From: Pseudomonadota bacterium
GTDB lineage: Bacteria; Pseudomonadota; Gammaproteobacteria; Xanthomonadales; Rhodanobacteraceae
Assembly: GCA_021827205.1 (NCBI GenBank)
Contig: JAKAWV010000001.1
Coordinates: forward strand, 310,001 to 374,000
DNA length: 64,000 bases
Direction of reading: 5' to 3'
In this document: piece after piece, positions 1 through 64,000 of the stretch
How positions within the stretch are numbered: position 1 is the first letter of the stretch
Layout of the letters: every line of letters begins with the position of its first letter
The notes under the pieces: model-generated
Seen by the model: only the letters and a program-made list of their open reading frames with translations
The model's database searches: none
Told to the model about the DNA's origin: nothing
Translations under genes and position numbers: made by a program

Positions 1-1
1 C

Positions 2-478
2 GCGCTCGATGGCAGCAAGAGCGCGTGGCAGGAGATTTCCGGCGGTGCCGACATGATCACCGTGGGCAAGTACGAGACACCCTCGCGTGCATACCTGGGG
101 CGCTTCAACTTCAAGGGCGCGGATCAGCAGAAGCTGGTCGGACAGCTTTCGGGCGGCGAGCGCGGACGCCTGCATCTGGCCAAGACGCTGATGAGCGGAG
201 GCAACGTGCTGGTGCTGGACGAGCCCTCCAATGATCTCGACGTGGAAACCCTGCGCGCGCTGGAAGAGGCGCTGCTGGAGTTCCCCGGCAGCGCCATCGT
301 GGTCTCGCACGATCGCTGGTTTCTCGACCGCATCGCCACGCATATACTTGCCTTCGAAGGCGATTCGCACCTCGAATTCTTCGCCGGCAATTATCAGGAA
401 TACGAGGCTGACAAGAAGCGCCGCCTCGGCGATGAAGCCGCGCAACCACACCGTGTGCGCTTCAAGAAAATCGCCTGA
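2..478 (+). CDS. ettA: EttA, energy-dependent translational throttle ABC-F ATPase (3' part)
   Basis: Cytoplasmic ABC-F protein that binds the ribosomal E site and couples translation to the ATP/ADP ratio. The gene enters from the left edge; only the last 158 residues, covering most of the second ATPase domain, are present. The ABC signature [13 protein letters not shown], a Walker B region reading DEPSNDLD (usually DEPTNDLD in this family), and the switch histidine in SHDRWFLDR are all visible. The stretch [12 protein letters not shown] and the C-terminal tail ending FKKIA match EttA rather than Uup or YheS. Reading frame 2 is open from base 2, so nothing suggests damage. The divergence of the downstream LysR gene in function implies separate transcription. 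Confidence 0.95.
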
Positions 479-571
479 GCATTGGTGCGGAGGCGCGTGT
501 CGGACGGGATGTTGGTCTGACTCTGACCGCGCGCACGGGATGGCCGCGCTTTACGGCTATGCTGCCGCGCA

Positions 572-1522
572 ATGATCGGTATCAGTCCCCGTCAGCTCGA
601 AGTGTTTGTCGCCGTCGCCGCGCTGGGCAGCGTGCGCGCCGCGGCCGAGCAATTGCACCTCACCCAGCCCGCGGCCAGCATGGCGCTGGCCGGGCTGGAG
701 CGGCGCATCGGCGTGGTGCTGTTTGATCGCGCGCGCCAGCGTTTGCACTTGAACGCGCGCGGTCGCGCCATGCTGCCGCAGGCGCGCGAGGTGCTGGTGC
801 GCATGCAGGCGCTGGAACGCAACGCCGCCGCCAGCCCCGACGAACTGCTGGGCGAGTTGCGCATCGGCGCCAGCAACACGGTGGGCAGCTATCGCGTCGG
901 CGAATTGCTGGGCGGCTTCATCGCGCTGCACCCGCAGGCCTCGGTGCAACTGCTGGTGGACAACACGCAAACGGTGCTGGAGCGCGTGCTGGATTATTCG
1001 CTCGATATCGGTTGCGTCGAGGGTCCGGTCGCGCGCAGCGGGCTGGAAGCGTTGCCATGGCGCGAGGATGCGTTGTGCGTGTGCGCGCGACCCAATCACC
1101 CCCTGGCGCAGCGCAAGCGCCTGGCGCCCAAGGATTTCTCCGGCGCGCGCTGGATTCTGCGCGAGCACGGCTCGGCCACGCGTGCGCTGGTCGAGCGCGA
1201 GCTGTCGCGCCTGCCTGTCGGCGTCACCGTGCTGGAACTGGGCAACAGCGAGGCGATCAAGCAGGCGGTGCTGGCCGGACTCGGCGTGGCCTGCCTGCCG
1301 CGCGTGGCGGTGCGTGCCGAGCTGGCGGCGGGTGAGCTGATCATCCTGTCGACACCGTTTCTGGACTTGAGACGCGAACTGTCGCTGGTGCTGGCGCGCG
1401 GGCGCTATCGCGGCGCGCTGCTGCAGGCCCTGCTGGATACCGCGCAGGCGGCGCCGCTGAACTCGGCCGCGACCACGACGGCGCGCGCGCGCGGCTCGCG
1501 TCGCGCCACCGCGCGCAAATAG
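572..1522 (+). CDS. LysR-family transcriptional regulator
   Basis: A 316-residue DNA-binding regulator of normal LysR length. Residues 5-60 form the winged helix-turn-helix: LEVFVAVAALGSVRAAAEQ, then LTQPAASMALAGLERRIG and LFDR. The rest is the two-lobed effector-binding domain, with the IGASNTVGSYRVGELLGGF start typical of CysB/CbbR-like members. A basic, low-complexity tail (residues 295-316, rich in A, T and R) extends beyond the domain. The ATG at 572 is the first in frame that gives the canonical N-terminus. It lies 94 bases after ettA on the same strand. No divergent target gene is adjacent, so the regulon and effector cannot be inferred. Confidence 0.9.
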   Translation: MIGISPRQLEVFVAVAALGSVRAAAEQLHLTQPAASMALAGLERRIGVVLFDRARQRLHLNARGRAMLPQAREVLVRMQALERNAAASPDELLGELRIGASNTVGSYRVGELLGGFIALHPQASVQLLVDNTQTVLERVLDYSLDIGCVEGPVARSGLEALPWREDALCVCARPNHPLAQRKRLAPKDFSGARWILREHGSATRALVERELSRLPVGVTVLELGNSEAIKQAVLAGLGVACLPRVAVRAELAAGELIILSTPFLDLRRELSLVLARGRYRGALLQALLDTAQAAPLNSAATTTARARGSRRATARK

Positions 1523-1560
1523 AAACGAAGGATCTCGCAAGCAGGGCGCAGGCCGCCGCG

Positions 1561-1615
1561 TAAATGGCTTTGGTTACTTTCCCCGAACGGAAAGGAACAA
1601 GGCAACCTTGCCCGG
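1561..1615 (-). repeat. Degenerate copy of the CTTTCC stem-loop repeat
   Basis: Read on the minus strand, this stretch contains a GCAAGGTTGCC block, then a stem-loop whose arms are GTTCCTTTCC and GGAAAGTAAC, then CCAAAGCC. The same order of parts occurs at 8263-8336 and, inverted, at 8945-9032. It lies in the 173-base gap between the LysR gene and the convergent ptsI, where no gene is seen. Confidence 0.6.
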
Positions 1616-1695
1616 CGGCTGATCATGGATGAGTGAGCGCAGCGAAGCCACAGGGCGAGTGTTCGTTGATGCGCGCGATCAAGCGGCGCGTGCAC

Positions 1696-3444
1696 TCAGC
1701 GATTGCCGAGCGTGCACAGCAGCGCTTCCATCTCGCCGCGCGATCCGGCGCGCAGCAGGCGCGGCACCAGCGCGCGCAGTTGCGCGCAGTGCGTGGCCTC
1801 GATCGCGGCGCGCGCCTGCGCCAGCCGTGTTGGCGCCATCGATAGCTCGCGGATACCCAGTGCCAGCAGCAACGGCACCGCCATGGGGTCGCCGGCGATC
1901 TCGCCGCACACACTGAGCGGTTTGTTGGCGCGGCGCGCGGCGATGGCGATACCGGCGATCAGGCGCAGCAACGCCGGGTGACGCGGATCGTAAAGCGCAG
2001 ACAGTGCGCCGAGGTTGCGATCGGTCGCGAGTACATATTGCGCCAGATCGTTGGTGCCGATGGCGAGGAAATCCGCCTCGGCCAGCAGCGCACGCACGCC
2101 CAGCGCGGCGGCCGGCACCTCGACCATGGCGCCTAGCGGTGGCAGCGCATCGGGCACCTGCGCACCCGCGGCCTTGAGTTTGGCGAGGCAATCCAGCGCG
2201 TGCGCGCGCACCGCGGCCATTTCCTCGGGCAGGGTGACCATCGGCAGCAGGATGCGCAGCGGTCCCAGTGCCGCCGCGCGCAGCATGGCGCGCAATTGCG
2301 TGCGCAGGATTTCTGGATGACGCAACGCGTGGCGCACGCCGCGCACGCCCAGCGCCGGGTTGGCCTCGGCCGGCATGTCCAGCCCGGTGCCGATGGCCTT
2401 GTCGGCGCCCAGATCAAGCGTGCGCAGTGTGGCTGGCGCGCCGTCCAGCACGTGCAGCAGCTCGCGCAGCGCGGCGAATTGTTCGTCCTCGTCGGGCAAG
2501 GTTTGCTTGCGCAGGTACAGCAACTCGGTGCGGTACAGGCCCACGCCCATGGCGCCCAGGGCGCGCGCTTCGGCGACTTCAGCGGGCAGCTCGGCGTTGG
2601 CATAAAGCGCGATCGACTCGCCATCACGGCTCTGCGCCGGGATCGCCGGCAGCGGCGGCAGGCGCCCGCGCGCGGCCTGCTCGCGCTGCCACTGGCGCAG
2701 GCTGCCGAGATCTTGCGCGGTGGGGTGGGCGATTGCGATGCCGCGCTCGCCATCGAGCAGCACCAGATCGCCATCGCCGAGGCTGCTGTCGGCACCGGGC
2801 ACCGAGCACAGCATCGGCAGGTGCAGGCTGCGCGCCAGAATCGCGGCGTGCGAATAAGCGCTGCCGCCGCTGGCGATGATCCCGCGCAGGCCCAGCTCGG
2901 TCATGCTCGCCACCTCGGCAGGCGATGGATTCTCGGCTACCAGGATCTCGCCCAGGCGTGCGGCCAGACGGTGCTCCTCGCTGCTGCCATCGTGCTCCAG
3001 CGCATCAAGCACGCGCGCGATCACATGCTGCAGATCATCCTCGCGCGTGCGCAGGTAGGGATCATCCATGCTGCGAAACACCTGCACCAGACGGTCGCGC
3101 TGCGCCTGCAGCGCGGCGGCGGCACGGAAGCGGCCCCTGCGGATCATGTCGTCCAGACCGGCGCGCAGTTCGGGGTCGTCGAGAATCAACGCATGGGTAT
3201 CGAGAAAGGGCTGCGCCTCGCGTGCCAGCGCGCCGTGCAGGCGCTGGCGCAGCTCGGCGAGTTCGCCGCGCGCGCGCGCCATGGCCAGGTCAAGGCGTTC
3301 AAGCTCGGCCGCGACGTCCTCGGCGCGCAGCAGACTGTCGTCGATGGCATGGCGCCTTGGTTGCAGCAGGCGCACGCGCCCCAGCGCCATGCCCGGCGCC
3401 GCGCGCTGGCCTTCGAGCACCTGGCGGATGGACGCGTGCGACAT
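1696..3444 (-). CDS. ptsI: Phosphoenolpyruvate-protein phosphotransferase (enzyme I)
   Basis: Cytoplasmic enzyme I of the phosphotransferase system; it takes phosphate from PEP on a histidine and passes it to HPr. The protein is 582 residues from the chosen ATG at 3444, a normal length. The phosphorylated histidine is His199 in GGSAYSHAAILARS. PEP-binding motifs include YRTELLYL, DLGADKAIG and the C-terminal SVCGEIAGDPMA. The start at 3444 lies 4 bases downstream of the ptsH stop; an upstream in-frame start would run into ptsH. No sugar-specific EIIBC permease is present, so with HprK and an EIIA of mannose type this is most likely a regulatory phosphorelay. Confidence 0.95.
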   Translation of the reverse strand: MSHASIRQVLEGQRAAPGMALGRVRLLQPRRHAIDDSLLRAEDVAAELERLDLAMARARGELAELRQRLHGALAREAQPFLDTHALILDDPELRAGLDDMIRRGRFRAAAALQAQRDRLVQVFRSMDDPYLRTREDDLQHVIARVLDALEHDGSSEEHRLAARLGEILVAENPSPAEVASMTELGLRGIIASGGSAYSHAAILARSLHLPMLCSVPGADSSLGDGDLVLLDGERGIAIAHPTAQDLGSLRQWQREQAARGRLPPLPAIPAQSRDGESIALYANAELPAEVAEARALGAMGVGLYRTELLYLRKQTLPDEDEQFAALRELLHVLDGAPATLRTLDLGADKAIGTGLDMPAEANPALGVRGVRHALRHPEILRTQLRAMLRAAALGPLRILLPMVTLPEEMAAVRAHALDCLAKLKAAGAQVPDALPPLGAMVEVPAAALGVRALLAEADFLAIGTNDLAQYVLATDRNLGALSALYDPRHPALLRLIAGIAIAARRANKPLSVCGEIAGDPMAVPLLLALGIRELSMAPTRLAQARAAIEATHCAQLRALVPRLLRAGSRGEMEALLCTLGNR

Positions 3445-3448
3445 GGAC

Positions 3449-3718
3449 TCAGGCGCCCTCGTCGAACTTGCGCTCGACCAGATCGATGACCGCATCCAGC
3501 ACGGCGGCTTCGTCGATGCCCTCGGCGCGCACGCCCAGCGGAGTGCCGGTGCCGGCGGCCAGCATCATCACGCCCATGATGCTGCGCGCATCGACCTCGT
3601 GGCCCTTGGCGCGCAGCCACACCCTGGCCTGGAAGCCCTGCACGGTTTGCACCAGCTTGGCAGCAGCGCGCGCATGCATGCCAAGTCGGTTGCTGATGAT
3701 GGTTTCGCGTTCGAGCAT
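3449..3718 (-). CDS. ptsH: HPr phosphocarrier protein
   Basis: Small 89-residue phosphocarrier that moves phosphate from enzyme I to EIIA. With the ATG at 3718, the active histidine in NRLGMHARAAAKL is exactly His15 and the regulatory serine in DARSIMGVMM is exactly Ser46, the residue phosphorylated by HprK. This numbering is why 3718 is preferred to the in-frame ATG at 3754, which would add 12 residues. ptsI follows 4 bases after the stop. Upstream lie 250 bases before the fabB stop. The Ser46 and the presence of hprK in the same cluster show that the serine-kinase branch of the system is intact. Confidence 0.93.
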   Translation of the reverse strand: MLERETIISNRLGMHARAAAKLVQTVQGFQARVWLRAKGHEVDARSIMGVMMLAAGTGTPLGVRAEGIDEAAVLDAVIDLVERKFDEGA

Positions 3719-3969
3719 CGCGCTGCCGCCGCGGAAAGAAATGGCGACTAGCATGCGGTCTGACGCGCACGCGGTCCAGCCCGGCGCGCGATCTCATCGT
3801 GGTGGTGGGCGGGTAATCCTCGCGGCGCGCACGGTCCGCGCCATCGGCCACGCGCAGCGCGCGCAGCAGCGGCTTTGCCGTTCCCGGCCCGTGTCGACCG
3901 CCGAGATCCCGCGACGTGCTCGGGGTGGTAGTCGAAAATTGCAAGCTCGCTCGACTATCCGCTCCCGGT

Positions 3970-5190
3970 TCACCCGCGAAACCGCCGCAACACCAGACTG
4001 CCATTGGTGCCGCCGAAGCCGAAGCTGTTGGACAGCACCGTATCCAGCGTGGTGGCGCGCGAGGCGCGCACGATGGGCATGTCGGCGGCGCGTTCGTCCA
4101 GCGTGTCGATGTGCGCCGAGCCGGCGATGAAATCGTCGCGCAGCATCAGCAGGCAGTAGATCGCCTCGTGCACGCTGGCCGCGCCCAGCGAGTGGCCGCT
4201 GAGCGCCTTGGTCGAGGACAGCGGCGGGCATTGCGCGCCGAACACCTCGCGCAGCGCGTCCAGCTCGGTGATGTCGCCCAGTGGCGTGGACGTGCCATGG
4301 GTGTTGATGTAGTCGATGTCGCCGCCGGCCGCGTCCAGTGCCATGCGCATGCAGCGCACCGCGCCCTCGCCGCTGGGCGCGACCATGTCGGCGCCGTCGG
4401 AGCTGATGCCGTAGCCGAGCAGCTCGGCATGGATGCGCGCGCCGCGGCGCTGCGCGTGTTCGAGGTCTTCCAGCACCAGCATGCCGCCGCCGCCGGCGAT
4501 GACGAAGCCATCGCGCTCGGCATCGTAGGGGCGCGAGGCGCGCGCCGGGGTGTCATCGAAATGCGTGGACAACGCGCCCATGGCGTCGAACTGCGCGGTC
4601 ATGCCCCAGTGCACTTCCTCGCCGCCGCCGGCGAACACAACATCCAGCGCGCCGCTTCGAATCTGCTGCGCGGCGGCGCCGATGCAGTGCGCCGATGTGG
4701 CGCAGGCCGCCGACAGCGAATAACTGATGCCACGGATGCCGAAGGCCGTGGCGAGACCCGCCGACACCGTCGAGCACATCGAGCGCGGAACCATGTACGG
4801 GCCGACGCGGCGCACACCGCGCGTGCGCAACAGGTCGGCGGTTTCGATCTGGCTGGCCGGCGAGCCGCCGCCGGAGCCGGCGATCAGGCCGCTACGCACG
4901 CTGCGCACTTGTTCGGGCGTCAGCCCGGCATCGGCGATGGCATCCTGCATGGCCACGCAGGCGTAGGCCGCGGCGTCGCCCATGAAGCGCTTGATCTTGC
5001 GATCGATGGCGGCGTCGAGGTCGATCTGCGGTACGCCGGCGACATGACTGCGCAGGCCCATTTCGACGTACTCGGGCACGTGGCGGATGCCGCTGCGGCT
5101 TTCGCGCAGCGCACCGCTGACCGTGTCCGCGTCGTTGCCCAGGCACGAAACGATGCCCATGCCGGTGATGACGATGCGTTTGTCGCTCAT
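3970..5190 (-). CDS. fabB: Beta-ketoacyl-ACP synthase I
   Basis: Condensing enzyme that elongates acyl-ACP and, with FabA, makes unsaturated fatty acids. It has 406 residues, normal for KAS I. The catalytic cysteine sits in SAACATS, and the two histidines and the lysine in [11 protein letters not shown] and [12 protein letters not shown]. The C-terminal [13 protein letters not shown] loop is intact. The ATG at 5190 lies 2 bases after the fabA stop, so the two genes are coupled as in other gammaproteobacteria. The surrounding genes are phosphotransferase genes, which is unusual; see the findings. About 215 bases without a gene separate it from ptsH, leaving room for a promoter. Confidence 0.95.
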
Positions 5191-5192
5191 GC

Positions 5193-5705
5193 TCAGAAGC
5201 CCGTGGTGTCGGTGAACAGGCCGACGCGCAAATCGCTGGCCGCGTAGATCGGTCGGCCATCGACCAGCATGCGGCCATTGCCGATGGCCATGGCCAGCTT
5301 GTGGCGCATCACCCGGCGCATGTCGATCTGATAAGTCACCAGGCGCGCCGTGGGCAGCACCTGACCGGAAAACTTCACCTCGCCTACGCCGAGCGCGCGG
5401 CCGCGCCCGGGCAGCCCTTGCCAGGCGAGGAAAAAACCCACCAGTTGCCACAGGGCGTCCAGCCCAAGGCAGCCCGGCATGACCGGATCGCCCTCGAAGT
5501 GGCAGCCGAAAAACCACAGATCCGGGTGGATATCGAACTCGGCCTCGATGTAACCACGGCCATGCGCGCCACCCGCATCCGAGATGCTGGTGATGCGATC
5601 CATCATCAGCATGTTGGGCAGCGGCAGGCGCGCGTTGCCGGGTCCGAACATCTCGCCGCGGCCGCAGGCCAGCAGTTGCTCGCGGTTGAATGAAGCAGTG
5701 GTCAT
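5193..5705 (-). CDS. fabA: 3-hydroxydecanoyl-ACP dehydratase/isomerase
   Basis: Hot-dog-fold enzyme that dehydrates 3-hydroxydecanoyl-ACP and isomerises the trans-2 to the cis-3 double bond, the branch point for anaerobic unsaturated fatty acids. It has 170 residues, the usual length. The catalytic pair is visible as His69 in [14 protein letters not shown] and Asp83 in LGLDALWQ. It is followed by fabB with a 2-base gap. Upstream, 74 bases separate it from the EIIA stop, with no obvious terminator. Cytoplasmic, homodimeric in the family. Confidence 0.95.
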
Positions 5706-5779
5706 GACAACTCCATGGCAATGTATGAGTGTGCGATGGTGCGCGCCGTGATGCCAGCGCTGCGGGTACGTCGACGCGC

Positions 5780-6184
5780 TCAGCAGGGTTCGTGGTCGAT
5801 GCGGATGCCGGTGTGACCACCGCTGACGGCGATTTCGGCCAGCTCGTCGAGCGGGCGCGCGGCGTAGTTGAGCACGCGCAGCAGCATGGGCAAGTTAAGG
5901 CCGGCGACCCAGCGCAGACGCGCGCGGTGTTCGCTGAGGCGCTGCGCGATGTTGCAGGGCGTGGCGCCGTACAGATCGGACAGCACCAGCACGCCCGCGC
6001 CCCGATCAAGGCTGGCGGCGTGCCGCGTGGCTTCGCGCAGCGACTGCTCGGGATCGGCATCGGCGGGCAGCTCGACGCTGTCCAGCGTGTCCGGAAGTTG
6101 CACCAGCACGTGGCGCGCGGCGGCGATCAGCGCCGTGGCCACGCCGGCATGGGTGACGAGCAGGATGCCGCTGGTCATGGTCAT
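5780..6184 (-). CDS. PTS EIIA component, mannose type
   Basis: A 134-residue stand-alone EIIA domain of the mannose family. The N-terminal ILLVTHAG carries the phosphorylatable histidine (His12 from the chosen ATG, His10 if the second ATG is used). [15 protein letters not shown] and [15 protein letters not shown] are the conserved core of the family. The ATG at 6184 forms an ATGA overlap with the rapZ stop, which decides the start. There is no IIB, IIC or IID partner in the window. In Proteobacteria such orphan EIIA proteins next to HprK and HPr are thought to be regulatory acceptors of phosphate rather than sugar importers. Confidence 0.9.
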
Positions 6185-7059
6185 TCCAGCTCGCGGTGAA
6201 AGGTGAGCACCTGCGTGTGACGCTCGCGGAAGTGCTCGGTCAGGCGCTCGGCCAGATACACCGAGCGGTGACGTCCGCCGGTGCAGCCGATGCTGACCGT
6301 GACGTAGCTGCGGTCCTCCTGCACGAAGTGCGGCAGCCAGCGCTCCAGCATCTGCTCCAGATCCTGCGCGAACTGCTGCGCCAGCGGCTGCGCATCGAGA
6401 TAGGCACGCACCGCGGCGTCGCGTCCCGACAGCGGACGCAGCGCCGGATCCCAGTGCGGGTTGGGCAGGCAGCGCGCGTCGAACACGAAATCGGCATCCG
6501 GCGGCAGTCCGTGCCGAAACGCGAAGGACTCGAACAGCAGTGTCAGCCCATCGCCACGCAGCCCGTAGCTGGTGGCGATCAGCCGGCGCAACTGGTGCAC
6601 GTTGAGCTCGCTGGTGTCGATCTGGCGCTCGGCGATCGCGCTCAGCGGTTTCAGCAGCGTGCGCTCGCGCGCGATCGCCCCGGCCAGCGACAAGCCCTGC
6701 GCGGACAGGGGATGGCGCCTTCGCGTTTCCGAATAGCGCTTGATCAGCACCTCGTCGCGCGCGTGCAGGAACACCAGCTCGGCCGGTGTGCCCGCCGCCG
6801 CCAATTGCGCCAGCACGCCCGGCATGCGCGTGAGGTCATCGCCCTGCGCGCGCACGTCGATGCCCACCGCGATGCGCCGCGGGCCGCCATTGCCGGCGGT
6901 GAGTGCATCGGCCAGCGCCGGAATCAGCGCCGCGGGCAGGTTGTCCACGCAGTAAAAACCAAGGTCTTCGAGAGTGCGCAAGGCCACCGTCTTGCCGCCT
7001 CCGGACAGACCACTGAGCACCATCAAACGCGGTGCGTTGGCCTCGATCACGCTCACCAT
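6181..7059 (-). CDS. rapZ: RapZ/YvcJ-family nucleotide-binding protein
   Basis: P-loop protein of about 292 residues; in E. coli it is the adaptor that delivers the small RNA GlmZ to RNase E and so controls GlmS (amino-sugar synthesis). The Walker A motif GLSGGGKT is at residues 17-24, followed by [17 protein letters not shown], and the C-terminal RNA-binding part holds [16 protein letters not shown]. Two coupled starts are possible: ATG at 7059 or GTG at 7056, the latter making a GTGA overlap with the hprK stop. It is translationally coupled to EIIA downstream. Whether it controls glmS here cannot be told from this window. Confidence 0.93.
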
Positions 7060-8006
7060 GGCGGCAGCTTCTGCATCTGGTGCGCCTGGCGATCGATGAA
7101 AGTCTGCGCGGGGTCGATGCCCTTGCTCTTCAGCATGTGATTGCGCACCGCGGCTTCGGCCAGCACCGCAAGATTACGCCCCGGTGCCACCGGGATGGTG
7201 ATCTGCGGCATCTTGACGCCGAGAATCTCGCGCTGGCCGAGCACGCCGGTGAGGCGCTGCATGCCGTCGCGATCGCCGCTGTGCTCGCCCGAGGGCAACA
7301 GGTGCAGCACCAGGCGCAGATATTTGGAATCCTTCACCGCGGTGTGGCCGTACATCTCGCGCACGTTGAGCACGCCGAGCCCGCGCACTTCCAGCAGGTC
7401 GCGCAGCAGCTCCGGGCAGGCGCCGTCGATCACGTCCGGCGCGATCAGGCTGAACTCGGGCGCGTCGTCGGCCACCAGACGATGGCCGCGCGTGATCAGG
7501 TCCAGCGCCAGCTCGCTCTTGCCGGTGCCCGGTTCGCCGGTCACCAGCACGCCGATCGAGTAGATCTCCATCAGCACGCCGTGCAGGGTTTGCGCGCGCG
7601 CCAGTATGCGCGTCAGGTGGTACTGCAGCCATGTGTAGATTTCGTGCCCGCGCTGCGCGCTGATCCACAGTGGCGTGTCACTGTCCTCGGCGGCTTCACG
7701 CAAGTCCGCCGGTACGGCCTGATCCTTGGTCACGACCACCGCCACCGGACGATGCACGAAGATCTTTTGCAGCGTTTCCCAGCGTTGGCGCGGCTCCAGC
7801 CCGTCAAGATAAGCCAGTTCCTCGCTGCCAACGATCTGCACGCGATTGGGGTAGATCACATTGAGATAGCCCACCAGGGACGGTCGGCGTTCGCGCCCGG
7901 CGCTGGGTTCGAGCAAGCGGCTTTCGCCGCGCACGCCGGCCACCCAACGCAGCGCGAGGCGCTCGTTGACTTTCTCGAACAACTGGCGGGCAGTGATGCG
8001 TTCCAT
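7053..8006 (-). CDS. hprK: HPr kinase/phosphorylase
   Basis: Bifunctional enzyme that phosphorylates HPr on Ser46 and removes the phosphate again. It has 317 residues. The P-loop GEPGTGKS is at residues 157-164, preceded by the conserved His142 in [12 protein letters not shown] and followed by the family signature [15 protein letters not shown], which takes part in phosphorolysis. It is the first gene of the minus-strand operon with rapZ and EIIA. In related genomes the genes upstream are usually ptsN, hpf and rpoN; here an approximately 1.1-kb gene-free stretch lies upstream instead. Confidence 0.95.
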
Positions 8007-8199
8007 CCGTTCGCTCGGCGCGTGATCTGCGCATTCTGCCAGCAGGGGATGGCACGCGTATCGCGCGTCAGGTCGAGCGCCCCACGGGTGTCACCCTGAG
8101 CTTCGCTGAGGATCCATCTTTCTCTCCTCCGGAGATGATGATGTCGTCCGCTCTTGCCCGAGCGCTCGTTGCGCGTGAACCATTGTTTTGCGTGGAGCC

Positions 8200-8236
8200 T
8201 CGCAAGGTTGCCCTGTTCCGTGCGGCTGCCGCCGCG
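8200..8236 (+). repeat. Partial direct copy of the element end
   Basis: The segment running from CGCAAGGTTGCC through TGTTCCGTGCGGCTGCC is a direct, slightly diverged copy of the left end of the adjacent 8263-9032 element. It lacks the following stem-loop. It lies about 60 bases outside the element, so a second insertion or a tandem duplication of the end is likely. Confidence 0.65.
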
Positions 8237-8262
8237 CTTGAACGCGGGTGCTTGCGCAGCGC

Positions 8263-9032
8263 TTCGCAAGGCTGTTCTGTTCCGTGCCGCTGCCGCGGCG
8301 CGGGCTACTTTCCTTGCGGGGAAAGTAGCCAAAGCCATCCACGCGGCAGCTTGCGCCGTGCTGCGCACGGTGACTAGCTTCGCGCATCCTGCGCTACGCA
8401 AGTCACGCTGCCCTCGGCTCCTGCCGCGGGCGCTCGACGCCGCGCGACCTGCCTACTGGCAGGTCGCCAGCGCGACGTCTCACCCTGCGCTGCTCGCCGG
8501 CCGCCTTGTCCGCTCTCGCATCCTGCTTCGCGGCCAAGCCCGGCCCGTGCCTTCCGGGCGCGGGCGCGCAGCGCATGCGCTGCGCCCTGCGCGAACTCGC
8601 CCATCCATGGGCTCGAACATGCGCGCCTTTCCCTCGCGCCCGGCTGCGCTGCTCGGCGCTGGCCAACGCTACCCAGATCAAAGGCAACGGCGCGCGCAGC
8701 GCGCGCTGTTGATCTTCAATCCCCATCGGCAGCGGCGGGACTGCGCGGGAGAGGCCCGCAGGGCGAGCGCGAGGGGTGAGGCAGCCACTCCTGCCGAACG
8801 CCCGCAACACGATGTTGCGGGCCGGGCGATCCGGCCCGTGCAGGATGCACAGGCCGAGATCGCGCTCACGCGCCGCAGGCCAGGGATGGCCATCGGCGCG
8901 CCCCGCGCAGGCACGCGCACCCGCGCAGCGGGCGCTGCGGTCGGGGTCGGCTTTCTTTGGTTCCTTTCTGTGCCGATCAAAGAAAGGAACCCGCGCCGCG
9001 GCAGCGGCACGGAACAGGGGCAACCTTGCGAA
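8263..9032. mobile_element. Non-coding element with about 42-bp inverted ends and internal stem-loops
   Basis: The left end (8263-8304) is repeated as its reverse complement at 8990-9032, differing mainly in a short block in the middle. Just inside each end lies a perfect 11-bp stem-loop: GGCTACTTTCC at 8303-8313 pairs with 8320-8330, and GGTTCCTTTCT at 8959-8969 pairs with 8981-8991. A third perfect 10-bp hairpin (GCGACCTGCC, 8444-8453 with 8458-8467) is internal. No plausible protein gene is present; the long open frames here are composition-driven. The parts recur singly at 1561-1615 and 8200-8236. Whether this moves as a unit, or is two repeats in opposite orientation around a degraded gene, is not shown by the sequence. 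Confidence 0.55.
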
Positions 9033-9104
9033 GTCCAGGCAAGTGCGAGCGTCCACGCCAGCGCCAAGGCCAGCGTCACGCGCGAACATTCCCGCTTCAG
9101 CGAG

Positions 9105-10043
9105 CTACCCCCGCGTGCCGCAGCCGGCCAACTCCCCGATCACGGCATTCAGCGCCACCGGCCACGGCGGCAGATGCAGGGCGAAGGTTTGCTGCACGCG
9201 CGCGCAGTCCAGCACCGACCAGGCCGGGCGTTGCGCGCGGGTGGGATAGTCGGCTGTGGTGATTGCCTGTATCTCCGGCATGCGCGCGATCAGTTCGGCG
9301 CGCTGCGCCGACGTCAGCAGCGCCGTGGCGAAACCGTGCCAACTGGTGTGGCCGGCGGCGGTGAGGTGATACGTACCCCACGGTACATCGCTCCCGAACG
9401 TACCGCGCGGCGCGCTGCGTGCCACGATCGCGGCGGTGGCGTTGGCGATCAGGCGCGCCGGCGTGGGCGTGCCGAATTGGTCACTGACCACACGCAAGGT
9501 GTCGCGCTCGGCGGCGAGGCGCAGCATGGCGCGCAGGAAATTGCGACCGCGCGCGGCGTACACCCAGGCGGTGCGCAGGATCAGGTGCGGCGCGCCGCTG
9601 GCGCGCAACGCCTGTTCGCCGGCCAGTTTGCTGGCGCCATACACGCCCAGTGGCGCGGCCGCATCATCCTCGCGCCACGCGCGCTGGCCGCTGCCGTCGA
9701 ACACGTAATCGGTGGAGTAGTGGATCACCGGCACGCCGCGCGTGGCGGCCCAGCGCCCCAGCGTGTCCACGGCCTCGGCGTTGATGCGCCGTGCCAGCGC
9801 GGGCTCGTCCTCGGCGCGATCGACGGCGGTGTAGGCGGCGGCATTGACGATCAGATCCGGCGCGGCGTCATCCAGCAGCGCGCGCAGCACGGGCGCGGCG
9901 GCACCGAGGTCAGCCACGCGGCAGCGCGCGCCACCCGGCAGCGTGCCGTCGCGCGTGGCCGGCCACAGCGCGCCCAGCGGCCCCAGCGCGCGCATCAACT
10001 CGAAGCCGACCTGACCGCCCGCGCCCAGCAGCAGAATCTTCAT
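9105..10043 (-). CDS. rfbD: dTDP-4-dehydrorhamnose reductase
   Basis: Last enzyme of dTDP-L-rhamnose synthesis, reducing dTDP-4-keto-L-rhamnose with NAD(P)H. It has 312 residues; the Rossmann motif GAGGQVGFE is at residues 7-15. The catalytic YGASKLAGE motif and the substrate-site stretch HYSTDYVFDG are present. The ATG at 10043 overlaps the rfbC stop (ATGA). It ends with TAG close to the mobile-element end, without an evident terminator hairpin of its own. The order B-A-C-D on one strand, all with 4-base overlaps, shows a single translationally coupled unit. Confidence 0.94.
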   Translation of the reverse strand: MKILLLGAGGQVGFELMRALGPLGALWPATRDGTLPGGARCRVADLGAAAPVLRALLDDAAPDLIVNAAAYTAVDRAEDEPALARRINAEAVDTLGRWAATRGVPVIHYSTDYVFDGSGQRAWREDDAAAPLGVYGASKLAGEQALRASGAPHLILRTAWVYAARGRNFLRAMLRLAAERDTLRVVSDQFGTPTPARLIANATAAIVARSAPRGTFGSDVPWGTYHLTAAGHTSWHGFATALLTSAQRAELIARMPEIQAITTADYPTRAQRPAWSVLDCARVQQTFALHLPPWPVALNAVIGELAGCGTRG

Positions 10044-10597
10044 GCGCGGTATTCGGGCAGGCACGCGGCATCGATCTCGCGCAGGCGCGGGGCAGCGCTG
10101 TCCTTGGCCGAGAGCAGTGGCGCGTGCAGCGGCCAGGCGATGGCGAGTTCTTCGTCGTCCCAGCGCACGCTGGCGTCGGCGCTGGCGTCGTACAGCGTGG
10201 TGCACTGGTACATGAAGGTGGCGTGCGCGCTGAGCACGCAAAAGCCGTGCGCATAGCCTTCCGGAATCCAGAACAGGCGATGGTTTTCGGCGCCGAGGCT
10301 CGCCGCCGTCCAGCGCCCGAACGTGGGCGAGCCGCGGCGGATGTCCACGGCCACGTCCCAGACCTCGCCTTCGAGCACGCCGACCAGCTTGCCCTGTGCG
10401 CCCGGCCACTGATAATGCAGGCCGCGCAGCACGCCACGCGCCGAGCGCGAGACGTTGGTCTGCGCGAAGCGCAGATCCAGCCCCAGCGCGGCGAACTTGG
10501 CGGCGTGGAAGCTCTCGAAAAAATACCCGCGCGTGTCGCCATGCACATCCGGTTCGAGGACGCACACGCCGGGCAGCTCGGTGTCGATGCGCTTCAC
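10040..10597 (-). CDS. rfbC: dTDP-4-dehydrorhamnose 3,5-epimerase
   Basis: Cupin-fold epimerase converting dTDP-4-keto-6-deoxy-glucose to the L-rhamno form. It has 185 residues, usual for RmlC. Motifs: [26 protein letters not shown] with the catalytic histidine, and [13 protein letters not shown]. The start is a GTG at 10597; it forms a GTGA overlap with the rfbA stop, and the first residues [20 protein letters not shown] are where the family begins, so longer in-frame extensions are rejected. It overlaps rfbD by 4 bases. Confidence 0.93.
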
Positions 10598-11486
10598 TGT
10601 GGGCGCTCGGTTTCGCGGACCAGCGCCAGCAGATACTGGCCGTAACCGGTCTTGGCCAGCGGCGCGGCCAGACGTTCGAGCTGCGCGCGGTCGATCCAGC
10701 CGTTGAGGTACGCGATTTCCTCGGGGCAGCACACCTTCAGCCCCTGACGATTTTCGATGGTTTCGATGTAGTTGGACGCCTGCACCAGCGATTCGTGCGT
10801 GCCGGTATCCAGCCAGGCGTAGCCGCGGCCCAGTTTTTCCAGCATCAGCGTGCCGTCGCGCAGGTAGCAGCGGTTGAGATCGGTGATTTCCAGCTCGCCG
10901 CGCGGCGAGGGCTTCAGCGCCGCGGCGAAATCGCTGGCGCGACCGTCGTAGAAATACAGGCCGGTGACGGCATAGTTGGAGCGCGGCTGCGCGGGTTTTT
11001 CCTCAAGGCCAACGACGCGCCCGGTGGCGTCGAACTCGGCCACGCCATAGCGCTGCGGATCGCGCACCCAGTAGCCGAACACGGTAGCGCCCAGCGTGCG
11101 CGCGCCAGCGCCACGCAGTTGCTCGGTGAAGCCGTGGCCGTAGAACAGGTTGTCGCCCAGGATCAGGCACGAAGGCTGCCCGGCGACGAACTCGCGGCCG
11201 ATCAGGTACGCCTGCGCGAGGCCGTCGGGCGAGGGCTGCGCGGCGTATGCGAGGCGCATGCCCCACTGGCTGCCGTCGCCGAGCAGGCGCTGGAACATCG
11301 GCTGCTCGTGCGGTGTGTTGATGATCAGCACCTCGCGGATGCCGGCCAGCATCAGCGTGCCCAACGGGTAGTAGATCATCGGCTTGTCGTACACCGGCAG
11401 CAACTGCTTGCTGATCGCCTGCGTGATCGGATACAGCCGCGTGCCGGAGCCACCGGCCAGGATGATGCCCTTGCGGTTTTCCGTGT

Positions 11487-11490
<4 letters not shown>
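10594..11490 (-). CDS. rfbA: Glucose-1-phosphate thymidylyltransferase
   Basis: First enzyme of the dTDP-rhamnose pathway, joining dTTP and glucose-1-phosphate. It has 298 residues. The nucleotide-binding motif [13 protein letters not shown] follows the N-terminus, with [16 protein letters not shown] and the metal-site stretch LGDNLFYG downstream. The ATG at 11490 overlaps the rfbB stop by ATGA. The product supplies activated deoxysugar for the surface polysaccharide probably encoded in the 30-54 kb locus. Confidence 0.95.
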
Positions 11491-12544
<1,054 letters not shown>

Positions 12545-12548
<4 letters not shown>

Positions 12549-13225
12549 GCGCGGGAATCCTCACGGGCTGCGGGCGACGAGCCCGAGGAGGCCCATTGTG
12601 CCAGCGCGGCGGGGGACTCGACCAAGGCGTCGGCGCCGGCCCGCATCAACTCGGCGCGCGTGCCATAACCCCATAGCGCGCCCACCGCGCGTACGCCGCA
12701 AGCGCGTGCGCCTTCGATGTCGTAGTGGCGGTCGCCGAGCATGACCGCGTCCATCGCGGGTACCGCGAAATCGCGCAGCGCCTGTGCGATCTGCGCGGCT
12801 TTCTCGGAATGCGGACTGGTCTCGCTGACGCCATACACGGCGCTGAAGTTCTGGCCCCAAGGCGCGGCGTGCACGATCCGGCGCGCGTAGCGCTCGATCT
12901 TGCTGGTGACCACCGCCAGCCGCGCGCCACGGCCAGCGAGTTGTTGCAGCAACTCGGGGATGCCTGGATACACGCGGTGCCCGGTCCAGCCGTGCGCGGC
13001 GTAGTGCTCGCGGTACAGGGCGACGGCGGTTTCCACTGCGGCGGCACCGGGCAGCAGGCGCGCGAAGCTTTCGCGCAGTGGCGGGCCGATCCAGTCCGGC
13101 AGTCGCGCATCCGCCAGCGGCGCCCGTCCGACGCCGGCCAGCGCGTGGTCGATGCTGGCGTGGATGCCGGGCGCGGAATCGATCAGCGTGCCGTCGAGAT
13201 CGAACAGCCACAGGCTGGGCGGCAC
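12545..13225 (-). CDS. HAD-superfamily phosphatase, phosphoglycolate-phosphatase-like
   Basis: A 226-residue haloacid-dehalogenase hydrolase. Motif I is FDLDGTLIDS near the N-terminus, motif II is VVTSKIERYARR, and motif IV is MLGDRHYDIEGARACG; the helical cap between them is of the Gph/PGP type. The start is assigned to the GTG at 13225, 5 bases after the pgk stop, because the HAD motif follows within ten residues. It ends in an ATGA overlap with rfbB. The substrate is not shown by sequence. It is not GmhB, whose motifs and length differ, so it should not be counted as the missing heptose phosphatase. Confidence 0.85.
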
Positions 13226-13230
13226 CGGGC

Positions 13231-14409
13231 TCAGCTCCGCGCGCGCTGGCGCAGCGCGCTCACCGCGGGTAGCTCCTTGCCTTCGAGGAATTCCAGAAAC
13301 GCGCCGCCGCCGGTGGAGATGTAACCGACGCGATCGCCGATGCCGTACTTGTCCACCGCCGCCAGGGTGTCGCCACCGCCGGCGATGGAAAACGCCGGCG
13401 CGGTGGCGATGGCCTGCGCCAGCATCCGCGTGCCGTGGCCGAAGGCCTCGAACTCGAACACGCCGACCGGCCCGTTCCACAGCACCGTGCCGGCGCGCGC
13501 GATCAGCGCCGCGTAGTGCGCGGCGGTCTCGGGACCGATGTCGAGGATCATGTCGTCCGCGCCGACCGCGCGCACCGGCTTCACTGTGGCCGGCGCGTCG
13601 GCGGCGAAGCGCGGCGCCACCACCACGTCCACCGGCAGCGGCACGTCCGCGCCGCGCGCCTGCGCGCTGGCCAGCACGCGCCGCGCGGCTTCGATCAGAT
13701 CCGGCTCGCACAGCGATTTGCCCACCGGCAGGCCCTGCGCGGCGAGAAAGGTATTGGCGATACCGCCGCCGACGATGAGCTGATCGACCTTGCCGATGAG
13801 GTTCTCCAGCAGGGTCAGCTTGGTCGACACCTTGCTGCCGGCGACGATCGCCAGCAGCGGCTTGGCCGGGTGCTGCAATGCGCGGCCCAGCGCATCCAGC
13901 TCGGCCGCCAACAGCGGTCCGGCGCAGGCGATTTTCGCCGCCAGAATCACGCCGTGCGTCGAGGCCTGCGCGCGGTGCGCGGTGCCGAAGGCGTCCATGA
14001 CGAAGATGTCGCACAGCGCGGCGTACTTCGCCGCCAGCGTGGCGTCATCCTTGCCCTCGCCGGGATTCATGCGGCAGTTTTCCAGCAGCACGATCTCGCC
14101 GGGCGCGACCGCGACGCCATCCAGATAATCACGCTGCAAGCGTACCGGCCGGCCCAGCGCATGCCCGAGCCAGTCGGCCACCGGCGCCAGCGATTCGGTG
14201 GCCTCGAATACGCCCTCCCTGGGTCGGCCCAGATGCGACAGCACCAGCACGCGCGCTCCGGCATCGCGCGCCGCGCGCAACGTGGGCAGCGCGGCCTGCA
14301 GTCGCTGTGTGGAGGTGATGCGGCCGTCTTTCAGCGGTACGTTGAGGTCTTCCCGGATCAGCACGCGCTTGCCGCGCAGGTCGAGGTCGGTCATGCGGAG
14401 AAAGGTCAT
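13231..14409 (-). CDS. pgk: Phosphoglycerate kinase
   Basis: Glycolytic enzyme interconverting 1,3-bisphosphoglycerate and 3-phosphoglycerate with ATP synthesis. It has 392 residues, standard length. The N-terminal substrate site reads [16 protein letters not shown], then SHLGRPREG, and the hinge and nucleotide site include [17 protein letters not shown] and STGGGAFLE. The chosen ATG (14409) gives the usual start before MTDLDLRGK. It is followed 5 bases later by the HAD gene and then rfbB-A-C-D. The usual neighbours (gap, pyk, fba) are absent. The first 20 codons are duplicated about 220 bases upstream. Confidence 0.95.
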
Positions 14410-14522
14410 GGGAGGGGTTCCAAGTCAGGGTTGGATGAGGGAGGGCAAGTGCGTGGGTCCGGGCGAGCAACCGTCCCTGGTGCGGTGCTCGGCCCGGCCA
14501 TCCTGGCCGTGCGCTCGCCGGC

Positions 14523-14548
14523 GCGCGCTGCTATTCAAAGCAGCGCGC
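14523..14548. terminator. Perfect 10-bp hairpin, possible terminator
   Basis: GCGCGCTGCT (14523-14532) pairs perfectly with AGCAGCGCGC (14539-14548) across a 6-base loop. There is no T-tract on either side, so it may stop transcription only weakly or be part of a repeat. It covers the stop codon of the duplicated pgk fragment. Confidence 0.45.
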
Positions 14549-14626
14549 CAAAGCCGCCGGCTCGCCTTCCCGGATCAGCACGCGCTTGCCGCGCAGGTCG
14601 AGGTCGGTCATGCGGAGGAAGTTCAT
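14531..14626 (-). pseudogene. Duplicated 5' fragment of pgk
   Basis: Bases 14567-14629 repeat 14350-14412, the start of pgk, with only two mismatches over 63 bases. The fragment would encode [20 protein letters not shown], then diverges and stops at 14531 after 31 codons. The similarity ends sharply on both sides. This is too short to be an enzyme. It could be the scar of an insertion that duplicated the pgk start, or a tandem duplication followed by deletion. The 150-base spacer between the copies holds no gene apart from the hairpin at 14523-14548. Confidence 0.8.
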
Positions 14627-14665
14627 GGGCGGTTTCCGGGTTGGGAGTTGCGCGGTATTCATGGT

Positions 14666-14718
14666 TCGTCATCTCCGCGCAGAGCCTGCCCCCGCGAAGG
14701 CGGGAGCGGAGATCCAGT
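14666..14718 (+). repeat. Dispersed CGCGCAGAGCCTGCCCCCGC repeat, copy 1
   Basis: This copy contains the block GCGCAGAGCCTGCCCCCGCG followed by AAGGCGGG, an imperfect palindrome that recurs at 26406, 32512 and 49086. It lies in the gap between pgk and the divergent maiA. The remainder of the 14410-14906 gap shows no gene other than the pgk scrap. Confidence 0.8.
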
Positions 14719-14906
14719 GTCTGTCGCTGCTGAACGATTATGGATGGTCCACCCCATGGCACGGCGTTCGGGTCTGCGCAACGGACACAAGGCGCGCAGT
14801 CTCGCAATTGCTGCAGTGCAACTGCAAATCGCGCTACGCACGGCGGCGTGCGCGTGATTCAATGCGCGATGCGCGGCGCAGCCGCCGTTTTCATCCGAGG
14901 TGATCC

Positions 14907-15572
14907 ATGAGCAGTCCGCTGGTTCTGTACAGCTATTGGCGTTCCAGCGCCGCGTTTCGCGTGCGCATCGCACTCAACCTCAAGGGGCTGGCTTACGAGC
15001 TGCGCACGGTCAATCTGGTCGCCGGCGAGGGCGAGCAGCACAACGCCGAGTACCGCCGGCTCAATCCGCAGGGGCTGGTGCCCACGCTGCTTGATGGTGA
15101 GCGTGTGTTTCGCCAGTCGCTGGCGATCATCGAGTATCTGGACGAGGCCTACGACGGCGAGAGCAAGCTGCTGCCGCCGGTGGCGCGCGACCGTGCGCGC
15201 GTGCGCGCGATCGCGCTGGGCATCGCCTGCGACATGCATCCGCTGGGCAACCAGCGCGTGCTGAAGTATCTCGATCGCGAGTTCGCCGTGCCCGAGGTCG
15301 AGCGCCAGCGCTGGATGCAGCACTGGATCGGCAGCGGTTTCGAGGCGCTGGAAACGACCTTGGCCGAGCACCCGTCCACCGGCAGTTTCTGCGAGGCCGA
15401 TCGCCCCACGCTGGCCGACTGCTGCCTGGTGCCGCAGGTGTTCAGCGCGCAGCGCTGGGGCGTGGACATGACGCCGTTTCCCACCGTGCGCCGCATCCAC
15501 GCCGCTTGCATGGCGCTGGATGCGTTTCGCCGCGCCGCGCCGGATGCGCAGCCGGACGCACCGAGGGGATGA
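14907..15572 (+). CDS. maiA: Maleylacetoacetate isomerase (zeta-class GST)
   Basis: Glutathione-dependent isomerase of tyrosine/homogentisate breakdown, turning maleylacetoacetate into fumarylacetoacetate. It has 221 residues with an N-terminal thioredoxin-like domain (to about residue 85) and a helical C-terminal domain. The zeta-class active site normally reads SSCSWRVRIAL; here it is SSAAFRVRIAL, with the serines kept and the cysteine replaced. NPQGLVPTL and the QSLAIIEYL glutathione-binding motif are present. RBS AGGTGA sits before the ATG. HmgA and FahA, the usual partners, are not in the window. Confidence 0.88.
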   Translation: MSSPLVLYSYWRSSAAFRVRIALNLKGLAYELRTVNLVAGEGEQHNAEYRRLNPQGLVPTLLDGERVFRQSLAIIEYLDEAYDGESKLLPPVARDRARVRAIALGIACDMHPLGNQRVLKYLDREFAVPEVERQRWMQHWIGSGFEALETTLAEHPSTGSFCEADRPTLADCCLVPQVFSAQRWGVDMTPFPTVRRIHAACMALDAFRRAAPDAQPDAPRG

Positions 15573-15739
15573 CTCCCCGCGATTCCAGGATGGGATCCGG
15601 AACTGGCCTGTTGCGTCCGTACCCCGCAGTCGAGCCCTCGTCGTGGGGTCATCCCGGACGGCACCCCTTCTTTTGACGTCATTCCGGCCGGTGCGCAGCG
15701 TCGAGCCGGGAGCCGGCGGCGTTCCGGGCCGATCGCGCA

Positions 15740-16717
15740 TCACCCGCGCGGATGATGCCGTGCGTGCAGGCGCTTGAGGCCCTCGCGCGCGACCAGGGTG
15801 TAGATCTGCGTGGTCGACAGGCTGGCGTGGCCGAGCAGCATCTGCACGGCGCGCAGGTCGGCGCCGTGGTTGAGCAGGTGCGTGGCGAAGGCGTGGCGCA
15901 GCACGTGCGGCGAGATGCGTTGCGCGGGGATGCCGGCCTTGCGCGCGTGGCGCTTGATCAGTGTCCACGCCATTTGCCGGGTCATGCCGCTGGCGCGGCG
16001 CGTGAGCAGCAGCGCCTCGGGCCGACGCGCGCCGGCCAGCAGCGGGCGCGCCTCGCGCAGATAGCGCTCCAGCCAATCCATCGCCACCTCGCCGATCGGT
16101 ACCAGACGTTCGCGCCCGCCCTTGCCGTCGATGCGCAGCACGCCCTGGCGCAGGTTGAGCGCGGCCAGCGGCAGATTGACCAGCTCGCTGACGCGCAGGC
16201 CGCAGGCGTACATCAACTCCAGCAGGGTGCGATCGCGCAGGCCCAGCGGCGTGGCGATGTCGGGCGCGGCCAGCAAGGACTCGATCTCGCGCTCGCCCAG
16301 CGCCTTGGGCAAGCCGCGCGGCAGCTTGGGCGAATCCAGCAGCGCGGTGGGATCTTCGCCGCCGCCGTTGGCCTTCAGGCGCGCGGCGTGGAAGCGGCGC
16401 AAGGTCGAGATCAGGCGCGCGTTGCTGCGCGCCTTGAGCCCGCGCGCGCCGCGTTCGCCGAGGTAGCGCAGGATCGCCTCGCGTCCGACCTCGCCAAGCG
16501 CGATGCCTTGCGGCGCCAGCCAGCGCGCGAAGCTGCCCAGATCGTTGCGATACGCGGCCAGGGTGCGATCGGCCAGCCCGTCCTCGGCCCACAATTGTTC
16601 CAGAAAACGCTCGATGTCGGCTTGATCGGCGGCTGTCAGCGCGGTGGGCGCGGGCTTGCCGCGCGGCGCGGTGTGGGGTGTCGTGCGCGTGGTTGCGCGG
16701 CGTGCGTCGGATTCCAT
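15740..16717 (-). CDS. xerD: Site-specific tyrosine recombinase XerD
   Basis: Recombinase that with XerC resolves chromosome dimers at dif. It has 325 residues, slightly long because of a roughly 25-residue basic N-terminal extension. The catalytic set is complete: Arg175 in CGLRVSELV, Lys199 in DGKGGRERLVP, His271 and Arg274 in HVLRHAFATHLL, His297 in LLGHASLSTTQ and the nucleophile Tyr306. The C-terminal RLHARHHPRG fits XerD rather than XerC. It diverges from the RDD gene across 47 bases. It is a housekeeping gene and does not mark an integron or prophage here. Confidence 0.93.
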   Translation of the reverse strand: MESDARRATTRTTPHTAPRGKPAPTALTAADQADIERFLEQLWAEDGLADRTLAAYRNDLGSFARWLAPQGIALGEVGREAILRYLGERGARGLKARSNARLISTLRRFHAARLKANGGGEDPTALLDSPKLPRGLPKALGEREIESLLAAPDIATPLGLRDRTLLELMYACGLRVSELVNLPLAALNLRQGVLRIDGKGGRERLVPIGEVAMDWLERYLREARPLLAGARRPEALLLTRRASGMTRQMAWTLIKRHARKAGIPAQRISPHVLRHAFATHLLNHGADLRAVQMLLGHASLSTTQIYTLVAREGLKRLHARHHPRG

Positions 16718-16764
16718 GGCAGGATGCTGGCCCCGGCGCGCGCGCGCCGCAAGCCGGTCCCGGC

Positions 16765-17268
16765 ATGTCGATCACCACACCGCAGCCAGCCTCGATCCCG
16801 CGCCGTCTCGCCGCGTTGCTGTACGACTTGTTGATCGTGCTCGCGCTGTTGCTGGTGGTGGCGCTGTCCGCGCAACTGGCCACGCAGGCGCGGCTGATCG
16901 GCATGCACGGTGGCCATGCGCAGGTGCCGCTGCTGTATCAACTGCTGCAACTGTGCGTGGTGTGCGCCTACTTCGTGCTGTCGTGGACGCTGGGTGGGCA
17001 AACCATCGGTGCGCGCGCCTGGCGCCTGCGCGTGGTCGCGGTCGGCACGTCCGCTGCGCCGCGCAGCGGGCGCGCGCTGCTGCGCGCCGGTAGCGCAGCG
17101 CTGCCATTGCTGGCATTGCTGCTGGGTTATCTGTGGGCGCCGCGCGCGGCCGTGCTGGCGGTCGCCGCGCTGTGGCTGATCGACTACGCGGCGCTGCTGT
17201 TCGATCGCGCGCGGCGCACGCTGCACGATCGATTCAGCGGCACGCAGGTGGTGCGCTTGCCGCACTGA
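16765..17268 (+). CDS. RDD-family inner-membrane protein
   Basis: A 167-residue membrane protein. It begins with IPRRLAALLYDLLIVLALLL, the arginine and aspartate (RRLAALLYD) that give the family its name, within the first transmembrane segment. Further hydrophobic segments lie near residues 55-75, 105-125 and 128-145. The ATG at 16765 is chosen because the RDD motif follows directly. Function is not known for the family; transport has been proposed. It is divergent from xerD, a pairing also seen in other Xanthomonadales. Confidence 0.85.
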   Translation: MSITTPQPASIPRRLAALLYDLLIVLALLLVVALSAQLATQARLIGMHGGHAQVPLLYQLLQLCVVCAYFVLSWTLGGQTIGARAWRLRVVAVGTSAAPRSGRALLRAGSAALPLLALLLGYLWAPRAAVLAVAALWLIDYAALLFDRARRTLHDRFSGTQVVRLPH

Positions 17269-17281
17269 GAGGCGCGTGATC

Positions 17282-17857
17282 TCAGCCGCCCGGCGCCAGC
17301 TTCAAGACGCCGTGCACCGCCACATCCAGGCCGATCGCGCTGGCGCTGGCCCACTGCCCGCCGCCCACGTCAAAAGCCAGGCGCGGTACCGTGGCGTCGA
17401 GCGTCAGCAGCGCGTTCTTGCCTTGCATGCTGAAGCGCAGGCTCAGCGGCACCGGTTTGCTCACCCCGCGCAGCGTCAGCGTGCCCTGCGCGCGGTAGCT
17501 TCCAGCGGGACCGTCGGGCTGGCACTGGCCGCCCTGGTAATGCGCCTGCGGAAAATGCGCGACGTCGAAGAAATCCGCCGTGGGCAGCATCTTGTCGCGG
17601 TCGGCGTTGTCGGTATCCGCGCTGGCGAGCTGGATGCTCGCCTGCAGCGTGCAGGCCTGCGGGTGCGCCGGATCGAATGCGATGACCGCAGTGAACTGCC
17701 TGAACTGGCCGCTGAACCGCGCGCCCTCGAAGGTGGTGCCGAAACCCAGCGTACTGCCCGGCTGCAGCGCCCAGCTCTGCGCCTGCGCGGCGGGTGCCAG
17801 CAGCGTGGCGAGCAGCATCGCGAACGCTGCGGTGGAACGACTCTGCAAGCGCTTCAT
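17282..17857 (-). CDS. YceI-like periplasmic lipid-binding protein (downstream copy)
   Basis: A secreted 191-residue lipocalin-like protein. Residues 1-26 form a signal peptide ending in APAAQAQ. The mature part has the YceI pattern: starting GSTLGFGTTFEGARFSGQF, then ADFFDVAHFPQAHY and GTLTLRGVSKPV. YceI proteins bind polyisoprenoid or amphiphilic ligands in the periplasm. The ATG at 17857 has GGAGAT upstream and an ATGA overlap with the cytochrome b561 gene. Its companion at 18435-19070 is a divergent paralogue; the sandwich YceI-b561-YceI suggests a quinone- or lipid-related redox job, by inference. Confidence 0.88.
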   Translation of the reverse strand: MKRLQSRSTAAFAMLLATLLAPAAQAQSWALQPGSTLGFGTTFEGARFSGQFRQFTAVIAFDPAHPQACTLQASIQLASADTDNADRDKMLPTADFFDVAHFPQAHYQGGQCQPDGPAGSYRAQGTLTLRGVSKPVPLSLRFSMQGKNALLTLDATVPRLAFDVGGGQWASASAIGLDVAVHGVLKLAPGG

Positions 17858-18438
17858 GGGGTATCTCCTCGGGTATTCGATACGCGGCTGCGGTAGCGCC
17901 ACGGCAGCATGCGCGCGAGCACCGTGTCGCGATGCCGGAAGTGATGATCCAGCGCCGCCATGACATGCAGCACCACCACCACCGCCAGCACCCAGAACGC
18001 GATCTCGTGCACGCTCAGCGCCACGTGCGCCAGCGACTTGGAAACCGGCGCGATCGCCGGCAATTGCAGCAGCCCGAACCAGGGCAGCGGAAATCCCGAG
18101 GCCGAGTTGTAGACCCAGCCCGAGATCGGCACCGCCAGCAGCAGCAGATACAGCAGCGCGTGGCTGGCGTGCGCCGCGCCCACCTGCCAGCGCGGCATGT
18201 CCGCCGGATAGTGCGGGTGGCGATCGAACAGCCGCCACAGCAGGCGCAGCAGCACCAGCGCCAGCACGGTCACGCCCAGCGCCTTGTGCAGCAGATACAC
18301 CTTGAGCTGGGCCATGCCCAGCGGCATGTCGACCATGTACAAGCCGATGCCGGCCAGCGCGAAGATGCCCAGCGCCACCAGCCAGTGGAATGTCTTGGCG
18401 ATGATGCCCCAGTGGTGCGCAGTGCTGCGCCAGTTCAT
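17854..18438 (-). CDS. Cytochrome b561
   Basis: A 194-residue inner-membrane di-haem cytochrome of the CybB family. Four hydrophobic segments are visible (about residues 14-34, 45-65, 87-107 and 140-160). Haem-ligand histidines are candidates in AKTFHWLVA, LLHKALG, AAHASHALLYLL and ALSVHEIAFWVLAV plus VLHVMAALDHH. It is coupled on both sides by ATGA overlaps, to one YceI gene upstream and one downstream. Family members pass electrons between quinol and periplasmic acceptors; the acceptor here is unknown. Confidence 0.9.
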   Translation of the reverse strand: MNWRSTAHHWGIIAKTFHWLVALGIFALAGIGLYMVDMPLGMAQLKVYLLHKALGVTVLALVLLRLLWRLFDRHPHYPADMPRWQVGAAHASHALLYLLLLAVPISGWVYNSASGFPLPWFGLLQLPAIAPVSKSLAHVALSVHEIAFWVLAVVVVLHVMAALDHHFRHRDTVLARMLPWRYRSRVSNTRGDTP

Positions 18439-19070
18439 CGTCGCGCGGCTCCTGGCTTGGACACCGCCACGGCGCGCTGGTAATCGCGTTCGGCACCGCC
18501 ATCCTCGATGCCTTCGATTTCCAGCAGCACTTTCACTTTCACTCCCACGACGCTGTCGAACGCATCCATGCCCCACAGTTTGCGGTCCAGCGTGGCGATG
18601 CCGGTAAAGCCGGCCACCGTGTGCAGGCCGAAAATGGTGAATGCGCGCTTGTTGAAGCGGAACGGAAACGCCAGACCCTCGGTGTGACCGCGCAGGGTGA
18701 GCTGGCCATAGAGGATGCCGGTGTCCGGCCCGGTCTTCTCCACCGAGGTACTGACGAAGTGCGCATATGGGTGCGCCTTGGCGTCGAGGAAATCCGTGCC
18801 GGCCACCACGCGGTCCCAACCCCCGTCATCCATGTCCACCGAGCCCAGCGCGATATCGGCCACGACTTGCGATGCGGCCCAGTTTTTTTGATCGAAGCGA
18901 AACCAGCCGCGCGCGATTTTCAGCCGTCCCACGGCGTCGCTGTAACCGTCGTGATCGACGAAAAACACCACCGCGCTATGCACCGGATCGAAGCGGTACT
19001 CGGCCGCCCGCGTCAGCGGCGCCAGCAGGCAGCCGAGCAACAGCAGGTAGCGCAGTCTTGGCGCTCGCAT
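18435..19070 (-). CDS. YceI-like periplasmic protein (upstream copy)
   Basis: About 211 residues with a signal peptide (MRAPRLRYLLLLGCLLAPL, cleavage near TRAAE). The mature protein begins YRFDPVHSAVVFFVDHDGYS, the standard YceI opening, and has SVDMDDGGWDRVVAGTDFL and GQLTLRGHTEGLAFPF. The ATG at 19070 is chosen for the signal peptide; in-frame ATGs upstream (to 19109) would add a poorly hydrophobic extension. It is the first gene of the three-gene operon and ends in an ATGA overlap with cytochrome b561. The divergent sensor-kinase gene starts 138 bases away. Confidence 0.88.
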   Translation of the reverse strand: MRAPRLRYLLLLGCLLAPLTRAAEYRFDPVHSAVVFFVDHDGYSDAVGRLKIARGWFRFDQKNWAASQVVADIALGSVDMDDGGWDRVVAGTDFLDAKAHPYAHFVSTSVEKTGPDTGILYGQLTLRGHTEGLAFPFRFNKRAFTIFGLHTVAGFTGIATLDRKLWGMDAFDSVVGVKVKVLLEIEGIEDGGAERDYQRAVAVSKPGAARR

Positions 19071-19208
19071 CGCGGGTTCCGTGGCTGAAACTCCGCGCAT
19101 TATGGCCATGCCAGCGTGTGCGGGCGGTGAACAGTGATTTCACGGCACGCGCCCGGCGTCCGCCCGACCCGGCGTGGGTGATGGCATCATGCCGGCGCAG
19201 GGAGACCT

Positions 19209-22200
19209 ATGAACGGATCGTGGCTCAAGCGGCGGGCGGGACGCGGGAGGTGGCGGCGCGCGTGCATGTTGGCGTTGGCGCTGACTTGCGCGCAGGCCAG
19301 CGCCGCGTCGGCGCCGGACGTGAGTGCCTTGGCCGCGCCACCGCGCACGCTGTTGCCGATCCCGCAATTCCGCGATTACGATCGCCGTGACGGCATGCCC
19401 GATGCCGGCACCTACATGGCCGTGCAAGACCACGCCGGCTTCATCTGGATCGGCACGCGCGATGGGCTGGTGCGCTACGACGGCGTGCACTTCAAGGTGT
19501 TCCGCCACGACACCAGTGACGCGCATTCGCTGCCCGGCAACGACATCTCGGCGCTGCTGGTCGACGCCAAGGGCGGGCTGTGGGCCGGCGGCGAGGGTAC
19601 CGGGCTGCTGCACTACATTCCCGGCTACGGTTTCCAGCGCTGGGTACACAAGCCCGGTGACGCGCACAGCCTCGGCGCCAACGACGTGTTCGCACTGGCG
19701 CAGACGCCGGATGGCGCGATCTGGGTGGGTACCTACGCTGGCGGTCTGGCGCGGCTGGGTCCGCGCGGCCACATCACGCAAGTGCGTCACCACCAGGGTG
19801 ATGCGAGCAGCCTGGTGTCGGATGTCGTGTTCAGCCTGCATGCCACGCCGGACGGGAATCTGTGGATCGGCACCCTGGCCGGGCTGGACGTGCGTCGCGC
19901 CGATGGCCGCATCCAGCATGTGCATTTTCCCGATGGCCAGCGCGTGGTGGTGTTGTCGATCGCCGGGCAGGGCGCGAGCCTGCGCGCGGTGACCACGCGC
20001 GGCCTGTATCTGATCGAGCATGCCGCCGCGACCGATGGCGCCGCACCGCAGGCGCTGCCTGTGCCCGGCGGCGGCGGCGTGTGCTACAGCAGCGTCACCG
20101 ATGGCGAGGGCGGTTTGTGGCTGGCTTGCAACAACGGCCTGCGCTACCGCGACGCGGCCGGGCGCTGGAGCCTGTTCCCGCCGCAGCCGCAACTGCGCGG
20201 AGGGTTGCCGGAGGGGCGCATCATCGGCCTGCTGCGCGATCGCGAGGGCGGTCTGTGGCTGAGCTCGAACAGCGGCAGGCTGGCCTATCTGCCGCCGGAC
20301 TGGCGCGCCTTCAGTCTGTTCCGGCATCTGCCCGATGATCCGCGCAGCCTGCCCTTCGGCGCTTTCACCGCGTTGTGCAAGGGTGCCGACCACAGCGTGC
20401 TGCTGGGCAACGCGCAGGGCTGGATCGGACGCCTCGATCCGGCCACGGGCGCGGTGCAAAATCTGCCGTCGCCGTTGCCGCGGCCGATCCGCGTCGATGC
20501 GCTGGCCGAAGATGCGCGCGGCCGCTTGTGGCTCAGCGCCGGTGGAAATTTGTACGTGCGCCGGCGTGCCGGGTTCTGGCAGAAGCTGTCACTGCCGTGG
20601 CCGCTGACGGCCGGCTCCGGGATCGCGCTGATCGTGCCGGATGGTGAGCGCGCGCTGTATTTCGCCGATCCGATCCACGGCGTCGGGCGCGTGGACTTGC
20701 GCACGCTGGCGGTCAGCGCGGTGGCGACGCCGACGTCCAGCACGGCCGAGCAGCAAACCGAGGCGTTGGCGGTGCATGACGGTCGCCTGTGGCGCGGTTC
20801 GGTGGCCGGGTTGGATCGTCTCGACGCCGCTGGCGCGCTGCGCGCCGTCCCCGGCGTCGCGCCCGGCGTGGTCGATGCCATCGCGTTCACGCCCAGCGGT
20901 TTCTGGCTGGCGCGCAAGGGGCGGCTGCAGGAGTACCGGTTCGCCGCCGATGGCCGCGCGCGGCTGCGCGCCAACATCGCCGCGGCCCAGGGTTGGCCGG
21001 GTGCGCGCGTGTTGGCGCTGGCGGTGGACGCCGCGGGACGTGTGTGGGCGTCGACGCTGCGCGGCCTGATGCGCTATGACCCGCGCGACGGACGCGTGGA
21101 CCGCTTTGACGAGGAGTCCGCGCTGGCCGGGTTGCGCGCCAGCGCGCCCGGCTTCGTGCGCGGCGCCGATGGCAGCCTGTTCACGGCGGTGCGCGATGGC
21201 CTACTCGGCTTCGCGCCGCTGCGGCGCGCGCCCACGGTGCCGGCGCCGACACCGCTGTTGACGCGCATCGTGGCCACTGGCGAGGGGCATGCGCAGGCGC
21301 TGCTACCGGTCGATGGCGCCTTGCGCCTGGGTTGGCGCGCGCGCGAGCTCGGCGTCACCGCGCGCGCGCTGTCGTACCTGAGCCCGGCGCGCGTGCGTTA
21401 CCGCTTTCGCCTGCAACCGTGGAGTCGCAACTGGGTCGAGGTGGGCGCCGAGGGCGCGCAGAATTTCGGTCGCCTCGATCCCGGCCACTATCAACTGGAG
21501 TTGCAGGCGCAGGTGATGAGTGGCGGTCCCTGGGGCATGGCCGCGCCGTTGCGTGTCGAGGTGGCCGCGCCGCCCTGGGCGACGCCCTGGGCGTGGCTGG
21601 GTTATGTGCTGCTGGCGCTGCTGCTGCTGGCGACGCTGGCGCTGTTGTGGCGGCGGCGTCTGGCGCAGCAGCAGCGCATGTTGCTGGCCGAGGAACGGCG
21701 GCGCGTGGCCGAGCAGGCCAGCGCCAGCAAGACGCGCTTCCTGGCCGAACTCGGGCACGAAATCCGCACCCCGATGACCGGCGTGCTGGGCATGAGCGAA
21801 CTGCTGCTGGGCACGGTCCTTGATTCGCGCCAGCGCGGCTACGCGCAGGCCATCGCGCGCTCCGGCGGCCTGCTGCAAAAGCTGGTCAACGACGCACTGG
21901 ATCTGGCGCGCATCGAGGCCGGGCGCATGCAGCTCGAAATCGCCGCCTACGATCCGCTGCTGCTGATCCTCGAGCTGGCCGAGGCCGAGCGCCCGCTGGC
22001 GGCGGCCAAGGGCCTGGCTTTCCTGGTGGACACGCAGCCGGCCACGTTGCCGCACCGCGTGCTGGGCGATGTGCTGCGCGTCAAGCAGATCCTGTTCAAT
22101 CTGCTCGGCAACGCGCTCAAGTTCACCGCGCAGGGCGAGGTGCGGCTGGGGTTGCACGTCGCCGACGAGCATTTGTGCTTCACCGTGGCCGACACCGGGC

Positions 22201-22841
22201 CGGGCATCGATACCGAGCTGCGCACGCGCCTGTTCCGCCGCTACGAGCAGGCCGACGGGCCGCAACGCAGCGCCGGCAGCGGGCTGGGCCTGGCCATCAG
22301 CCGCGAGCTGACCGAGATGATGGGCGGCACGCTGGAACTCGAATCGCAGCCTGGGCGAGGCAGCCATTTCTGTCTGCGCCTGCCGCTGCAGCGCGCGCCG
22401 GCGCAGCCTGGCGCCGCGATCCTCGACGCTGCCAGCGTGCCGCCGCTGCAACTGGCGCTGGTCGAGGACGACCCCACCGTGGTGGCCGTGTTGCGGGGCC
22501 TGCTCGAAGCGCAAGGGCACCAGTTGCGTCACGCGGCCGATGGCCTCGCGGCGCTGAGCCTGCTGCACGACTGGCAACCCGATGCGCTGCTGCTGGATCT
22601 GGATCTACCTGGCGTTGACGGTTTTGCCGTGGCGCGCTTGTTGCGTGCGCGCGAAGCCGAGGGCGCGCATCTGCCGATCCTGGCGATCTCGGCGCGCTCG
22701 GGTGGCGACGAGGCCGATCTCGTCGCCGCGGCCGGCATGGACGGTTTTCTGCGCAAGCCCATCACCGGCACGGTGCTGGCCGAGGCGCTCGCCACGCTCA
22801 TGCAGCGCAGTGCGTCACGGCGTGCCGCGCGCAAGTCCTAG
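19209..22841 (+). CDS. Hybrid sensor histidine kinase with periplasmic beta-propeller
   Basis: A 1210-residue one-piece two-component protein. Order of parts: signal/anchor (1-33); two-component propeller repeats (about 50-720) with recurring motifs such as HAGFIWIGTRDGLVRYDG, DGAIWVGTYAGGLARL and EGGLWLSSNSGRL; a Y_Y_Y domain (about 725-785); one transmembrane segment (about 795-815); HisKA with phospho-acceptor His850 in AELGHEIRTPM; HATPase with NALKFT, DTGPGID and GLGLAI; and a receiver domain with acceptor Asp1130 in LLLDLDLPGVDG. There is no HTH output domain, so the signal must pass to another protein. A lipoprotein gene follows 23 bases later. The ligand is unknown; propeller kinases of this type often sense sugars. 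Confidence 0.92.
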   Translation: MNGSWLKRRAGRGRWRRACMLALALTCAQASAASAPDVSALAAPPRTLLPIPQFRDYDRRDGMPDAGTYMAVQDHAGFIWIGTRDGLVRYDGVHFKVFRHDTSDAHSLPGNDISALLVDAKGGLWAGGEGTGLLHYIPGYGFQRWVHKPGDAHSLGANDVFALAQTPDGAIWVGTYAGGLARLGPRGHITQVRHHQGDASSLVSDVVFSLHATPDGNLWIGTLAGLDVRRADGRIQHVHFPDGQRVVVLSIAGQGASLRAVTTRGLYLIEHAAATDGAAPQALPVPGGGGVCYSSVTDGEGGLWLACNNGLRYRDAAGRWSLFPPQPQLRGGLPEGRIIGLLRDREGGLWLSSNSGRLAYLPPDWRAFSLFRHLPDDPRSLPFGAFTALCKGADHSVLLGNAQGWIGRLDPATGAVQNLPSPLPRPIRVDALAEDARGRLWLSAGGNLYVRRRAGFWQKLSLPWPLTAGSGIALIVPDGERALYFADPIHGVGRVDLRTLAVSAVATPTSSTAEQQTEALAVHDGRLWRGSVAGLDRLDAAGALRAVPGVAPGVVDAIAFTPSGFWLARKGRLQEYRFAADGRARLRANIAAAQGWPGARVLALAVDAAGRVWASTLRGLMRYDPRDGRVDRFDEESALAGLRASAPGFVRGADGSLFTAVRDGLLGFAPLRRAPTVPAPTPLLTRIVATGEGHAQALLPVDGALRLGWRARELGVTARALSYLSPARVRYRFRLQPWSRNWVEVGAEGAQNFGRLDPGHYQLELQAQVMSGGPWGMAAPLRVEVAAPPWATPWAWLGYVLLALLLLATLALLWRRRLAQQQRMLLAEERRRVAEQASASKTRFLAELGHEIRTPMTGVLGMSELLLGTVLDSRQRGYAQAIARSGGLLQKLVNDALDLARIEAGRMQLEIAAYDPLLLILELAEAERPLAAAKGLAFLVDTQPATLPHRVLGDVLRVKQILFNLLGNALKFTAQGEVRLGLHVADEHLCFTVADTGPGIDTELRTRLFRRYEQADGPQRSAGSGLGLAISRELTEMMGGTLELESQPGRGSHFCLRLPLQRAPAQPGAAILDAASVPPLQLALVEDDPTVVAVLRGLLEAQGHQLRHAADGLAALSLLHDWQPDALLLDLDLPGVDGFAVARLLRAREAEGAHLPILAISARSGGDEADLVAAAGMDGFLRKPITGTVLAEALATLMQRSASRRAARKS

Positions 22842-22864
22842 ACTGGACCCCATGGAGAATCGCG

Positions 22865-23347
22865 ATGAGCATGAAGTTGCCGCATTCAAGCCTTGCCCAT
22901 GAGCGCGCGCGCCTGCCGCTGCTGCTCGTGTTGTTGGGCGCACTGGGTGCCTGCGCCTTGCAACCCGCGCCCGATCGCCCCGAACAGCCGCTGGCGTCGG
23001 CGCTGAACGCATCGAATTCAAGTGATGCCGCGCCGCGCGCGCCGGCGCCCGTCGCGCCGGCGCTGCGTGCCGCCGCCGCCGCGTTGCTTGGCGGCGCGGC
23101 GCCCGCCGACTACGCGCGCGGCAGCGTGCGCGCGGATGCCGCCGGGCGCCTGCAGGTTTACGTGCACGCCGCGGACATCAACCCGGCGCTGGTCGCGACG
23201 CTGCAGCAGGCCGGCTTGCGGCAGAGCAGCGCCGTGGCCGCGCTGGGCGTGGTACAGGGCTGGGTTGCGCCGCGGGATCTGGATGCACTGGCGCGCGTGG
23301 CGGGCGTCAGCGCGATCACGCCGCCGCGCTATGCGGTGACGCGCTGA
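22865..23347 (+). CDS. Putative lipoprotein of unknown function
   Basis: A 160-residue protein with a type II signal sequence: charged N-terminus, hydrophobic LPLLLVLLGALGAC, where the cysteine at about residue 30 would be lipidated. After an alanine/proline-rich linker (to about 78), a small folded domain reads LQVYVHAADINPALVATLQ and VQGWVAPRDLDALARVAGV, ending SAITPPRYAVTR. That pattern resembles the N-terminal inhibitor-like or surface modules preceding some secreted peptidases, but no peptidase follows. RBS GGAG precedes ATG 22865 at 7 bases. It follows the sensor kinase closely and may be co-transcribed. Confidence 0.7.
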   Translation: MSMKLPHSSLAHERARLPLLLVLLGALGACALQPAPDRPEQPLASALNASNSSDAAPRAPAPVAPALRAAAAALLGGAAPADYARGSVRADAAGRLQVYVHAADINPALVATLQQAGLRQSSAVAALGVVQGWVAPRDLDALARVAGVSAITPPRYAVTR

Positions 23348-23458
23348 TCAGCACTTCCCGGGCAGCGCGTTTGCGTTCCACGCGAACCTTGTCGGCACCG
23401 CATCAGCATGCATGCGCGTGGGATTCGCGATCAGCCATGCGCCGCTGGCGTGGCCGGA

Positions 23459-25171
23459 TCACGATGTCGCGGCGAACACTGGATGCACGATCAGGCGGTT
23501 GCGGCCCGCGGCCTTGGCGCGGTACAGCGCGGCGTCGGCCTGCTCGATCAGTTGTTCAGGCGATTCGATGGCGGCGCGCGTGTGGCCGGAGAGCCCGAGA
23601 CTGACGGTGATCGCCACCGCGACACCGCTGGCGATGAACGGATCGGCTTCGACACGGCGGCGGATGCGCTCGCCGATCTGCGCGGCCTCGCCCAGCGCGG
23701 TGGCCGGCAGCAGCACCACGAATTCCTCGCCACCCCAGCGCGCCAGCGTGTCGCCGGGACGCAATTCGGATTGCACGCGCTCGGCGAGGATGCGCAGACA
23801 GGCATCGCCGATCAGGTGCCCGTGGCGATCGTTGATCGCCTTGAAGTGATCCAGGTCCAGGAAAATCAGCGACAACGGCAAGTGCCGCTGGCGCGCCTCG
23901 GTCAGCGCCTCGGCGATGCGCGCCATCAGCGCGCGGCGATTGTGCAGGCCGGTCAGCGGATCGCGCTGCGCCTCGTTGCGCGCATCGTCACGCTCGCGCC
24001 GCGCCTGCAACGTCGACAAACCCAGCCCCAGGGTGAGCACCAGGCTGGACAGCGCCAGCGCCGCCGGCAGCCCGAACTCCAACCAACCCGGCAGCGACAA
24101 CTGCAGCAGCAATTGCAGCGCGCGCAGCGCGGTGAAGATCGACTGCGGAATCCACGCCAGCAGGAACACGCCGGCCGCCACGCTGCCGCGCCGCCAGGCC
24201 ACGATCACCGCCACGATCGCAGCCAGCGCGCAGAGCAGAAACAGCACATTGCCGACATCCGGCTGCAAACTGTTGCGCGCATGCCAGGCCATGGGCAGCA
24301 GCGCGGTCACGGCCAACACGGCCCATGGCCAGCGCAGCCAGGACAGCGCGCGCGCCACGTGCGGCGCGATGCGCCGCATCTCGCAAAATTCGATGATGAA
24401 TGACAGCGCGAACGGCGTGCTCAGCGCCGCCACGAACCACAGCGCGCGGATGCCCAACGGCTCCAGCCAGTGGCCGCCGGGCAGCAGATACAAATCGCCG
24501 CTGGCGATCAGCAGATAGGCGAACTGCGGCACCAGATAGCCCACGAAGAACCCGTACAGCCGATCGCGCAACGCCAGCCACAGCGTCAGTCCGACCAGGA
24601 TCATGGTGAACTGCACCGATTCGAAGAACACCATCACGCGCACCCAGCCGGTGTCGTCGACGTGATAAGCCTCCTCCGGGTACACGCGGGCGGAAAACGG
24701 CGTGCGTTTCGCTGCCCCCGGCACGCGCAGATACATGCTTTGCGTGGCGCGCAGGTCGCGCGGCAGCTCGAACACCAGCGCGCGCCGCGAGAAGCGCGCA
24801 TCACGCCCGCTTTGCGCATGGTGCTGTACTTGCACACGCCCGGCGCCCGGCGCGTACAGCGCGACCGGCTGGAAGCGCGCGTTGTGGATCACCAGCAGCG
24901 GCGCGCTGTGTTTGCGCCAATCGGCGGCCAACCGCAGGCGATACCAGCGCGCGGCGCCCTGCGCGAAGCTCAGTGCATCTCCATCCAGCGGCTGGAATGC
25001 GGCATCGAACAGGCCTGCGCGCACCGCCGCGGCGGCGGGGTCAACCCCCACAGGCAGCGCCGCGAAACGCACCGCGGCGGCTTCGAGCTCATTGGCGTGA
25101 ACGTGCACCAGCGCGCCCTGTGCCGTGACCAGCAGGGCAAGCGCGGCCAACCAGACCAGCAGTCGCTTCAT
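23459..25171 (-). CDS. Diguanylate cyclase with 7TMR-DISM sensor
   Basis: A 570-residue membrane protein making the second messenger c-di-GMP. An N-terminal signal peptide leads into a periplasmic DISMED2-type domain (about residues 25-170), seven transmembrane helices (about 175-390, 7TMR-DISM), a short coiled linker RREREDDARNEAQ-like, and a GGDEF domain. The active-site motif is RWGGEEFVVLL (GGEEF, active form), preceded by DPLTGLHNRRAL and FLDLDHFKAINDRHGH. There is no RxxD inhibitory site evident five residues before the motif. ATG 25171 is preferred for the signal peptide; an in-frame ATG lies at 25186. Confidence 0.92.
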   Translation of the reverse strand: MKRLLVWLAALALLVTAQGALVHVHANELEAAAVRFAALPVGVDPAAAAVRAGLFDAAFQPLDGDALSFAQGAARWYRLRLAADWRKHSAPLLVIHNARFQPVALYAPGAGRVQVQHHAQSGRDARFSRRALVFELPRDLRATQSMYLRVPGAAKRTPFSARVYPEEAYHVDDTGWVRVMVFFESVQFTMILVGLTLWLALRDRLYGFFVGYLVPQFAYLLIASGDLYLLPGGHWLEPLGIRALWFVAALSTPFALSFIIEFCEMRRIAPHVARALSWLRWPWAVLAVTALLPMAWHARNSLQPDVGNVLFLLCALAAIVAVIVAWRRGSVAAGVFLLAWIPQSIFTALRALQLLLQLSLPGWLEFGLPAALALSSLVLTLGLGLSTLQARRERDDARNEAQRDPLTGLHNRRALMARIAEALTEARQRHLPLSLIFLDLDHFKAINDRHGHLIGDACLRILAERVQSELRPGDTLARWGGEEFVVLLPATALGEAAQIGERIRRRVEADPFIASGVAVAITVSLGLSGHTRAAIESPEQLIEQADAALYRAKAAGRNRLIVHPVFAATS

Positions 25172-25367
25172 GGACGTGACTCTCATTACGCCCAGCTTAC
25201 GCCCGATTCAAGACCAGCCCAAGTCGAAGCCGTGACCACGCTGCGGCGCGGTGCGTGAGTCGGCTGTTTGATGATCGGCTCAGGCCGTGGGCAGCAGACT
25301 GTTCACGGCACGCCCATGCCGGTCTCATTAACATGAGCGCTCTTTTTGCGCTGCGAGGAGATCGAGC

Positions 25368-26357
25368 ATGCAAACACGTCGCCTGGGCCGCAACGGCCCC
25401 GAAGTTTCCGCGCTGGGTCTAGGCTGCATGGGCATGAGCGATTTCTACGGCAGTCACGACGATGCCGCCTCGGAGGCGCTGATCAAGTCCGCGCTCGATC
25501 GCGGCGTGAATTTTCTCGACACCGCCGATATGTACGGCCCGTACACCAACGAGCAGTTGCTCGGTCGCGCCATCAAGGGGCGTCGCGCGCAAGTGTTCAT
25601 CGCCACCAAGTTCGGCATCCAGCGTGATCCCGCCGACCCCGCGCGCCGCGGCTTCAACGGCCGCCCCGAGTACGTGCGCAGCGCCTGCGACGCCAGCCTC
25701 AAGCGTCTCGGTGTGGAGCACATCGACCTGTATTACCAGCACCGCGTGGACACCGGCACGCCGATCGAGGACACCGTCGGCGCCATGGCCGATCTGGTGC
25801 GCGCCGGCAAGGTGCGCTATCTGGGCTTGTCCGAGGCCGGGCCGGAAACACTGGCGCGCGCCTGCACCGTGCATCCGATCACCGCGCTGCAAAGCGAATA
25901 CTCGCTGTGGACGCGCGATCCGGAGGACGGCGTGTTGGCGACCTGCGCGCGGCTCGACGTGGGCTTCGTGGCCTACAGCCCGCTGGGACGCGGCTTTCTC
26001 ACCGGCGCCATCCACAGCGTGGACGATTTCGAGGCCGACGACTATCGCCGCAACAGCCCGCGCTTCCAGGGCGAGAATTTCCAGCGCAATCTCAAACTGG
26101 TCGAACAGATCCGCGCCCTGGCCAGCGCCAAGCACTGCACGCCCGCGCAACTGGCCCTGGCTTGGGTGCTGGCGCGCGACCCGCATATCGTGCCCATTCC
26201 CGGCACGCGCAAACTGGCGCGGCTGCAGGAAAACATCGGCGCGCTGGATGTGCAACTCGACGCCGTCGAATTGGCGCGCATCGACGCGCTGTTCCCGCAG
26301 GACGCGGCCAGCGGCCTGCGCTATCCCGAGGCGATGATGCGCAGCGTGCGCAACTGA
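25368..26357 (+). CDS. Aldo/keto reductase
   Basis: A 329-residue NADPH-dependent oxidoreductase with the (beta/alpha)8 fold of the YajO/AKR13-like group. The catalytic tetrad is complete: Asp51 and Tyr56 in [11 protein letters not shown], Lys81 in FIATKFG and His125 in LYYQHRVD. The cofactor loop [17 protein letters not shown] is present near residues 282-298. RBS GAGGAG precedes the ATG. Substrate is not predictable. It faces the ene-reductase gene convergently across 263 bases that hold a repeat and a hairpin. Confidence 0.92.
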
Positions 26358-26405
26358 GTCGGAGCGGCGTTTCTGCTGGCGCGCGATCCCGCGAAGCCCT
26401 CATGC

Positions 26406-26560
26406 TCGTCATCCCCGCGCAGAGCCTGCCCCCGCGAAGGCGGGGGCGGGAAGCGCTTCTCGACAGCGAAGCTGGTCATCCAATGGAGCCGCGGCGCGGG
26501 GCGCCTGGACCCCGGATCGGCGCTGACGCGCCGTCCGGGGTGACGAGAAAGAAAGCACGG
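26406..26560 (+). repeat. Dispersed CGTCATCCCCGCGCAGAGCC repeat, copy 2, with a second repeat tail
   Basis: The block from CTCGTCATCCCCGCGCAGAG to AGCGCTTCTCGACAGCGAAG matches copies at 14666, 32512 and 49086. It continues into a further palindromic part, CGGATCGGCGCTGACGCGCC followed by GTCCGGGGTGACGAG, a type widespread between genes in Proteobacteria. It lies between two convergent genes. Confidence 0.8.
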
Positions 26561-26568
26561 CAGGCTAC

Positions 26569-26596
26569 ACCCCGTTCGCGATGACCCGAACGGGGT
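26569..26596. terminator. Candidate bidirectional terminator hairpin
   Basis: ACCCCGTTCG (26569-26578) pairs perfectly with CGAACGGGGT (26587-26596) over an 8-base loop. It lies between the convergent aldo/keto reductase and ene-reductase genes. There is no strong T-run, so activity is inferred from position and stem strength. Confidence 0.5.
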
Positions 26597-26620
26597 TGGA
26601 ATGGCGCCAGCGCGGGCGCA

Positions 26621-27730
26621 TCAATCCAGCGCCGGGTAGTCGGTATAGCCGTGCGCGTCGCCGCCATACAGCGTGCTGGCATCCAGCGCATTCAGCGGCG
26701 CGTTCTCGCGCAGGCGCCGCACCAGATCGGGATTGGCGATGAACAGGCGTCCGAAGGCCACCAGGTCGGCCGCGCCGGTGTTGATCGCCGCCGCCGCGCT
26801 GGCGCGGTCGTAGCCGTTGTTGACCATCCATCTGCCGCGGAAGCGGCGGCGCAGCGCGGCGAAATCGAAGTCAAGATCGCGCCGCCCGCCGGTCTCGCCC
26901 TCGATCACGTGGATGTAGGCGATGCGCAGCGCATCGAGCTGTTCGACCGCGTGCTCGAACAACGGCTGCGGCGCGCTGTCGCTCATGTCATTGAACGGCG
27001 AGACCGGCGAAATGCGCGCGCCGACGCGATCCGCGCCAATGGCTGCGGCCACCGCCGCGGTGACTTCGATCAGCAGGCGCGCGCGGTTCTCGATCGAGCC
27101 GCCGTAGGCATCCTTGCGATGGTTGCTGCCGTCGCGCAGGAACTGGTCGATCAAATAGCCGTTGGCGGCATGCACCTCGACGCCATCGAAGCCGGCGCTG
27201 ATGGCATTGCGTGCGGCCATGCGGTAGGTCTCGATCAGCGCCGGCAGCTCGTCCGGACGCAGCGCGCGCGGCGCCGAAACATCGACGAGGCCTTCGGTCG
27301 TCACGGTTTTGGCCTTGGCGGCGATCGCCGATGGCGCCACCGGCGCGACGCCGCCCGGCTGCAGGCTGGTGTGCGAGATGCGGCCGACGTGCCAAAGTTG
27401 CAGCACGATGCGTCCGCCCGCGGCATGCACCGCATCGGTCACGATCTTCCAGCCGGCGATTTGCGCGGGCGCATGGATGCCGGGCGTGGCCATGTAGCCC
27501 TGACCCTCGGGGCAGATCTGCGTGGCCTCGGCGATCAGCAGACCGGCGCTGGCGCGCTGCGCGTAATACGCGGCCGCCAGCGGCGAGGGCACGTTGCCGG
27601 CCGCGGCGCGATTGCGCGTCAGCGGCGCCATGACGATGCGGTTGGCGACCGCGATCGCGCCGACGCGCAGTGGTGAAAACAACGCGGCGGCGGGTTCAGG
27701 CGCAGCAGAAGCGATAGGTTGGGCACTCAT
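26621..27730 (-). CDS. Old yellow enzyme family ene-reductase (NemA-like)
   Basis: A 369-residue FMN-dependent NADPH oxidoreductase that reduces activated alkenes, nitrate esters or nitroaromatics. The substrate-anion site His187/Asn190 appears in VEVHAANGYLIDQFL, with Tyr192 following; the FMN-binding region includes LFSPLRVGAIAVANRIVMAP and the C-terminal GRLFIANPDL. SNHRKDAYGGSIENRAR is diagnostic of the family. ATG at 27730. No TetR-type repressor (NemR) is adjacent. The longest gene-free stretch upstream (27731-28161) would contain its promoter. Confidence 0.93.
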   Translation of the reverse strand: MSAQPIASAAPEPAAALFSPLRVGAIAVANRIVMAPLTRNRAAAGNVPSPLAAAYYAQRASAGLLIAEATQICPEGQGYMATPGIHAPAQIAGWKIVTDAVHAAGGRIVLQLWHVGRISHTSLQPGGVAPVAPSAIAAKAKTVTTEGLVDVSAPRALRPDELPALIETYRMAARNAISAGFDGVEVHAANGYLIDQFLRDGSNHRKDAYGGSIENRARLLIEVTAAVAAAIGADRVGARISPVSPFNDMSDSAPQPLFEHAVEQLDALRIAYIHVIEGETGGRRDLDFDFAALRRRFRGRWMVNNGYDRASAAAAINTGAADLVAFGRLFIANPDLVRRLRENAPLNALDASTLYGGDAHGYTDYPALD

Positions 27731-28161
27731 GGGGCTACTCCGGCAGGAAAAGATTCAGCCCTCTGTTCTGCGGCCTGTCAGCGCCTGGATCAAGCGCGTG
27801 GATGCGCGTCCGTGGAGACACTGTGTGACCAGCGGCAATACACGCCGCGCCGGTCAGCCTCCAGTACTTGTCAGCCCCGGCAGGCGGGAGTAGGGTCCAA
27901 AGTCCGCGGGGTATGTTCTCCGCGGGAGCCGTGAAGTCCGCCGACATGCATTGCGCGCCTTGCCACCCGATGCCCCGCCGCACAGCCGGCGTGGCGGTGT
28001 GCAAGCCGCGCCCCATAGCAAACCCCTGCGACACCGCCGTGACGGGCGGGCGGTGTTTGCGCGCACGCCAGCACGAACCCTCACCCGGCGTTGCGCGCCG
28101 CCCTCTCCCGGTGCGAGAGGGCCGCGTCCCTTTGTTTCATCAACCTTGTGGAGGTCGCACG
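27731..28161. other. Intergenic region, no convincing gene
   Basis: This 431-base gap between the divergent ene-reductase and DUF465 genes holds a short palindrome (CCGCGG at 27905-27910 region pairing across about 10 bases) and, at its right end, a dispersed repeat copy (28072-28134). Short open frames on both strands have no recognisable protein features. The middle part, with GGCGGTGTGCAAGCCGCGCC and GCAAACCCCTGCGACACCGC, looks repeat-like but has no second copy in this window. Confidence 0.5.
28072..28134 (+). repeat. Dispersed CCCTCTCCCGGTGCGAGAGG repeat, copy 1
   Basis: The unit reads CACGAACCCTCACCCGGCG, then GCGCGCC, then the inverted pair CCCTCTCCCGGTGCGAGAGG. A closely similar copy in the same orientation lies inside mpl (63694-63755), and one in opposite orientation lies at 33926-33976. 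Confidence 0.85.
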
Positions 28162-28389
28162 ATGTTCGAAAATCATCCGCGTGAAGACATCGAAGCCATG
28201 ATGAAGGCCAATATCGAATTCCGGCGCCTGTTCCTGCGCCATCGCGAGCTGGACAGCAAGGTCCACGATGCCGAGATCGGCGTGTTGCCGGTGGACGGCA
28301 CCACGCTCAACGGCATGAAGCGCGAGAAACTGGTCGCCAAGGAACGCCTGTTGCGCATGTGGCAGGACGCGCGCGTGCCCGCGCACTGA
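28162..28389 (+). CDS. DUF465 (YdcH-like) small helical protein
   Basis: A 75-residue, highly charged helical protein. The sequence from FRRLFLRHRELDSKVHDAE through NGMKREKLVAKERLLRMWQD matches the DUF465 family, predicted to form a helical hairpin or coiled coil. RBS GGAGGT lies 6 bases before the ATG at 28162, which excludes the longer upstream frame. Function is unknown. A strong hairpin separates it from cbs. Confidence 0.88.
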   Translation: MFENHPREDIEAMMKANIEFRRLFLRHRELDSKVHDAEIGVLPVDGTTLNGMKREKLVAKERLLRMWQDARVPAH

Positions 28390-28444
28390 GCGCGTCGCAC
28401 AGCGCGCACCGCTATCATGCGAGGCCGCCATGCGCGGCCCCTTC

Positions 28445-28473
28445 CCACCGCCGCGGCGACCCCGCGGCGGTGG
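28445..28473. terminator. Perfect 12-bp hairpin between DUF465 gene and cbs
   Basis: CCACCGCCGCGG (28445-28456) pairs with CCGCGGCGGTGG (28462-28473) over a 5-base loop. It starts 56 bases after the DUF465 stop and lies 39 bases before the cbs start. With no T-run it could be a terminator or a structure in the cbs leader. Confidence 0.5.
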
Positions 28474-28512
28474 CATATCCGGGGCCTGCGCACACCATCG
28501 AGGTTCTTCCGC

Positions 28513-29880
28513 ATGATCCAGAACTCCGTGCTCGAACTCATCGGTCGCACGCCGATGCTCAAGGCGCAGCATCTCGACAGCGGCCGCTGCGAGCTGTTTC
28601 TCAAACTCGAGTGCATGAACCCCGGCGGCTCGATCAAGGACCGCATCGGCCTGGTGATGATCGAGCGCGCCGAGCAGGCGGGCCGCATCAAGCCCGGCGA
28701 CACGCTGGTCGAGGGCACCGCCGGCAACACCGGCATCGGCCTGGCGCTGGTGGCGCAGCAAAAGGGCTACCGGCTGCTGCTGGTGGTGCCCGACAAGATG
28801 AGCCGGGAGAAAATCTTCAACCTCAAGGCGATGGGCGCCGAGGTGGTGCTGACGCGCTCCGACGTGGCCAAGGGCCACCCCGAGTACTACCAGGATCTGG
28901 CCAGGAAGATCGCCGAGGACACGCCCGGCGCGTACTTCATCAACCAATTCGGCAACCCCGACAACTCGGCCGCGCACGCGGAGTTCACCGGCCCCGAGAT
29001 CCTCGAACAAATGGACGGGCGCATGGACGCCATCGTGTTCGGCTGCGGCAGCTCGGGCACCATGACCGGGCTGTCGCAGTTTCTGGCCAAGGCGTCGCCG
29101 GCGACCGAGCTGGTGCTGGCCGACCCGGTCGGCTCGATCCTGGCGCAGTACATCAACGAAGGGACGCTCTCGACCAAATCGGCGAGTTGGATGGTGGAAG
29201 GCATCGGCGAGGATTTTTTGCCCTCGATCAGCGATTTCTCGCGCGTGAAAAAGGCCTACGCGATCAGCGACAAGGAAAGTTTTCTCACCGCGCGCCTGCT
29301 GCTGGAGAAAGAAGGCGTGCTCGGCGGCAGTTCCACCGGCACCTTGCTTGCCGCCGCGCTCAAATACTGCCGCGCGCAGACCACGCCCAAGCGCGTGGTG
29401 GTATTCGTGTGCGACACCGGCAACAAGTATCTGTCCAAGCAGTTCAACGACTACTGGATGCTGGACAACGGCTTCATCGAACGCCCGCAGCACGGCGACC
29501 TGCGCGATCTGATCCTGCGCCCCTACGCGCAGCGCGACACCGTGGTGATCGGCCCGCACGAGCCGCTGACCGTGGCCTACCAGCGCATGAAGCTGTACGA
29601 CGTCTCGCAGTTGCCGGTGATGGACGACGAGCGCATCGTCGGCATCCTCGACGAGTCCGACCTGCTCATGCACGTGCACGCTGACAGCGCGCGCTTCGCC
29701 GATCCGGTGTCCACCGCCATGGTCAGCAAGCTCGAATTCGTCGACATGCGCACCCCGGTCGCGCAACTGATGCCGGTGTTCGATCGCGGCCACATCGCCA
29801 TCGTCATGGACGGTCCGAAATTCCTCGGTCTGATCACGCGCATCGACCTGCTCAACTACCTGCGGCGGCGGGTCAACTGA
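28513..29880 (+). CDS. cbs: Cystathionine beta-synthase
   Basis: PLP enzyme joining serine and homocysteine to cystathionine, first step of reverse transsulfuration. It has 455 residues. The N-terminal fold-type II domain has the PLP lysine Lys42 in NPGGSIKDRIG and the phosphate-binding GTAGNTGIGLALV. Two CBS domains occupy about residues 335-455 (VAYQRMKLYDVSQLPVMDDE and FDRGHIAIVMDGPKFLG). ATG 28513 is chosen over upstream in-frame starts because MIQNSVLELIGRTPM is the family start. The partner lyase gene (metB) is 4.2 kb downstream on the same strand, separated by apparently inserted genes. Confidence 0.93.
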   Translation: MIQNSVLELIGRTPMLKAQHLDSGRCELFLKLECMNPGGSIKDRIGLVMIERAEQAGRIKPGDTLVEGTAGNTGIGLALVAQQKGYRLLLVVPDKMSREKIFNLKAMGAEVVLTRSDVAKGHPEYYQDLARKIAEDTPGAYFINQFGNPDNSAAHAEFTGPEILEQMDGRMDAIVFGCGSSGTMTGLSQFLAKASPATELVLADPVGSILAQYINEGTLSTKSASWMVEGIGEDFLPSISDFSRVKKAYAISDKESFLTARLLLEKEGVLGGSSTGTLLAAALKYCRAQTTPKRVVVFVCDTGNKYLSKQFNDYWMLDNGFIERPQHGDLRDLILRPYAQRDTVVIGPHEPLTVAYQRMKLYDVSQLPVMDDERIVGILDESDLLMHVHADSARFADPVSTAMVSKLEFVDMRTPVAQLMPVFDRGHIAIVMDGPKFLGLITRIDLLNYLRRRVN

Positions 29881-29940
29881 ACCGGCAAAACAGCCGGCAG
29901 GGTGGCGTGGCCAGGGGGACGGCCGTGTTAGGCTGCGCAC

Positions 29941-30162
29941 ATGACTGAACACACCGATCTCGTCCTTGAACACTTGCGCGCGATCCGCGCCGAGCTGGGC
30001 GCGCTGCGCGAGGACGTGCGCGAGATCAAACTGCGTCTGGGCCATGTCGAGACCGAGCTTGCCCACGTACACAGCGTGCTGGCCGAGCAATCGGTGCGCA
30101 TGGATCGCATGGGCACCCGCATCGAGCGCATCGAACAACGCCTCGAGATCCTGCCGGTCTGA
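29941..30162 (+). CDS. Small coiled-coil protein
   Basis: A 73-residue protein that is one long predicted coiled coil: heptad-like spacing of L, V, I and M runs from LVLEHLRAIRAELGALREDV to MDRMGTRIERIEQRLEILPV. It contains no cysteine, transmembrane segment or catalytic motif. Similar short coiled coils are common next to diverse genes, so no function is offered. The ATG at 29941 is 60 bases after the cbs stop on the same strand. Confidence 0.65.
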   Translation: MTEHTDLVLEHLRAIRAELGALREDVREIKLRLGHVETELAHVHSVLAEQSVRMDRMGTRIERIEQRLEILPV

Positions 30163-30315
30163 TCGCGCACCTTGCGGTTCGACACCGGGATCCTTCGGGT
30201 TGTGCCCCTAGGATGACGGCGCGGGGCGTGTCATCTTTTCGAACGCCTTTTCCCTTGGGGTGCATCGAAATATGCAGCTATGTACATGCGAGATTCGCGG
30301 TACTGATGCCGGCCC

Positions 30316-32412
30316 ATGACCTGGACTGATGCGCTGACTTGGCGCATGCGCCGCCTGCTCGCGCTGTTGCAACGGGCGCGCGGCAGCCTCTTCAGCCGCG
30401 GCTGGCGCGGCACCTGGCGGCGCATCCTGCAGGAATTCAAAGGCAGCCCACGCGCTTCGTCACAACCGCGCCTGCTGCCTTTGGACTGGGCGTTCGCACC
30501 ATTCGCGGTGCCCAACGCCAGCAACCCCGATGTCTCGGTGATCATCCCTGTGCATGGACATCTGGCCCACACGCTGGCTTGTCTGCGCTCGATCGCAGCC
30601 TGTGGCGACAGGACCGCGTTCGAGGTCATCGTGGTGGACGATGCGTCGCCCGATGCAAGCGCGGCGACGCTCGCGCAAATCCAAGGACTGCGCCTGCTCG
30701 GCCTGCCGCGCAACCTCGGCTTTGTCGGTGCGTGCAACGCGGGCGCCGCAGCCGCGCGCGGACAGTTCCTGTGCTTCCTCAATAACGACACGCAAGTCAC
30801 GCCCGGATGGCTGGATGCGCTGCGCGCCTGCTTCGATGACGTATCCGATTGCGGCATCGCCGGCGCCCGCTTGTTGTATCCGGATGGTCGCCTGCAGGAA
30901 TGCGGTGCGCTGGTGTTCGCCGATGGCAGCGCCTGGAATTGCGGGCGTTTCGAGAGCCCGGATCAACCGCGCTATCTCTACCGCCGCGAGTGCGATTACG
31001 TGTCCGGCGCGGCGCTGATGATTCCGGCGGATCTGTTTCGCGAGGTGGGTGGATTCGATACCCGATATGCGCCGGCCTACTACGAGGACACCGATCTCGC
31101 CTTCGCGGTGCGTGCCGCGGGACATCGCGTGCTGGTGCAGCCGGCGAGCACCGTGATCCACTGCGAGGGCGTGACCGCGGGCATCGATCCCGAGCACGGC
31201 ATCAAGCGCCATCAGGTGAAGAACAAGGCGCGATTCGCCGGCAAGTGGGCGACGGCACTGCTCAAGCAAGCCCGGCCGGGAACGCGTGAGGCCGAGGCCA
31301 TCGCGCGCGCCGAAACGGGCAGGCCGCGCCTGCTGGTGATCGAAAGCACGCTGCCAGACGCTTCCCGCGATTCCGGGTCACTGCGTCTTGTCGAACTGCT
31401 GCGCATCGTCGGTCAACTGGGCTGGCGCGTGAGTCTGATGCCGGATGACCGCCGCATGGATCTCGCGCTGGCGGCGCGCCTCGGTGCCGTGGGCGTCCAG
31501 GTTGTCGTGCCGGGCAACCAGCGATCCTGGCTGGGCGCCCACGCTGACGATTTCGCGGTGGTCATGCTCAGCCGCTACGCGGTCGCGTCGGTGTGGATGG
31601 CACAAGTACGCAAACTCGCGCCACGCGCGCAGGTCATTTTCGACACGGTCGATCTGAATTTCCTGCGCGAGCTGCGTGCGGCAAAGCTGGCTCGATCGGG
31701 TACCCAGCGTGCCGATGCGTTGCGCGCGCACGAGCTTGCGTTGATCGCCGCCAGCGACTGCACCCTGCTGGTCAGCGATGTCGAGCTTGCGCTGGTGCAG
31801 GCTGAAATACCGCGGGCGCGGTTGCGCCTGGTGGGCAATATTCATCGGGTTCAAGAGCCGATCACGCCGTTTTCTGATCGCGCCGATCTGCTGTTCATCG
31901 GCGGTTTCCAGCATCCGCCCAACCGCGACGCCGTGCAGTGGTTCGCCCGGGAAGTGTTGCCGCTGCTGCACCCGCGCCTGCCGGAGCTCTGCCTGCATGT
32001 CATCGGCAACGTCGATGCGCAAGCGCGCGATGCGCTACGCGACGCGCATGTCGTATTGCATGGGCGCGTCGATGATCTGCGGCCGTGGCTGGAGCGCTGC
32101 CGCGTCTCGATCGCGCCATTGCGCTATGGCGCGGGCGTGAAAGGCAAGATCAATACCGCCATGGCCTCGGGTCTGCCGGTAGTCGCCACCAGCATCGCGG
32201 CCGAGGCCATGGCGTTGACGGATGGCGTTGATGTGCTGCTTGCCGACACGCCCGAGACCCTGGCTGTGACCATTGAGCGTGCGTATACCGATCAAGCCTT
32301 GTGGCAGCGCCTGTCGCGCGGCGGCATGAACAATGTGCGCCTGCACTTTTCCAGGGCGCGCGCACGTGATGTTCTGCGCGAGATTCTGCAAAGTCCTCTC
32401 CCGCCGGGGTAA
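30316..32412 (+). CDS. Two-domain glycosyltransferase (GT2 + GT4-like)
   Basis: A 698-residue cytoplasmic glycosyltransferase fusion. Residues about 75-310 are a GT-A family 2 domain: VSVIIPVHGHLAHTLACLRS, VDDASPDASA, FLNNDTQVTPGWLDAL (metal/nucleotide site) and the YEDTDLAFAVRAAG acceptor motif. Residues about 340-690 are a GT-B, family 4-like domain with LLFIGGFQHPPNRDAVQWF and the donor site FGAGVKGK-like YGAGVKGKINTAMASGLPVV. The same two-domain core occurs in the 36247-39384 protein. It is not within the main polysaccharide run: it lies between cbs and metB, suggesting separate acquisition. The acceptor and sugar are unknown. Confidence 0.88.
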   Translation: MTWTDALTWRMRRLLALLQRARGSLFSRGWRGTWRRILQEFKGSPRASSQPRLLPLDWAFAPFAVPNASNPDVSVIIPVHGHLAHTLACLRSIAACGDRTAFEVIVVDDASPDASAATLAQIQGLRLLGLPRNLGFVGACNAGAAAARGQFLCFLNNDTQVTPGWLDALRACFDDVSDCGIAGARLLYPDGRLQECGALVFADGSAWNCGRFESPDQPRYLYRRECDYVSGAALMIPADLFREVGGFDTRYAPAYYEDTDLAFAVRAAGHRVLVQPASTVIHCEGVTAGIDPEHGIKRHQVKNKARFAGKWATALLKQARPGTREAEAIARAETGRPRLLVIESTLPDASRDSGSLRLVELLRIVGQLGWRVSLMPDDRRMDLALAARLGAVGVQVVVPGNQRSWLGAHADDFAVVMLSRYAVASVWMAQVRKLAPRAQVIFDTVDLNFLRELRAAKLARSGTQRADALRAHELALIAASDCTLLVSDVELALVQAEIPRARLRLVGNIHRVQEPITPFSDRADLLFIGGFQHPPNRDAVQWFAREVLPLLHPRLPELCLHVIGNVDAQARDALRDAHVVLHGRVDDLRPWLERCRVSIAPLRYGAGVKGKINTAMASGLPVVATSIAAEAMALTDGVDVLLADTPETLAVTIERAYTDQALWQRLSRGGMNNVRLHFSRARARDVLREILQSPLPPG

Positions 32413-32511
32413 AGGCTGCGCGCTGATGATCGGCCATGGGCAGATCATGCACTGCCGACGCCCGAGCGCTGAACGCGATGGCTGGGGCGGGAGCGTGGCA
32501 TGCCCTTGTCT

Positions 32512-32632
32512 TTCGTCATCCCCGCGCAGAGCCTGCCCCCGCGAAGGCGGGGGCGGGAAGCGCCGGCCTTTTTCGTCATTCCCGCGCAGGCGGGAATGAC
32601 GAGCCGTGGGAGCGCGGGGATGACGAGCCGTG
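32512..32632 (+). repeat. Dispersed CGTCATCCCCGCGCAGAGCC repeat, copy 3 (compound)
   Basis: One full unit (32512-32562) is followed by a palindrome, TCGTCATTCCCGCGCAGGCG and GGGAATGACGA, and then by a degraded third part with GCGCGGGGATGACGAGCCG. The rest of the 32413-32792 gap shows no gene. Confidence 0.85.
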
Positions 32633-32736
32633 GTTCAGGGGCTGGGCAAGGGCATTGAAAATGCGGTCCCGAAGGGAGTATTCTGCGTTTCGCTGTCCGC
32701 ATGCCCTATCTTGTTTGGCTGCGGCAGCCTATATCT

Positions 32737-32752
32737 GGCCCCGAAAGGGGCC
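32737..32752. terminator. GAAA-tetraloop hairpin
   Basis: GGCCCC (32737-32742) pairs with GGGGCC (32747-32752) across the loop GAAA, followed by TTCTAGTTT. Position, stem and the T-rich tail suit a weak intrinsic terminator on the plus strand, 40 bases before the NYN-domain gene. It could instead belong to that gene's leader. Confidence 0.5.
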
Positions 32753-32792
32753 TTCTAGTTTCACTACCCAAAAACCTGAAAAGGCGAACCGT

Positions 32793-33635
32793 ATGGACAG
32801 ATACGCCATCCTGGTGGATGCCGGCTATTTCTTTGCCGCCGGCGCACAAGCCGTCACCAACAACAGCAGCACCAAGCGGCGCGACATTTCCGTCACGAAC
32901 CCTACCGAGCTGCTGGCCGCGCTGGCCTGGCAAGCCGAGCAGCAAACCAGCATCCGTCACGCGCTGAGAGTTTACTGGTACGACGCGCTCTCAGGCCCAC
33001 GCCTCTCGATTGACCAATCCAGCCTGGCAGACCAGCCGGGTGTCAAGCTGCGCCTTGGTTCGTTGAACAGCGCCGGTGAGCAGAAGGGCGTGGATTCGCT
33101 GGTCGTTACCGACCTCATCGAGCTGGCGCGCAATCGCGCGATCACTGATGCGGTCGTGGTATCCGGCGACGAGGATTTGCGCATCGCTTTTCAGATCGCA
33201 CAGTCCTACGGCGTGCGGGTGCATCTGCTGGCGATCGGTGACTACCGGCACAACGTCAGTCCAGCCCTACGGATGGAGGCAGACTCGGTAGGTGTGCTCG
33301 ATGCCACATGGCTGGCGTCCCGGCTGACGATCACCAGCCCGAAGGCGCCCGCGCCAATCGCTGTGCCCGATCCAGTCACGCCGATCGGGACGGACCCCGC
33401 AATGGATCCGGTCAATGCCATTGCAAGGCAGGTTGCGGTGGAGCTGTTAGCCACCGCGCACGAGGGCGCGCGCACGCTCTTGCAGCAGCATTTGCTGAAC
33501 AACACCAGCGTGCCGCCGGAGTTCGATCGACGCCTGATCGCCATCACAGCGGCCAAGCTTGGCCGCCAGTTAACGGGCGATGAGAACCGCCGAATCCGCG
33601 GGATCTTCGTCGGCTACGTCAGGAGCATCAAATAA
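32793..33635 (+). CDS. NYN-domain (DUF88/LabA-like) protein
   Basis: A 280-residue protein with an N-terminal NYN domain, a PIN-like nuclease fold: acidic residues in YAILVDAGYFF, KGVDSLVVTDLIELA and VVVSGDEDLRIAFQIAQSYG are the expected metal ligands. The C-terminal region (about 195-280) is alpha-helical, contains TAHEGARTLLQQHLL and resembles the OST-HTH/LOTUS-type appendage only loosely. RNase activity is inferred from the family. The gene starts at ATG 32793. Its neighbours (HicB, broken HicA, repeats) and visibly less GC-rich leader suggest an acquired cassette. Confidence 0.8.
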   Translation: MDRYAILVDAGYFFAAGAQAVTNNSSTKRRDISVTNPTELLAALAWQAEQQTSIRHALRVYWYDALSGPRLSIDQSSLADQPGVKLRLGSLNSAGEQKGVDSLVVTDLIELARNRAITDAVVVSGDEDLRIAFQIAQSYGVRVHLLAIGDYRHNVSPALRMEADSVGVLDATWLASRLTITSPKAPAPIAVPDPVTPIGTDPAMDPVNAIARQVAVELLATAHEGARTLLQQHLLNNTSVPPEFDRRLIAITAAKLGRQLTGDENRRIRGIFVGYVRSIK

Positions 33636-33692
33636 GGCGTCGCCTGGTCGGCGGTAGAATTCAAGAGCTTCGACATGACCGGAGGAAGAGCG

Positions 33693-33884
33693 GTGGACGC
33701 TCAGCTCAAGATGGTGTTCTGGCAAGGTGATCGTCACTGGCTCGGCAAACGGGTCGATCATCCTGAAATCATGTGCCAGGGCGAAACCATCGAGGATCTC
33801 GAAGCCAATCCGCGCGACGCCTATCGCGAACTCCTGCTGGAGGAAGTGCCGCCCGGTTATCAGGGGCGAGACATCGCTCTGTGA
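33693..33884 (+). CDS. HicB-like antitoxin
   Basis: A 63-residue single-domain HicB-fold protein. KMVFWQGDRHWLGKRVDHPE and MCQGETIEDLEANPRDAYRE follow the strand-strand-helix pattern of HicB antitoxins. The start is the GTG at 33693, since GGAGGA lies 6 bases upstream at 33681-33686; the ATG at 33675 has no such site. It ends in a GTGA overlap with the truncated hicA that follows. No separate DNA-binding domain is present. With the toxin broken, this may be an orphan antitoxin. Confidence 0.78.
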   Translation: MDAQLKMVFWQGDRHWLGKRVDHPEIMCQGETIEDLEANPRDAYRELLLEEVPPGYQGRDIAL

Positions 33885-34084
33885 AACGCGACGAGTTGAT
33901 CCGTCAACCGACACCGAGTTTCAGTTCGACCCTTCTCCCACCGGGAGAAGGTGGCCGCAGGCCGGATGAGGGTTCGATGATCACGAGAGCGCCACGGCTT
34001 CGCTCAATCCACGCAGTAGCCCATACTCAGAAGCGGGGCTTGATCGCCTCACTGAGCACGATTTCACGCTACGGACCGTATTGA
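33881..34084 (+). pseudogene. hicA toxin stub, cut short at a dispersed repeat
   Basis: The frame begins GTG AAA CGC GAC, reading VKRDELIRQ, which is the start of HicA-type toxins, and overlaps the hicB stop as in intact hicBA operons. After nine codons the similarity stops and, about 20 bases later, the repeat at 33926-33976 begins. The continuing open frame to 34084 is repeat and unrelated sequence: none of the HicA core (the GSH motif) is present. The toxin has therefore lost nearly all its coding sequence. Confidence 0.65.
33926..33976 (-). repeat. Dispersed CCTTCTCCCGGTGGGAGAAGG repeat, copy 2
   Basis: On the minus strand it reads CGAACCCTCATCCGGCCTGC, then CCACCTTCTCCCGGTGGGAG, matching copies at 28072 and 63694. 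It sits at the point where hicA is truncated. Confidence 0.85.
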
Positions 34085-34087
34085 CCC

Positions 34088-35248
34088 ATGACCCAAGCCT
34101 CGCAAGCCCTCGGCCTCGGCACCCGCGCCATCCACGCGGGGCAAGCGCCCGACCCCTCGACCGGCGCGATCATGACGCCGATCTATGCCACATCGACTTA
34201 TGTACAGCGCAGCCCCGGCAAGCACCAGGGCTATGAGTACTCGCGCACGCACAACCCCACGCGCTTCGCCTACGAGCGCTGCGTGGCCGATCTGGAAGGC
34301 GGCGTGGCGGGCTTCGCTTTCGCATCGGGCCTGGCCGCGGCCGGCACCGTGCTGGAGCTGCTGGACGCCGGCAGCCACATCATCGCCATGGACGATCTGT
34401 ACGGCGGCACCTATCGTTTGTTCGAGCGCGTGCGGCGGCGTTCGGCCGGGCTGGACTTCAGCTTCATCGATTTGAACGATGCCGCCGCGCTGAAGGCCGC
34501 GCTCAAGCCGAACACGCGCATGATCTGGGCAGAGACGCCCACCAACCCCATGTTGCGGCTGGTGGATCTGTCCAAGGTGGCCGCCTTCGCGCGCAAGCAC
34601 GGGCTGATCCTGGTGGTGGACAACACCTTCTGCTCGCCCATGTTGCAGCGCCCGCTGGAGCACGGCGCGCACCTGGTGCTGCATTCGGCCACCAAGTACC
34701 TCAACGGCCATTCCGACATGGTCGGCGGCATCGTCGTCGCCGGCACGCCGGAACTGGCCGAGCAGATGGCCTTCCTGCAGAACTCGGTCGGCGCCATCGC
34801 CGGGCCGTTCGACAGTTTTCTCGCGCTGCGCGGCCTCAAGACGCTGCACCTGCGCATGCGCGCGCATTGCGACAACGCACTGGAACTGGCGCGCTGGCTG
34901 GAGAAGCACCCGCGCATCGAGCGCGTGATCTACCCCGGCCTGAAGAGCCACCCGCAGCATGCACTGGCCAAGCGCCAGATGCAGGGCTACGGCGGCATCA
35001 TCAGCATCGAAGTCAAGGGCGGACTCAAGAAAGCGCGCGCCATGCTGGAGCGCTGCCGCCTGTTCGCCCTGGCCGAATCGCTGGGCGGCGTGGAGAGCCT
35101 GATCGAGCACCCCGCCATCATGACCCACGCCTCCATCCCGTCCGCGCAGCGCAAGAAGTTGGGCATCAGTGATGCGCTGGTGCGGCTGTCGGTGGGGGTG
35201 GAAGATCTCGATGATCTGCGGCAGGAACTTGATGCGGTACTCAGTTAG
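34088..35248 (+). CDS. metB: Cystathionine gamma-synthase/lyase family PLP enzyme
   Basis: A 386-residue PLP enzyme of Cys/Met metabolism. The PLP lysine is Lys203 in HSATKYLNGHSDMVGG; YEYSRTHNPTR, FASGLAAAG and AETPTNPMLRLVDL are family motifs. With cbs upstream, a gamma-lyase role (cystathionine to cysteine) is likely; a synthase role cannot be excluded from sequence. In Xanthomonas this gene is the conserved left border of the hypervariable lipopolysaccharide locus, and here too the surface-polysaccharide genes begin directly after it. Its stop overlaps the stop of the convergent sulfotransferase gene by 3 bases. Confidence 0.9.
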   Translation: MTQASQALGLGTRAIHAGQAPDPSTGAIMTPIYATSTYVQRSPGKHQGYEYSRTHNPTRFAYERCVADLEGGVAGFAFASGLAAAGTVLELLDAGSHIIAMDDLYGGTYRLFERVRRRSAGLDFSFIDLNDAAALKAALKPNTRMIWAETPTNPMLRLVDLSKVAAFARKHGLILVVDNTFCSPMLQRPLEHGAHLVLHSATKYLNGHSDMVGGIVVAGTPELAEQMAFLQNSVGAIAGPFDSFLALRGLKTLHLRMRAHCDNALELARWLEKHPRIERVIYPGLKSHPQHALAKRQMQGYGGIISIEVKGGLKKARAMLERCRLFALAESLGGVESLIEHPAIMTHASIPSAQRKKLGISDALVRLSVGVEDLDDLRQELDAVLS

Positions 35249-36048
35249 GGTGCTTCCGCCGCCGACCTGCATGGCCGGACCGGGTGTGCCGCCAGCAGTC
35301 GTTGCCGGGCAAACTGGTACAACTGCAAATCTAGGGCATTGAGTTCCAACATGGAGGTATAAAGGTCGGAGCCCAGATCATTGCGCAGGGTTTCAAGCAG
35401 CGAGTCCGTGTTCTCAACCGCGTCGGCACTGGCTGGCTCGCTGCGATTGACCTGGCGCACAGGCAATGAGACATCCAAGGGCGATCGTGCGAGCTTCGCG
35501 TTGTAGGCGGCCAAGGATTCGGCAAACAGTTCGACGATACCCACAAAGCCCCATTGCTCGATCATCTGCATGGCTTCTTCAAGATCGCAATGCATGGCTG
35601 TGGTGTCGAGGATATGACCAGACCTGAACGATGCGCCGCTCAAATGGATGACCTGATAGTTGTGTGCCACGACGCTGCCGATTTCGCCGCGCAGACACCA
35701 GCCGCAGAATTCCCGAAAGCTCCGTTCGCGCAGCGCTGCATGGAAGGGCTGCGACGGGTCGTTTCGCACGAATTCGTAGACCGAACGTGCGCGCAGTACC
35801 GGATGGCGCACGAACACGATCGGGATGCATCCCTCCCAGGGCAAGGGTGGCCGTGCAAGGTGGCTCGATACTGCGAGAATCTGCGGGTGCTCGCACAGAA
35901 ACGATGCCAGTCGGCTCGAGCGCATGACATCATGAGCGTGGCTACCTTCGAAGGATGTCCAAGCGTCACCAAACGTCTCGCGCAAGCCCTGATCGATGCT
36001 CGATCCGGCGTTTTTGAAAATGTGATAGTGCACGACAACGGTTCGCAC
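35245..36048 (-). CDS. Sulfotransferase-family protein
   Basis: A 267-residue cytoplasmic protein of the carbohydrate sulfotransferase type. The 5'-phosphosulfate loop is VVVHYHIFKNAGSSI near the N-terminus and the 3'-phosphate-binding segment is IPIVFVRHPVLRARSVYEF. Such enzymes transfer sulfate from PAPS to sugars, so it may sulfate the polysaccharide. The start is GTG at 36048, just before the motif. It is the only minus-strand gene in this part of the locus, convergent with metB, and probably has its own promoter. PAPS synthesis genes are not in the window. Confidence 0.75.
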   Translation of the reverse strand: MRTVVVHYHIFKNAGSSIDQGLRETFGDAWTSFEGSHAHDVMRSSRLASFLCEHPQILAVSSHLARPPLPWEGCIPIVFVRHPVLRARSVYEFVRNDPSQPFHAALRERSFREFCGWCLRGEIGSVVAHNYQVIHLSGASFRSGHILDTTAMHCDLEEAMQMIEQWGFVGIVELFAESLAAYNAKLARSPLDVSLPVRQVNRSEPASADAVENTDSLLETLRNDLGSDLYTSMLELNALDLQLYQFARQRLLAAHPVRPCRSAAEAP

Positions 36049-36122
36049 GCATTCATCTTCTCACGGACAACGTCACCTGATGAGCGTGGGCGTACACGAC
36101 CCGCACGAAAGGAAGCATTACG

Positions 36123-36242
36123 GTGGAGGTGTCATTGAAAACGTCGTACCCCCGCAACCCCAGGTCACCGTTCGCAGCGTTGACGCGCAATACGCGTCTG
36201 GTGCTGGAGTTGACCCGCCGCGATGTGATCGGCCGGTACTGA
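36123..36242 (+). pseudogene. 5' stub of a polysaccharide ABC-transporter permease (wzm-like)
   Basis: From GTG 36123 (GGAAG lies 7 bases upstream) a 39-residue frame reads through SPFAALTRNTRLVLELTRRD and VIGRY before TGA at 36240. The pattern [18 protein letters not shown] is the cytoplasmic N-terminus of ABC-2 polysaccharide permeases, normally followed by RGS and the first membrane helix. The stop falls at that point and the next gene starts 4 bases later. The match is short, so this rests on one motif. It differs from the N-terminus of the intact permease at 50097-50885. Confidence 0.5.
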
Positions 36243-36246
36243 GCTG

Positions 36247-39200
36247 ATGTCCATGAAGTTCACCGGCGAGCGTTATGTCCCTGATGTGAGCGGTGCGATC
36301 CGACACGAACATTTGCATCGCTATGCGTGGTGCGTGTCTCTGGCCTTGGGCAAGGATGTGCTCGATATTGCCTGCGGCGAAGGCTATGGCAGCGCCATGC
36401 TGGCGCGCTCCGCGAAGTCCGTCTGCGGAGTCGACATCGCTGAGGAGGCGGTCGACCATGCGCGCGAGGCCTACGGTGCAATTCCCCGTCTGCGGTTCTT
36501 GCAGGGCGATGCGGCGGCGATCCCGCTACCCGACGCGAGCGTCGATCTGGTCGTTTCATTCGAGACCATCGAGCATCACGACCGGCATTTTGAAATGCTG
36601 GCCGAGATTCGCCGGGTGCTGCGTCCCGACGGCGTCCTGGTTATTTCGTCGCCCAACCGGCCCATCTATAGTGAGGCCGAGGGTCAGCACAACGAGTTCC
36701 ATGTCAAAGAGCTCGACTTCGACGAATTTGATCGGGTCATAAGAAGTCAATTTCCGGCGACGGCCTATCTCGGCCAACGATTGGCGACCGGGTCATCGAT
36801 CTACAGCTTGAAGCCGCATGCTGCCGTACCGGCCCCAACGATCCTCGCTGACGACGGCCACGAGGTTTCCTCGCGCCCGCCGGTATTGGCCAAGCCTGTG
36901 TATTTCATCGCCGTGGCAGCAGCTCGCACCGAACTAATCCCTTCCATGCCCGGGGCTTCTGCTCTTTTTTCGGAGTCGGAGGATCTTTACCTACATCACC
37001 GCGAAGTGGCCGCCTGGGCGCAGGCTCTCGATCAGGAGCATGAAGCTTTGAACCAGCGCTACGGCGCTTTGGTGAGAGAGCACGAAGAGGTTGCGGCGTG
37101 GGCGCAAACGCTCGATGCCAAAGTGGCCGATCGCGGCGCGCTGCTGGCTTCCTTGCGCGCTGAGCAGGGGCGGACCAAGGCCAATTCCGAGCGCCTGGCT
37201 GGAGAGCTTGCCGCCCTCCGGGGCACACTGGACGCCATTTATGCGTCGCGTTCATGGCGGCTTACCCGGCCCTTGCGCGGCTTGACCATCGCGCTGCGCA
37301 ACCTGCACCTGCTCCACCGGGGTGGGGGACGCACCCGCCAGGGCGCGGCGCCTTCAGACGGTCGCGGCGGGGTGGCTGGCGCTCGGCCTGCGCCAACTTC
37401 GCACGACCTCCAGAGCCTTCGTTTCCAGACCTACCACCACCCCGAAGTCACCGTCATCATTCCGACCTACGGCAAGCTCGAGGTCACCGCAGCGTGCCTG
37501 CAGTCGATCGCAGCGCATCCGCCGCAAGTACCCTACGAAGTGCTCGTGGTGGAGGACGCCTCGGGAGATCAAGCCATCCATGCCTTGCGTGGCATCGAGG
37601 GGTTGCGCTACGAGGTCCACCCCGAAAACCTGGGCTTCCTTCGCTCGTGCAACCGGGCCAGCGAGCTGGCGCGCGGGCGCTATCTTTATTTCCTCAACAA
37701 CGACACCGAGGTCACCCGCGGCTGGCTGGACGCCATGCTCGAGGTCTTCGAGCGCCTTCCCGATTGCGGCATGGTGGGGTCGAAGCTGATCTACCCCGAC
37801 GGGCGCCTGCAGGAGGCCGGCGGCATCATCTGGAGTGACGCTAGCGCGTGGAACTACGGCCGCCTCGACGACCCCAACCGCAGCATCTACAACTACCTGC
37901 GCGAAACCGACTACTGCTCGGGTGCTTCGCTGCTGATTCGCAAGGCCCTATTCGAGCAACTGGGCCGTTTCGATGAGATCTACGCACCTGCCTACTGCGA
38001 GGACTCGGACCTTGCCTTCAAGGTGCGTGCGGCCGGGCTCAAGGTCTACTACCAGCCTGCGTCGGTGGTGGTTCACCACGAGGGTGTCTCGCACGGCACC
38101 GATACGGCCGCAGGCGTCAAGGCCTATCAGGTCCGGAACCAGCAGACCCTTCAGGCACGCTGGACGGAGGTTCTTCGACGCGAGCACTTCCCCAACGGCC
38201 AGAGCGTCATGCGTGCGCGCGGCCGCGACAAGGACCGGCGCATGGTTCTCATCGTGGACCATTACGTTCCGCAGCCTGATCGCGACGCCGGCTCGCGGAC
38301 GGTGATGCAGTTCATCGACCGGTTCATCGAGCAAGGGTTCCGCGTCAAATTCTGGCCGGAGAACCTGCACTTCGACCCTGTCTATGCGCCACCGCTGCTG
38401 CAGCGTGGCATCGAGGTCATGTACGGCACTGAGTACGCGGGCGGGTTCGAGCGCTGGATGCAGGAGAACGGCGCGGCGCTGGACTACATCCTACTCAGCC
38501 GCCCCCATGTCGCCTTGCAATTCATCGACATCGCGCGCAGGCACAGCGCGGCGCCTCTGCTCTATTACGGACACGACATCCACCACCTGCGTCTGGATCA
38601 TCAGCTTCGTCTGTCCCCGAATGACAGCGATTTGCGTCGCGAGCGGGGAAAAACCGCCAGGCAGGAATTTGAAGTTTGGGCCTCTGTAGACGCTGTGTAC
38701 TACCCGTCCGAGTCCGAGGTCGCTTACGTGCGCCAATGGTTGCAGGCACATGCGCCCCAGGTGCGTGCCCACGAGGTGCCGGCCTATGCATACAACCTGG
38801 ATGCCGAAGAGACGGTTGGCGATTTGCATGACCGCGCGGGGCTGATTTTCGTGGGAGGATTTGCCCATGGGCCGAATGTCGACGCGGCGGTCTGGTTCGT
38901 TGAGGAGGTGTTCCCCAGGCTTCTTGCCCAGAGGCCGGAGCTGAAGCTCGGCCTGGTGGGCTCGAACCCGACCAACCAGGTCAAGGCCCTGCAGAGCGCG
39001 GCGGTCGAGGTCACCGGTTTCGTGTCGGACGAAGAACTCCGCCTTCGCTATACAAAGGCCAGAGTGGCCATCGCTCCACTGCGATTTGGCGCTGGCGTCA
39101 AGGGCAAGGTGATCGAGGCCATGGCCCATGGGGTGCCCTGTGTCACCACGACTACCGGTGCCCAGGGCTTGGATGCCGGCGCGGACAACGCCCTGCGCGT

Positions 39201-39384
39201 CGGCGACATCCCCGAGGAGCAGGTGCAGATGATCCTGAACCTGCTCGCCGATGACGAGACCTGGCGCCGGCAGGTTGCGGCGGCGCGGGATTTCGTGCGG
39301 AAGCATTACACCGCCGAGGCGCAGTGGGCAGCCCTGGCGCGGGAGATCGATCGTTCGCAGACTGTGAGGGGGGTGAGCGCATGA
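36247..39384 (+). CDS. Methyltransferase-GT2-GT4 fusion glycosyltransferase
   Basis: A 1045-residue multidomain protein. Residues about 1-170 are a class I SAM methyltransferase ([40 protein letters not shown]). Residues about 235-330 are coiled coil with a near-repeat ([16 protein letters not shown] and [16 protein letters not shown]), ending in the [14 protein letters not shown] linker. Residues about 395-640 are a GT2 domain ([51 protein letters not shown]). Residues about 665-1035 are a GT4-like domain ([37 protein letters not shown]). It would both methylate and elongate or cap the glycan; such fusions are known as chain terminators in some O-antigen systems. It ends in an ATGA overlap with hddA. 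Confidence 0.88.
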
Positions 39385-40409
39385 TCGCGCGTGCGCGCGC
39401 GCCGCTGCGTCTGGGTCTTGCCGGCGGTGGCAGCGATGTCTCGCCGTATTGCGACCAGTTCGGCGGCCAGGTGATGAACGTCACCATCGACCGCTACGCC
39501 TACGCCATCGTGCAGCCGGGTGATGGCCGCTGCGCCTGCTTCGAGGCGCTGGATGTCCAGCACCGCGCCGAGCATGTCTGCGGCGACGAACACGCACTCA
39601 GCGGCCCGCTGCAACTGGCGCGCGGTGTGTATGCGCGCGTCTGCCGCGACTTTCTCGATGGCAAACAGCCCTCGCTGCGCGTCACCACGTATTCCGATGC
39701 GCCACCGGGCTCGGGCCTGGGATCGTCTTCGACCATGGTGGTGGCCTTGCTGCAGGCGTTCGTCGAATACTTCGGCTTGCCGCTGGGCGAATACGAAGTC
39801 GCGCGGCTGGCGTATCAGATCGAGCGCAATGACCTGGGTTTGGCGGGCGGCAAGCAGGACCAGTACGCCGCGACCTTCGGCGGCTTCAACTTCATGGAGT
39901 TCTACGCCAACGACCGCGTGATCGTGAACCCACTGCGCGTCAAGGACTGGGTATGGGCCGAACTGGAAGCATCCTTGGTGCTGTATTTCACTGGTGTATC
40001 GCGCGCCTCGGCGGCGATCATCGATCAGCAGTCGCGCAACGTCAGCGAGCAGAACCAGTCGTCGATCGAGGCCATGCACCGGCTCAAGGATGAAGCCGTG
40101 GCCATGAAGGAATGCGTGCTCATGGGTGATTTGAAGCGCCTGGAAGCGACCTTGCGTGCCGGCTGGGACGCCAAGAAACAAACCGCCAGCAGCATCAGCA
40201 ACCCGCTGATCGAAAATATCGAGCGTGTGGCCTTCGCCAACGGCGCGCGCGCGGCGAAAATCTCCGGTGCGGGCGGCGGCGGGTTCATGATGTTCCTGTG
40301 TGGTGCCGAGGACCGGCTCACGCTCAATCGCGCCTTGCTGGAGCAAGGCGGCAGCCTGCTCGATTTCCACTTCACCCAACGTGGAGCAATGTCGTGGCGA
40401 GTCCCCTGA
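39381..40409 (+). CDS. hddA: GHMP kinase, D-glycero-D-manno-heptose 7-phosphate kinase-like
   Basis: A 342-residue sugar kinase of the GHMP family. The ATP-binding motif is [18 protein letters not shown] (about residues 111-128); the N-terminal [20 protein letters not shown] and the C-terminal [15 protein letters not shown] are characteristic of HddA. It phosphorylates heptose 7-phosphate at C1 for the GDP-heptose route. The ATG at 39381 overlaps the upstream stop (ATGA); its 3' end overlaps the GTG start of gmhA by 16 bases. Coupling with gmhA and hddC supports the assignment. Confidence 0.88.
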
Positions 40410-40990
40410 GTGCGCGTATTGGCGCCGAGTTCGACAAGTCGCTGGGCGTGCTGCAACACATGGCGCAGGACGCAGCGCTACACGCGCAGGTGGCCGGTGC
40501 AGTGGGTCTTGCCGTGGCGGCGCTGCGCGCCGGCAACAAGCTGCTGTTTGCCGGCAACGGCGGCAGCGCCGCCGATGCGCAGCATTGGGCCGGCGAATTG
40601 GTGAGCCGGTTTTACTTCGATCGCTCCGGCTTGTCGGCGATCGCGCTGACCACCGACACCAGCATCCTTACCGCCATCGGCAACGATTACGGCTACGACT
40701 ACGTGTTCGCTCGCCAGATCGAAGCCTTGGCCCATGCCGGCGACGTGTTCTTCGCGATCTCGACCTCGGGCAACTCGAAAAACATCCTGCGCGCGATCGA
40801 GGCTGCGCGCGCGCGCAGCGTCAAGACGATCGGCTTTACCGGCCAATCGGGTGGCGCGATGGCCGAGCATTGCGCGTTGTGCTTCAAAGTGCCATCGGGC
40901 GAGACGCCGCGCATCCAGGAGGGCCACGAATTCCTCGGGCACTTGCTGTGCGGTTTGATCGAGCATGAGATGTTCGGGCAGGACCGATGA
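40394..40990 (+). CDS. gmhA: Phosphoheptose isomerase (SIS domain)
   Basis: A 198-residue SIS-domain isomerase turning sedoheptulose 7-phosphate into D-glycero-D-manno-heptose 7-phosphate. Motifs: FAGNGGSAADAQHWAGELVSR, ISTSGNSKNILRAIEAA, and the zinc/catalytic segment IQEGHEFLGHLLCGLIEHE. The start is GTG 40394 with GGAG 8 bases upstream; it overlaps the end of hddA. It ends in an ATGA overlap with hddC. A housekeeping copy for lipid A-core heptose may exist elsewhere. Confidence 0.9.
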   Translation: MASPLSARIGAEFDKSLGVLQHMAQDAALHAQVAGAVGLAVAALRAGNKLLFAGNGGSAADAQHWAGELVSRFYFDRSGLSAIALTTDTSILTAIGNDYGYDYVFARQIEALAHAGDVFFAISTSGNSKNILRAIEAARARSVKTIGFTGQSGGAMAEHCALCFKVPSGETPRIQEGHEFLGHLLCGLIEHEMFGQDR

Positions 40991-41733
40991 CCGACACGGC
41001 GATCATCCTCGCGGGTGGCCTCGGCACGCGCCTGCGCGGCGTGATCGGCGAGGTACCCAAGCCCTTGGCTCCTGTACAAGGGCGGCCGTTCATTGCCTGG
41101 CAATTGGATCTGCTCGCCACACAGGGTATCGAGACGGTCGTGTTGGCGACGGGGTATCGCGCCGCGATGTTCCGCGACGCCCTGGGGGAGGACTGGCACG
41201 GCATGCGGCTCGTGCATGCGCCCGAGCCCGAGCCCTTGGGAACAGGGGGCGCCATGGCCCATGCTGCGGCCCTCGTGCCGGACCGGGACGTGCTGGCGTT
41301 GAATGGCGACACATACATGCGCATCGACGTGGCCGACTTTGCCGCGAGCATGCAGCAGCAACAGGCATGGGCGGGCATTTCGCTGGCACAGGTGCCCGAC
41401 ACGGCCCGTTACGGTGCCCTGTACGTGGCGGATGGGCGCATTCTCGCCATGCACGAAAAAGGGCCTGCCGGCCGCCCCGGCCTGATCAACGGCGGCTGGT
41501 ACTGGCTGAGCGCCCAGGCGCTGCAGGCGTTGCCGGTCGGGCAGGCCTATTCGTTCGAACGCGACGTGTTGCCTGGCTGGCTTGATCAACACCGTGTGCT
41601 GGCTTACACCGGCGCCGAGGATTTCATTGACATCGGCGTGCCTGGCGATTACGCCAAGGCGCAACGTCGGGTGCTGGTTTCCCTGCCACCATCGGACGAC
41701 ACCCGGAACATTCCAACCGGCGAACGCGCATGA
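40987..41733 (+). CDS. hddC: Nucleotidyltransferase, heptose-1-phosphate guanylyltransferase-like
   Basis: A 248-residue sugar-phosphate nucleotidyltransferase. The N-terminal IILAGGLGTRLRGVIGEVPK and the metal site LALNGDTYMRID are conserved, with the end reading FIDIGVPGDYAKAQ. Position after hddA and gmhA indicates it makes GDP-D-glycero-D-manno-heptose, by context; on sequence alone, other NDP-sugar synthesis is possible. It is coupled on both sides by ATGA overlaps. The remaining enzyme, the bisphosphate phosphatase GmhB, is not in the window. Confidence 0.85.
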   Translation: MTDTAIILAGGLGTRLRGVIGEVPKPLAPVQGRPFIAWQLDLLATQGIETVVLATGYRAAMFRDALGEDWHGMRLVHAPEPEPLGTGGAMAHAAALVPDRDVLALNGDTYMRIDVADFAASMQQQQAWAGISLAQVPDTARYGALYVADGRILAMHEKGPAGRPGLINGGWYWLSAQALQALPVGQAYSFERDVLPGWLDQHRVLAYTGAEDFIDIGVPGDYAKAQRRVLVSLPPSDDTRNIPTGERA

Positions 41734-42158
41734 AACCGCCTTACAAAGCCATCGTTCTTCTGCCCGCCGCAGCGCTGCTGCTGGCGGCGTGCCAGCATTC
41801 CTCGCAGGAGACTGCCGCGCCGGCTTCTTCGGCTAAGTCGGCACCTGCCGCCACCGCCACCGCACCGGCCACTGCCGGTGTGCTCAGCGTGACGCCATCG
41901 AGCATGGCGGCCTGCGATCCCGCCGCGCTGGCCGACGTGCACTGGAATGCCAGCCGGCACGCCGGCGTGAACACCGTGCAGATTTATATTGGCACCGGCA
42001 GCAGCGAGAAGCTGTTTGCCGAAGGCGGTGCCACGGGTGATGCCAAGACCGGCCCCTGGGTGCACCCGGGCACGGTGTTCACCGCCAAGGCCACGGACAG
42101 CGGCAAGATGCTGGGCATGGTGACGGTTGCCGGCCCGACTTGCCCGAGCGCAGGCTGA
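41730..42158 (+). CDS. Lipoprotein with a C-terminal GGATGD-type beta domain
   Basis: A 142-residue lipoprotein: hydrophobic signal VLLPAAALLLAAC with the lipidated cysteine at about residue 21, an A/S/T/P-rich linker to about 50, and a C-terminal domain of about 90 residues. That domain (LSVTPSSMAACDPA..., LFAEGGATGDAKTGPWVHPG, TVFTAKATDSGKMLG) is clearly related to the C-terminus of the membrane protein at 43109-45079. It is embedded, with an ATGA overlap, between hddC and a methyltransferase gene, so a role in polysaccharide assembly or display is likely. The domain has an Ig-like strand pattern; its function is unknown. Confidence 0.75.
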   Translation: MKPPYKAIVLLPAAALLLAACQHSSQETAAPASSAKSAPAATATAPATAGVLSVTPSSMAACDPAALADVHWNASRHAGVNTVQIYIGTGSSEKLFAEGGATGDAKTGPWVHPGTVFTAKATDSGKMLGMVTVAGPTCPSAG

Positions 42159-42162
42159 AACC

Positions 42163-43080
42163 TTGCCTTCTGGAACACAGTGCCCGATCTGTGAGTGCAT
42201 CGCGCACGTGCTGACCGTGCGCGAGCGGATCCAGTATTTCGAATGTGAAGGCTGTGGCTCACTGTTTGCGGAACCCGACTTTCTGCAGCAGGTTGAGCAA
42301 GGCAGCATCCGCAACTACGAGGAAGCCTACTGGCAGGATGAACTGAAGGCGGCGCGCGAGCGGTCGTACGGCTCGTCACTCGCGCGCGTGGCCGAGGTGT
42401 TCTATTACGCGCGCCGGTCCATCGCACGCTTCGTTGATATCGGCACCGGACCTGGCTATTTGCTGGATGCTTTGCAGGAACTGATGCCCGAACTGGCGGG
42501 CATGTTTTATGGCGTCGAGCTGTGTCCGCCGCCAGTCGAGTATCGCAGCAGGCACGCCAACTACGTCGTCGGGATGTTGGGTGATCTGGACGGCTTGTTC
42601 GATGGCGGCACGTGCATCGAAGTAATCGAGCACCTGACGCCGGCGCAATTGCGCGGCCTGGCCCGCCAACTCGCGGATAAAAGCGCGCCAGGCGCCTGCT
42701 TCTATATCGGTTCCGGTCAGCCCGAGTACGTCAAGAAGGAGGATCCGGACTACCTCGACCCGCACCGCCGCGGGCATGTCGTCTCGTATTCGGTCGAGGC
42801 GTTGCGAAGTCTGTTTGGTGCAACAGGAATGAACGTGACGCCGTTGTATGGACGCACGTGGGCGGTCCTGGTCGAAAAGGGGATACCAGCGTCAGCCAAC
42901 GCGGAGCAACTCGAAAGCCGGCTGTGGACTGCGGACCAACGCAATCTGGAGCGCCTGGGCAATACTCGGTTCGGTCCAATGTTTCTCGGCATGGGTCTGG
43001 AATCGGCAAGGTGTTACGCCAATGTGGACATCGCCGAACAGCGCACGCGGTGGGCGCTGTCGCTGCAGCGCTCGAAATGA
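42163..43080 (+). CDS. Class I SAM-dependent methyltransferase with N-terminal zinc-ribbon-like motif
   Basis: A protein of about 305 residues. The N-terminus has two Cys pairs (CPICEC and CEGCG), a zinc-ribbon layout seen in sugar methyltransferases of polysaccharide loci. The Rossmann motif is FVDIGTGPGYLLDALQ and the next acidic strand YGVELC; CIEVIEHLTP follows. The start is uncertain: no ATG fits, and TTG 42163 (4 bases after the upstream stop, with AGG nearby) or TTG 42127 are both possible. It probably methylates a sugar or terminates the glycan. It lacks a glycosyltransferase part. Confidence 0.78.
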   Translation: MPSGTQCPICECIAHVLTVRERIQYFECEGCGSLFAEPDFLQQVEQGSIRNYEEAYWQDELKAARERSYGSSLARVAEVFYYARRSIARFVDIGTGPGYLLDALQELMPELAGMFYGVELCPPPVEYRSRHANYVVGMLGDLDGLFDGGTCIEVIEHLTPAQLRGLARQLADKSAPGACFYIGSGQPEYVKKEDPDYLDPHRRGHVVSYSVEALRSLFGATGMNVTPLYGRTWAVLVEKGIPASANAEQLESRLWTADQRNLERLGNTRFGPMFLGMGLESARCYANVDIAEQRTRWALSLQRSK

Positions 43081-43108
43081 ACTGCGCATACTCAAATCAT
43101 GAGCAGAT

Positions 43109-45079
43109 ATGACTCCCAACTTCACTAGCCAGATCCGGCGCTGGCTGCTGGAAATCGCACTGCTGTTGGCGGCGATTGCGTTCGCCATGCTGCTTTCATG
43201 GGCGCGCGGTCAGGATGCCAATTGGGATTTGCTGAACTACCACCTTTACAACGCATGGGCGCTGCTTGGCGATGTGCCCAACCATTTCGCTGCGAGTATT
43301 CAGGGCTATTTCGATCCCTATCTGGACGTGCCCTATTACGTGCTGGCCACTGGCCTGCTCGCGCAGCATCCGCAAATCCTGCAGGCATTGGCAGGCATTC
43401 CCTATGGCGTGTTGCTGTTCGAGATTGGACTGCTGGCGCGCCTGGTGGTTGCCGAACTGGCGCTTGAACGGACTTGGCAGCGCGTTCTGCTGATCGCCTG
43501 GATGGTGGTGCTGGCAGGCACTGGCGTATCGATCTGGATCCAGATAGGCACCACCACCAATGAAATCACCGTCGCCGCCGTCGTCATGGCGGGTGTGCTG
43601 CTGTTGGCGCAGGGTGCTGGATTGCAGGAGTTGCCTCGCCGGACGCTGCTGCGCGCCGCGCTGGTAGGCGCGGCACTGGGTCTGGCGACTGGCTTGAAGC
43701 TGACCGCCGGCGTCTATCTTCCGGCTGCCGGAATCTATTATCTGTTCTCCGGCGGAGCGCCAATGCAACGCCTGAAGCGTGCGGCGGTGTACAGCAGCGC
43801 CGCGCTCGCTATGGCGGCACTCAGTTATGGGCCGTGGGGCTGGCATCTGTACCAGACCACCGGCAATCCGTTCTTCCCGATGTTTAACGATATCTTCCAT
43901 TCGCCGCTGGCCGCGATCGCCTCGACTGGGCGGGATGTGCGGTTCATGCCGAAGGATTGGTTGCAATGGATTTTCTACCCTTTCTACTGGCTCGATTCTG
44001 GTCGCTCGACGGTCTATGAGTATCCGTTTCGCGACGCGCGCTACGCGCTGTTCTTCGTTATTTTGACGTCGTTTCTAATTGCGGGGCTTGCCTCACGTGC
44101 GCGCAAACGCCCCCCGCCCAGGCTGCAAGCGCTGCTGGTCTTTGCGGTGGCAGCGTACGTCGTCTGGTTGGCGATGTTTTCGATCTTGCGCTATTCCATC
44201 GTCATCGAGATCGTCATGAGCGTGGCCGCGCTGACGATGCTGCAGTTGCTGCTTCCTTGCGCGTGGCGGGTGGTCAGGCTGGCCGTTGCAGGCGTCGTCG
44301 TCTTGGTGATCGTTGGCTATGGCAAAAGTACGGTTCTTCCCTCCGTCACCTATGCTCGGAGCACATTCCAGACCACGCCGATCAACCTGCCATCAGATGC
44401 TTTGGTACTTCTGGCCAATCAGCCGATGGGTATTTTGGCACCGCTGCTGGCGCAGCAGCACGCCAATCTGGCTTTTGCCGGTATTCCATCGGCATTCGGC
44501 GCGGGTGGATGGATGAATCGGGACTTCTACTCATATGGCGTGGGTAGATCGTTGCGCCAGTTGTTGCGTGTGCACAGCAACCATCTCTATGCCGCCTATT
44601 ACGTGGATCGTATCCCGGTTTTCGCCGGACTGCAGGCGTTCGGCGTCGCGGTGGATTTCGACCGCTGCCAGAACCTGACCACGAACATCACGCCCGATGT
44701 ACGCATCTGCCAGGCCTGGCTCAACAAAGAGGCTGCAAGCGCCGCCCCCCGTAGTTTCCGGCTTGTCGCCGATGTGAGCGCGCGTGCGACAAGCGTGCTG
44801 CATGTCGCGTGGCTGGATAACCCGTGCAGCGCTTCCACATCTTACGGGCGTGCACGTTTTGCTTGGCATGCGAAGGAACAAGCTGGTGCTACCCGGCTTG
44901 AGGTACAGACGCATCCCGGCGCGGGTGCATTGTTCGCGGCTGGCGGTGCTACGGGTGACGCCGAGACCGGCCACTGGGTGCGCGCAGGGCAGGTGTTTAC
45001 CCTGCGATCCGATGTTGGCGTTGTGCTTGCATCGGCACATATTCGCTATATCCCATGCAAGGAGGCCGCAAAGCCATGA
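43109..45079 (+). CDS. GT-C-like multi-spanning membrane protein with C-terminal GGATGD domain
   Basis: A 656-residue inner-membrane protein. About ten hydrophobic segments lie between residues 10 and 425. The first periplasmic loop carries ARGQDANWDLLNYHLYNAWA, with the acidic residues expected of GT-C glycosyltransferases (family 87-like) that use lipid-linked sugars. The C-terminal 100 residues are periplasmic and end in a domain related to the lipoprotein at 41730-42158 (LFAAGGATGDAETGHWVRAG). Enzyme activity is inferred from topology, not proven. It is coupled by ATGA overlap to the GT2 gene that follows, which may supply its lipid-linked donor. Confidence 0.75.
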   Translation: MTPNFTSQIRRWLLEIALLLAAIAFAMLLSWARGQDANWDLLNYHLYNAWALLGDVPNHFAASIQGYFDPYLDVPYYVLATGLLAQHPQILQALAGIPYGVLLFEIGLLARLVVAELALERTWQRVLLIAWMVVLAGTGVSIWIQIGTTTNEITVAAVVMAGVLLLAQGAGLQELPRRTLLRAALVGAALGLATGLKLTAGVYLPAAGIYYLFSGGAPMQRLKRAAVYSSAALAMAALSYGPWGWHLYQTTGNPFFPMFNDIFHSPLAAIASTGRDVRFMPKDWLQWIFYPFYWLDSGRSTVYEYPFRDARYALFFVILTSFLIAGLASRARKRPPPRLQALLVFAVAAYVVWLAMFSILRYSIVIEIVMSVAALTMLQLLLPCAWRVVRLAVAGVVVLVIVGYGKSTVLPSVTYARSTFQTTPINLPSDALVLLANQPMGILAPLLAQQHANLAFAGIPSAFGAGGWMNRDFYSYGVGRSLRQLLRVHSNHLYAAYYVDRIPVFAGLQAFGVAVDFDRCQNLTTNITPDVRICQAWLNKEAASAAPRSFRLVADVSARATSVLHVAWLDNPCSASTSYGRARFAWHAKEQAGATRLEVQTHPGAGALFAAGGATGDAETGHWVRAGQVFTLRSDVGVVLASAHIRYIPCKEAAKP

Positions 45080-46002
45080 CTGTACGTATCGCAGTGTTGA
45101 TTCCCTGCTACAACGAGGAAGTCGCAATCGGCGATGTCGTGCGCGATTTCTGCCGCGTCCTGCCCGATGCGCGGATCTACGTCTACGACAACAACTCGCA
45201 TGATGGCACCGCGCGCGTGGCAGCCGCAGCCGGCGCCACGGTGCATTCGGAAACACGTCAGGGCAAAGGTCATGTCGTGCGCCGCATGTTCCGTGACATC
45301 GAGGCGGACTGGTACGTCATGGTCGACGGAGACGCCACCTATGACGCGGCCATAGCGCCGGCGATGCTGCGCCTGGCGATGGATGGCCCCTGCGATCTGG
45401 TCAATTGCGTGCGCCGCGAGACCGAGCAGAATGCCTACCGCGACGGTCATCGTTGGGGCAACCGCGTGCTCACCGGCACGGTCCAGCATATTTTTGGCGA
45501 TCAAGTGCAGGACATGCTCTCGGGCTACAAGATCTTCTCGCGCCGGTTCGTCAAGTCGTTCCCGGTGTTGTCCGTGGGCTTCGATATCGAGACGGAACTG
45601 GCCATCCATGCGCTGGAACTGGCGATGCCGGTGGCGCACCTGGAAGGCGATTACCGTGGGCGCCCGCCCGGCTCACAGAGCAAGCTGCGCACCTATCGCG
45701 ACGGCTGGCGCATCCTGCGGCTGATCGTGCGCATGGTGCGCCACGAACGGCCGATGCTGTTTTTCGGTGTGATCGCGCTGCTATTGGCGCTGCTGTCGAT
45801 GGGGCTGGGCACGCCGGTGGTGCTGCACTACTTGGCCACGGGGTTGGTGCCGCGCTTTCCCACAGCGTTCCTGGCACTCGGCATCATGGTTCTGGCGGCA
45901 CTTTCGCTGACCACGGGCGTGGTGCTCGACACGGTATCGCGCGGCCGCCGCGAGCTGCGCATGCTCGTATATTTGCAGTATCCGATTCGCGCAGTTGAAT
46001 AG
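45076..46002 (+). CDS. GT2 glycosyltransferase, polyprenyl-phosphate sugar synthase-like
   Basis: A 308-residue GT-A family 2 enzyme with two C-terminal transmembrane helices (about 230-250 and 268-290). Motifs: VLIPCYNEEVAIGDVV, YVYDNNSHDGTARVA, MVDGDATYD (the metal-binding DGD) and DMLSGYKIFSRRFVKSFP. The architecture matches DPM1/GtrB-like enzymes that load a sugar on undecaprenyl phosphate. RBS GGAGG lies upstream, and the ATG overlaps the stop of the GT-C gene (ATGA). Together they suggest a lipid-linked donor used for periplasmic modification of the glycan. Confidence 0.88.
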   Translation: MTVRIAVLIPCYNEEVAIGDVVRDFCRVLPDARIYVYDNNSHDGTARVAAAAGATVHSETRQGKGHVVRRMFRDIEADWYVMVDGDATYDAAIAPAMLRLAMDGPCDLVNCVRRETEQNAYRDGHRWGNRVLTGTVQHIFGDQVQDMLSGYKIFSRRFVKSFPVLSVGFDIETELAIHALELAMPVAHLEGDYRGRPPGSQSKLRTYRDGWRILRLIVRMVRHERPMLFFGVIALLLALLSMGLGTPVVLHYLATGLVPRFPTAFLALGIMVLAALSLTTGVVLDTVSRGRRELRMLVYLQYPIRAVE

Positions 46003-46050
46003 CAGTAGCACTTGCCGGCATGCTTTCGGACATGTTCCGATCTGAGCCGC

Positions 46051-48162
46051 ATGCGCAAATTTCGCAAGTTGTACCAGGCCTTGCCGTTCGCGGCACAACG
46101 GGTGCGTATCAAGCGCTGGTTGGCTGCGCGCTCGGCGCTTCTGCGTCGGCTCGTGCTCGCTGCGCAGCAGGATGCTGCGCACGAGTTGGAACAGGCTGCG
46201 CATGCTCCATCGGCCGCGCCGATCGTCGATGACGCCACGCGGATGCTGTCGCGTCCGCATGCGGGTGGGCGTGGCATCGGGCATGTCGCGCACTCGCAGA
46301 CTAGCCAGCCCGTGCCAGCGCCGGTCCGGCTGGTGGCTTTCTATCTGCCGCAGTTTCATCCCACGGCCGAAAACGATGCGTGGTGGGGCGCCGGTTTCAC
46401 CGAGTGGACGCTGGCGGCGCGCGCCCTGCCCAAGGTCGAGGGTCAGGCGCAGCCGAAATTGCCGGGTGCGCTGGGTTTCTATGATTTGCGCCAACCCGAT
46501 GTGCTGCGCGCTCAGGCGCGATTGGCGCGCACCTACGGCGTGCATGGCTTCTGTTTTTATTTCTACTGGTTCGGCGGGCGTCGATTGCTGGAGCAGCCGT
46601 TGCTGGATTTTCTGGCCGATGCCGGCAACGAGCTGCCGTTCTGCCTGTGCTGGGCCAACGAGCCCTGGTCACGACGCTGGGATGGGCGCGATGACGATGT
46701 ATTGATCGCGCAGCAGCACGGCGCCAAGGACGATGTGGCGTTCATCGACTACGTGGCGCGCTACTTGCGCGATGCGCGCGCCATCAAGGTGGATGGCAAG
46801 CCGGTGCTGGTGGTTTATCGGCCGAGTCTCTTGCCCGATCCGAAAGCCACGGCTGCACGCTGGCGCACGCGTTGCCGCGAACTGGGCATTGGCGAGATCC
46901 ATCTTGCGTTCACGCTGGCGTTCGACAGCTTCGTGCCGCGCGATATCGGCTTTGATGCCGCCATCGAGTTTCCGCCCAACAATGTCGTGGCGCGCGATAT
47001 CACCGCACAGGTTCCTCGCCTTGATCCAAACTTTGCCGGCCGCGTGTACGACTGGCGCAGCCTGGCCGCGGCTCCGCCCATGCTGCCGGATGGCGCCGGC
47101 ACGCTGCACCGCGGTGTGTGCCCGGCTTGGGACAACGAGGCGCGACGCGCGGGTCGCGGCCGCGTGTTCATGCACGCCGCGCCACGTCGTTACCGCGACT
47201 GGCTGGTGGCCGCGATGCGCGACACGCTGCGTCGTTGCGCGGATCGCGAGTCGACGCTGCTGTTCATCAATGCCTGGAATGAATGGTCGGAGGGCGCCTA
47301 TCTCGAACCGGATGCGCGTCTCGGTTACGCCTGGCTCGAAGCCACGCGCGCCGCGCTGCAGACCGTGGCCGCGAGCCCGCGCGTTGCGCCACCACTGCGC
47401 CCATCACAACGGGTGTGCGTGGTGCTGCATGCGTTCTATCCCGAATTGCTGGACGAGTTCCTGCTGCCACTGCGAACCTGGGGCGTGCCGTACCGGCTGC
47501 TGGTGAGTACGGTCGCGGCCAGCGAAAGCGCGGTGCGCGAAAGAATTGCCGCGCTGGGCATGGCGGCGGAGATCCAGGTTTTCGAAAACCGCGGACGCGA
47601 TGTGCTGCCGTTCCTGCAGTTGGCGTCGCGCTTGCTTGATGAGGGTGAAAGCCTGGTCCTGAAGCTGCACACCAAACGCTCGCTGCATCGTGGCGATGGT
47701 GAAACTTGGCGCCGCGATCTGCTCGGCAAGCTGGTTGCGTCCGACGAGCTTGAGGACATCGCGCAGGCATTTCATGCGCAGCCTGCGCTGGGCATGGTGG
47801 TGCCTGACGGACACTTGTTGAGTCTGCGCGCGTACTGGGGCGCCAATGCCGGCAATGTGCAATCGCTGTGCCGGCGCATGGGTATCGGCGAGATCGATCC
47901 GGACACGGCCGCTTTCCCGGCAGGCTCCATGTTCTACGCGCGCCTCGAGGCGCTGCGTCCGCTGCTCGACACGTCGCTGGAACTGTTCGAGTTCGAGCCT
48001 GAAACGGGGCAACGGGATGGAACCATGGCGCACGCGATCGAGCGCGTGCTCGGGCTGTGCGTGCAGACCGCCGGAATGCGCGTCACCACCGGCACGGCCC
48101 TGGATGCAGCGGCGCCGGTGGTCGTGCGCGACTATCCATTCGCGGCGCGCGATGGCGGGTAA
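46051..48162 (+). CDS. WbsX-like GH99-type domain plus rhamnan-synthesis F domain
   Basis: A 703-residue protein. Residues about 80-440 are the WbsX/GH99-like TIM-barrel domain (RLVAFYLPQFHPTAENDAWW, GFTEWTLA, FCLCWANEPWSRRWDG, FINAWNEWSEGAYLEPD). Residues about 450-690 match the RgpF rhamnan-synthesis family (VCVVLHAFYPELLDEFLLP, NRGRDVLPFLQL, LKLHTKRSLH). Such proteins occur in O-antigen loci with rhamnose; whether they transfer or trim sugar is not settled. The start is ATG 46051; a TTG at 46012 is possible. It may act on the D-rhamnose made by Gmd and Rmd. Confidence 0.85.
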   Translation: MRKFRKLYQALPFAAQRVRIKRWLAARSALLRRLVLAAQQDAAHELEQAAHAPSAAPIVDDATRMLSRPHAGGRGIGHVAHSQTSQPVPAPVRLVAFYLPQFHPTAENDAWWGAGFTEWTLAARALPKVEGQAQPKLPGALGFYDLRQPDVLRAQARLARTYGVHGFCFYFYWFGGRRLLEQPLLDFLADAGNELPFCLCWANEPWSRRWDGRDDDVLIAQQHGAKDDVAFIDYVARYLRDARAIKVDGKPVLVVYRPSLLPDPKATAARWRTRCRELGIGEIHLAFTLAFDSFVPRDIGFDAAIEFPPNNVVARDITAQVPRLDPNFAGRVYDWRSLAAAPPMLPDGAGTLHRGVCPAWDNEARRAGRGRVFMHAAPRRYRDWLVAAMRDTLRRCADRESTLLFINAWNEWSEGAYLEPDARLGYAWLEATRAALQTVAASPRVAPPLRPSQRVCVVLHAFYPELLDEFLLPLRTWGVPYRLLVSTVAASESAVRERIAALGMAAEIQVFENRGRDVLPFLQLASRLLDEGESLVLKLHTKRSLHRGDGETWRRDLLGKLVASDELEDIAQAFHAQPALGMVVPDGHLLSLRAYWGANAGNVQSLCRRMGIGEIDPDTAAFPAGSMFYARLEALRPLLDTSLELFEFEPETGQRDGTMAHAIERVLGLCVQTAGMRVTTGTALDAAAPVVVRDYPFAARDGG

Positions 48163-48272
48163 AGCCGCGCGAGTTGCACTGCATGCTGCGCGGCTTGCGG
48201 GATGGGGTGCGCCGGCGCGCGGAGCCGGCGCCGGGTGATGTAATAGAGCAGGCTGCGCAGGGCACGGTCTGA
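48163..48272 (+). pseudogene. Relic of a GT2 glycosyltransferase C-terminus (1)
   Basis: The frame reads RELHCMLRGLRDGVRRRAEP followed by APG and runs on to a stop at 48270-48272. LRGLRDGxRxR is the amphipathic tail typical of rhamnosyltransferase-like GT2 proteins. It has no start or catalytic region. Similar relics are at 48915-49080 and 51299-51487. The rest of the gap to the next gene shows nothing beyond two GGTAT half-sites (48301, 48311) facing ATACC (48325). Confidence 0.5.
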
Positions 48273-48345
48273 GGTCGCAGCAGCTTGTTGTTCTCGCCTG
48301 GGTATGACAAGGTATTACGCATCGATACCTGCGCCTGGGCGACAG

Positions 48346-48636
48346 ATGAGCAAACCGACCTCGAATCCGGTTGCGATCAAGATCGATCTCGACACCAAAG
48401 AGCGTGTGAAGCGCTTGGCTGAGGCGCGCCATCGCACCGCGCATTGGCTCATGCGCGAGGCCATCAGCCAGTACCTCGATCGCGAAGAGAAGCGCGAGGC
48501 GTTCCGGCAGGATGCCATCAGGGCGTGGAACGAGTATCGGGCCACGGGCATGCATGTGACAGCCGAGGAAGCGGATGTTTGGCTGGCCAAGCTGGAATCC
48601 GATGAGGATGCCGAGCCGCCTGCATGTCACGGTTGA
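48346..48636 (+). CDS. Ribbon-helix-helix antitoxin (CopG/ParD type)
   Basis: A 96-residue DNA-binding antitoxin. Residues 5-50 are the ribbon-helix-helix: NPVAIKIDLDTKERVKRLAE and RTAHWLMREAISQYLDREE. The C-terminal, charged half would bind the toxin. ATG 48346 is chosen because MSKPTSNPVAIKID is the canonical start. It overlaps the toxin gene by 13 bases. The promoter region has GGTAT/ATACC inverted half-sites at 48301-48329 that could be its operator. Confidence 0.85.
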   Translation: MSKPTSNPVAIKIDLDTKERVKRLAEARHRTAHWLMREAISQYLDREEKREAFRQDAIRAWNEYRATGMHVTAEEADVWLAKLESDEDAEPPACHG

Positions 48637-48914
48637 TCTGGTCGCGATCAGCGCTTGGCGATGTCCAGCGGCTGCATCGTTTCCTCGTGTCCAGGAATCC
48701 CGATGCGGCGCGGCGCGCGATTGCCGCCATCCGTCGCGGGGTGAGAATACTCGCTGCGTTGCCGGCCAGTGGCCGCCCGGCGGAGGACATGGAGGTCGAG
48801 TATCGCGAGCTTGTGATCGGGCTTGGCGATAGCGGCTACGTGGTGTTGTATCGCTACGATGGCGCGATCGCAGTGATCTTGGCCGTGCGCCATCAGAAAG
48901 AGGCTGGTTACTGA
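48624..48914 (+). CDS. ParE/RelE-family toxin
   Basis: A 96-residue RelE/ParE-superfamily toxin. The order of motifs is typical: LIWSRSALGDVQRLHRFL, AARRAIAAIRRGVRILAALP, GRPAEDMEVEYRELVIGLGD, then YVVLYRYDGAIAVILAVRHQ. The ILAVRHQKEAGY tail is intact, so the pair may be active. In the ParE branch the target is DNA gyrase; RelE-like members cut mRNA, and the branch cannot be fixed from sequence alone. It overlaps its antitoxin gene by 13 bases. Confidence 0.85.
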   Translation: MSRLIWSRSALGDVQRLHRFLVSRNPDAARRAIAAIRRGVRILAALPASGRPAEDMEVEYRELVIGLGDSGYVVLYRYDGAIAVILAVRHQKEAGY

Positions 48915-49080
48915 CGTGGGTGGCGCAGGATGTGCCGCGCGTGCCGCTGAAGCTGCTGTTGTTTGGCGTGCTGATTGGGCCGCGTCGCGAGAACATGTGC
49001 AACATGCCGCGCGGCTTTGGGACCGACGCCTGCAAGCGCAAGGGGCCGGCGCCTGTGCTTGTGCAAGCCCGCGATGCTAG
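48915..49080 (+). pseudogene. Relic of a GT2 glycosyltransferase C-terminus (2)
   Basis: Directly after the toxin stop a frame reads WVAQDVPRVPLKLLLFGVLI, then GPRRENM and KRKGPAPVLVQARD. It parallels the relic at 51299-51487 over its whole length (WVVQDVPRVLVKLVLFDVLI, KGPAPVLVLGRD). It has no catalytic part and is degraded. It implies that the toxin-antitoxin pair or a deletion replaced the upstream part of a glycosyltransferase gene. Confidence 0.6.
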
Positions 49081-49085
49081 TGAGC

Positions 49086-49252
49086 CGCGCGCAGAGCCTG
49101 CCCCGCGAAGGCGGGGCGGAGTCCAGTGAGGGCGGTGGCGGGAAGCGCGGGAAGCCCCTTGTCTTTCGTCATCCCCGCGCAGGCGGGAAGCGCTTCACAA
49201 CAGCGAAGCTGGTCAGCGCTTCACAACAGCGAAGCCGGTCATCCAGTGCATG
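49086..49252 (+). repeat. Dispersed CGCGCAGAGCCTGCCCCGCG repeat, copy 4, with 26-bp tandem
   Basis: Two partial units of the family seen at 14666, 26406 and 32512 are joined here. A 26-base unit, beginning AGCGCTTCACAACAGCGAAG, is repeated in tandem (49189-49214 and 49215-49240) with one difference. The remainder of the 48915-49328 gap shows no gene other than the relic. Confidence 0.85.
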
Positions 49253-49328
49253 GTCGGACAGCGCGCATCCGGGCGCGGTGGGCTTGTTCGACACCGAAAT
49301 CCTGCGCGTTGCTCAGCGGACAAGTTGG

Positions 49329-50090
49329 TCAGCCGCGCGCCACGTGTGCCTCATAAGCCGCGGTGACTTCGGCGGTGCTGCCCATCGCCATCAGCTTGCC
49401 GCGATCCAGCCATATGGCCTTGTTGCAGGCCTTCCGGATCGCCTCGTTGGAGTGCAGGGCGATCACCACGATCTCGGCGCGGCGGTGCAGCCCTTCCAGC
49501 CGCGCCTTGGCTTTCTCCTGAAAGCGCGCGTCGCCCACGCCCAGCACTTCGTCCAGCAGCAGGATCTCGGCATCCACCGCGGTGGAGATGGCAAACCCCA
49601 GGCGCACGCGCATGCCGGTGGAGTAGGTGCGCAGCGGCAGATCGAGGTAATCGTTCAATTCGGTGAACGCGGCGATTTCCTCGGTCTTGCTGCGAATCTC
49701 ATTGTCGCCCATGCCCAGCAGCAGGCCGCGCAGGCGGATGTTCTGCCGCCCGGTGGAGTGCTCGTCCATGCCCAGGCTGATGTCCAGCAGCGGCACGGTC
49801 TTGCCCTGCGTGCGCACGCTGCCGGCGGTAGGCGGGTAGATGCCCGCCATCACGCGCAGCAGCGTCGACTTGCCGGCGCCGTTGGCACCGATCAGGCCCA
49901 GGCGGTCGCCGGCCTCGATGCTGAAGCTGATGTCGTCCAGCGCGCGCACGATGACGACGCCGGCATTGTCCTCGGCGATGCGGTTGCGGCGGCCCGCGCG
50001 CAGCACGCGCTTTTTCAGCGATTGCCCGGAGACATCGAAGATCGGCAGATCCAGTCCGACGTGTTCCAGCGTGATCGAGGTCGTGGTCAT
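49329..50090 (-). CDS. wzt: Polysaccharide ABC transporter, ATP-binding protein
   Basis: A 253-residue ATPase of the polysaccharide exporter. Walker A is GLIGANGAGKST, the signature is RTYSTGMRVRLGFAI, Walker B is EILLLDEVLGVGD, and the H-loop is VIALHSNEAI. It ends right after the nucleotide-binding domain: the C-terminal carbohydrate-binding domain found in Wzt of E. coli O8/O9 is absent, so the exporter is probably not selective for a modified glycan end. It follows wzm with a 6-base gap on the minus strand. Confidence 0.92.
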   Translation of the reverse strand: MTTTSITLEHVGLDLPIFDVSGQSLKKRVLRAGRRNRIAEDNAGVVIVRALDDISFSIEAGDRLGLIGANGAGKSTLLRVMAGIYPPTAGSVRTQGKTVPLLDISLGMDEHSTGRQNIRLRGLLLGMGDNEIRSKTEEIAAFTELNDYLDLPLRTYSTGMRVRLGFAISTAVDAEILLLDEVLGVGDARFQEKAKARLEGLHRRAEIVVIALHSNEAIRKACNKAIWLDRGKLMAMGSTAEVTAAYEAHVARG

Positions 50091-50096
50091 CGCGGG

Positions 50097-50885
50097 TCAG
50101 AGCCAGTAGGGGATGCGCCGGTGGTAACGCCCGGTCAGCGCCAGCGCGAATATCCAGCCAACAACAGTCATGCCAAGCGCCACCACCCAGGTGAACGGCG
50201 TCGGCCAGTGGCCCAGCAGCGGCTCGCGCACCAGATCGATCAGGTAGGCGAACGGGTTGAAGGTCACGATCCACTCGTGTTTTTTCAGCGCGCTGGCCGC
50301 GAACATGATCGGCGTGACGAAATACATCGTCTGCATGAAAGCGGCGACGATCTGCGGCAGATCGCGGAAACGCGCCGAAAACAGGCCGACCACCATCGCC
50401 ATCCACACGGCATTGAGCAGCAGCACGAGCAGCCCCGGCACGAACAATGGCACGGTCTCCCAGCTCTTGACGCCGTAGATGCCAAGCACGATCAACACGA
50501 TCACGAAGTTGTGCAAAAAGATGATGAAGTTGCGCCACATCGCCTGGAACAGGTAGATCAGGCGCGGCGTGTTGACCTGACGGATGTACTGCGCGCTGTT
50601 GATGTAGGCGTTGCAGCCTTCGGTGATGATGGTGGACATCAGCGTCCACGTCACCATGCCGATCGACAGCATCGGCAGATACGTGGCCATGTCCTGATGG
50701 AACAACGTGCCGAATACAAATGCGATGGTGCCGATCACCACGCCCATGCTGATGGTCAGCCAGAACGGCCCCAGCTTGGAGCGCGCGTAGCGCTGGCGGA
50801 TCTCGATCCAGCCCAGCAGGCTCCACAGCCGCCATGACTTGAGGCTGGCGGCGAGGTCGGCGGTGGCGGTGCCAAGAGCAGCCAT
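50097..50885 (-). CDS. wzm: Polysaccharide ABC transporter permease
   Basis: A 262-residue ABC-2 permease with six predicted membrane helices. The cytoplasmic start SWRLWSLLGWIEIRQRYARS leads into KLGPFWLTISMGVVIGTIAF; the C-terminal part has MQTMYFVTPIMFA and FNPFAYLIDLVREPLLG, both typical of Wzm. It pairs with Wzt to export the undecaprenyl-linked polymer across the inner membrane. The ATG at 50885 is chosen; a longer frame upstream has a basic, unconvincing extension. The pair lies opposite in strand to the rest of the locus. Confidence 0.92.
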   Translation of the reverse strand: MAALGTATADLAASLKSWRLWSLLGWIEIRQRYARSKLGPFWLTISMGVVIGTIAFVFGTLFHQDMATYLPMLSIGMVTWTLMSTIITEGCNAYINSAQYIRQVNTPRLIYLFQAMWRNFIIFLHNFVIVLIVLGIYGVKSWETVPLFVPGLLVLLLNAVWMAMVVGLFSARFRDLPQIVAAFMQTMYFVTPIMFAASALKKHEWIVTFNPFAYLIDLVREPLLGHWPTPFTWVVALGMTVVGWIFALALTGRYHRRIPYWL

Positions 50886-50993
50886 GACAATCCGGTCGGG
50901 TCGAGCGCGACATGATAGACGACTCGGCAGATTGCGTTGCGTGTGCTCGCGCGCGATCGCGATTCGGTTCAGCACGGATCAAAGAGATCCGCC

Positions 50994-51285
50994 ATGGCGA
51001 AGTGCAAGCCCCACATCGGCAGCACCCTGGACGACTTCCTCGCCGAAGAGAGCATGCTCGAAGACGTGTCGGCGCGCGCGATCAAGCGGGTGATCGCCTG
51101 GTAGTTGCAGGAAGCCATGCAGGCGCAGGGCATCACCAAGGCGGCGATGGCGCGGCGTATGCACACGAGCCGCTCCATGCTCGACCGCCTGCTCGACGCG
51201 AACCGACACAGGGCTGACGATCGACACGCTCAGCCGTGCCGTACAGGCGCTCGGCTACCGGGTGAAGATCAAGCTGGCCACGTAA
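50994..51285 (+). pseudogene. XRE-type HTH antitoxin, broken by a stop and a frameshift
   Basis: From ATG 50994 the frame reads MAKCKPHIGSTLDDFLAEES and on to KRVIAW, then an in-frame TAG, then LQEAMQAQGITKAAMARRMH and SRSMLDRLLDAN. After that a one-base shift is needed to reach GLTIDTLSRAVQALGYRVKI and the stop at 51283-51285. The whole matches a helix-turn-helix antitoxin of about 95 residues. Two independent lesions make expression unlikely. No matching toxin gene is adjacent. Confidence 0.8.
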
Positions 51286-51298
51286 CTGTGCGGCAGAC

Positions 51299-51487
51299 CG
51301 CACGCCGCGCGTATGGGTGGTGCAGGACGTGCCGCGCGTGCTCGTCAAACTGGTGCTGTTCGACGTGCTCATCGGTCCGCGGCCGCGCAACCTGCGCCGC
51401 ATGCTGCGTGGATTATGGAACGGCTTGCGCGAGCGCAAGGGTCCGGCGCCCGTGCTTGTGCTGGGCCGTGATGCTGACGCACACTGA
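51299..51487 (+). pseudogene. Relic of a GT2 glycosyltransferase C-terminus (3)
   Basis: The frame reads WVVQDVPRVLVKLVLFDVLI, then RNLRRMLRGLWNGLRERKGP, ending at TGA 51485-51487. This is the best-preserved of three copies of the same tail (the others are at 48163 and 48915). It starts abruptly after the dead XRE gene, with no catalytic domain. Confidence 0.65.
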
Positions 51488-51524
51488 GTCCACGTCATGC
51501 CGCGTTGATGAATGGGAGTTCGCC

Positions 51525-51749
51525 ATGAATGAATCGCACCGGATTACCGTCGACCCCGAGATCATGGGCGGCAGGCCTTGCATCCGTGGCTTGCGCATAC
51601 GGGTAAAGGACGTGCTCGAGCTGCTGGCGAGCGGCGCGACGCAGGAGGAAATTCTCGCAGACTATCCTTACCTCGAAGCTGCCGACATCACCGCAGTGTT
51701 GCAGTTTGCCGCGTTGCAAAGTGACCACCCCGTGCTGCGGGCGGCGTAA
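51525..51749 (+). CDS. DUF433 antitoxin-like protein
   Basis: A 74-residue protein with the DUF433 pattern: RITVDPEIMGGRPCIRGLRI, VKDVLELLASGATQEEILAD and YPYLEAADITAVLQFAA. DUF433 proteins are winged-helix antitoxins paired with PIN-like toxins. RBS GGGAG precedes ATG 51525. Its TAA overlaps the ATG of the next gene (TAATG), so the two are coupled. Confidence 0.88.
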   Translation: MNESHRITVDPEIMGGRPCIRGLRIRVKDVLELLASGATQEEILADYPYLEAADITAVLQFAALQSDHPVLRAA

Positions 51750-52078
51750 TGCGCTTTTTGGTGGACGCGCAGCTTCCACCGGCACTGGCACGGCTGCTCG
51801 AGGGCCGCGGACACCAAACCGAACACGTGTCGGACTGTGGTCTCGAGCGAGCATCCGATGCAGCCATCTGGGCGAGGGCGGTTGCTGACGGCGCCAGCAT
51901 CATCACCAAGGACGAGGACTTTGCCGTGCGCCGCGTCCTGCAGAAAGCAGGACCGGCAGTGGTGTGGATACGGCTGGGCAATACCAGCAAGCGCCAAATG
52001 CTGCTTTGGTTGGACATGATGCTGCCCTCCATTCTGGCCGCGCTGGAACGGGGCGACACGTTGATCGAATTGACTTGA
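51749..52078 (+). CDS. DUF5615 PIN-like toxin
   Basis: A 109-residue protein of the DUF5615 family. FLVDAQLPPALARLLEGRGH carries the first acidic residue, DAAIWARAVADGASIITKDE the second and third. The layout is that of Mut7-C/PIN-like RNases, expected to act as the toxin of a DUF433 pair. All acidic residues that would bind metal appear intact. Frame and overlap with the antitoxin are undamaged, so the module is probably functional. Confidence 0.88.
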   Translation: MRFLVDAQLPPALARLLEGRGHQTEHVSDCGLERASDAAIWARAVADGASIITKDEDFAVRRVLQKAGPAVVWIRLGNTSKRQMLLWLDMMLPSILAALERGDTLIELT

Positions 52079-52124
52079 TCACTTGATTGATGGCCGGTGC
52101 GGATCACACTCGCGCCGCGCGCGC

Positions 52125-52161
52125 CTTGTCCACAGCGCGCGTCGGGTTTCCTGTGGACAAG
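52125..52161. promoter_or_regulatory. Inverted pair of DnaA-box-like sites
   Basis: CTTGTCCACAG (52125-52135) and CTGTGGACAAG (52151-52161) are perfect reverse complements 15 bases apart. The cores TTGTCCACA and TGTGGACAA match the DnaA-box form common in high-GC bacteria. They lie between the PIN-like toxin gene and gmd. A plain hairpin terminator is the simpler alternative. Confidence 0.4.
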
Positions 52162-52281
52162 CTGATGATAAAGCCGGCCGAAGCCTTTCTGCGTCTGATG
52201 CACGCGACACACTGAGCAAGCTTTGGCCACGTGCGCGGAGTGTGCCAAGATTCCGCGCATTCACTCGCAAGGTCGACCCAC

Positions 52282-53313
52282 GTGAAACGCGCAGTCATCA
52301 CCGGCATCACCGGGCAGGACGGGGCTTATCTGGCGCGCCTGCTGTTGAACAAGGGCTACAAGGTGTTCGGCACGTATCGCCGCACCAGTTCGGTCAATCA
52401 GTGGCGCATCCAGGAGCTGGGCATCGCCGAGCACGAGAACCTGGAACTGGTCGAGTACGACCTCACCGACCAGGGCACCAGCATCCGCCTGATCGAACAG
52501 GCGCAGCCGGACGAGGTGTACAACCTCGCGGCGCAGAGTTTCGTCGGCGTGTCCTTCGATCAACCGGCGACCACGGCGCAGATCACCGGCGTCGGCGCGC
52601 TGTTCCTGCTCGAGGCCATCCGCATGGTCAACCGCAAGACGCGCTTCTATCAGGCGTCCACCTCGGAGATGTTCGGCAAGGTGCAAGCGGTGCCGCAGAG
52701 CGAGCGCACGCCGTTCTGGCCGCGCAGCCCGTATGGCGTGGCCAAGCTCTACGCGCACTGGATGACGGTGAATTACCGCGAGTCCTACGACATTTTCGGT
52801 GCCAGCGGCATCCTGTTCAATCACGAATCGCCGCTGCGCGGACGCGAGTTCGTCACGCGCAAGATCACCGACGCCGCGGCGCGCATCGTGCGCGGGCGCC
52901 AGGAGCTGCTGGAGCTGGGCAACCTCGACGCGCGCCGCGACTGGGGCTACGCCGAGGAATACGTCGAGGGCATGTGGCGCATGCTGCAGACCGATCACCC
53001 CGACACCTACGTGCTGGCCACCGGGCGCACCGAATCGGTGCGCGATTTCGTCAATCTCGCCTTCGCCGCGGTGGACTTGCCGTTGTACTGGCAGGGGCAG
53101 GGCATCGACGAGGTCGGCGTGGATGCCAAGGGCCAGGTGCGCGTGCGCATCAATCCGCGCTTTTACCGGCCCGCCGAGGTCGAGTTGCTGATCGGCGATG
53201 CCGGCAAGGCGCGCACCGAACTGGGCTGGGAAGCGCGCACCTCGCTGGAAGACCTGTGCCGCATGATGGTGCAGGCCGATCTGGCGCGCGTCGAGCATGA
53301 CCACTCGTTTTGA
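52282..53313 (+). CDS. gmd: GDP-mannose 4,6-dehydratase
   Basis: A 343-residue short-chain dehydrogenase converting GDP-D-mannose to GDP-4-keto-6-deoxy-D-mannose. The NADP-binding motif is [17 protein letters not shown]; the catalytic triad is in [11 protein letters not shown] and [29 protein letters not shown] binds the nucleotide sugar. The start is GTG 52282 ([11 protein letters not shown]). It is followed by rmd after 62 bases. The GDP-mannose source genes are not in the window. Confidence 0.95.
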
Positions 53314-53375
53314 GATGCCGCGTCGATCACGCGCATGCCTGACGCGCGGCATGCCGCCCATGGCTGAATGTACCC

Positions 53376-54287
53376 ATGGTTTCTGAAAATGCGTCGCCGC
53401 TGGCGCTGCTCACCGGCAGCCGCGGTTTCACCGGGCGCTACCTGCGCGCGGAACTGGCGCAGGCCGGCTATCGCGTGCTGGGTGTGGTGCAGGACGGCGC
53501 CGTCGGCGTGGATGAAATCGCGCTGGACCTGCGCGATCGCGACGCCACCCTGCGCGCCTTGGCGCCGCTGCTGCCGGCCGTGGTCGTGCATCTGGCCGGC
53601 ATCGCGCAGGTCGCGCACGGCGATGCCGCCGCGCTGTATCAGACCAACCTGATCGCCACGCGCAACCTGCTCGAAGCCCTGGCGCAGTGCGCCGTGCCGC
53701 CGCGCGCGGTGCTGCTGGCCAGCAGCGGCAACGTCTACGGCAACCTCGGCGCCGAGGTGCTGGACGAGTCCATGGCACCGCAGCCGGCCAATGATTACGC
53801 GGTGAGCAAGCTGGCCATGGAGCACATGGCGCGGCTGTGGATGGCGCGTCTGCCGATCATTCTGGCGCGGCCGTTCAACTACACCGGCGTGGGCCAGAGC
53901 GAGGATTTTCTGCTGCCCAAGATCGTCGGCCACTTCCGCCACGGGGCGCGCGTCATCGAGCTGGGCAACACCCATGTCGCGCGCGATTTCAGCGACGTGC
54001 GCGACGTGGCGCGCTGCTATCGCAAGCTGTTGCAAGTACCCGCCGCCATCGGCCAGACACTCAACGTATGCTCGGGCCGGCTCACCACGTTGGACGAAGT
54101 GCTGCAGTTGATGCAGCACATCGCGGGCTATGCGATCGGCGTGCGCGTCAATCCGGCTTTCGTGCGCGGCAACGAGATCGCGCGCCTGCGCGGCAACGAT
54201 GCGCGCCTGCGCGCCGTGCTGGACGATGCACCGGGCGGCATCCCGCTGTGCGAGACACTGCGCTGGATGTTCGCGGCGCCTTGGTGA
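53376..54287 (+). CDS. rmd: GDP-6-deoxy-D-mannose reductase (GDP-D-rhamnose synthesis)
   Basis: A 303-residue reductase that turns the Gmd product into GDP-D-rhamnose. Motifs: LLTGSRGFTGRYLRAEL at the N-terminus, the catalytic serine and YAVSKLAMEHMA in the middle, and NVCSGRLTTLDEVLQLM near the end. The short length and position after gmd favour Rmd over GDP-fucose synthase, which carries an epimerase region; a Wbi/colitose-type reductase cannot be fully excluded. With rfbBACD elsewhere, the cell can make both L- and D-rhamnose donors. Confidence 0.85.
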   Translation: MVSENASPLALLTGSRGFTGRYLRAELAQAGYRVLGVVQDGAVGVDEIALDLRDRDATLRALAPLLPAVVVHLAGIAQVAHGDAAALYQTNLIATRNLLEALAQCAVPPRAVLLASSGNVYGNLGAEVLDESMAPQPANDYAVSKLAMEHMARLWMARLPIILARPFNYTGVGQSEDFLLPKIVGHFRHGARVIELGNTHVARDFSDVRDVARCYRKLLQVPAAIGQTLNVCSGRLTTLDEVLQLMQHIAGYAIGVRVNPAFVRGNEIARLRGNDARLRAVLDDAPGGIPLCETLRWMFAAPW

Positions 54288-54435
54288 AAGCGAAATGCGA
54301 CGGCCCCTGTCTCTTATTTTGACAGCACCAGAGCAGTACCGTTGCCATGTGCGATGCTACGATCACCGGCGGCAATCCTCGCGCTGCAACACTCGGCACC
54401 AGAGTTCCGCGTGCCCGGAACATCACAGGTAGCCA

Positions 54436-55512
54436 ATGCCTAAACCCGAACACCGCCCCGCTTTCAGTTTCCACATCGAGGGGCGTGATCAGGAAGTGCA
54501 CAGTGCGCCCGCAGCGGTGCTGGTGCGGCTATTGCAGAATACTCAGTTGGCGTTCGATTTGATCGGCGCCCATGTGGAAGGCCGCGAAATCAAGCGGCGC
54601 GCGCGCTTTTCGGCCGCAACCAGCCAGCGGTTTCAGCTCATCTGCGAAATACCGCAGACCGGAAGTTATGCCATGCCGGTCACGGTAGGTCAGGCCGACG
54701 GTCTGTTTGATCTTGATCTTGGCCTCGTCAAACGCGCCTACGAGGTCTTTCGCTCGTTGGTACAAGCGGTGTCCAAGCATGACGATGTCGGTGTCGCTGC
54801 GGCACTGCCAGATGAGCGCATCCGCCGTCGCGTGCTGGAGTCGCTCAAGGGCATGGCGCCACCGGCCGATTCAGACTGGAAACTCTCGCTGCACGACGAA
54901 GCGGATGCCGCGTTCGCCAGCTTCGATACCGGGATTCCGGCTTTTGTCGACAGCATCCTGATCACCGAGGCGCAACGCGAGGCGGGGCGAGTCATCACGG
55001 GCGAGCTCAAGAGCATCGATTTCGCCGAACGCAGGCTCACCCTGATCTACCCACCGACCAGCAAAGAGCTGGCCTGCATCTATGACGAAGACATCGAGGA
55101 CATGCTTTACGCGCGCCGCCGCGATCTGATCCAGGTCACCGGACGCGTGCTGCTCGATGACCATGGCGCGCCCAGGCAAATCATCGACGTGACCGATATC
55201 CGCGATCTCGATCTATCGCCCGTGGTCCTTGACGCTATCCGTTTTGGCGATCTGACCATCCATGCCTCACCACCGCTGAGCGTGCAGCCCGAACTTGATG
55301 ACACCCAGCAGCTCCTGTGCGTCGTGCAAGACGATCTCGGAATCGACGTTTTCGCACCCACGCGCGCAGCTCTGTTGGCGGAACTCAACGAGCAACTGGC
55401 CATGCTGTGGCGTGAATATGCACTGGCGCCGGACGCCGAACTCGATGGTAAGGCCAGGGATCTGAAGCACGCCTTGCGGACACGTTTTGCCCAGGTGCCG
55501 CATGCCGCGTAA
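54436..55512 (+). CDS. Unrecognised 358-residue protein, overlapping a HicA-like gene
   Basis: No known domain is recognised with confidence. It is soluble, acidic and free of membrane segments. The last 70 residues (LLCVVQDDLGIDVFAPTRAA, LLAELNEQLAMLWREYALAP) have the strand-loop-helix order of a HicB-type antitoxin. The central part (RVITGELKSIDFAERRLTLI and RRRDLIQVTGRVLLDD) looks like a beta-rich nucleic-acid-binding barrel, by impression only. Its stop overlaps, by 11 bases, the start of a HicA-like toxin gene that is now frameshifted. This arrangement suggests a large antitoxin of undescribed design. ATG 54436, AGG upstream. Confidence 0.6.
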   Translation: MPKPEHRPAFSFHIEGRDQEVHSAPAAVLVRLLQNTQLAFDLIGAHVEGREIKRRARFSAATSQRFQLICEIPQTGSYAMPVTVGQADGLFDLDLGLVKRAYEVFRSLVQAVSKHDDVGVAAALPDERIRRRVLESLKGMAPPADSDWKLSLHDEADAAFASFDTGIPAFVDSILITEAQREAGRVITGELKSIDFAERRLTLIYPPTSKELACIYDEDIEDMLYARRRDLIQVTGRVLLDDHGAPRQIIDVTDIRDLDLSPVVLDAIRFGDLTIHASPPLSVQPELDDTQQLLCVVQDDLGIDVFAPTRAALLAELNEQLAMLWREYALAPDAELDGKARDLKHALRTRFAQVPHAA

Positions 55513-55793
55513 GCAGCGCGAGGTCGACGCAGCCTGGTCGCCAAGGGCTTCCAATCGCGCGAGGGCGATCACAGCTACTTTCACTACTGGTCCAGGCGGG
55601 CAAAAAGACCGCCGTGTTCACCAAGACCAGCCACGGCGCCCGCGAGCTGGATGATGGCCTGCTCGGACGCATGGCCAAGCAGTGCCGGCTATCGCGTGCT
55701 GACTTCGATCGCCTGATCGACTGCCCGCTGGATCGCGATGGCTGCGAAGCCAAACTGGTCGCGGCAGGCGTGGTTGCGGCTACCGCGACCTGA
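55502..55793 (+). pseudogene. HicA-like toxin, two frameshifts
   Basis: Three frames in succession give MPRKQREVDA, LVAKGFQSREGDHSYFHYW and GKKTAVFTKTSHGARELDDG, then MAKQCRLSRADFDRLIDCPL to the TGA at 55791. GDHSYFHY and TKTSHG are the core of HicA-type toxins (the catalytic histidine is in the latter), here with a C-terminal extension of about 40 residues. Frame changes are needed near 55530 and 55597. The start overlaps the 358-residue gene. As read, no full-length protein can be made. Confidence 0.75.
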
Positions 55794-56035
55794 TCGAATG
55801 CAGCAGGTGTCGTGCGGGTCGGATGCAGCGTCCGCACTGGCTCGTCCGCTTGGTCAATTCCTTCCGTCCATTATTCGGGGCAGTTACTTACCTTGGCGGT
55901 GCCCCTGAACCCGCTGGGCGATTTCCTGTTTGCTCCGCCGCAGCAATTCGATGTCGGATGGAAACCGGGGTCTTCAGAGTGCAGTTTCATAAAAGTGCAA
56001 CCTACCCCCTGCTTTGGAAGCCGCGCAGGGAGTCT

Positions 56036-56908
56036 TCAGCTTTTTTGGACAGCCCCTCCGTAGGCGCTCCTTGCGTGTAACTGCATGAACTTGAGGATGG
56101 GCTGCCAAACGCGACCGTACGGCTTCTCGATGATGGCCTCGTGACCAACCCCGTGGACAGGCACGAAAGTGGCGAGTTTACCCGCAGCATTGGCGACCTC
56201 CACGCTCATGTAATACGGCACATTAATGTCGTGGGTGCCATCCTCGATCAGCAGTGGCACTGTAATGCGTTGAACCGCCGACAGGTTGTTCCAGATGTTA
56301 GGAAGCAGAAACGCCAGCCGCGGTGGCACAGCGCCAAGGTAGACGATTTGGGCGAGGCCTGAGCTGTAGGTTCCGTAAACCATGACGCCGAGCGGTGCAG
56401 GGTGAAACGCCGGGATATTGCCGAGTACTACACCCGTGCCCAGTGAGAAGCCCAATGCGAAGTGCGGCGCGCCGGGCGTCTTCGCAATGAACTCTCTCCA
56501 GGCCTCCCGTGCATCCTGATCGAGGTTGGCGATCGTGGGGGTGCCTGTGCTTTGGCCGAACCCGGAGTAATCGAACACCATTGAAGACATGCCGTGACGT
56601 TCAAGCCAGGCTTGGACGCCGGTCCAGTCATGCAGCGTCTCAGCGTTGCCGTGGAAGATGAGCACCGCAGGTGCTTGTGTGCCTGCAGTTACCAAGGATG
56701 CTTGGAGCACGCGATTCCCGCTGCGGAACGAGAATGCTTGAAAGGGAACACCATACGACGCGGGTGTCGCTGTCGCCTTCGAGTACGTCACGAAGATGCC
56801 GGCGGCGATCTTCTGCGCGGCGACGCGCTCAATGATGAGCCATGCGGTGAACTCGAGGCCCAGCGTCAATACGGCACCGACCAGCAGCCCAATCCAGAAT
56901 CGCTTCAT
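56036..56908 (-). CDS. Alpha/beta hydrolase with N-terminal membrane anchor
   Basis: A 290-residue hydrolase of the abhydrolase-12/ABHD13-like type. Residues 5-25 form a single hydrophobic anchor (WIGLLVGAVLTLGLEFTAWL). The oxyanion region is LIFHGNAETLHDW, the nucleophile Ser is in ALGFSLGTGVVLG, the acid in LIEDGTHDINVP and the histidine in PVHGVGHEAII, so the triad is complete. Substrate unknown; esterase or depalmitoylase-like activity is typical for the fold. Codon use looks less GC-biased than its neighbours, so it may be acquired. The gap 55794-56035 holds no gene. Confidence 0.82.
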   Translation of the reverse strand: MKRFWIGLLVGAVLTLGLEFTAWLIIERVAAQKIAAGIFVTYSKATATPASYGVPFQAFSFRSGNRVLQASLVTAGTQAPAVLIFHGNAETLHDWTGVQAWLERHGMSSMVFDYSGFGQSTGTPTIANLDQDAREAWREFIAKTPGAPHFALGFSLGTGVVLGNIPAFHPAPLGVMVYGTYSSGLAQIVYLGAVPPRLAFLLPNIWNNLSAVQRITVPLLIEDGTHDINVPYYMSVEVANAAGKLATFVPVHGVGHEAIIEKPYGRVWQPILKFMQLHARSAYGGAVQKS

Positions 56909-57193
56909 CTTCGATCCTACGTCCGAAACATCAGTGGATCACAGACACTTCATGCGTTTCAACGAACGTTGCCTTCGGGTCGTTCTAAGCCGATCGATCG
57001 GTGCCGGTGGTTGATCATGACTCACCGGAGCTGTGATCACAAACGCCAGCACGTGCAAGCAGCAGCTTGCATGGCTCACGACCCCGCCGGGGCCGGCTCA
57101 CTGCAAACGCGGGCGAGGGTGGCATGGGTTTTTTCTTGAAGCGGGCGACCCGTTCGCGGTTGGCGGCGCCCCGCAATGTGGTCTCAACCGGCG

Positions 57194-59225
57194 TCATTCG
57201 CTGCCCAGATCCCCACCCAGCTCCAGCTCGATCTGCTCGATGCTCGGCAGGCTGGTTTTCAGTTGCGCGGGCAGCGCGTTGATCAGTTGGTATTCGGCCA
57301 CGCCGATGGGCTGGTTGATGTCGCGCAGCGCGTATTCGGCCACCACGCGGTTCTGGCTTTTGCACAGCAAGCAGGCCGATGGTCGGGTTGTCGTCCGCGT
57401 GCTTCACCTGCGCATCCACCGCGGTCAAGGCTGCCTTGATGGCGTCGTCGAACAGTTCGTCGCGAAAATCGTGGGTGCGCGTGCCGCGGCCTTTGATCTG
57501 GATGAAATCGGCGGGCGAGAAGATCGGCCGCAGCAGTCCGATGTTGAGGATGTCGGTGCAGTCGTAGCCGGTGGTCATCATGCCCACGGTGACGCACACG
57601 CGCGCCTTGCTGGTCTTGTAGGTGGCGATGAAGTTGCCGCTGCCCAGCAGCTTGTTGTTGGCGAAGTTGATGCTGAACTGCTGCGCATCGGCGATTTGCG
57701 AGGTGACCTGCACCGCGAAATCCGACTGGTACTTGCCGGGGAACATGCGCGCGGCCATCTGGTTGAGGATCTGCGTGAGCTTGAGAGCGTGGTTCTGGCT
57801 GACGGCGAACAGGATGGATTTTCCGATTTCGCCGCTGACCGGATCGCGCAGTGCATGCTCCAGGAAGGTCTTGCACAGCAGTTGGTTGGTGGCCTCGGAG
57901 AAGAAGCGCCGCTCGAACTCGCGGTGCGAAAAGGCTTGCTGCTGCGTATCGCCGTTGTCGTCGCTGAAGGTGGCCAGGAAACCGGTTTCGGAGAGCAGCT
58001 CGGTGGTGATGCCGCTGCGCGCATCGACCACGGTGGGGTTGACCAGGTAGCCGTCGCGCACGCCATCGAGCAGCGTGTAGCGGAAGGTGGGCTGGCTGTT
58101 CTCGCAGCCGAAGGTGCGGTAGGTATCCAGCAGCAGGCGGCGCTCGGTTTCGCGCGGGTCGCGGCCATGCGCCTTGCTGCTGTCGAAACGCTTGAGGTAG
58201 TCGCGCGGGGTGGCGGTGAGGCCAAGCTTGTAGCCGATGAAATGATCGAACACCGCGCGCGCGTTGCCACCGATGGAACGATGCGCTTCGTCGGAAATGA
58301 CCAGATCGAAATCGGTGGGCGAGAACAGGTGCTGGTACTTGTTGTTGAACAACAGCGACTGCACCGTGGTGACGACGATCTCGGCGTGGCGCCAGTCGTC
58401 GCGGCTCTCTTTGTAGATGACGCATTTGAAGTCGGCGGACAGCAACGCGGCGAAGGCTTTCTGCGCCTGGTCCTCGAGTTCGAGGCGATCGACCAGAAAC
58501 AGCACGCGCTGCGCGTTGCCGGTGCGCAGGAACAGCTTGATCGCGGCCGCCGCGGTGAGGGTCTTGCCGGTACCGGTGGCCATCTCGAACAGAAAACGGT
58601 CGTGGCCCGCGCGCACCGCGGCCTGCACGCTGTGGATGGCCTGCAATTGATACGGCCGCAGCAGGCGCAGCTTGTTGGCTTGCAGGTAGGCCGGGCGTTC
58701 GTCCGCATTTTTCCAGCCGGCGTCGGACTGGTAGTTGGGACGCTGGGTGAGCGCAATGTAGTCGTCGCCCACCGGCTCGCCGGTCAGGCGTTGCGGGTCC
58801 GGCGCGATCTTGCGGTAGCCACTGACCGAGTCGGGCGTTGGAAACGTGGTGATGATGTACGGATTGCCGCGCTCGAGATCCCAGAAGTAGTGCAGGTTGC
58901 CGTTGGAAAGAATGACGAAGCGGCAGTTTTGATCGCGCGCATAGCGACGCGCCTGCTCCTTGCCGACCAGCGGATTCTTGTCCTCGGCCTTGGCTTCCAA
59001 TACCAGCAGCGGAAAGCCGCGGGCATCGAGTAGCAGGAAATCGACGAAGCCGCGGCCGGCCTGCTCGAAATCGTTGCCCAGCGCATCCAGTTGCGTGGAG
59101 TGGATGCTGACGCCGGGCTCGAGGATGATGTTGGCGGGTGCGCCATCCTGCGCGAAGAAACGCCAGCCCGCCGCTTCCAGCAGCTTGTTGATCTTGATGC
59201 GGGCGGTGGCTTCCTTCGCGGACAT
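57194..59225 (-). pseudogene. hsdR-DUF1016 chimera (deletion-fused restriction helicase)
   Basis: The first ~595 residues are a type I restriction HsdR: a PDDEXK N-terminal part (VDFLLLDARGFPLLVLEAKA), Walker A MATGTGKTLT, ISDEAHRS box, LTATPRD and the motif VI stretch IQIKGRGTRTHDFRDELFD. Straight after that the sequence switches to the C-terminus of a DUF1016 (YhcG-like PDDEXK) protein: LTAVDAQVKHADDNPTIGLL. A one-base insertion near 57374 then breaks the frame; corrected, it continues ALRDINQPIGVAEYQLINAL to TGA 57194. The helicase C-terminal domain and the whole N-terminal part of the nuclease are missing. No hsdM or hsdS is present. Confidence 0.8.
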
Positions 59226-59252
59226 GCGTGCTCCCCTGTCGCTGGCGATGTC

Positions 59253-59405
59253 TCAGAATTCGAACTCTGCGCGCTCCACGCCCGCTTGACGAATGATCGA
59301 CTGCAGGGTGCCGATGCGCAATTCGGCGTGGTTCGGAACCGGCACAGTGACGGTAGTCTCGGGCAACCGCTTTGACATGAGGATATGGCTGCCGTGGCGG
59401 CGCAC
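59253..59405 (-). pseudogene. HicA toxin C-terminal fragment
   Basis: A 50-residue frame reads VRRHGSHILMSKRLPETTVT and then PVPNHAELRIGTLQSIIRQA, the RHGSH...VPNH...GTLxxIIRQAG signature of HicA (YcfA) mRNA interferases. The N-terminal strand and helix, normally about 20 residues before RHGSH, are missing because the stop of degV lies there (59409-59411). No hicB is adjacent. A GTG at 59405 could start a shortened protein, but a functional toxin is doubtful. Confidence 0.75.
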
Positions 59406-59408
59406 TCG

Positions 59409-60353
59409 CTAGAACCTGGCCTCGTACTCGGCGCTGGCGAAGCCGACGGTGAGACCCTCGGCGCCGACGTTGACCATCGCGGTCATGCTCATCACGCTCT
59501 CGATCAGTTGCACGCCGTGCTCGTCGCAGGTGTTGCACAGGTTCTGGTAGCCGGGCAGGGCGCGCATTACGTCCAGCTCGCCGCCATAGCTGAGGCCGAC
59601 CACCGGCACCAGCAGGCCGGCGCGCACGCGCTCGGCGGCGTGCGTGAACAGCACCTCGGCGCCGTGCTCGAAGCCGCGTACCTTGCCCACCGGCTCGGTG
59701 GTCTTGCGCCAGCCGCGCACCACGGGCTTGATGTCCAGCGCGCTGCCGAGCGTGGCCGAAAACCAGCCCACGCTGCGGTCGCCGCGCTTCTGTGCGCGTG
59801 CGCGCAGGTAGTACAGATCGCGCGGCAGGAAATAGCCGTAGCTTTGCGGCGCGAGGAACTCCATGCGTTCGCGGATCTGCGCGGCGCCGGCGCCGGAACC
59901 GATCATGCGCACCGCCTCCCAGGCGCTGGGCACCTGCCCGGCGAACAGCGTTTGCGAGTCGATGACGCGCAACTGGAACGGCGTGTCGTAGCCGGCCGCC
60001 TGGCGGATCGGGCGGTAGTCCTTGAGGATCGAGAAGCTGGCCTTCAAGGTGTTCTCGTAGATCTTGCTGCGCGAGGCGGTGATGGTCAGCACGATCACCG
60101 CGTCGTAGCACGTGACCAGCTCGCGCAGGAACAGCTCGTGCACCTGCGCGACGCCGAGCGGTTCGCTTTCGGCGTGGTGCGCGCGATCGCCCAGTTGCTC
60201 GCGGAAGAAGCGCAGCGTGGCGTCGGGATCGCGACGATCCTCGAAGCTGATCAGGTCGCTGCGCACGCTGATCGGCAGCAGCGTGATGGCGTGCGCACGC
60301 AGGAAATCCGCGGGCAGATCACAGGCCGAATCCACCACCAGTCCGACGCGCAT
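59409..60353 (-). CDS. DegV-family fatty-acid-binding protein
   Basis: A 314-residue DegV domain protein. The opening MRVGLVVDSACDLPADFL is diagnostic; the fatty-acid site motifs include ITASRSKIYENTLKA (the T/S that contacts the carboxylate) and RVIDSQTLFAGQ. In Gram-positives DegV proteins (FakB) present fatty acids to FakA kinase; the DAK2-domain partner is not in the window, and proteobacterial function is unsettled. It is intact. The next gene upstream on the strand is a lipoprotein about 96 bases away. Confidence 0.9.
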   Translation of the reverse strand: MRVGLVVDSACDLPADFLRAHAITLLPISVRSDLISFEDRRDPDATLRFFREQLGDRAHHAESEPLGVAQVHELFLRELVTCYDAVIVLTITASRSKIYENTLKASFSILKDYRPIRQAAGYDTPFQLRVIDSQTLFAGQVPSAWEAVRMIGSGAGAAQIRERMEFLAPQSYGYFLPRDLYYLRARAQKRGDRSVGWFSATLGSALDIKPVVRGWRKTTEPVGKVRGFEHGAEVLFTHAAERVRAGLLVPVVGLSYGGELDVMRALPGYQNLCNTCDEHGVQLIESVMSMTAMVNVGAEGLTVGFASAEYEARF

Positions 60354-60449
60354 GGCTCAGGCTCCTTCAGCATTGCAACACGCGCGCAAATTACCACGCA
60401 GCACCGCTGCAGCGCGCACGCGCGCCCCGCGCCGAACCGCTGCCGCGGT

Positions 60450-61019
60450 TCAGGTTTGCGGTGTGTTGCTCAAGCCGGCGCTGCAATGCCGCGCTGCATC
60501 GGCATGGATCACCGCGTAGGGCACGAACGCGGGCAGTTGCGCGGCCAGTGCCTGCTGTGTGCCCGCCAGGGTGCCCAGCGCCGCGCACAGTGTGCGTGCG
60601 GCTTGCTTGACCCCCTCAGCCTGGTGATGCGCCTCGGCATCGACCTGACCGGACTTGCCCTGCACCATGGCCTTGGCGACATCGCCCAGCGTGCTGCTGG
60701 CCAGCGCCACGCCGGCCGCACCCACGGCCACGCCGCTCGCCGACACCTGCCGGGCCTGCTGGTAATAGCGCTGCAGCAACGCCTGCTGCGCGGGCGTGGT
60801 GGCGATCGCCGCGCGGCCGATGCGCAGCGCGCCGCTGGCGTCAATGCGCGCCTCGGGCCGGGTCGGCACGTTGATCAGCACATCGTGTCGCGCGACGCGC
60901 AGCGTGGCGCCGTCGCCGAGATTGACCGCGGCATGGGCCAGCGCGTCCGTGGCGCGCTGACAGCCGCCCAGCAGCGCAGCCATACCCAGCAACATCAGGA
61001 TCAGGACGAATCGGCGCAT
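60450..61019 (-). CDS. Putative lipoprotein of unknown function
   Basis: A 189-residue protein with a lipoprotein signal (FVLILMLLGMAALLGGC, cysteine at residue 20). The mature part starts with NLGDGATLRVARHDVLINVP, RPEARIDASGALRIGRAAIA and a Gly/Ala-rich stretch (SASGVAVGAAGVALASSTLG) that could be a loosely helical segment. The C-terminal part has two cysteines (TLCAALG and RHCSAG), possibly a disulfide. Family not recognised; the DNA region is as GC-rich as its neighbours. Confidence 0.7.
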   Translation of the reverse strand: MRRFVLILMLLGMAALLGGCQRATDALAHAAVNLGDGATLRVARHDVLINVPTRPEARIDASGALRIGRAAIATTPAQQALLQRYYQQARQVSASGVAVGAAGVALASSTLGDVAKAMVQGKSGQVDAEAHHQAEGVKQAARTLCAALGTLAGTQQALAAQLPAFVPYAVIHADAARHCSAGLSNTPQT

Positions 61020-61134
61020 CGCAGTACCCCCGCAGCGGAATCATGTGCACCGTGCGCGCGCGCCGTGCGCAGGGCATGTGCCGAAGGTCAGTGCGCGCAT
61101 CACGATTTCGTAAGACGCACTGTCGGCCCTGCGG

Positions 61135-62388
61135 CTACGGCGCGGTCCACGGCGCGAGCTTGCGCGGCACCGCGGCGTTTTTCAGCTTGACGTAGCGCGG
61201 CAGGCCGTTCCCGGCGTAGGGCGGATACGCCTCGCCCTGGATCAGCGGCTGCAGATATTTGCGCGCCTGCGCGGTGATGCCGTAGCCATCGCGCGTGATG
61301 TAGCCGCGCGGCAGTTCTTTCTCGTGATTGGCGACCCTGGCCAGCGGCGCGGGCGCGATCTTCCAGCGATATGGGGCATCGCTGCCGCGCATGATCACCG
61401 GGATCACGCCGTTGTGCCCGGCCAGCGCGTATTCCACCGCGGCGCGGCCCACCGCCGCGGCGTGCGCGGCGTCGGTGGCCGACGCGATGTGTCGCGCCGA
61501 GCGCTGCAGGTAATCGGGCAGCGCCCAGTGGTATTTGTAGCCGAGTTTGTTCCTGACCAGTTGCGCCAGCACCGGCGCCACGCCGCCAAGCTGCGCGTGG
61601 CCGAAGGCATCGCGCGTGCCGGCCTCGGCCAGAAACTGCCCGGCGGCGTTTTTCAGCCCCTCCGAGGCGACCACGGTGCACCAGCCGACGCGCTCCACGG
61701 TGGCCTTGACGCGCGCCAGAAACGCGGTTTCGTCGAAGGCGATCTCGGGGAACAGGATCAGATGCGGGGCGTCGTCCGGCGCCTGCGCGGCAAGGCCGGC
61801 GGCGGCGGCGATCCAGCCGGCGTGGCGACCCATCACCTCGAGGATGAACACCTTGGTCGAGGACTCGGCCATCGAGGCCACGTCGATGCTGGCCTCGAGC
61901 ACGGACAGCGCGGTGTACTTGGCCACCGAGCCGAAGCCGGGGCTGGTGTCGGTCACCGCCAGATCGTTGTCCACGGTCTTGGGCACGCCCACGCAAATCA
62001 GCTCGTGGCCGCTGCGTTTGGCATAGGCGGAAATTTTCAGCGCGGTGTCGGCCGAATCGTTGCCGCCGTTGTAGAGAAAATAGCGCACGTCGTGCGCGGC
62101 CATGACCTCGATCAGGCGCGCGTAGGCGGCCGGGTCGGCCTCGGGCGCCTTCAGCTTGTAGCGGCACGAGCCGAAGGCGCCGCCGGGGGTGTGCGCCAGC
62201 GCGCGCAGCGCGGCGGCGGACTCCTTGCCGGTGTCGATCAGATCCTCGCGCAGCACGCCGAGGATGCCGTTGCGCGCGGCATAGGCGCGCACGCCGTGGG
62301 CGCGCGCGGTGGCGATCACCGCCGCGGCGCTGGTGTTGATCACGGCGGTGACGCCGCCGGATTGGGCATACAAAAGCTTGCCGGGCAT
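61135..62388 (-). CDS. Phosphofructokinase, pyrophosphate-dependent type
   Basis: A 417-residue PFK of the group using pyrophosphate. The donor-site motif is YNGGNDSADTALK (residues 107-119) and the catalytic loop PKTVDND (136-142) contains the lysine typical of PPi-dependent enzymes instead of the TIDND of ATP enzymes. The N-terminus AQSGGVTAVINTSAAAVI and EVMGRHAGW are conserved. It catalyses the reversible fructose-6-phosphate/fructose-1,6-bisphosphate step, as known for Xanthomonas. ATG 62388. It is divergent from adk across about 200 bases, which would hold both promoters. Confidence 0.9.
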   Translation of the reverse strand: MPGKLLYAQSGGVTAVINTSAAAVIATARAHGVRAYAARNGILGVLREDLIDTGKESAAALRALAHTPGGAFGSCRYKLKAPEADPAAYARLIEVMAAHDVRYFLYNGGNDSADTALKISAYAKRSGHELICVGVPKTVDNDLAVTDTSPGFGSVAKYTALSVLEASIDVASMAESSTKVFILEVMGRHAGWIAAAAGLAAQAPDDAPHLILFPEIAFDETAFLARVKATVERVGWCTVVASEGLKNAAGQFLAEAGTRDAFGHAQLGGVAPVLAQLVRNKLGYKYHWALPDYLQRSARHIASATDAAHAAAVGRAAVEYALAGHNGVIPVIMRGSDAPYRWKIAPAPLARVANHEKELPRGYITRDGYGITAQARKYLQPLIQGEAYPPYAGNGLPRYVKLKNAAVPRKLAPWTAP

Positions 62389-62590
62389 GGGGAACTCCTC
62401 GCAGAGATTGAGACTGTAGCGGTTTGTAAAACCGACAAAGGTGGCGCGGCTACGCCGCGCCCGTTTGCACGCAAGCCACGGCAGGATGCAACTGCCCATG
62501 GTTTGACTCGGGCGGCCGTGGGCCGCAAGCTTGAAACCTCATCACAAGCATAGCGGAGCGCCCGCGCGGGACGCACTGCAAGGGAGGCCC

Positions 62591-63178
62591 ATGCGATTGG
62601 TATTACTCGGTGCGCCCGGCTCGGGCAAAGGCACCCAGGCGACGCGGCTGCAGACCACGCTGGGCGTACCGCACATCTCCACCGGTGATCTGCTGCGCTC
62701 GGCGGTGGCCGCGGGCACGCCGCTGGGGCTCAAGGCCAAGGCGGTGATGGAGGCCGGGCAACTGGTCTCCGACGATATCGTGCTGGGCATGCTGGAGCAG
62801 CGTCTGGCGCAGGCCGATGCGCAGGGCGGTTTCATTCTCGATGGCTATCCGCGCAACCTGGTCCAGGTGCAGGCGCTGGAGCAATTGCTCGCGCGCCTCG
62901 ACCGGCCGCTGGATGCCGTGGTCAAACTGAAGGTGCCGAGCGCGGCGATCATCGCGCGCACCGAGCTGCGCCACAAAGCCGAGGGTCGCGCCGACGACGA
63001 TCCCGAAACCGTGCGCAAGCGCCTTGCCGTATACGCCGAGCAGACCGCGCCGGTGGCGGAGCACTACACCCGCGCCGGCACGCTGCGCATCGTCGATGGC
63101 GTCGGCGGGCTCGATGAGGTGTTCGCGCGCATCATGGCCGCGTTGCCTGCCACGCGCGTCGCCGCGGCGGCGCGCTGA
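62591..63178 (+). CDS. adk: Adenylate kinase
   Basis: Short form (195 residues) of adenylate kinase, interconverting AMP, ADP and ATP. The P-loop is GAPGSGKGT at residues 7-15; ISTGDLLRSAV and DGYPRN contact AMP. The LID is short and lacks the four zinc-binding cysteines. GGGAGG precedes ATG 62591, which excludes the longer frame. mpl starts 30 bases after the stop on the same strand. Confidence 0.95.
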   Translation: MRLVLLGAPGSGKGTQATRLQTTLGVPHISTGDLLRSAVAAGTPLGLKAKAVMEAGQLVSDDIVLGMLEQRLAQADAQGGFILDGYPRNLVQVQALEQLLARLDRPLDAVVKLKVPSAAIIARTELRHKAEGRADDDPETVRKRLAVYAEQTAPVAEHYTRAGTLRIVDGVGGLDEVFARIMAALPATRVAAAAR

Positions 63179-63207
63179 GCCGCGCGCGGCCTCGCGCAAG
63201 CATCCCG

Positions 63208-64000
63208 ATGCGGCTGCATATTCTGGGCATCTGCGGCACCTTCATGGGCGGTGTCGCCGCGCTGGCGCGCGAGCTGGGTCTCGAAGTCGAAGGCTCCGAC
63301 GCCAACGTGTATCCACCGATGAGCACCCAGCTCGAAGCGCTGGGCATCGCGCTGCAACCCGGCTACCGCGCCGAGTATCTGCAGGCCACGCCGCAGCGAC
63401 CCGCGCCGGATCGGATCGTGGTCGGCAATGCGCTTTCACGCGGCAACGCCGCGATCGAGTACATGCTCGACGCCGCGCTGGATTACGTCTCCGGCCCGCA
63501 GTGGCTGGGCGAAACCGTGTTGCGCGGACGCACGGTGCTGGCCGTGGCCGGCACCCACGGCAAGACCACCAGCAGCAGCCTGCTGGCGCATCTGCTGGAT
63601 GCGGCCGGCACGCAGCCGGGCTTTCTGATCGGCGGCGTGCCCGAGGATTTCGGCGTGTCGGCGCGGCTGGGCGCCGCGTCGCGCGCGCATGAACACGAAC
63701 CCTCGTCCGGCGCTGCGCGCCACCTTCTCCCGGTGCGAGAAGGCTGTCCGTTTGTCATCGAGGCCGATGAGTACGACACGGCGTTCTTCGACAAACGCTC
63801 CAAGTTCGTGCATTACCGGCCGCGCATCGCGGTGCTCAACAATCTCGAATACGACCACGCCGATATTTTTCCGGATGTCGCCGCGATCCAGCGCCAGTTT
63901 CATCACCTGGTGCGCACCGTGCCGGGCAATGGCCGGCTGATCGTCAACGCCGAGGACGCGCGCCTGGCCGAGGTGCTGGCGATGGGCTGCTGGACACCGG
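63208..64000 (+). CDS. mpl: UDP-N-acetylmuramate:tripeptide ligase Mpl (5' part)
   Basis: Peptidoglycan recycling ligase that adds the recovered tripeptide to UDP-MurNAc. The gene runs off the right edge; 264 residues are present. The N-terminal MRLHILGICGTFMGGVAALA and the ATP-binding AGTHGKTTSSSLLAHLL are intact, as is EADEYDTAFFDKRSKFVHY. Between GVPEDFGVSARLG and FVIEADEYD lies an insert of about 20 residues (AHEHEPSSGAARHLLPVREG), absent from usual Mpl sequences, which is encoded by a dispersed palindromic repeat read in frame. The insert seems to be tolerated; the frame stays open. Confidence 0.9.
   Translation, partial: MRLHILGICGTFMGGVAALARELGLEVEGSDANVYPPMSTQLEALGIALQPGYRAEYLQATPQRPAPDRIVVGNALSRGNAAIEYMLDAALDYVSGPQWLGETVLRGRTVLAVAGTHGKTTSSSLLAHLLDAAGTQPGFLIGGVPEDFGVSARLGAASRAHEHEPSSGAARHLLPVREGCPFVIEADEYDTAFFDKRSKFVHYRPRIAVLNNLEYDHADIFPDVAAIQRQFHHLVRTVPGNGRLIVNAEDARLAEVLAMGCWTP
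63694..63755 (+). repeat. Dispersed CCTTCTCCCGGTGCGAGAAGG repeat, copy 3, inside mpl
   Basis: CACGAACCCTCGTCCGGCGC, then GCGCGCCACCTTCTCCCGGT and GCGAGAAGGC align with the copy at 28072-28134 across about 60 bases with a handful of differences. It is in frame within the mpl coding region. Confidence 0.88.

Follow-up and report, generated by a model that had tools for sequence, protein, structure and literature searches.

The window analysed here, a stretch of 64,000 nucleotides, contains a composite element between the genes for HprK (7053-8006) and RmlD (9105-10052). The element belongs to a widespread family of non-coding repeats, for which no name was found. The core spans 8262-9033, between the terminal sequences CTTCGCAAGG (8262-8271) and CCTTGCGAAG (9024-9033), as delimited by its inverted arms and by comparison with the equivalent site of the congener G011. 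The inverted ends described by a previous sequence-only reading are real: the arms at 8277-8316 and 8978-9017 (40 nt) are 93% complementary, and a second pair, at 8200-8213 and 9018-9031 (14 nt), is 100% complementary. The same reading had described a 770-bp element within 8200-9032. Measured against the G011 site, the additional stretch is 8260-9033 (774 bp), and 8188-8237 is a separate truncated left end, on the plus strand, which adjoins the element as a direct repeat of 8252-8301 (82%). Single ends do recur, as had been claimed: besides 8200-8237, a degenerate one is found on the minus strand at about 1540-1614 (match C7:311540-311594, 85% to query positions 109-163). At 8090-8115, the window also carries GTGTCACCCTGAGCTTCGCTGAGGATC, which resembles another dispersed repeat (GTCATCC..GAGCATCGCGAAGGATC) adjoining the copies of the element in G011 and in a further relative, G008.

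Each end of the element is formed by two adjacent hairpins, H2 outside and H1 inside. On the left, H2 (8282-8303, 9 bp with one G-T on the plus strand) is seen in the sequence and in the minus-strand minimum free energy (MFE) fold, and belongs to an end common to the copies C13, C23, C4 and C27 of the same genome; it is followed by H1 (8303-8330), a perfect 11-bp stem of GGCTACTTTCC and GGAAAGTAGCC. On the right, H1 is recognised in the sequence at 8959-8991, and H2 at 8991-9012 from sequence, MFE fold and comparison of ends. The stem-loops previously noticed inside the ends are therefore present, the left one indeed with a perfect 11-bp stem, but they are part of the ends and not a separate inner feature.

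The architecture is that of two mirror-image folded units, each capped by its two outer hairpins, which bears out the earlier idea of a composite of two inverted repeat units. The right unit (8717-8960, plus strand) is a multi-branched structure with stems P1-P6, recognised by the covariance model R1 described below (44.2 bits, E 5.9e-8); its P4 loop holds about 85 extra nt, a stretch common to C13 and missing in C4 and C27. Within it, the MFE fold shows a hairpin with a GGA loop, GTGCAGGATGCAC, at 8838-8850 (plus strand), and the tip of the P5 hairpin, GGCCAGGGATGGCC, at 8878-8891 (plus strand), has a GGGA loop closed by A-T, according to R1 match, loop count and MFE fold. The left unit (8331-8675, minus strand) gives no R1 match and is delimited by its minus-strand MFE fold and by its likeness to relatives, with modular, partly deleted counterparts in C13, C23, C4, C27, G008 and G011. 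Its fold presents GGA-loop hairpins on the minus strand near 8599-8612, 8518-8526, 8416-8425 and 8382-8394. Between the units lies a variable central spacer, defined by this position, with approximate borders at 8676 and 8712. In other genomes, spacers contain short tandem repeats, of GGCAAC in G011 (L073:1290-1370) and of GGCTCTT in G495 (L178:1440-1495). The only further R1 match in the window, at 18671, is at chance level (E 0.085).

That the element is non-coding, as the sequence-only reading held, agrees with the lack of any Pfam match in the five open frames tested across it. A search of the 64-kb window against Rfam 15 gave no match at the gathering score, and the best hit for 8150-9080 (E 0.15) is far below the gathering score of its family. 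No published account of the repeat was found in a literature search limited to open-licence PMC papers.

When the genome of origin was searched with 8200-9035, 38 matches were obtained. Six composite copies were recognised among them, namely that of the window (C7), C13, C23, C4 (which includes a run of N), C27 and the degenerate C28, besides fragments. The copies have common ends and a collinear but modular interior; the distance from H1 to H1, taken for all of them except C28, is 690 bp in the window, 369 in C13, 503 in C23, 543 in C4 and 409 in C27. R1 matches the right units of these same five copies. Other pairs of ends enclosing different DNA, which the earlier reading had suggested looking for, do occur, both in these modular interiors and as different-looking ones in Caballeronia and Rubrivivax (judged by eye). 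By DNA comparison, a match was found in 14 of 31 genomes, the own genome included. The two ends of one element carry common private changes, for example in G011_2036 (also by eye).

The element had been thought to mark the point at which the usual gene order upstream of hprK is lost. This was not borne out, since the RmlD-HprK junction is present without the core in 4 of 12 congeners (G005, G002, G003 and G011). In the first three, 55, 80 and 114 nt, respectively, separate the aligned blocks and no element is found, which suggests, from the sequence of these sites, that the whole element is an addition. At the G011 junction there is only a short palindrome, formed by the flanking arms. Here G011 reads CTTGCGCAG and then TTCAAGGCAAAAG, while in the window the core lies between CTTGCGCAG and TCCAGGCAAGTG; therefore 8260-9033 is extra. 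The arms around the G011 junction are similar to the outer arms of other copies, which leaves two possibilities, insertion of the core into a palindrome or its loss from G011. A target-site duplication, proposed earlier as a check, is not visible at this single site (window versus G011). Among the remaining congeners, G012 has about 2.9 kb of other DNA between hprK and rmlD (L382:1-3601), the two genes are on different contigs in G004, G006, G008, G009 and G010, and only the hprK side was matched in G001 and G007; because of these last seven, the order of the two genes may vary within the genus.

The folded unit was defined in G420, where a right-end pattern has 40 exact matches. Both ends were recognised in 15 of the 20 loci taken, 533-635 bp apart, and the 12 loci inspected as sequence mostly contain two versions of one folded unit, inverted around a spacer; L135 and L138 show one recognisable unit each. 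After one overlapping duplicate was dropped from the 32 units found, 31 were left. They fall into two types (14 and 17 units) with the same fold despite many differing stem letters. A G420 unit measures about 240-250 nt, H1 and H2 included. Model R1 was built from an alignment (A1) of 19 units, 17 of these 31 with one each from G447 and G493, and thus on genera other than that of the window. At E 1e-3, R1 matches in 82 of the 117 family genomes sampled, covering 21 of 26 genera, and in 24 of 151 genomes of the order, which belong to four families; both counts include the own genome and are lower bounds, with 23 or 18 candidates scored per genome. Scoring 150 candidates in each of six chosen genomes gave 19 to 52 matches per genome.

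The fold is conserved by covariation. In alignment A2, made of 106 matches (E <=1e-3) from 72 chosen loci and reduced to 92 distinct rows, 93.1% of the paired cells hold a pair, versus 67.0% in shuffled and 35.1-46.9% in slid controls, two-sided changes occur in 55 of 57 base pairs, and the covariation score is 0.607 versus 0.162; A2 was fitted to the model, which favours the structure in this test. The unfitted A1 points in the same direction (90.8% vs 82.2%), with further pair types no higher than in shuffles (34 vs 34.7). Conserved G-A mismatches in the long helix, which a few unit types had suggested, were discarded: the single countable position of this kind is a Watson-Crick pair in 62 of 92 units and G-A or A-G in 24.

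Copies sit downstream of genes in G420, the genome in which their placement was assessed: for the 17 of 20 loci where both neighbours could be assigned, by codon-position GC, 9 are convergent, 7 tandem and 1 divergent. In G495, the GC skew of 20 sampled stretches was used to assign all 41 units found to a replichore. Orientation agrees with the replichore for 33 of the 41 (Fisher p 1.3e-4): the arm of positive skew has 17 units on the minus and 5 on the plus strand, the opposite arm 16 on the plus and 3 on the minus strand. This takes 0.8 Mb, the point at which orientation changes, as the origin border; the skew would permit a border anywhere within 0.58-1.06 Mb, for which 28-33 of 41 units agree. 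The bias is weak in G463, where 6 of 9 judged units agree (4 of 6 on C1 and 2 of 3 on C4 of that genome), the 12 of 21 units left out being two lower-scoring partners on C1 and ten on C5, C6 and C7.

GGA is found in the loop region of P5 in 89 of the 92 distinct units, of P4 in 74, of P6 in 42 and of P3 in 1. The P5 loop takes the forms CAGGGATG (23 units), CAGGATG (16), CATGGATG (13), CACGGATG (7) and others, and all 7 pairs of the P5 stem vary on both sides while the GGA of the loop stays. In the window, the MFE folds give the left unit four GGA loops (minus strand) and the right unit two (plus strand). GGA in a hairpin loop is the form of CsrA/RsmA binding sites, and the CsrB and RsmY RNAs have several hairpins with such loops. 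The units could therefore work as RNA: read-through transcripts of the preceding genes would fold, their (A)(N)GGA loops would bind CsrA/RsmA, and the copies would be dispersed putative sponges or stabilisers at 3' ends. We consider this unlikely, although the persistence of GGA in the P5 loop over a varying stem, together with its occurrence in P4 and P6, is what it would predict, as is the position of the G420 units behind genes. A csrA gene is present in all 14 genomes tested; it is equally present in the six of them without an R1 unit match, which weakens the argument. Excerpts of one report describe Xanthomonas as being without CsrB, RsmY and RsmZ homologues, and RsmU as one known 3'-UTR sponge of RsmA in that genus (PMC7694677), a setting in which such a function would fit.

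The strand on which the unit would act was also considered. In both unit types of G420, the consensus folding energy prefers the GGA strand (-122.8 vs -107.7 and -118.0 vs -105.1). Pair columns with at least 70% Watson-Crick pairs contain more G-U than A-C on that strand (100:48; by units, 43:18), as they do at other thresholds (125:90, 64:23, 36:17). Against the RNA function, this asymmetry is small, G-U making up about 2-4% of pairs, and it vanishes in a helix-extension test (G-U 221, A-C 209; units 37:32) which a control on 26 tRNAs shows to be tilted towards A-C. Nor does the folding energy favour the GGA strand in the window (z -5.4 vs -6.2 and -3.8 vs -6.1). The strand tests thus disagree; one more of them was circular and is given no weight, and the pair-column counts serve as weak evidence. 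The strand asymmetry is weak and does not decide between RNA and DNA. No sigma-70-like promoter was found in 8000-9200; the same interval has 6 terminator-like sites, versus 0.9 in shuffles, which we read as a by-product of the stem-loops.

The end hairpin is also found around different interiors in named beta- and gammaproteobacteria. A search with the H1 pattern returned at least 120 named stretches, 80 of them listed with their organisms, and the matches listed include Caballeronia, Candidatus Burkholderia, Lysobacter, Luteimonas, Pseudoxanthomonas, Thioalkalivibrio, Thiobacillus and metagenome-assembled genomes (MAGs). At E 0.01, R1 matches 17 places in the 80 listed stretches; full-length matches among these are in Pseudoxanthomonas, Thioalkalivibrio and a gammaproteobacterial MAG, partial ones in Lysobacter and Luteimonas, and the single Caballeronia match is weak and away from the H1 pair. 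The Caballeronia loci L242 and L274 have H1 in common with the element, but long inverted arms and another interior. Neighbouring H1 ends no more than 6 kb apart, among the 120 matches listed, form 58 pairs, of which 57 are inverted (46 with ends outward, 11 inward) and 1 is direct, with no exact duplicates. In three loci (G604 L202, G572 L203 and G030 L217), the two units of the pair point their outer ends towards each other, opposite to what the window shows.

Plasmid and phage collections were searched with ends from Caballeronia, G420 and Thioalkalivibrio, and not with the window's own end. The Caballeronia end is found in 8 plasmid records, all of them large replicons (Caballeronia, Paraburkholderia, Variovorax), and no annotated feature lies beneath the match in the 7 that are annotated; in Caballeronia, these are its large secondary replicons. 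Horizontal movement is not evident, because these records are large replicons, the G420 end matched no plasmid record and the Thioalkalivibrio end matched nothing in the phage collection.

A link to a RAYT or Y1-type transposase, which the sequence-only reading had proposed to look for, received no support from the Y1 genes examined. The three Y1_Tnp genes of the own genome have no end motif in the 4-kb stretches scanned around them. Ten unit-bearing genomes were searched for Y1_Tnp: 9 gave a match, which passes the cut-off in 7 and falls below it in G447 and G493; G472 gave none. Around 14 Y1 loci (13 of relatives and the own C32, with L148, L149 and L156 left out of the comparison), other inverted repeats of at least 13 nt are found in 8 and none in 6, and the H1 motifs tested occur at 0 of 14. 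The RAYT-like genes L142, L141, L150, L151 and L147 have inverted arms of GGGTCAGAG or AAAAGGGGACGTGG type, a separate kind of terminal repeat.

No transposase was recognised inside the pairs either, as judged from the length of the longest open frame in six wide pairs among the 120 loci listed. Two pairs elsewhere do enclose whole genes, which fits the earlier suggestion that the repeats are able to carry the DNA between them but does not prove it. In G402 (L198:947-2287), the gene for a 446-aa orphan protein, with no Pfam or PADLOC match, lies inside two closely similar inverted units and is a possible cargo; in G500 (L199:1264-2565), an inverted unit pair encloses an S41 peptidase gene.

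Two explanations other than trans-mobilised repeats bear on these results. Replication slippage, template switching and gene conversion might spread and homogenise the repeats passively, with no dedicated transposase. The likeness of the two ends of one element, with their common private changes, the near-perfect inverted arms of Caballeronia L242, and the lack of both transposase and target duplication in the loci examined all agree with such a process, yet the copies stand at unrelated loci with defined borders, and slippage alone would hardly account for a 774-bp addition at one site; we give it a low probability. A still lower one is given to a classic MITE, with ends derived from an IS whose autonomous form was missed. 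Terminal inverted repeats around a non-coding interior, and the absence of annotated features beneath the matches in the seven plasmid records, are as would be expected of a MITE, but the ends are double hairpins, the interior is a conserved fold, the single site compared shows no target duplication, and no transposase-enclosing pair was recognised within the scope given above.

The explanation we prefer, at about even chances, is that the element is a non-autonomous mobile palindromic repeat, comparable to a very large REPIN and moved in trans. Two inverted copies of the folded unit, each with its outer H1 and H2 caps and a variable interior, would constitute the moving unit; the hairpin ends would be recognised, probably while single-stranded during replication, by an enzyme supplied in trans, and the copies would settle in intergenic DNA, mainly behind genes. 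Repetition, pairing in inverted order, the covarying fold, presence or absence at one orthologous site and, in one genome, positions behind genes are direct observations. That the element is moved by an enzyme, by which enzyme, and that it passes through single-stranded DNA are what we infer; movement in trans through the hairpin ends, perhaps as single-stranded DNA, is suggested by the likeness to REPINs and by the bias of unit orientation in G495. Dispersed copies in the own genome with common ends and modular interiors speak for mobility, together with the element-free rmlD-hprK sites, the family-wide unit and its covarying fold, the 57 of 58 inverted neighbours among the matches listed, the genomic placement and the G495 bias. 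Counted against it are the lack of a transposase within the pairs examined, the flanks of the Y1/RAYT genes with other repeats or none, the missing target duplication at one site, the lack of evident horizontal movement in the plasmid and phage collections, the latitude in the G495 origin border and the weak G463 bias; moreover, conserved loops deep in the unit would be unnecessary for mere end recognition.

REPINs, as described in the available text of PMC3116915, likewise consist of two inverted palindromic units and a spacer, are extragenic, occur as singletons and pairs, and move in trans by hypothesis; in SBW25, 93% of 430 REP doublets are inverted. According to that text, 71 bp separate the starts of the conserved 16-mers in a GI REPIN, as against H1-H1 spans of 369-690 bp in five own copies of the present element. 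Each unit here is, unlike those of REPINs, a multi-branched fold, and no RAYT with the element's ends was found in the loci examined. REPs are short (20-40 bp), with a GTAG tag on one side, as compared with about 240-250 nt for the G420 unit; GTAG occurs inside the left H1 of the window, and GTAA or GTGA is mostly found there in the inspected G420 units.

TIRYT genes and TIRtrons resemble the element in their long, partly self-complementary terminal inverted repeats (TIRs), dispersed in dimers and clusters; in the part of PMC3733652 that treats them, what defines a TIRYT family is the Y1 gene enclosed by its TIRs, and GGGGWSAS is common to several of the families. Unlike in TIRYTs, some of the Y1 genes examined here carry GGGTCAGAG-type arms in place of the element's ends. 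The MITEs NEMIS, ERIC and RUP are also non-coding and intergenic with inverted ends, but at 70-300 bp, the range stated in that same part of PMC3733652, MITEs are smaller than the element, which differs further by its double-hairpin ends, its conserved internal fold and the absence of target duplication at one site. With RsmU RNA, as presented in the excerpts of PMC7694677, the unit shares several hairpins and GGA in a loop; it differs from CsrB, RsmY and RsmU in being a dispersed inverted DNA repeat with no recognised promoter of its own.

Taken together, these features would allow selfish inverted repeats to scatter putative CsrA/RsmA-binding RNA structures with (A)(N)GGA loops behind genes, which would link transposition to post-transcriptional regulation. 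The unit would have been retained, in Xanthomonadales-like relatives and further afield, in the form of a folded nucleic acid; we regard this model as quite unlikely. The folded repeat, which R1 detects in 82 of the 117 family genomes sampled and in as many as 52 units within a single genome, has no entry in Rfam, and our searches found no paper on it. If it is mobile, it would extend the REPIN idea to units with a conserved internal fold, and would raise the question of the enzyme. If its GGA loops bind CsrA/RsmA, it could supply sponges to a group with few known ones and would be a case of repeats spreading regulatory RNA structures. The covariance model and the element-free sites make both the mobility and the RNA ideas directly testable.
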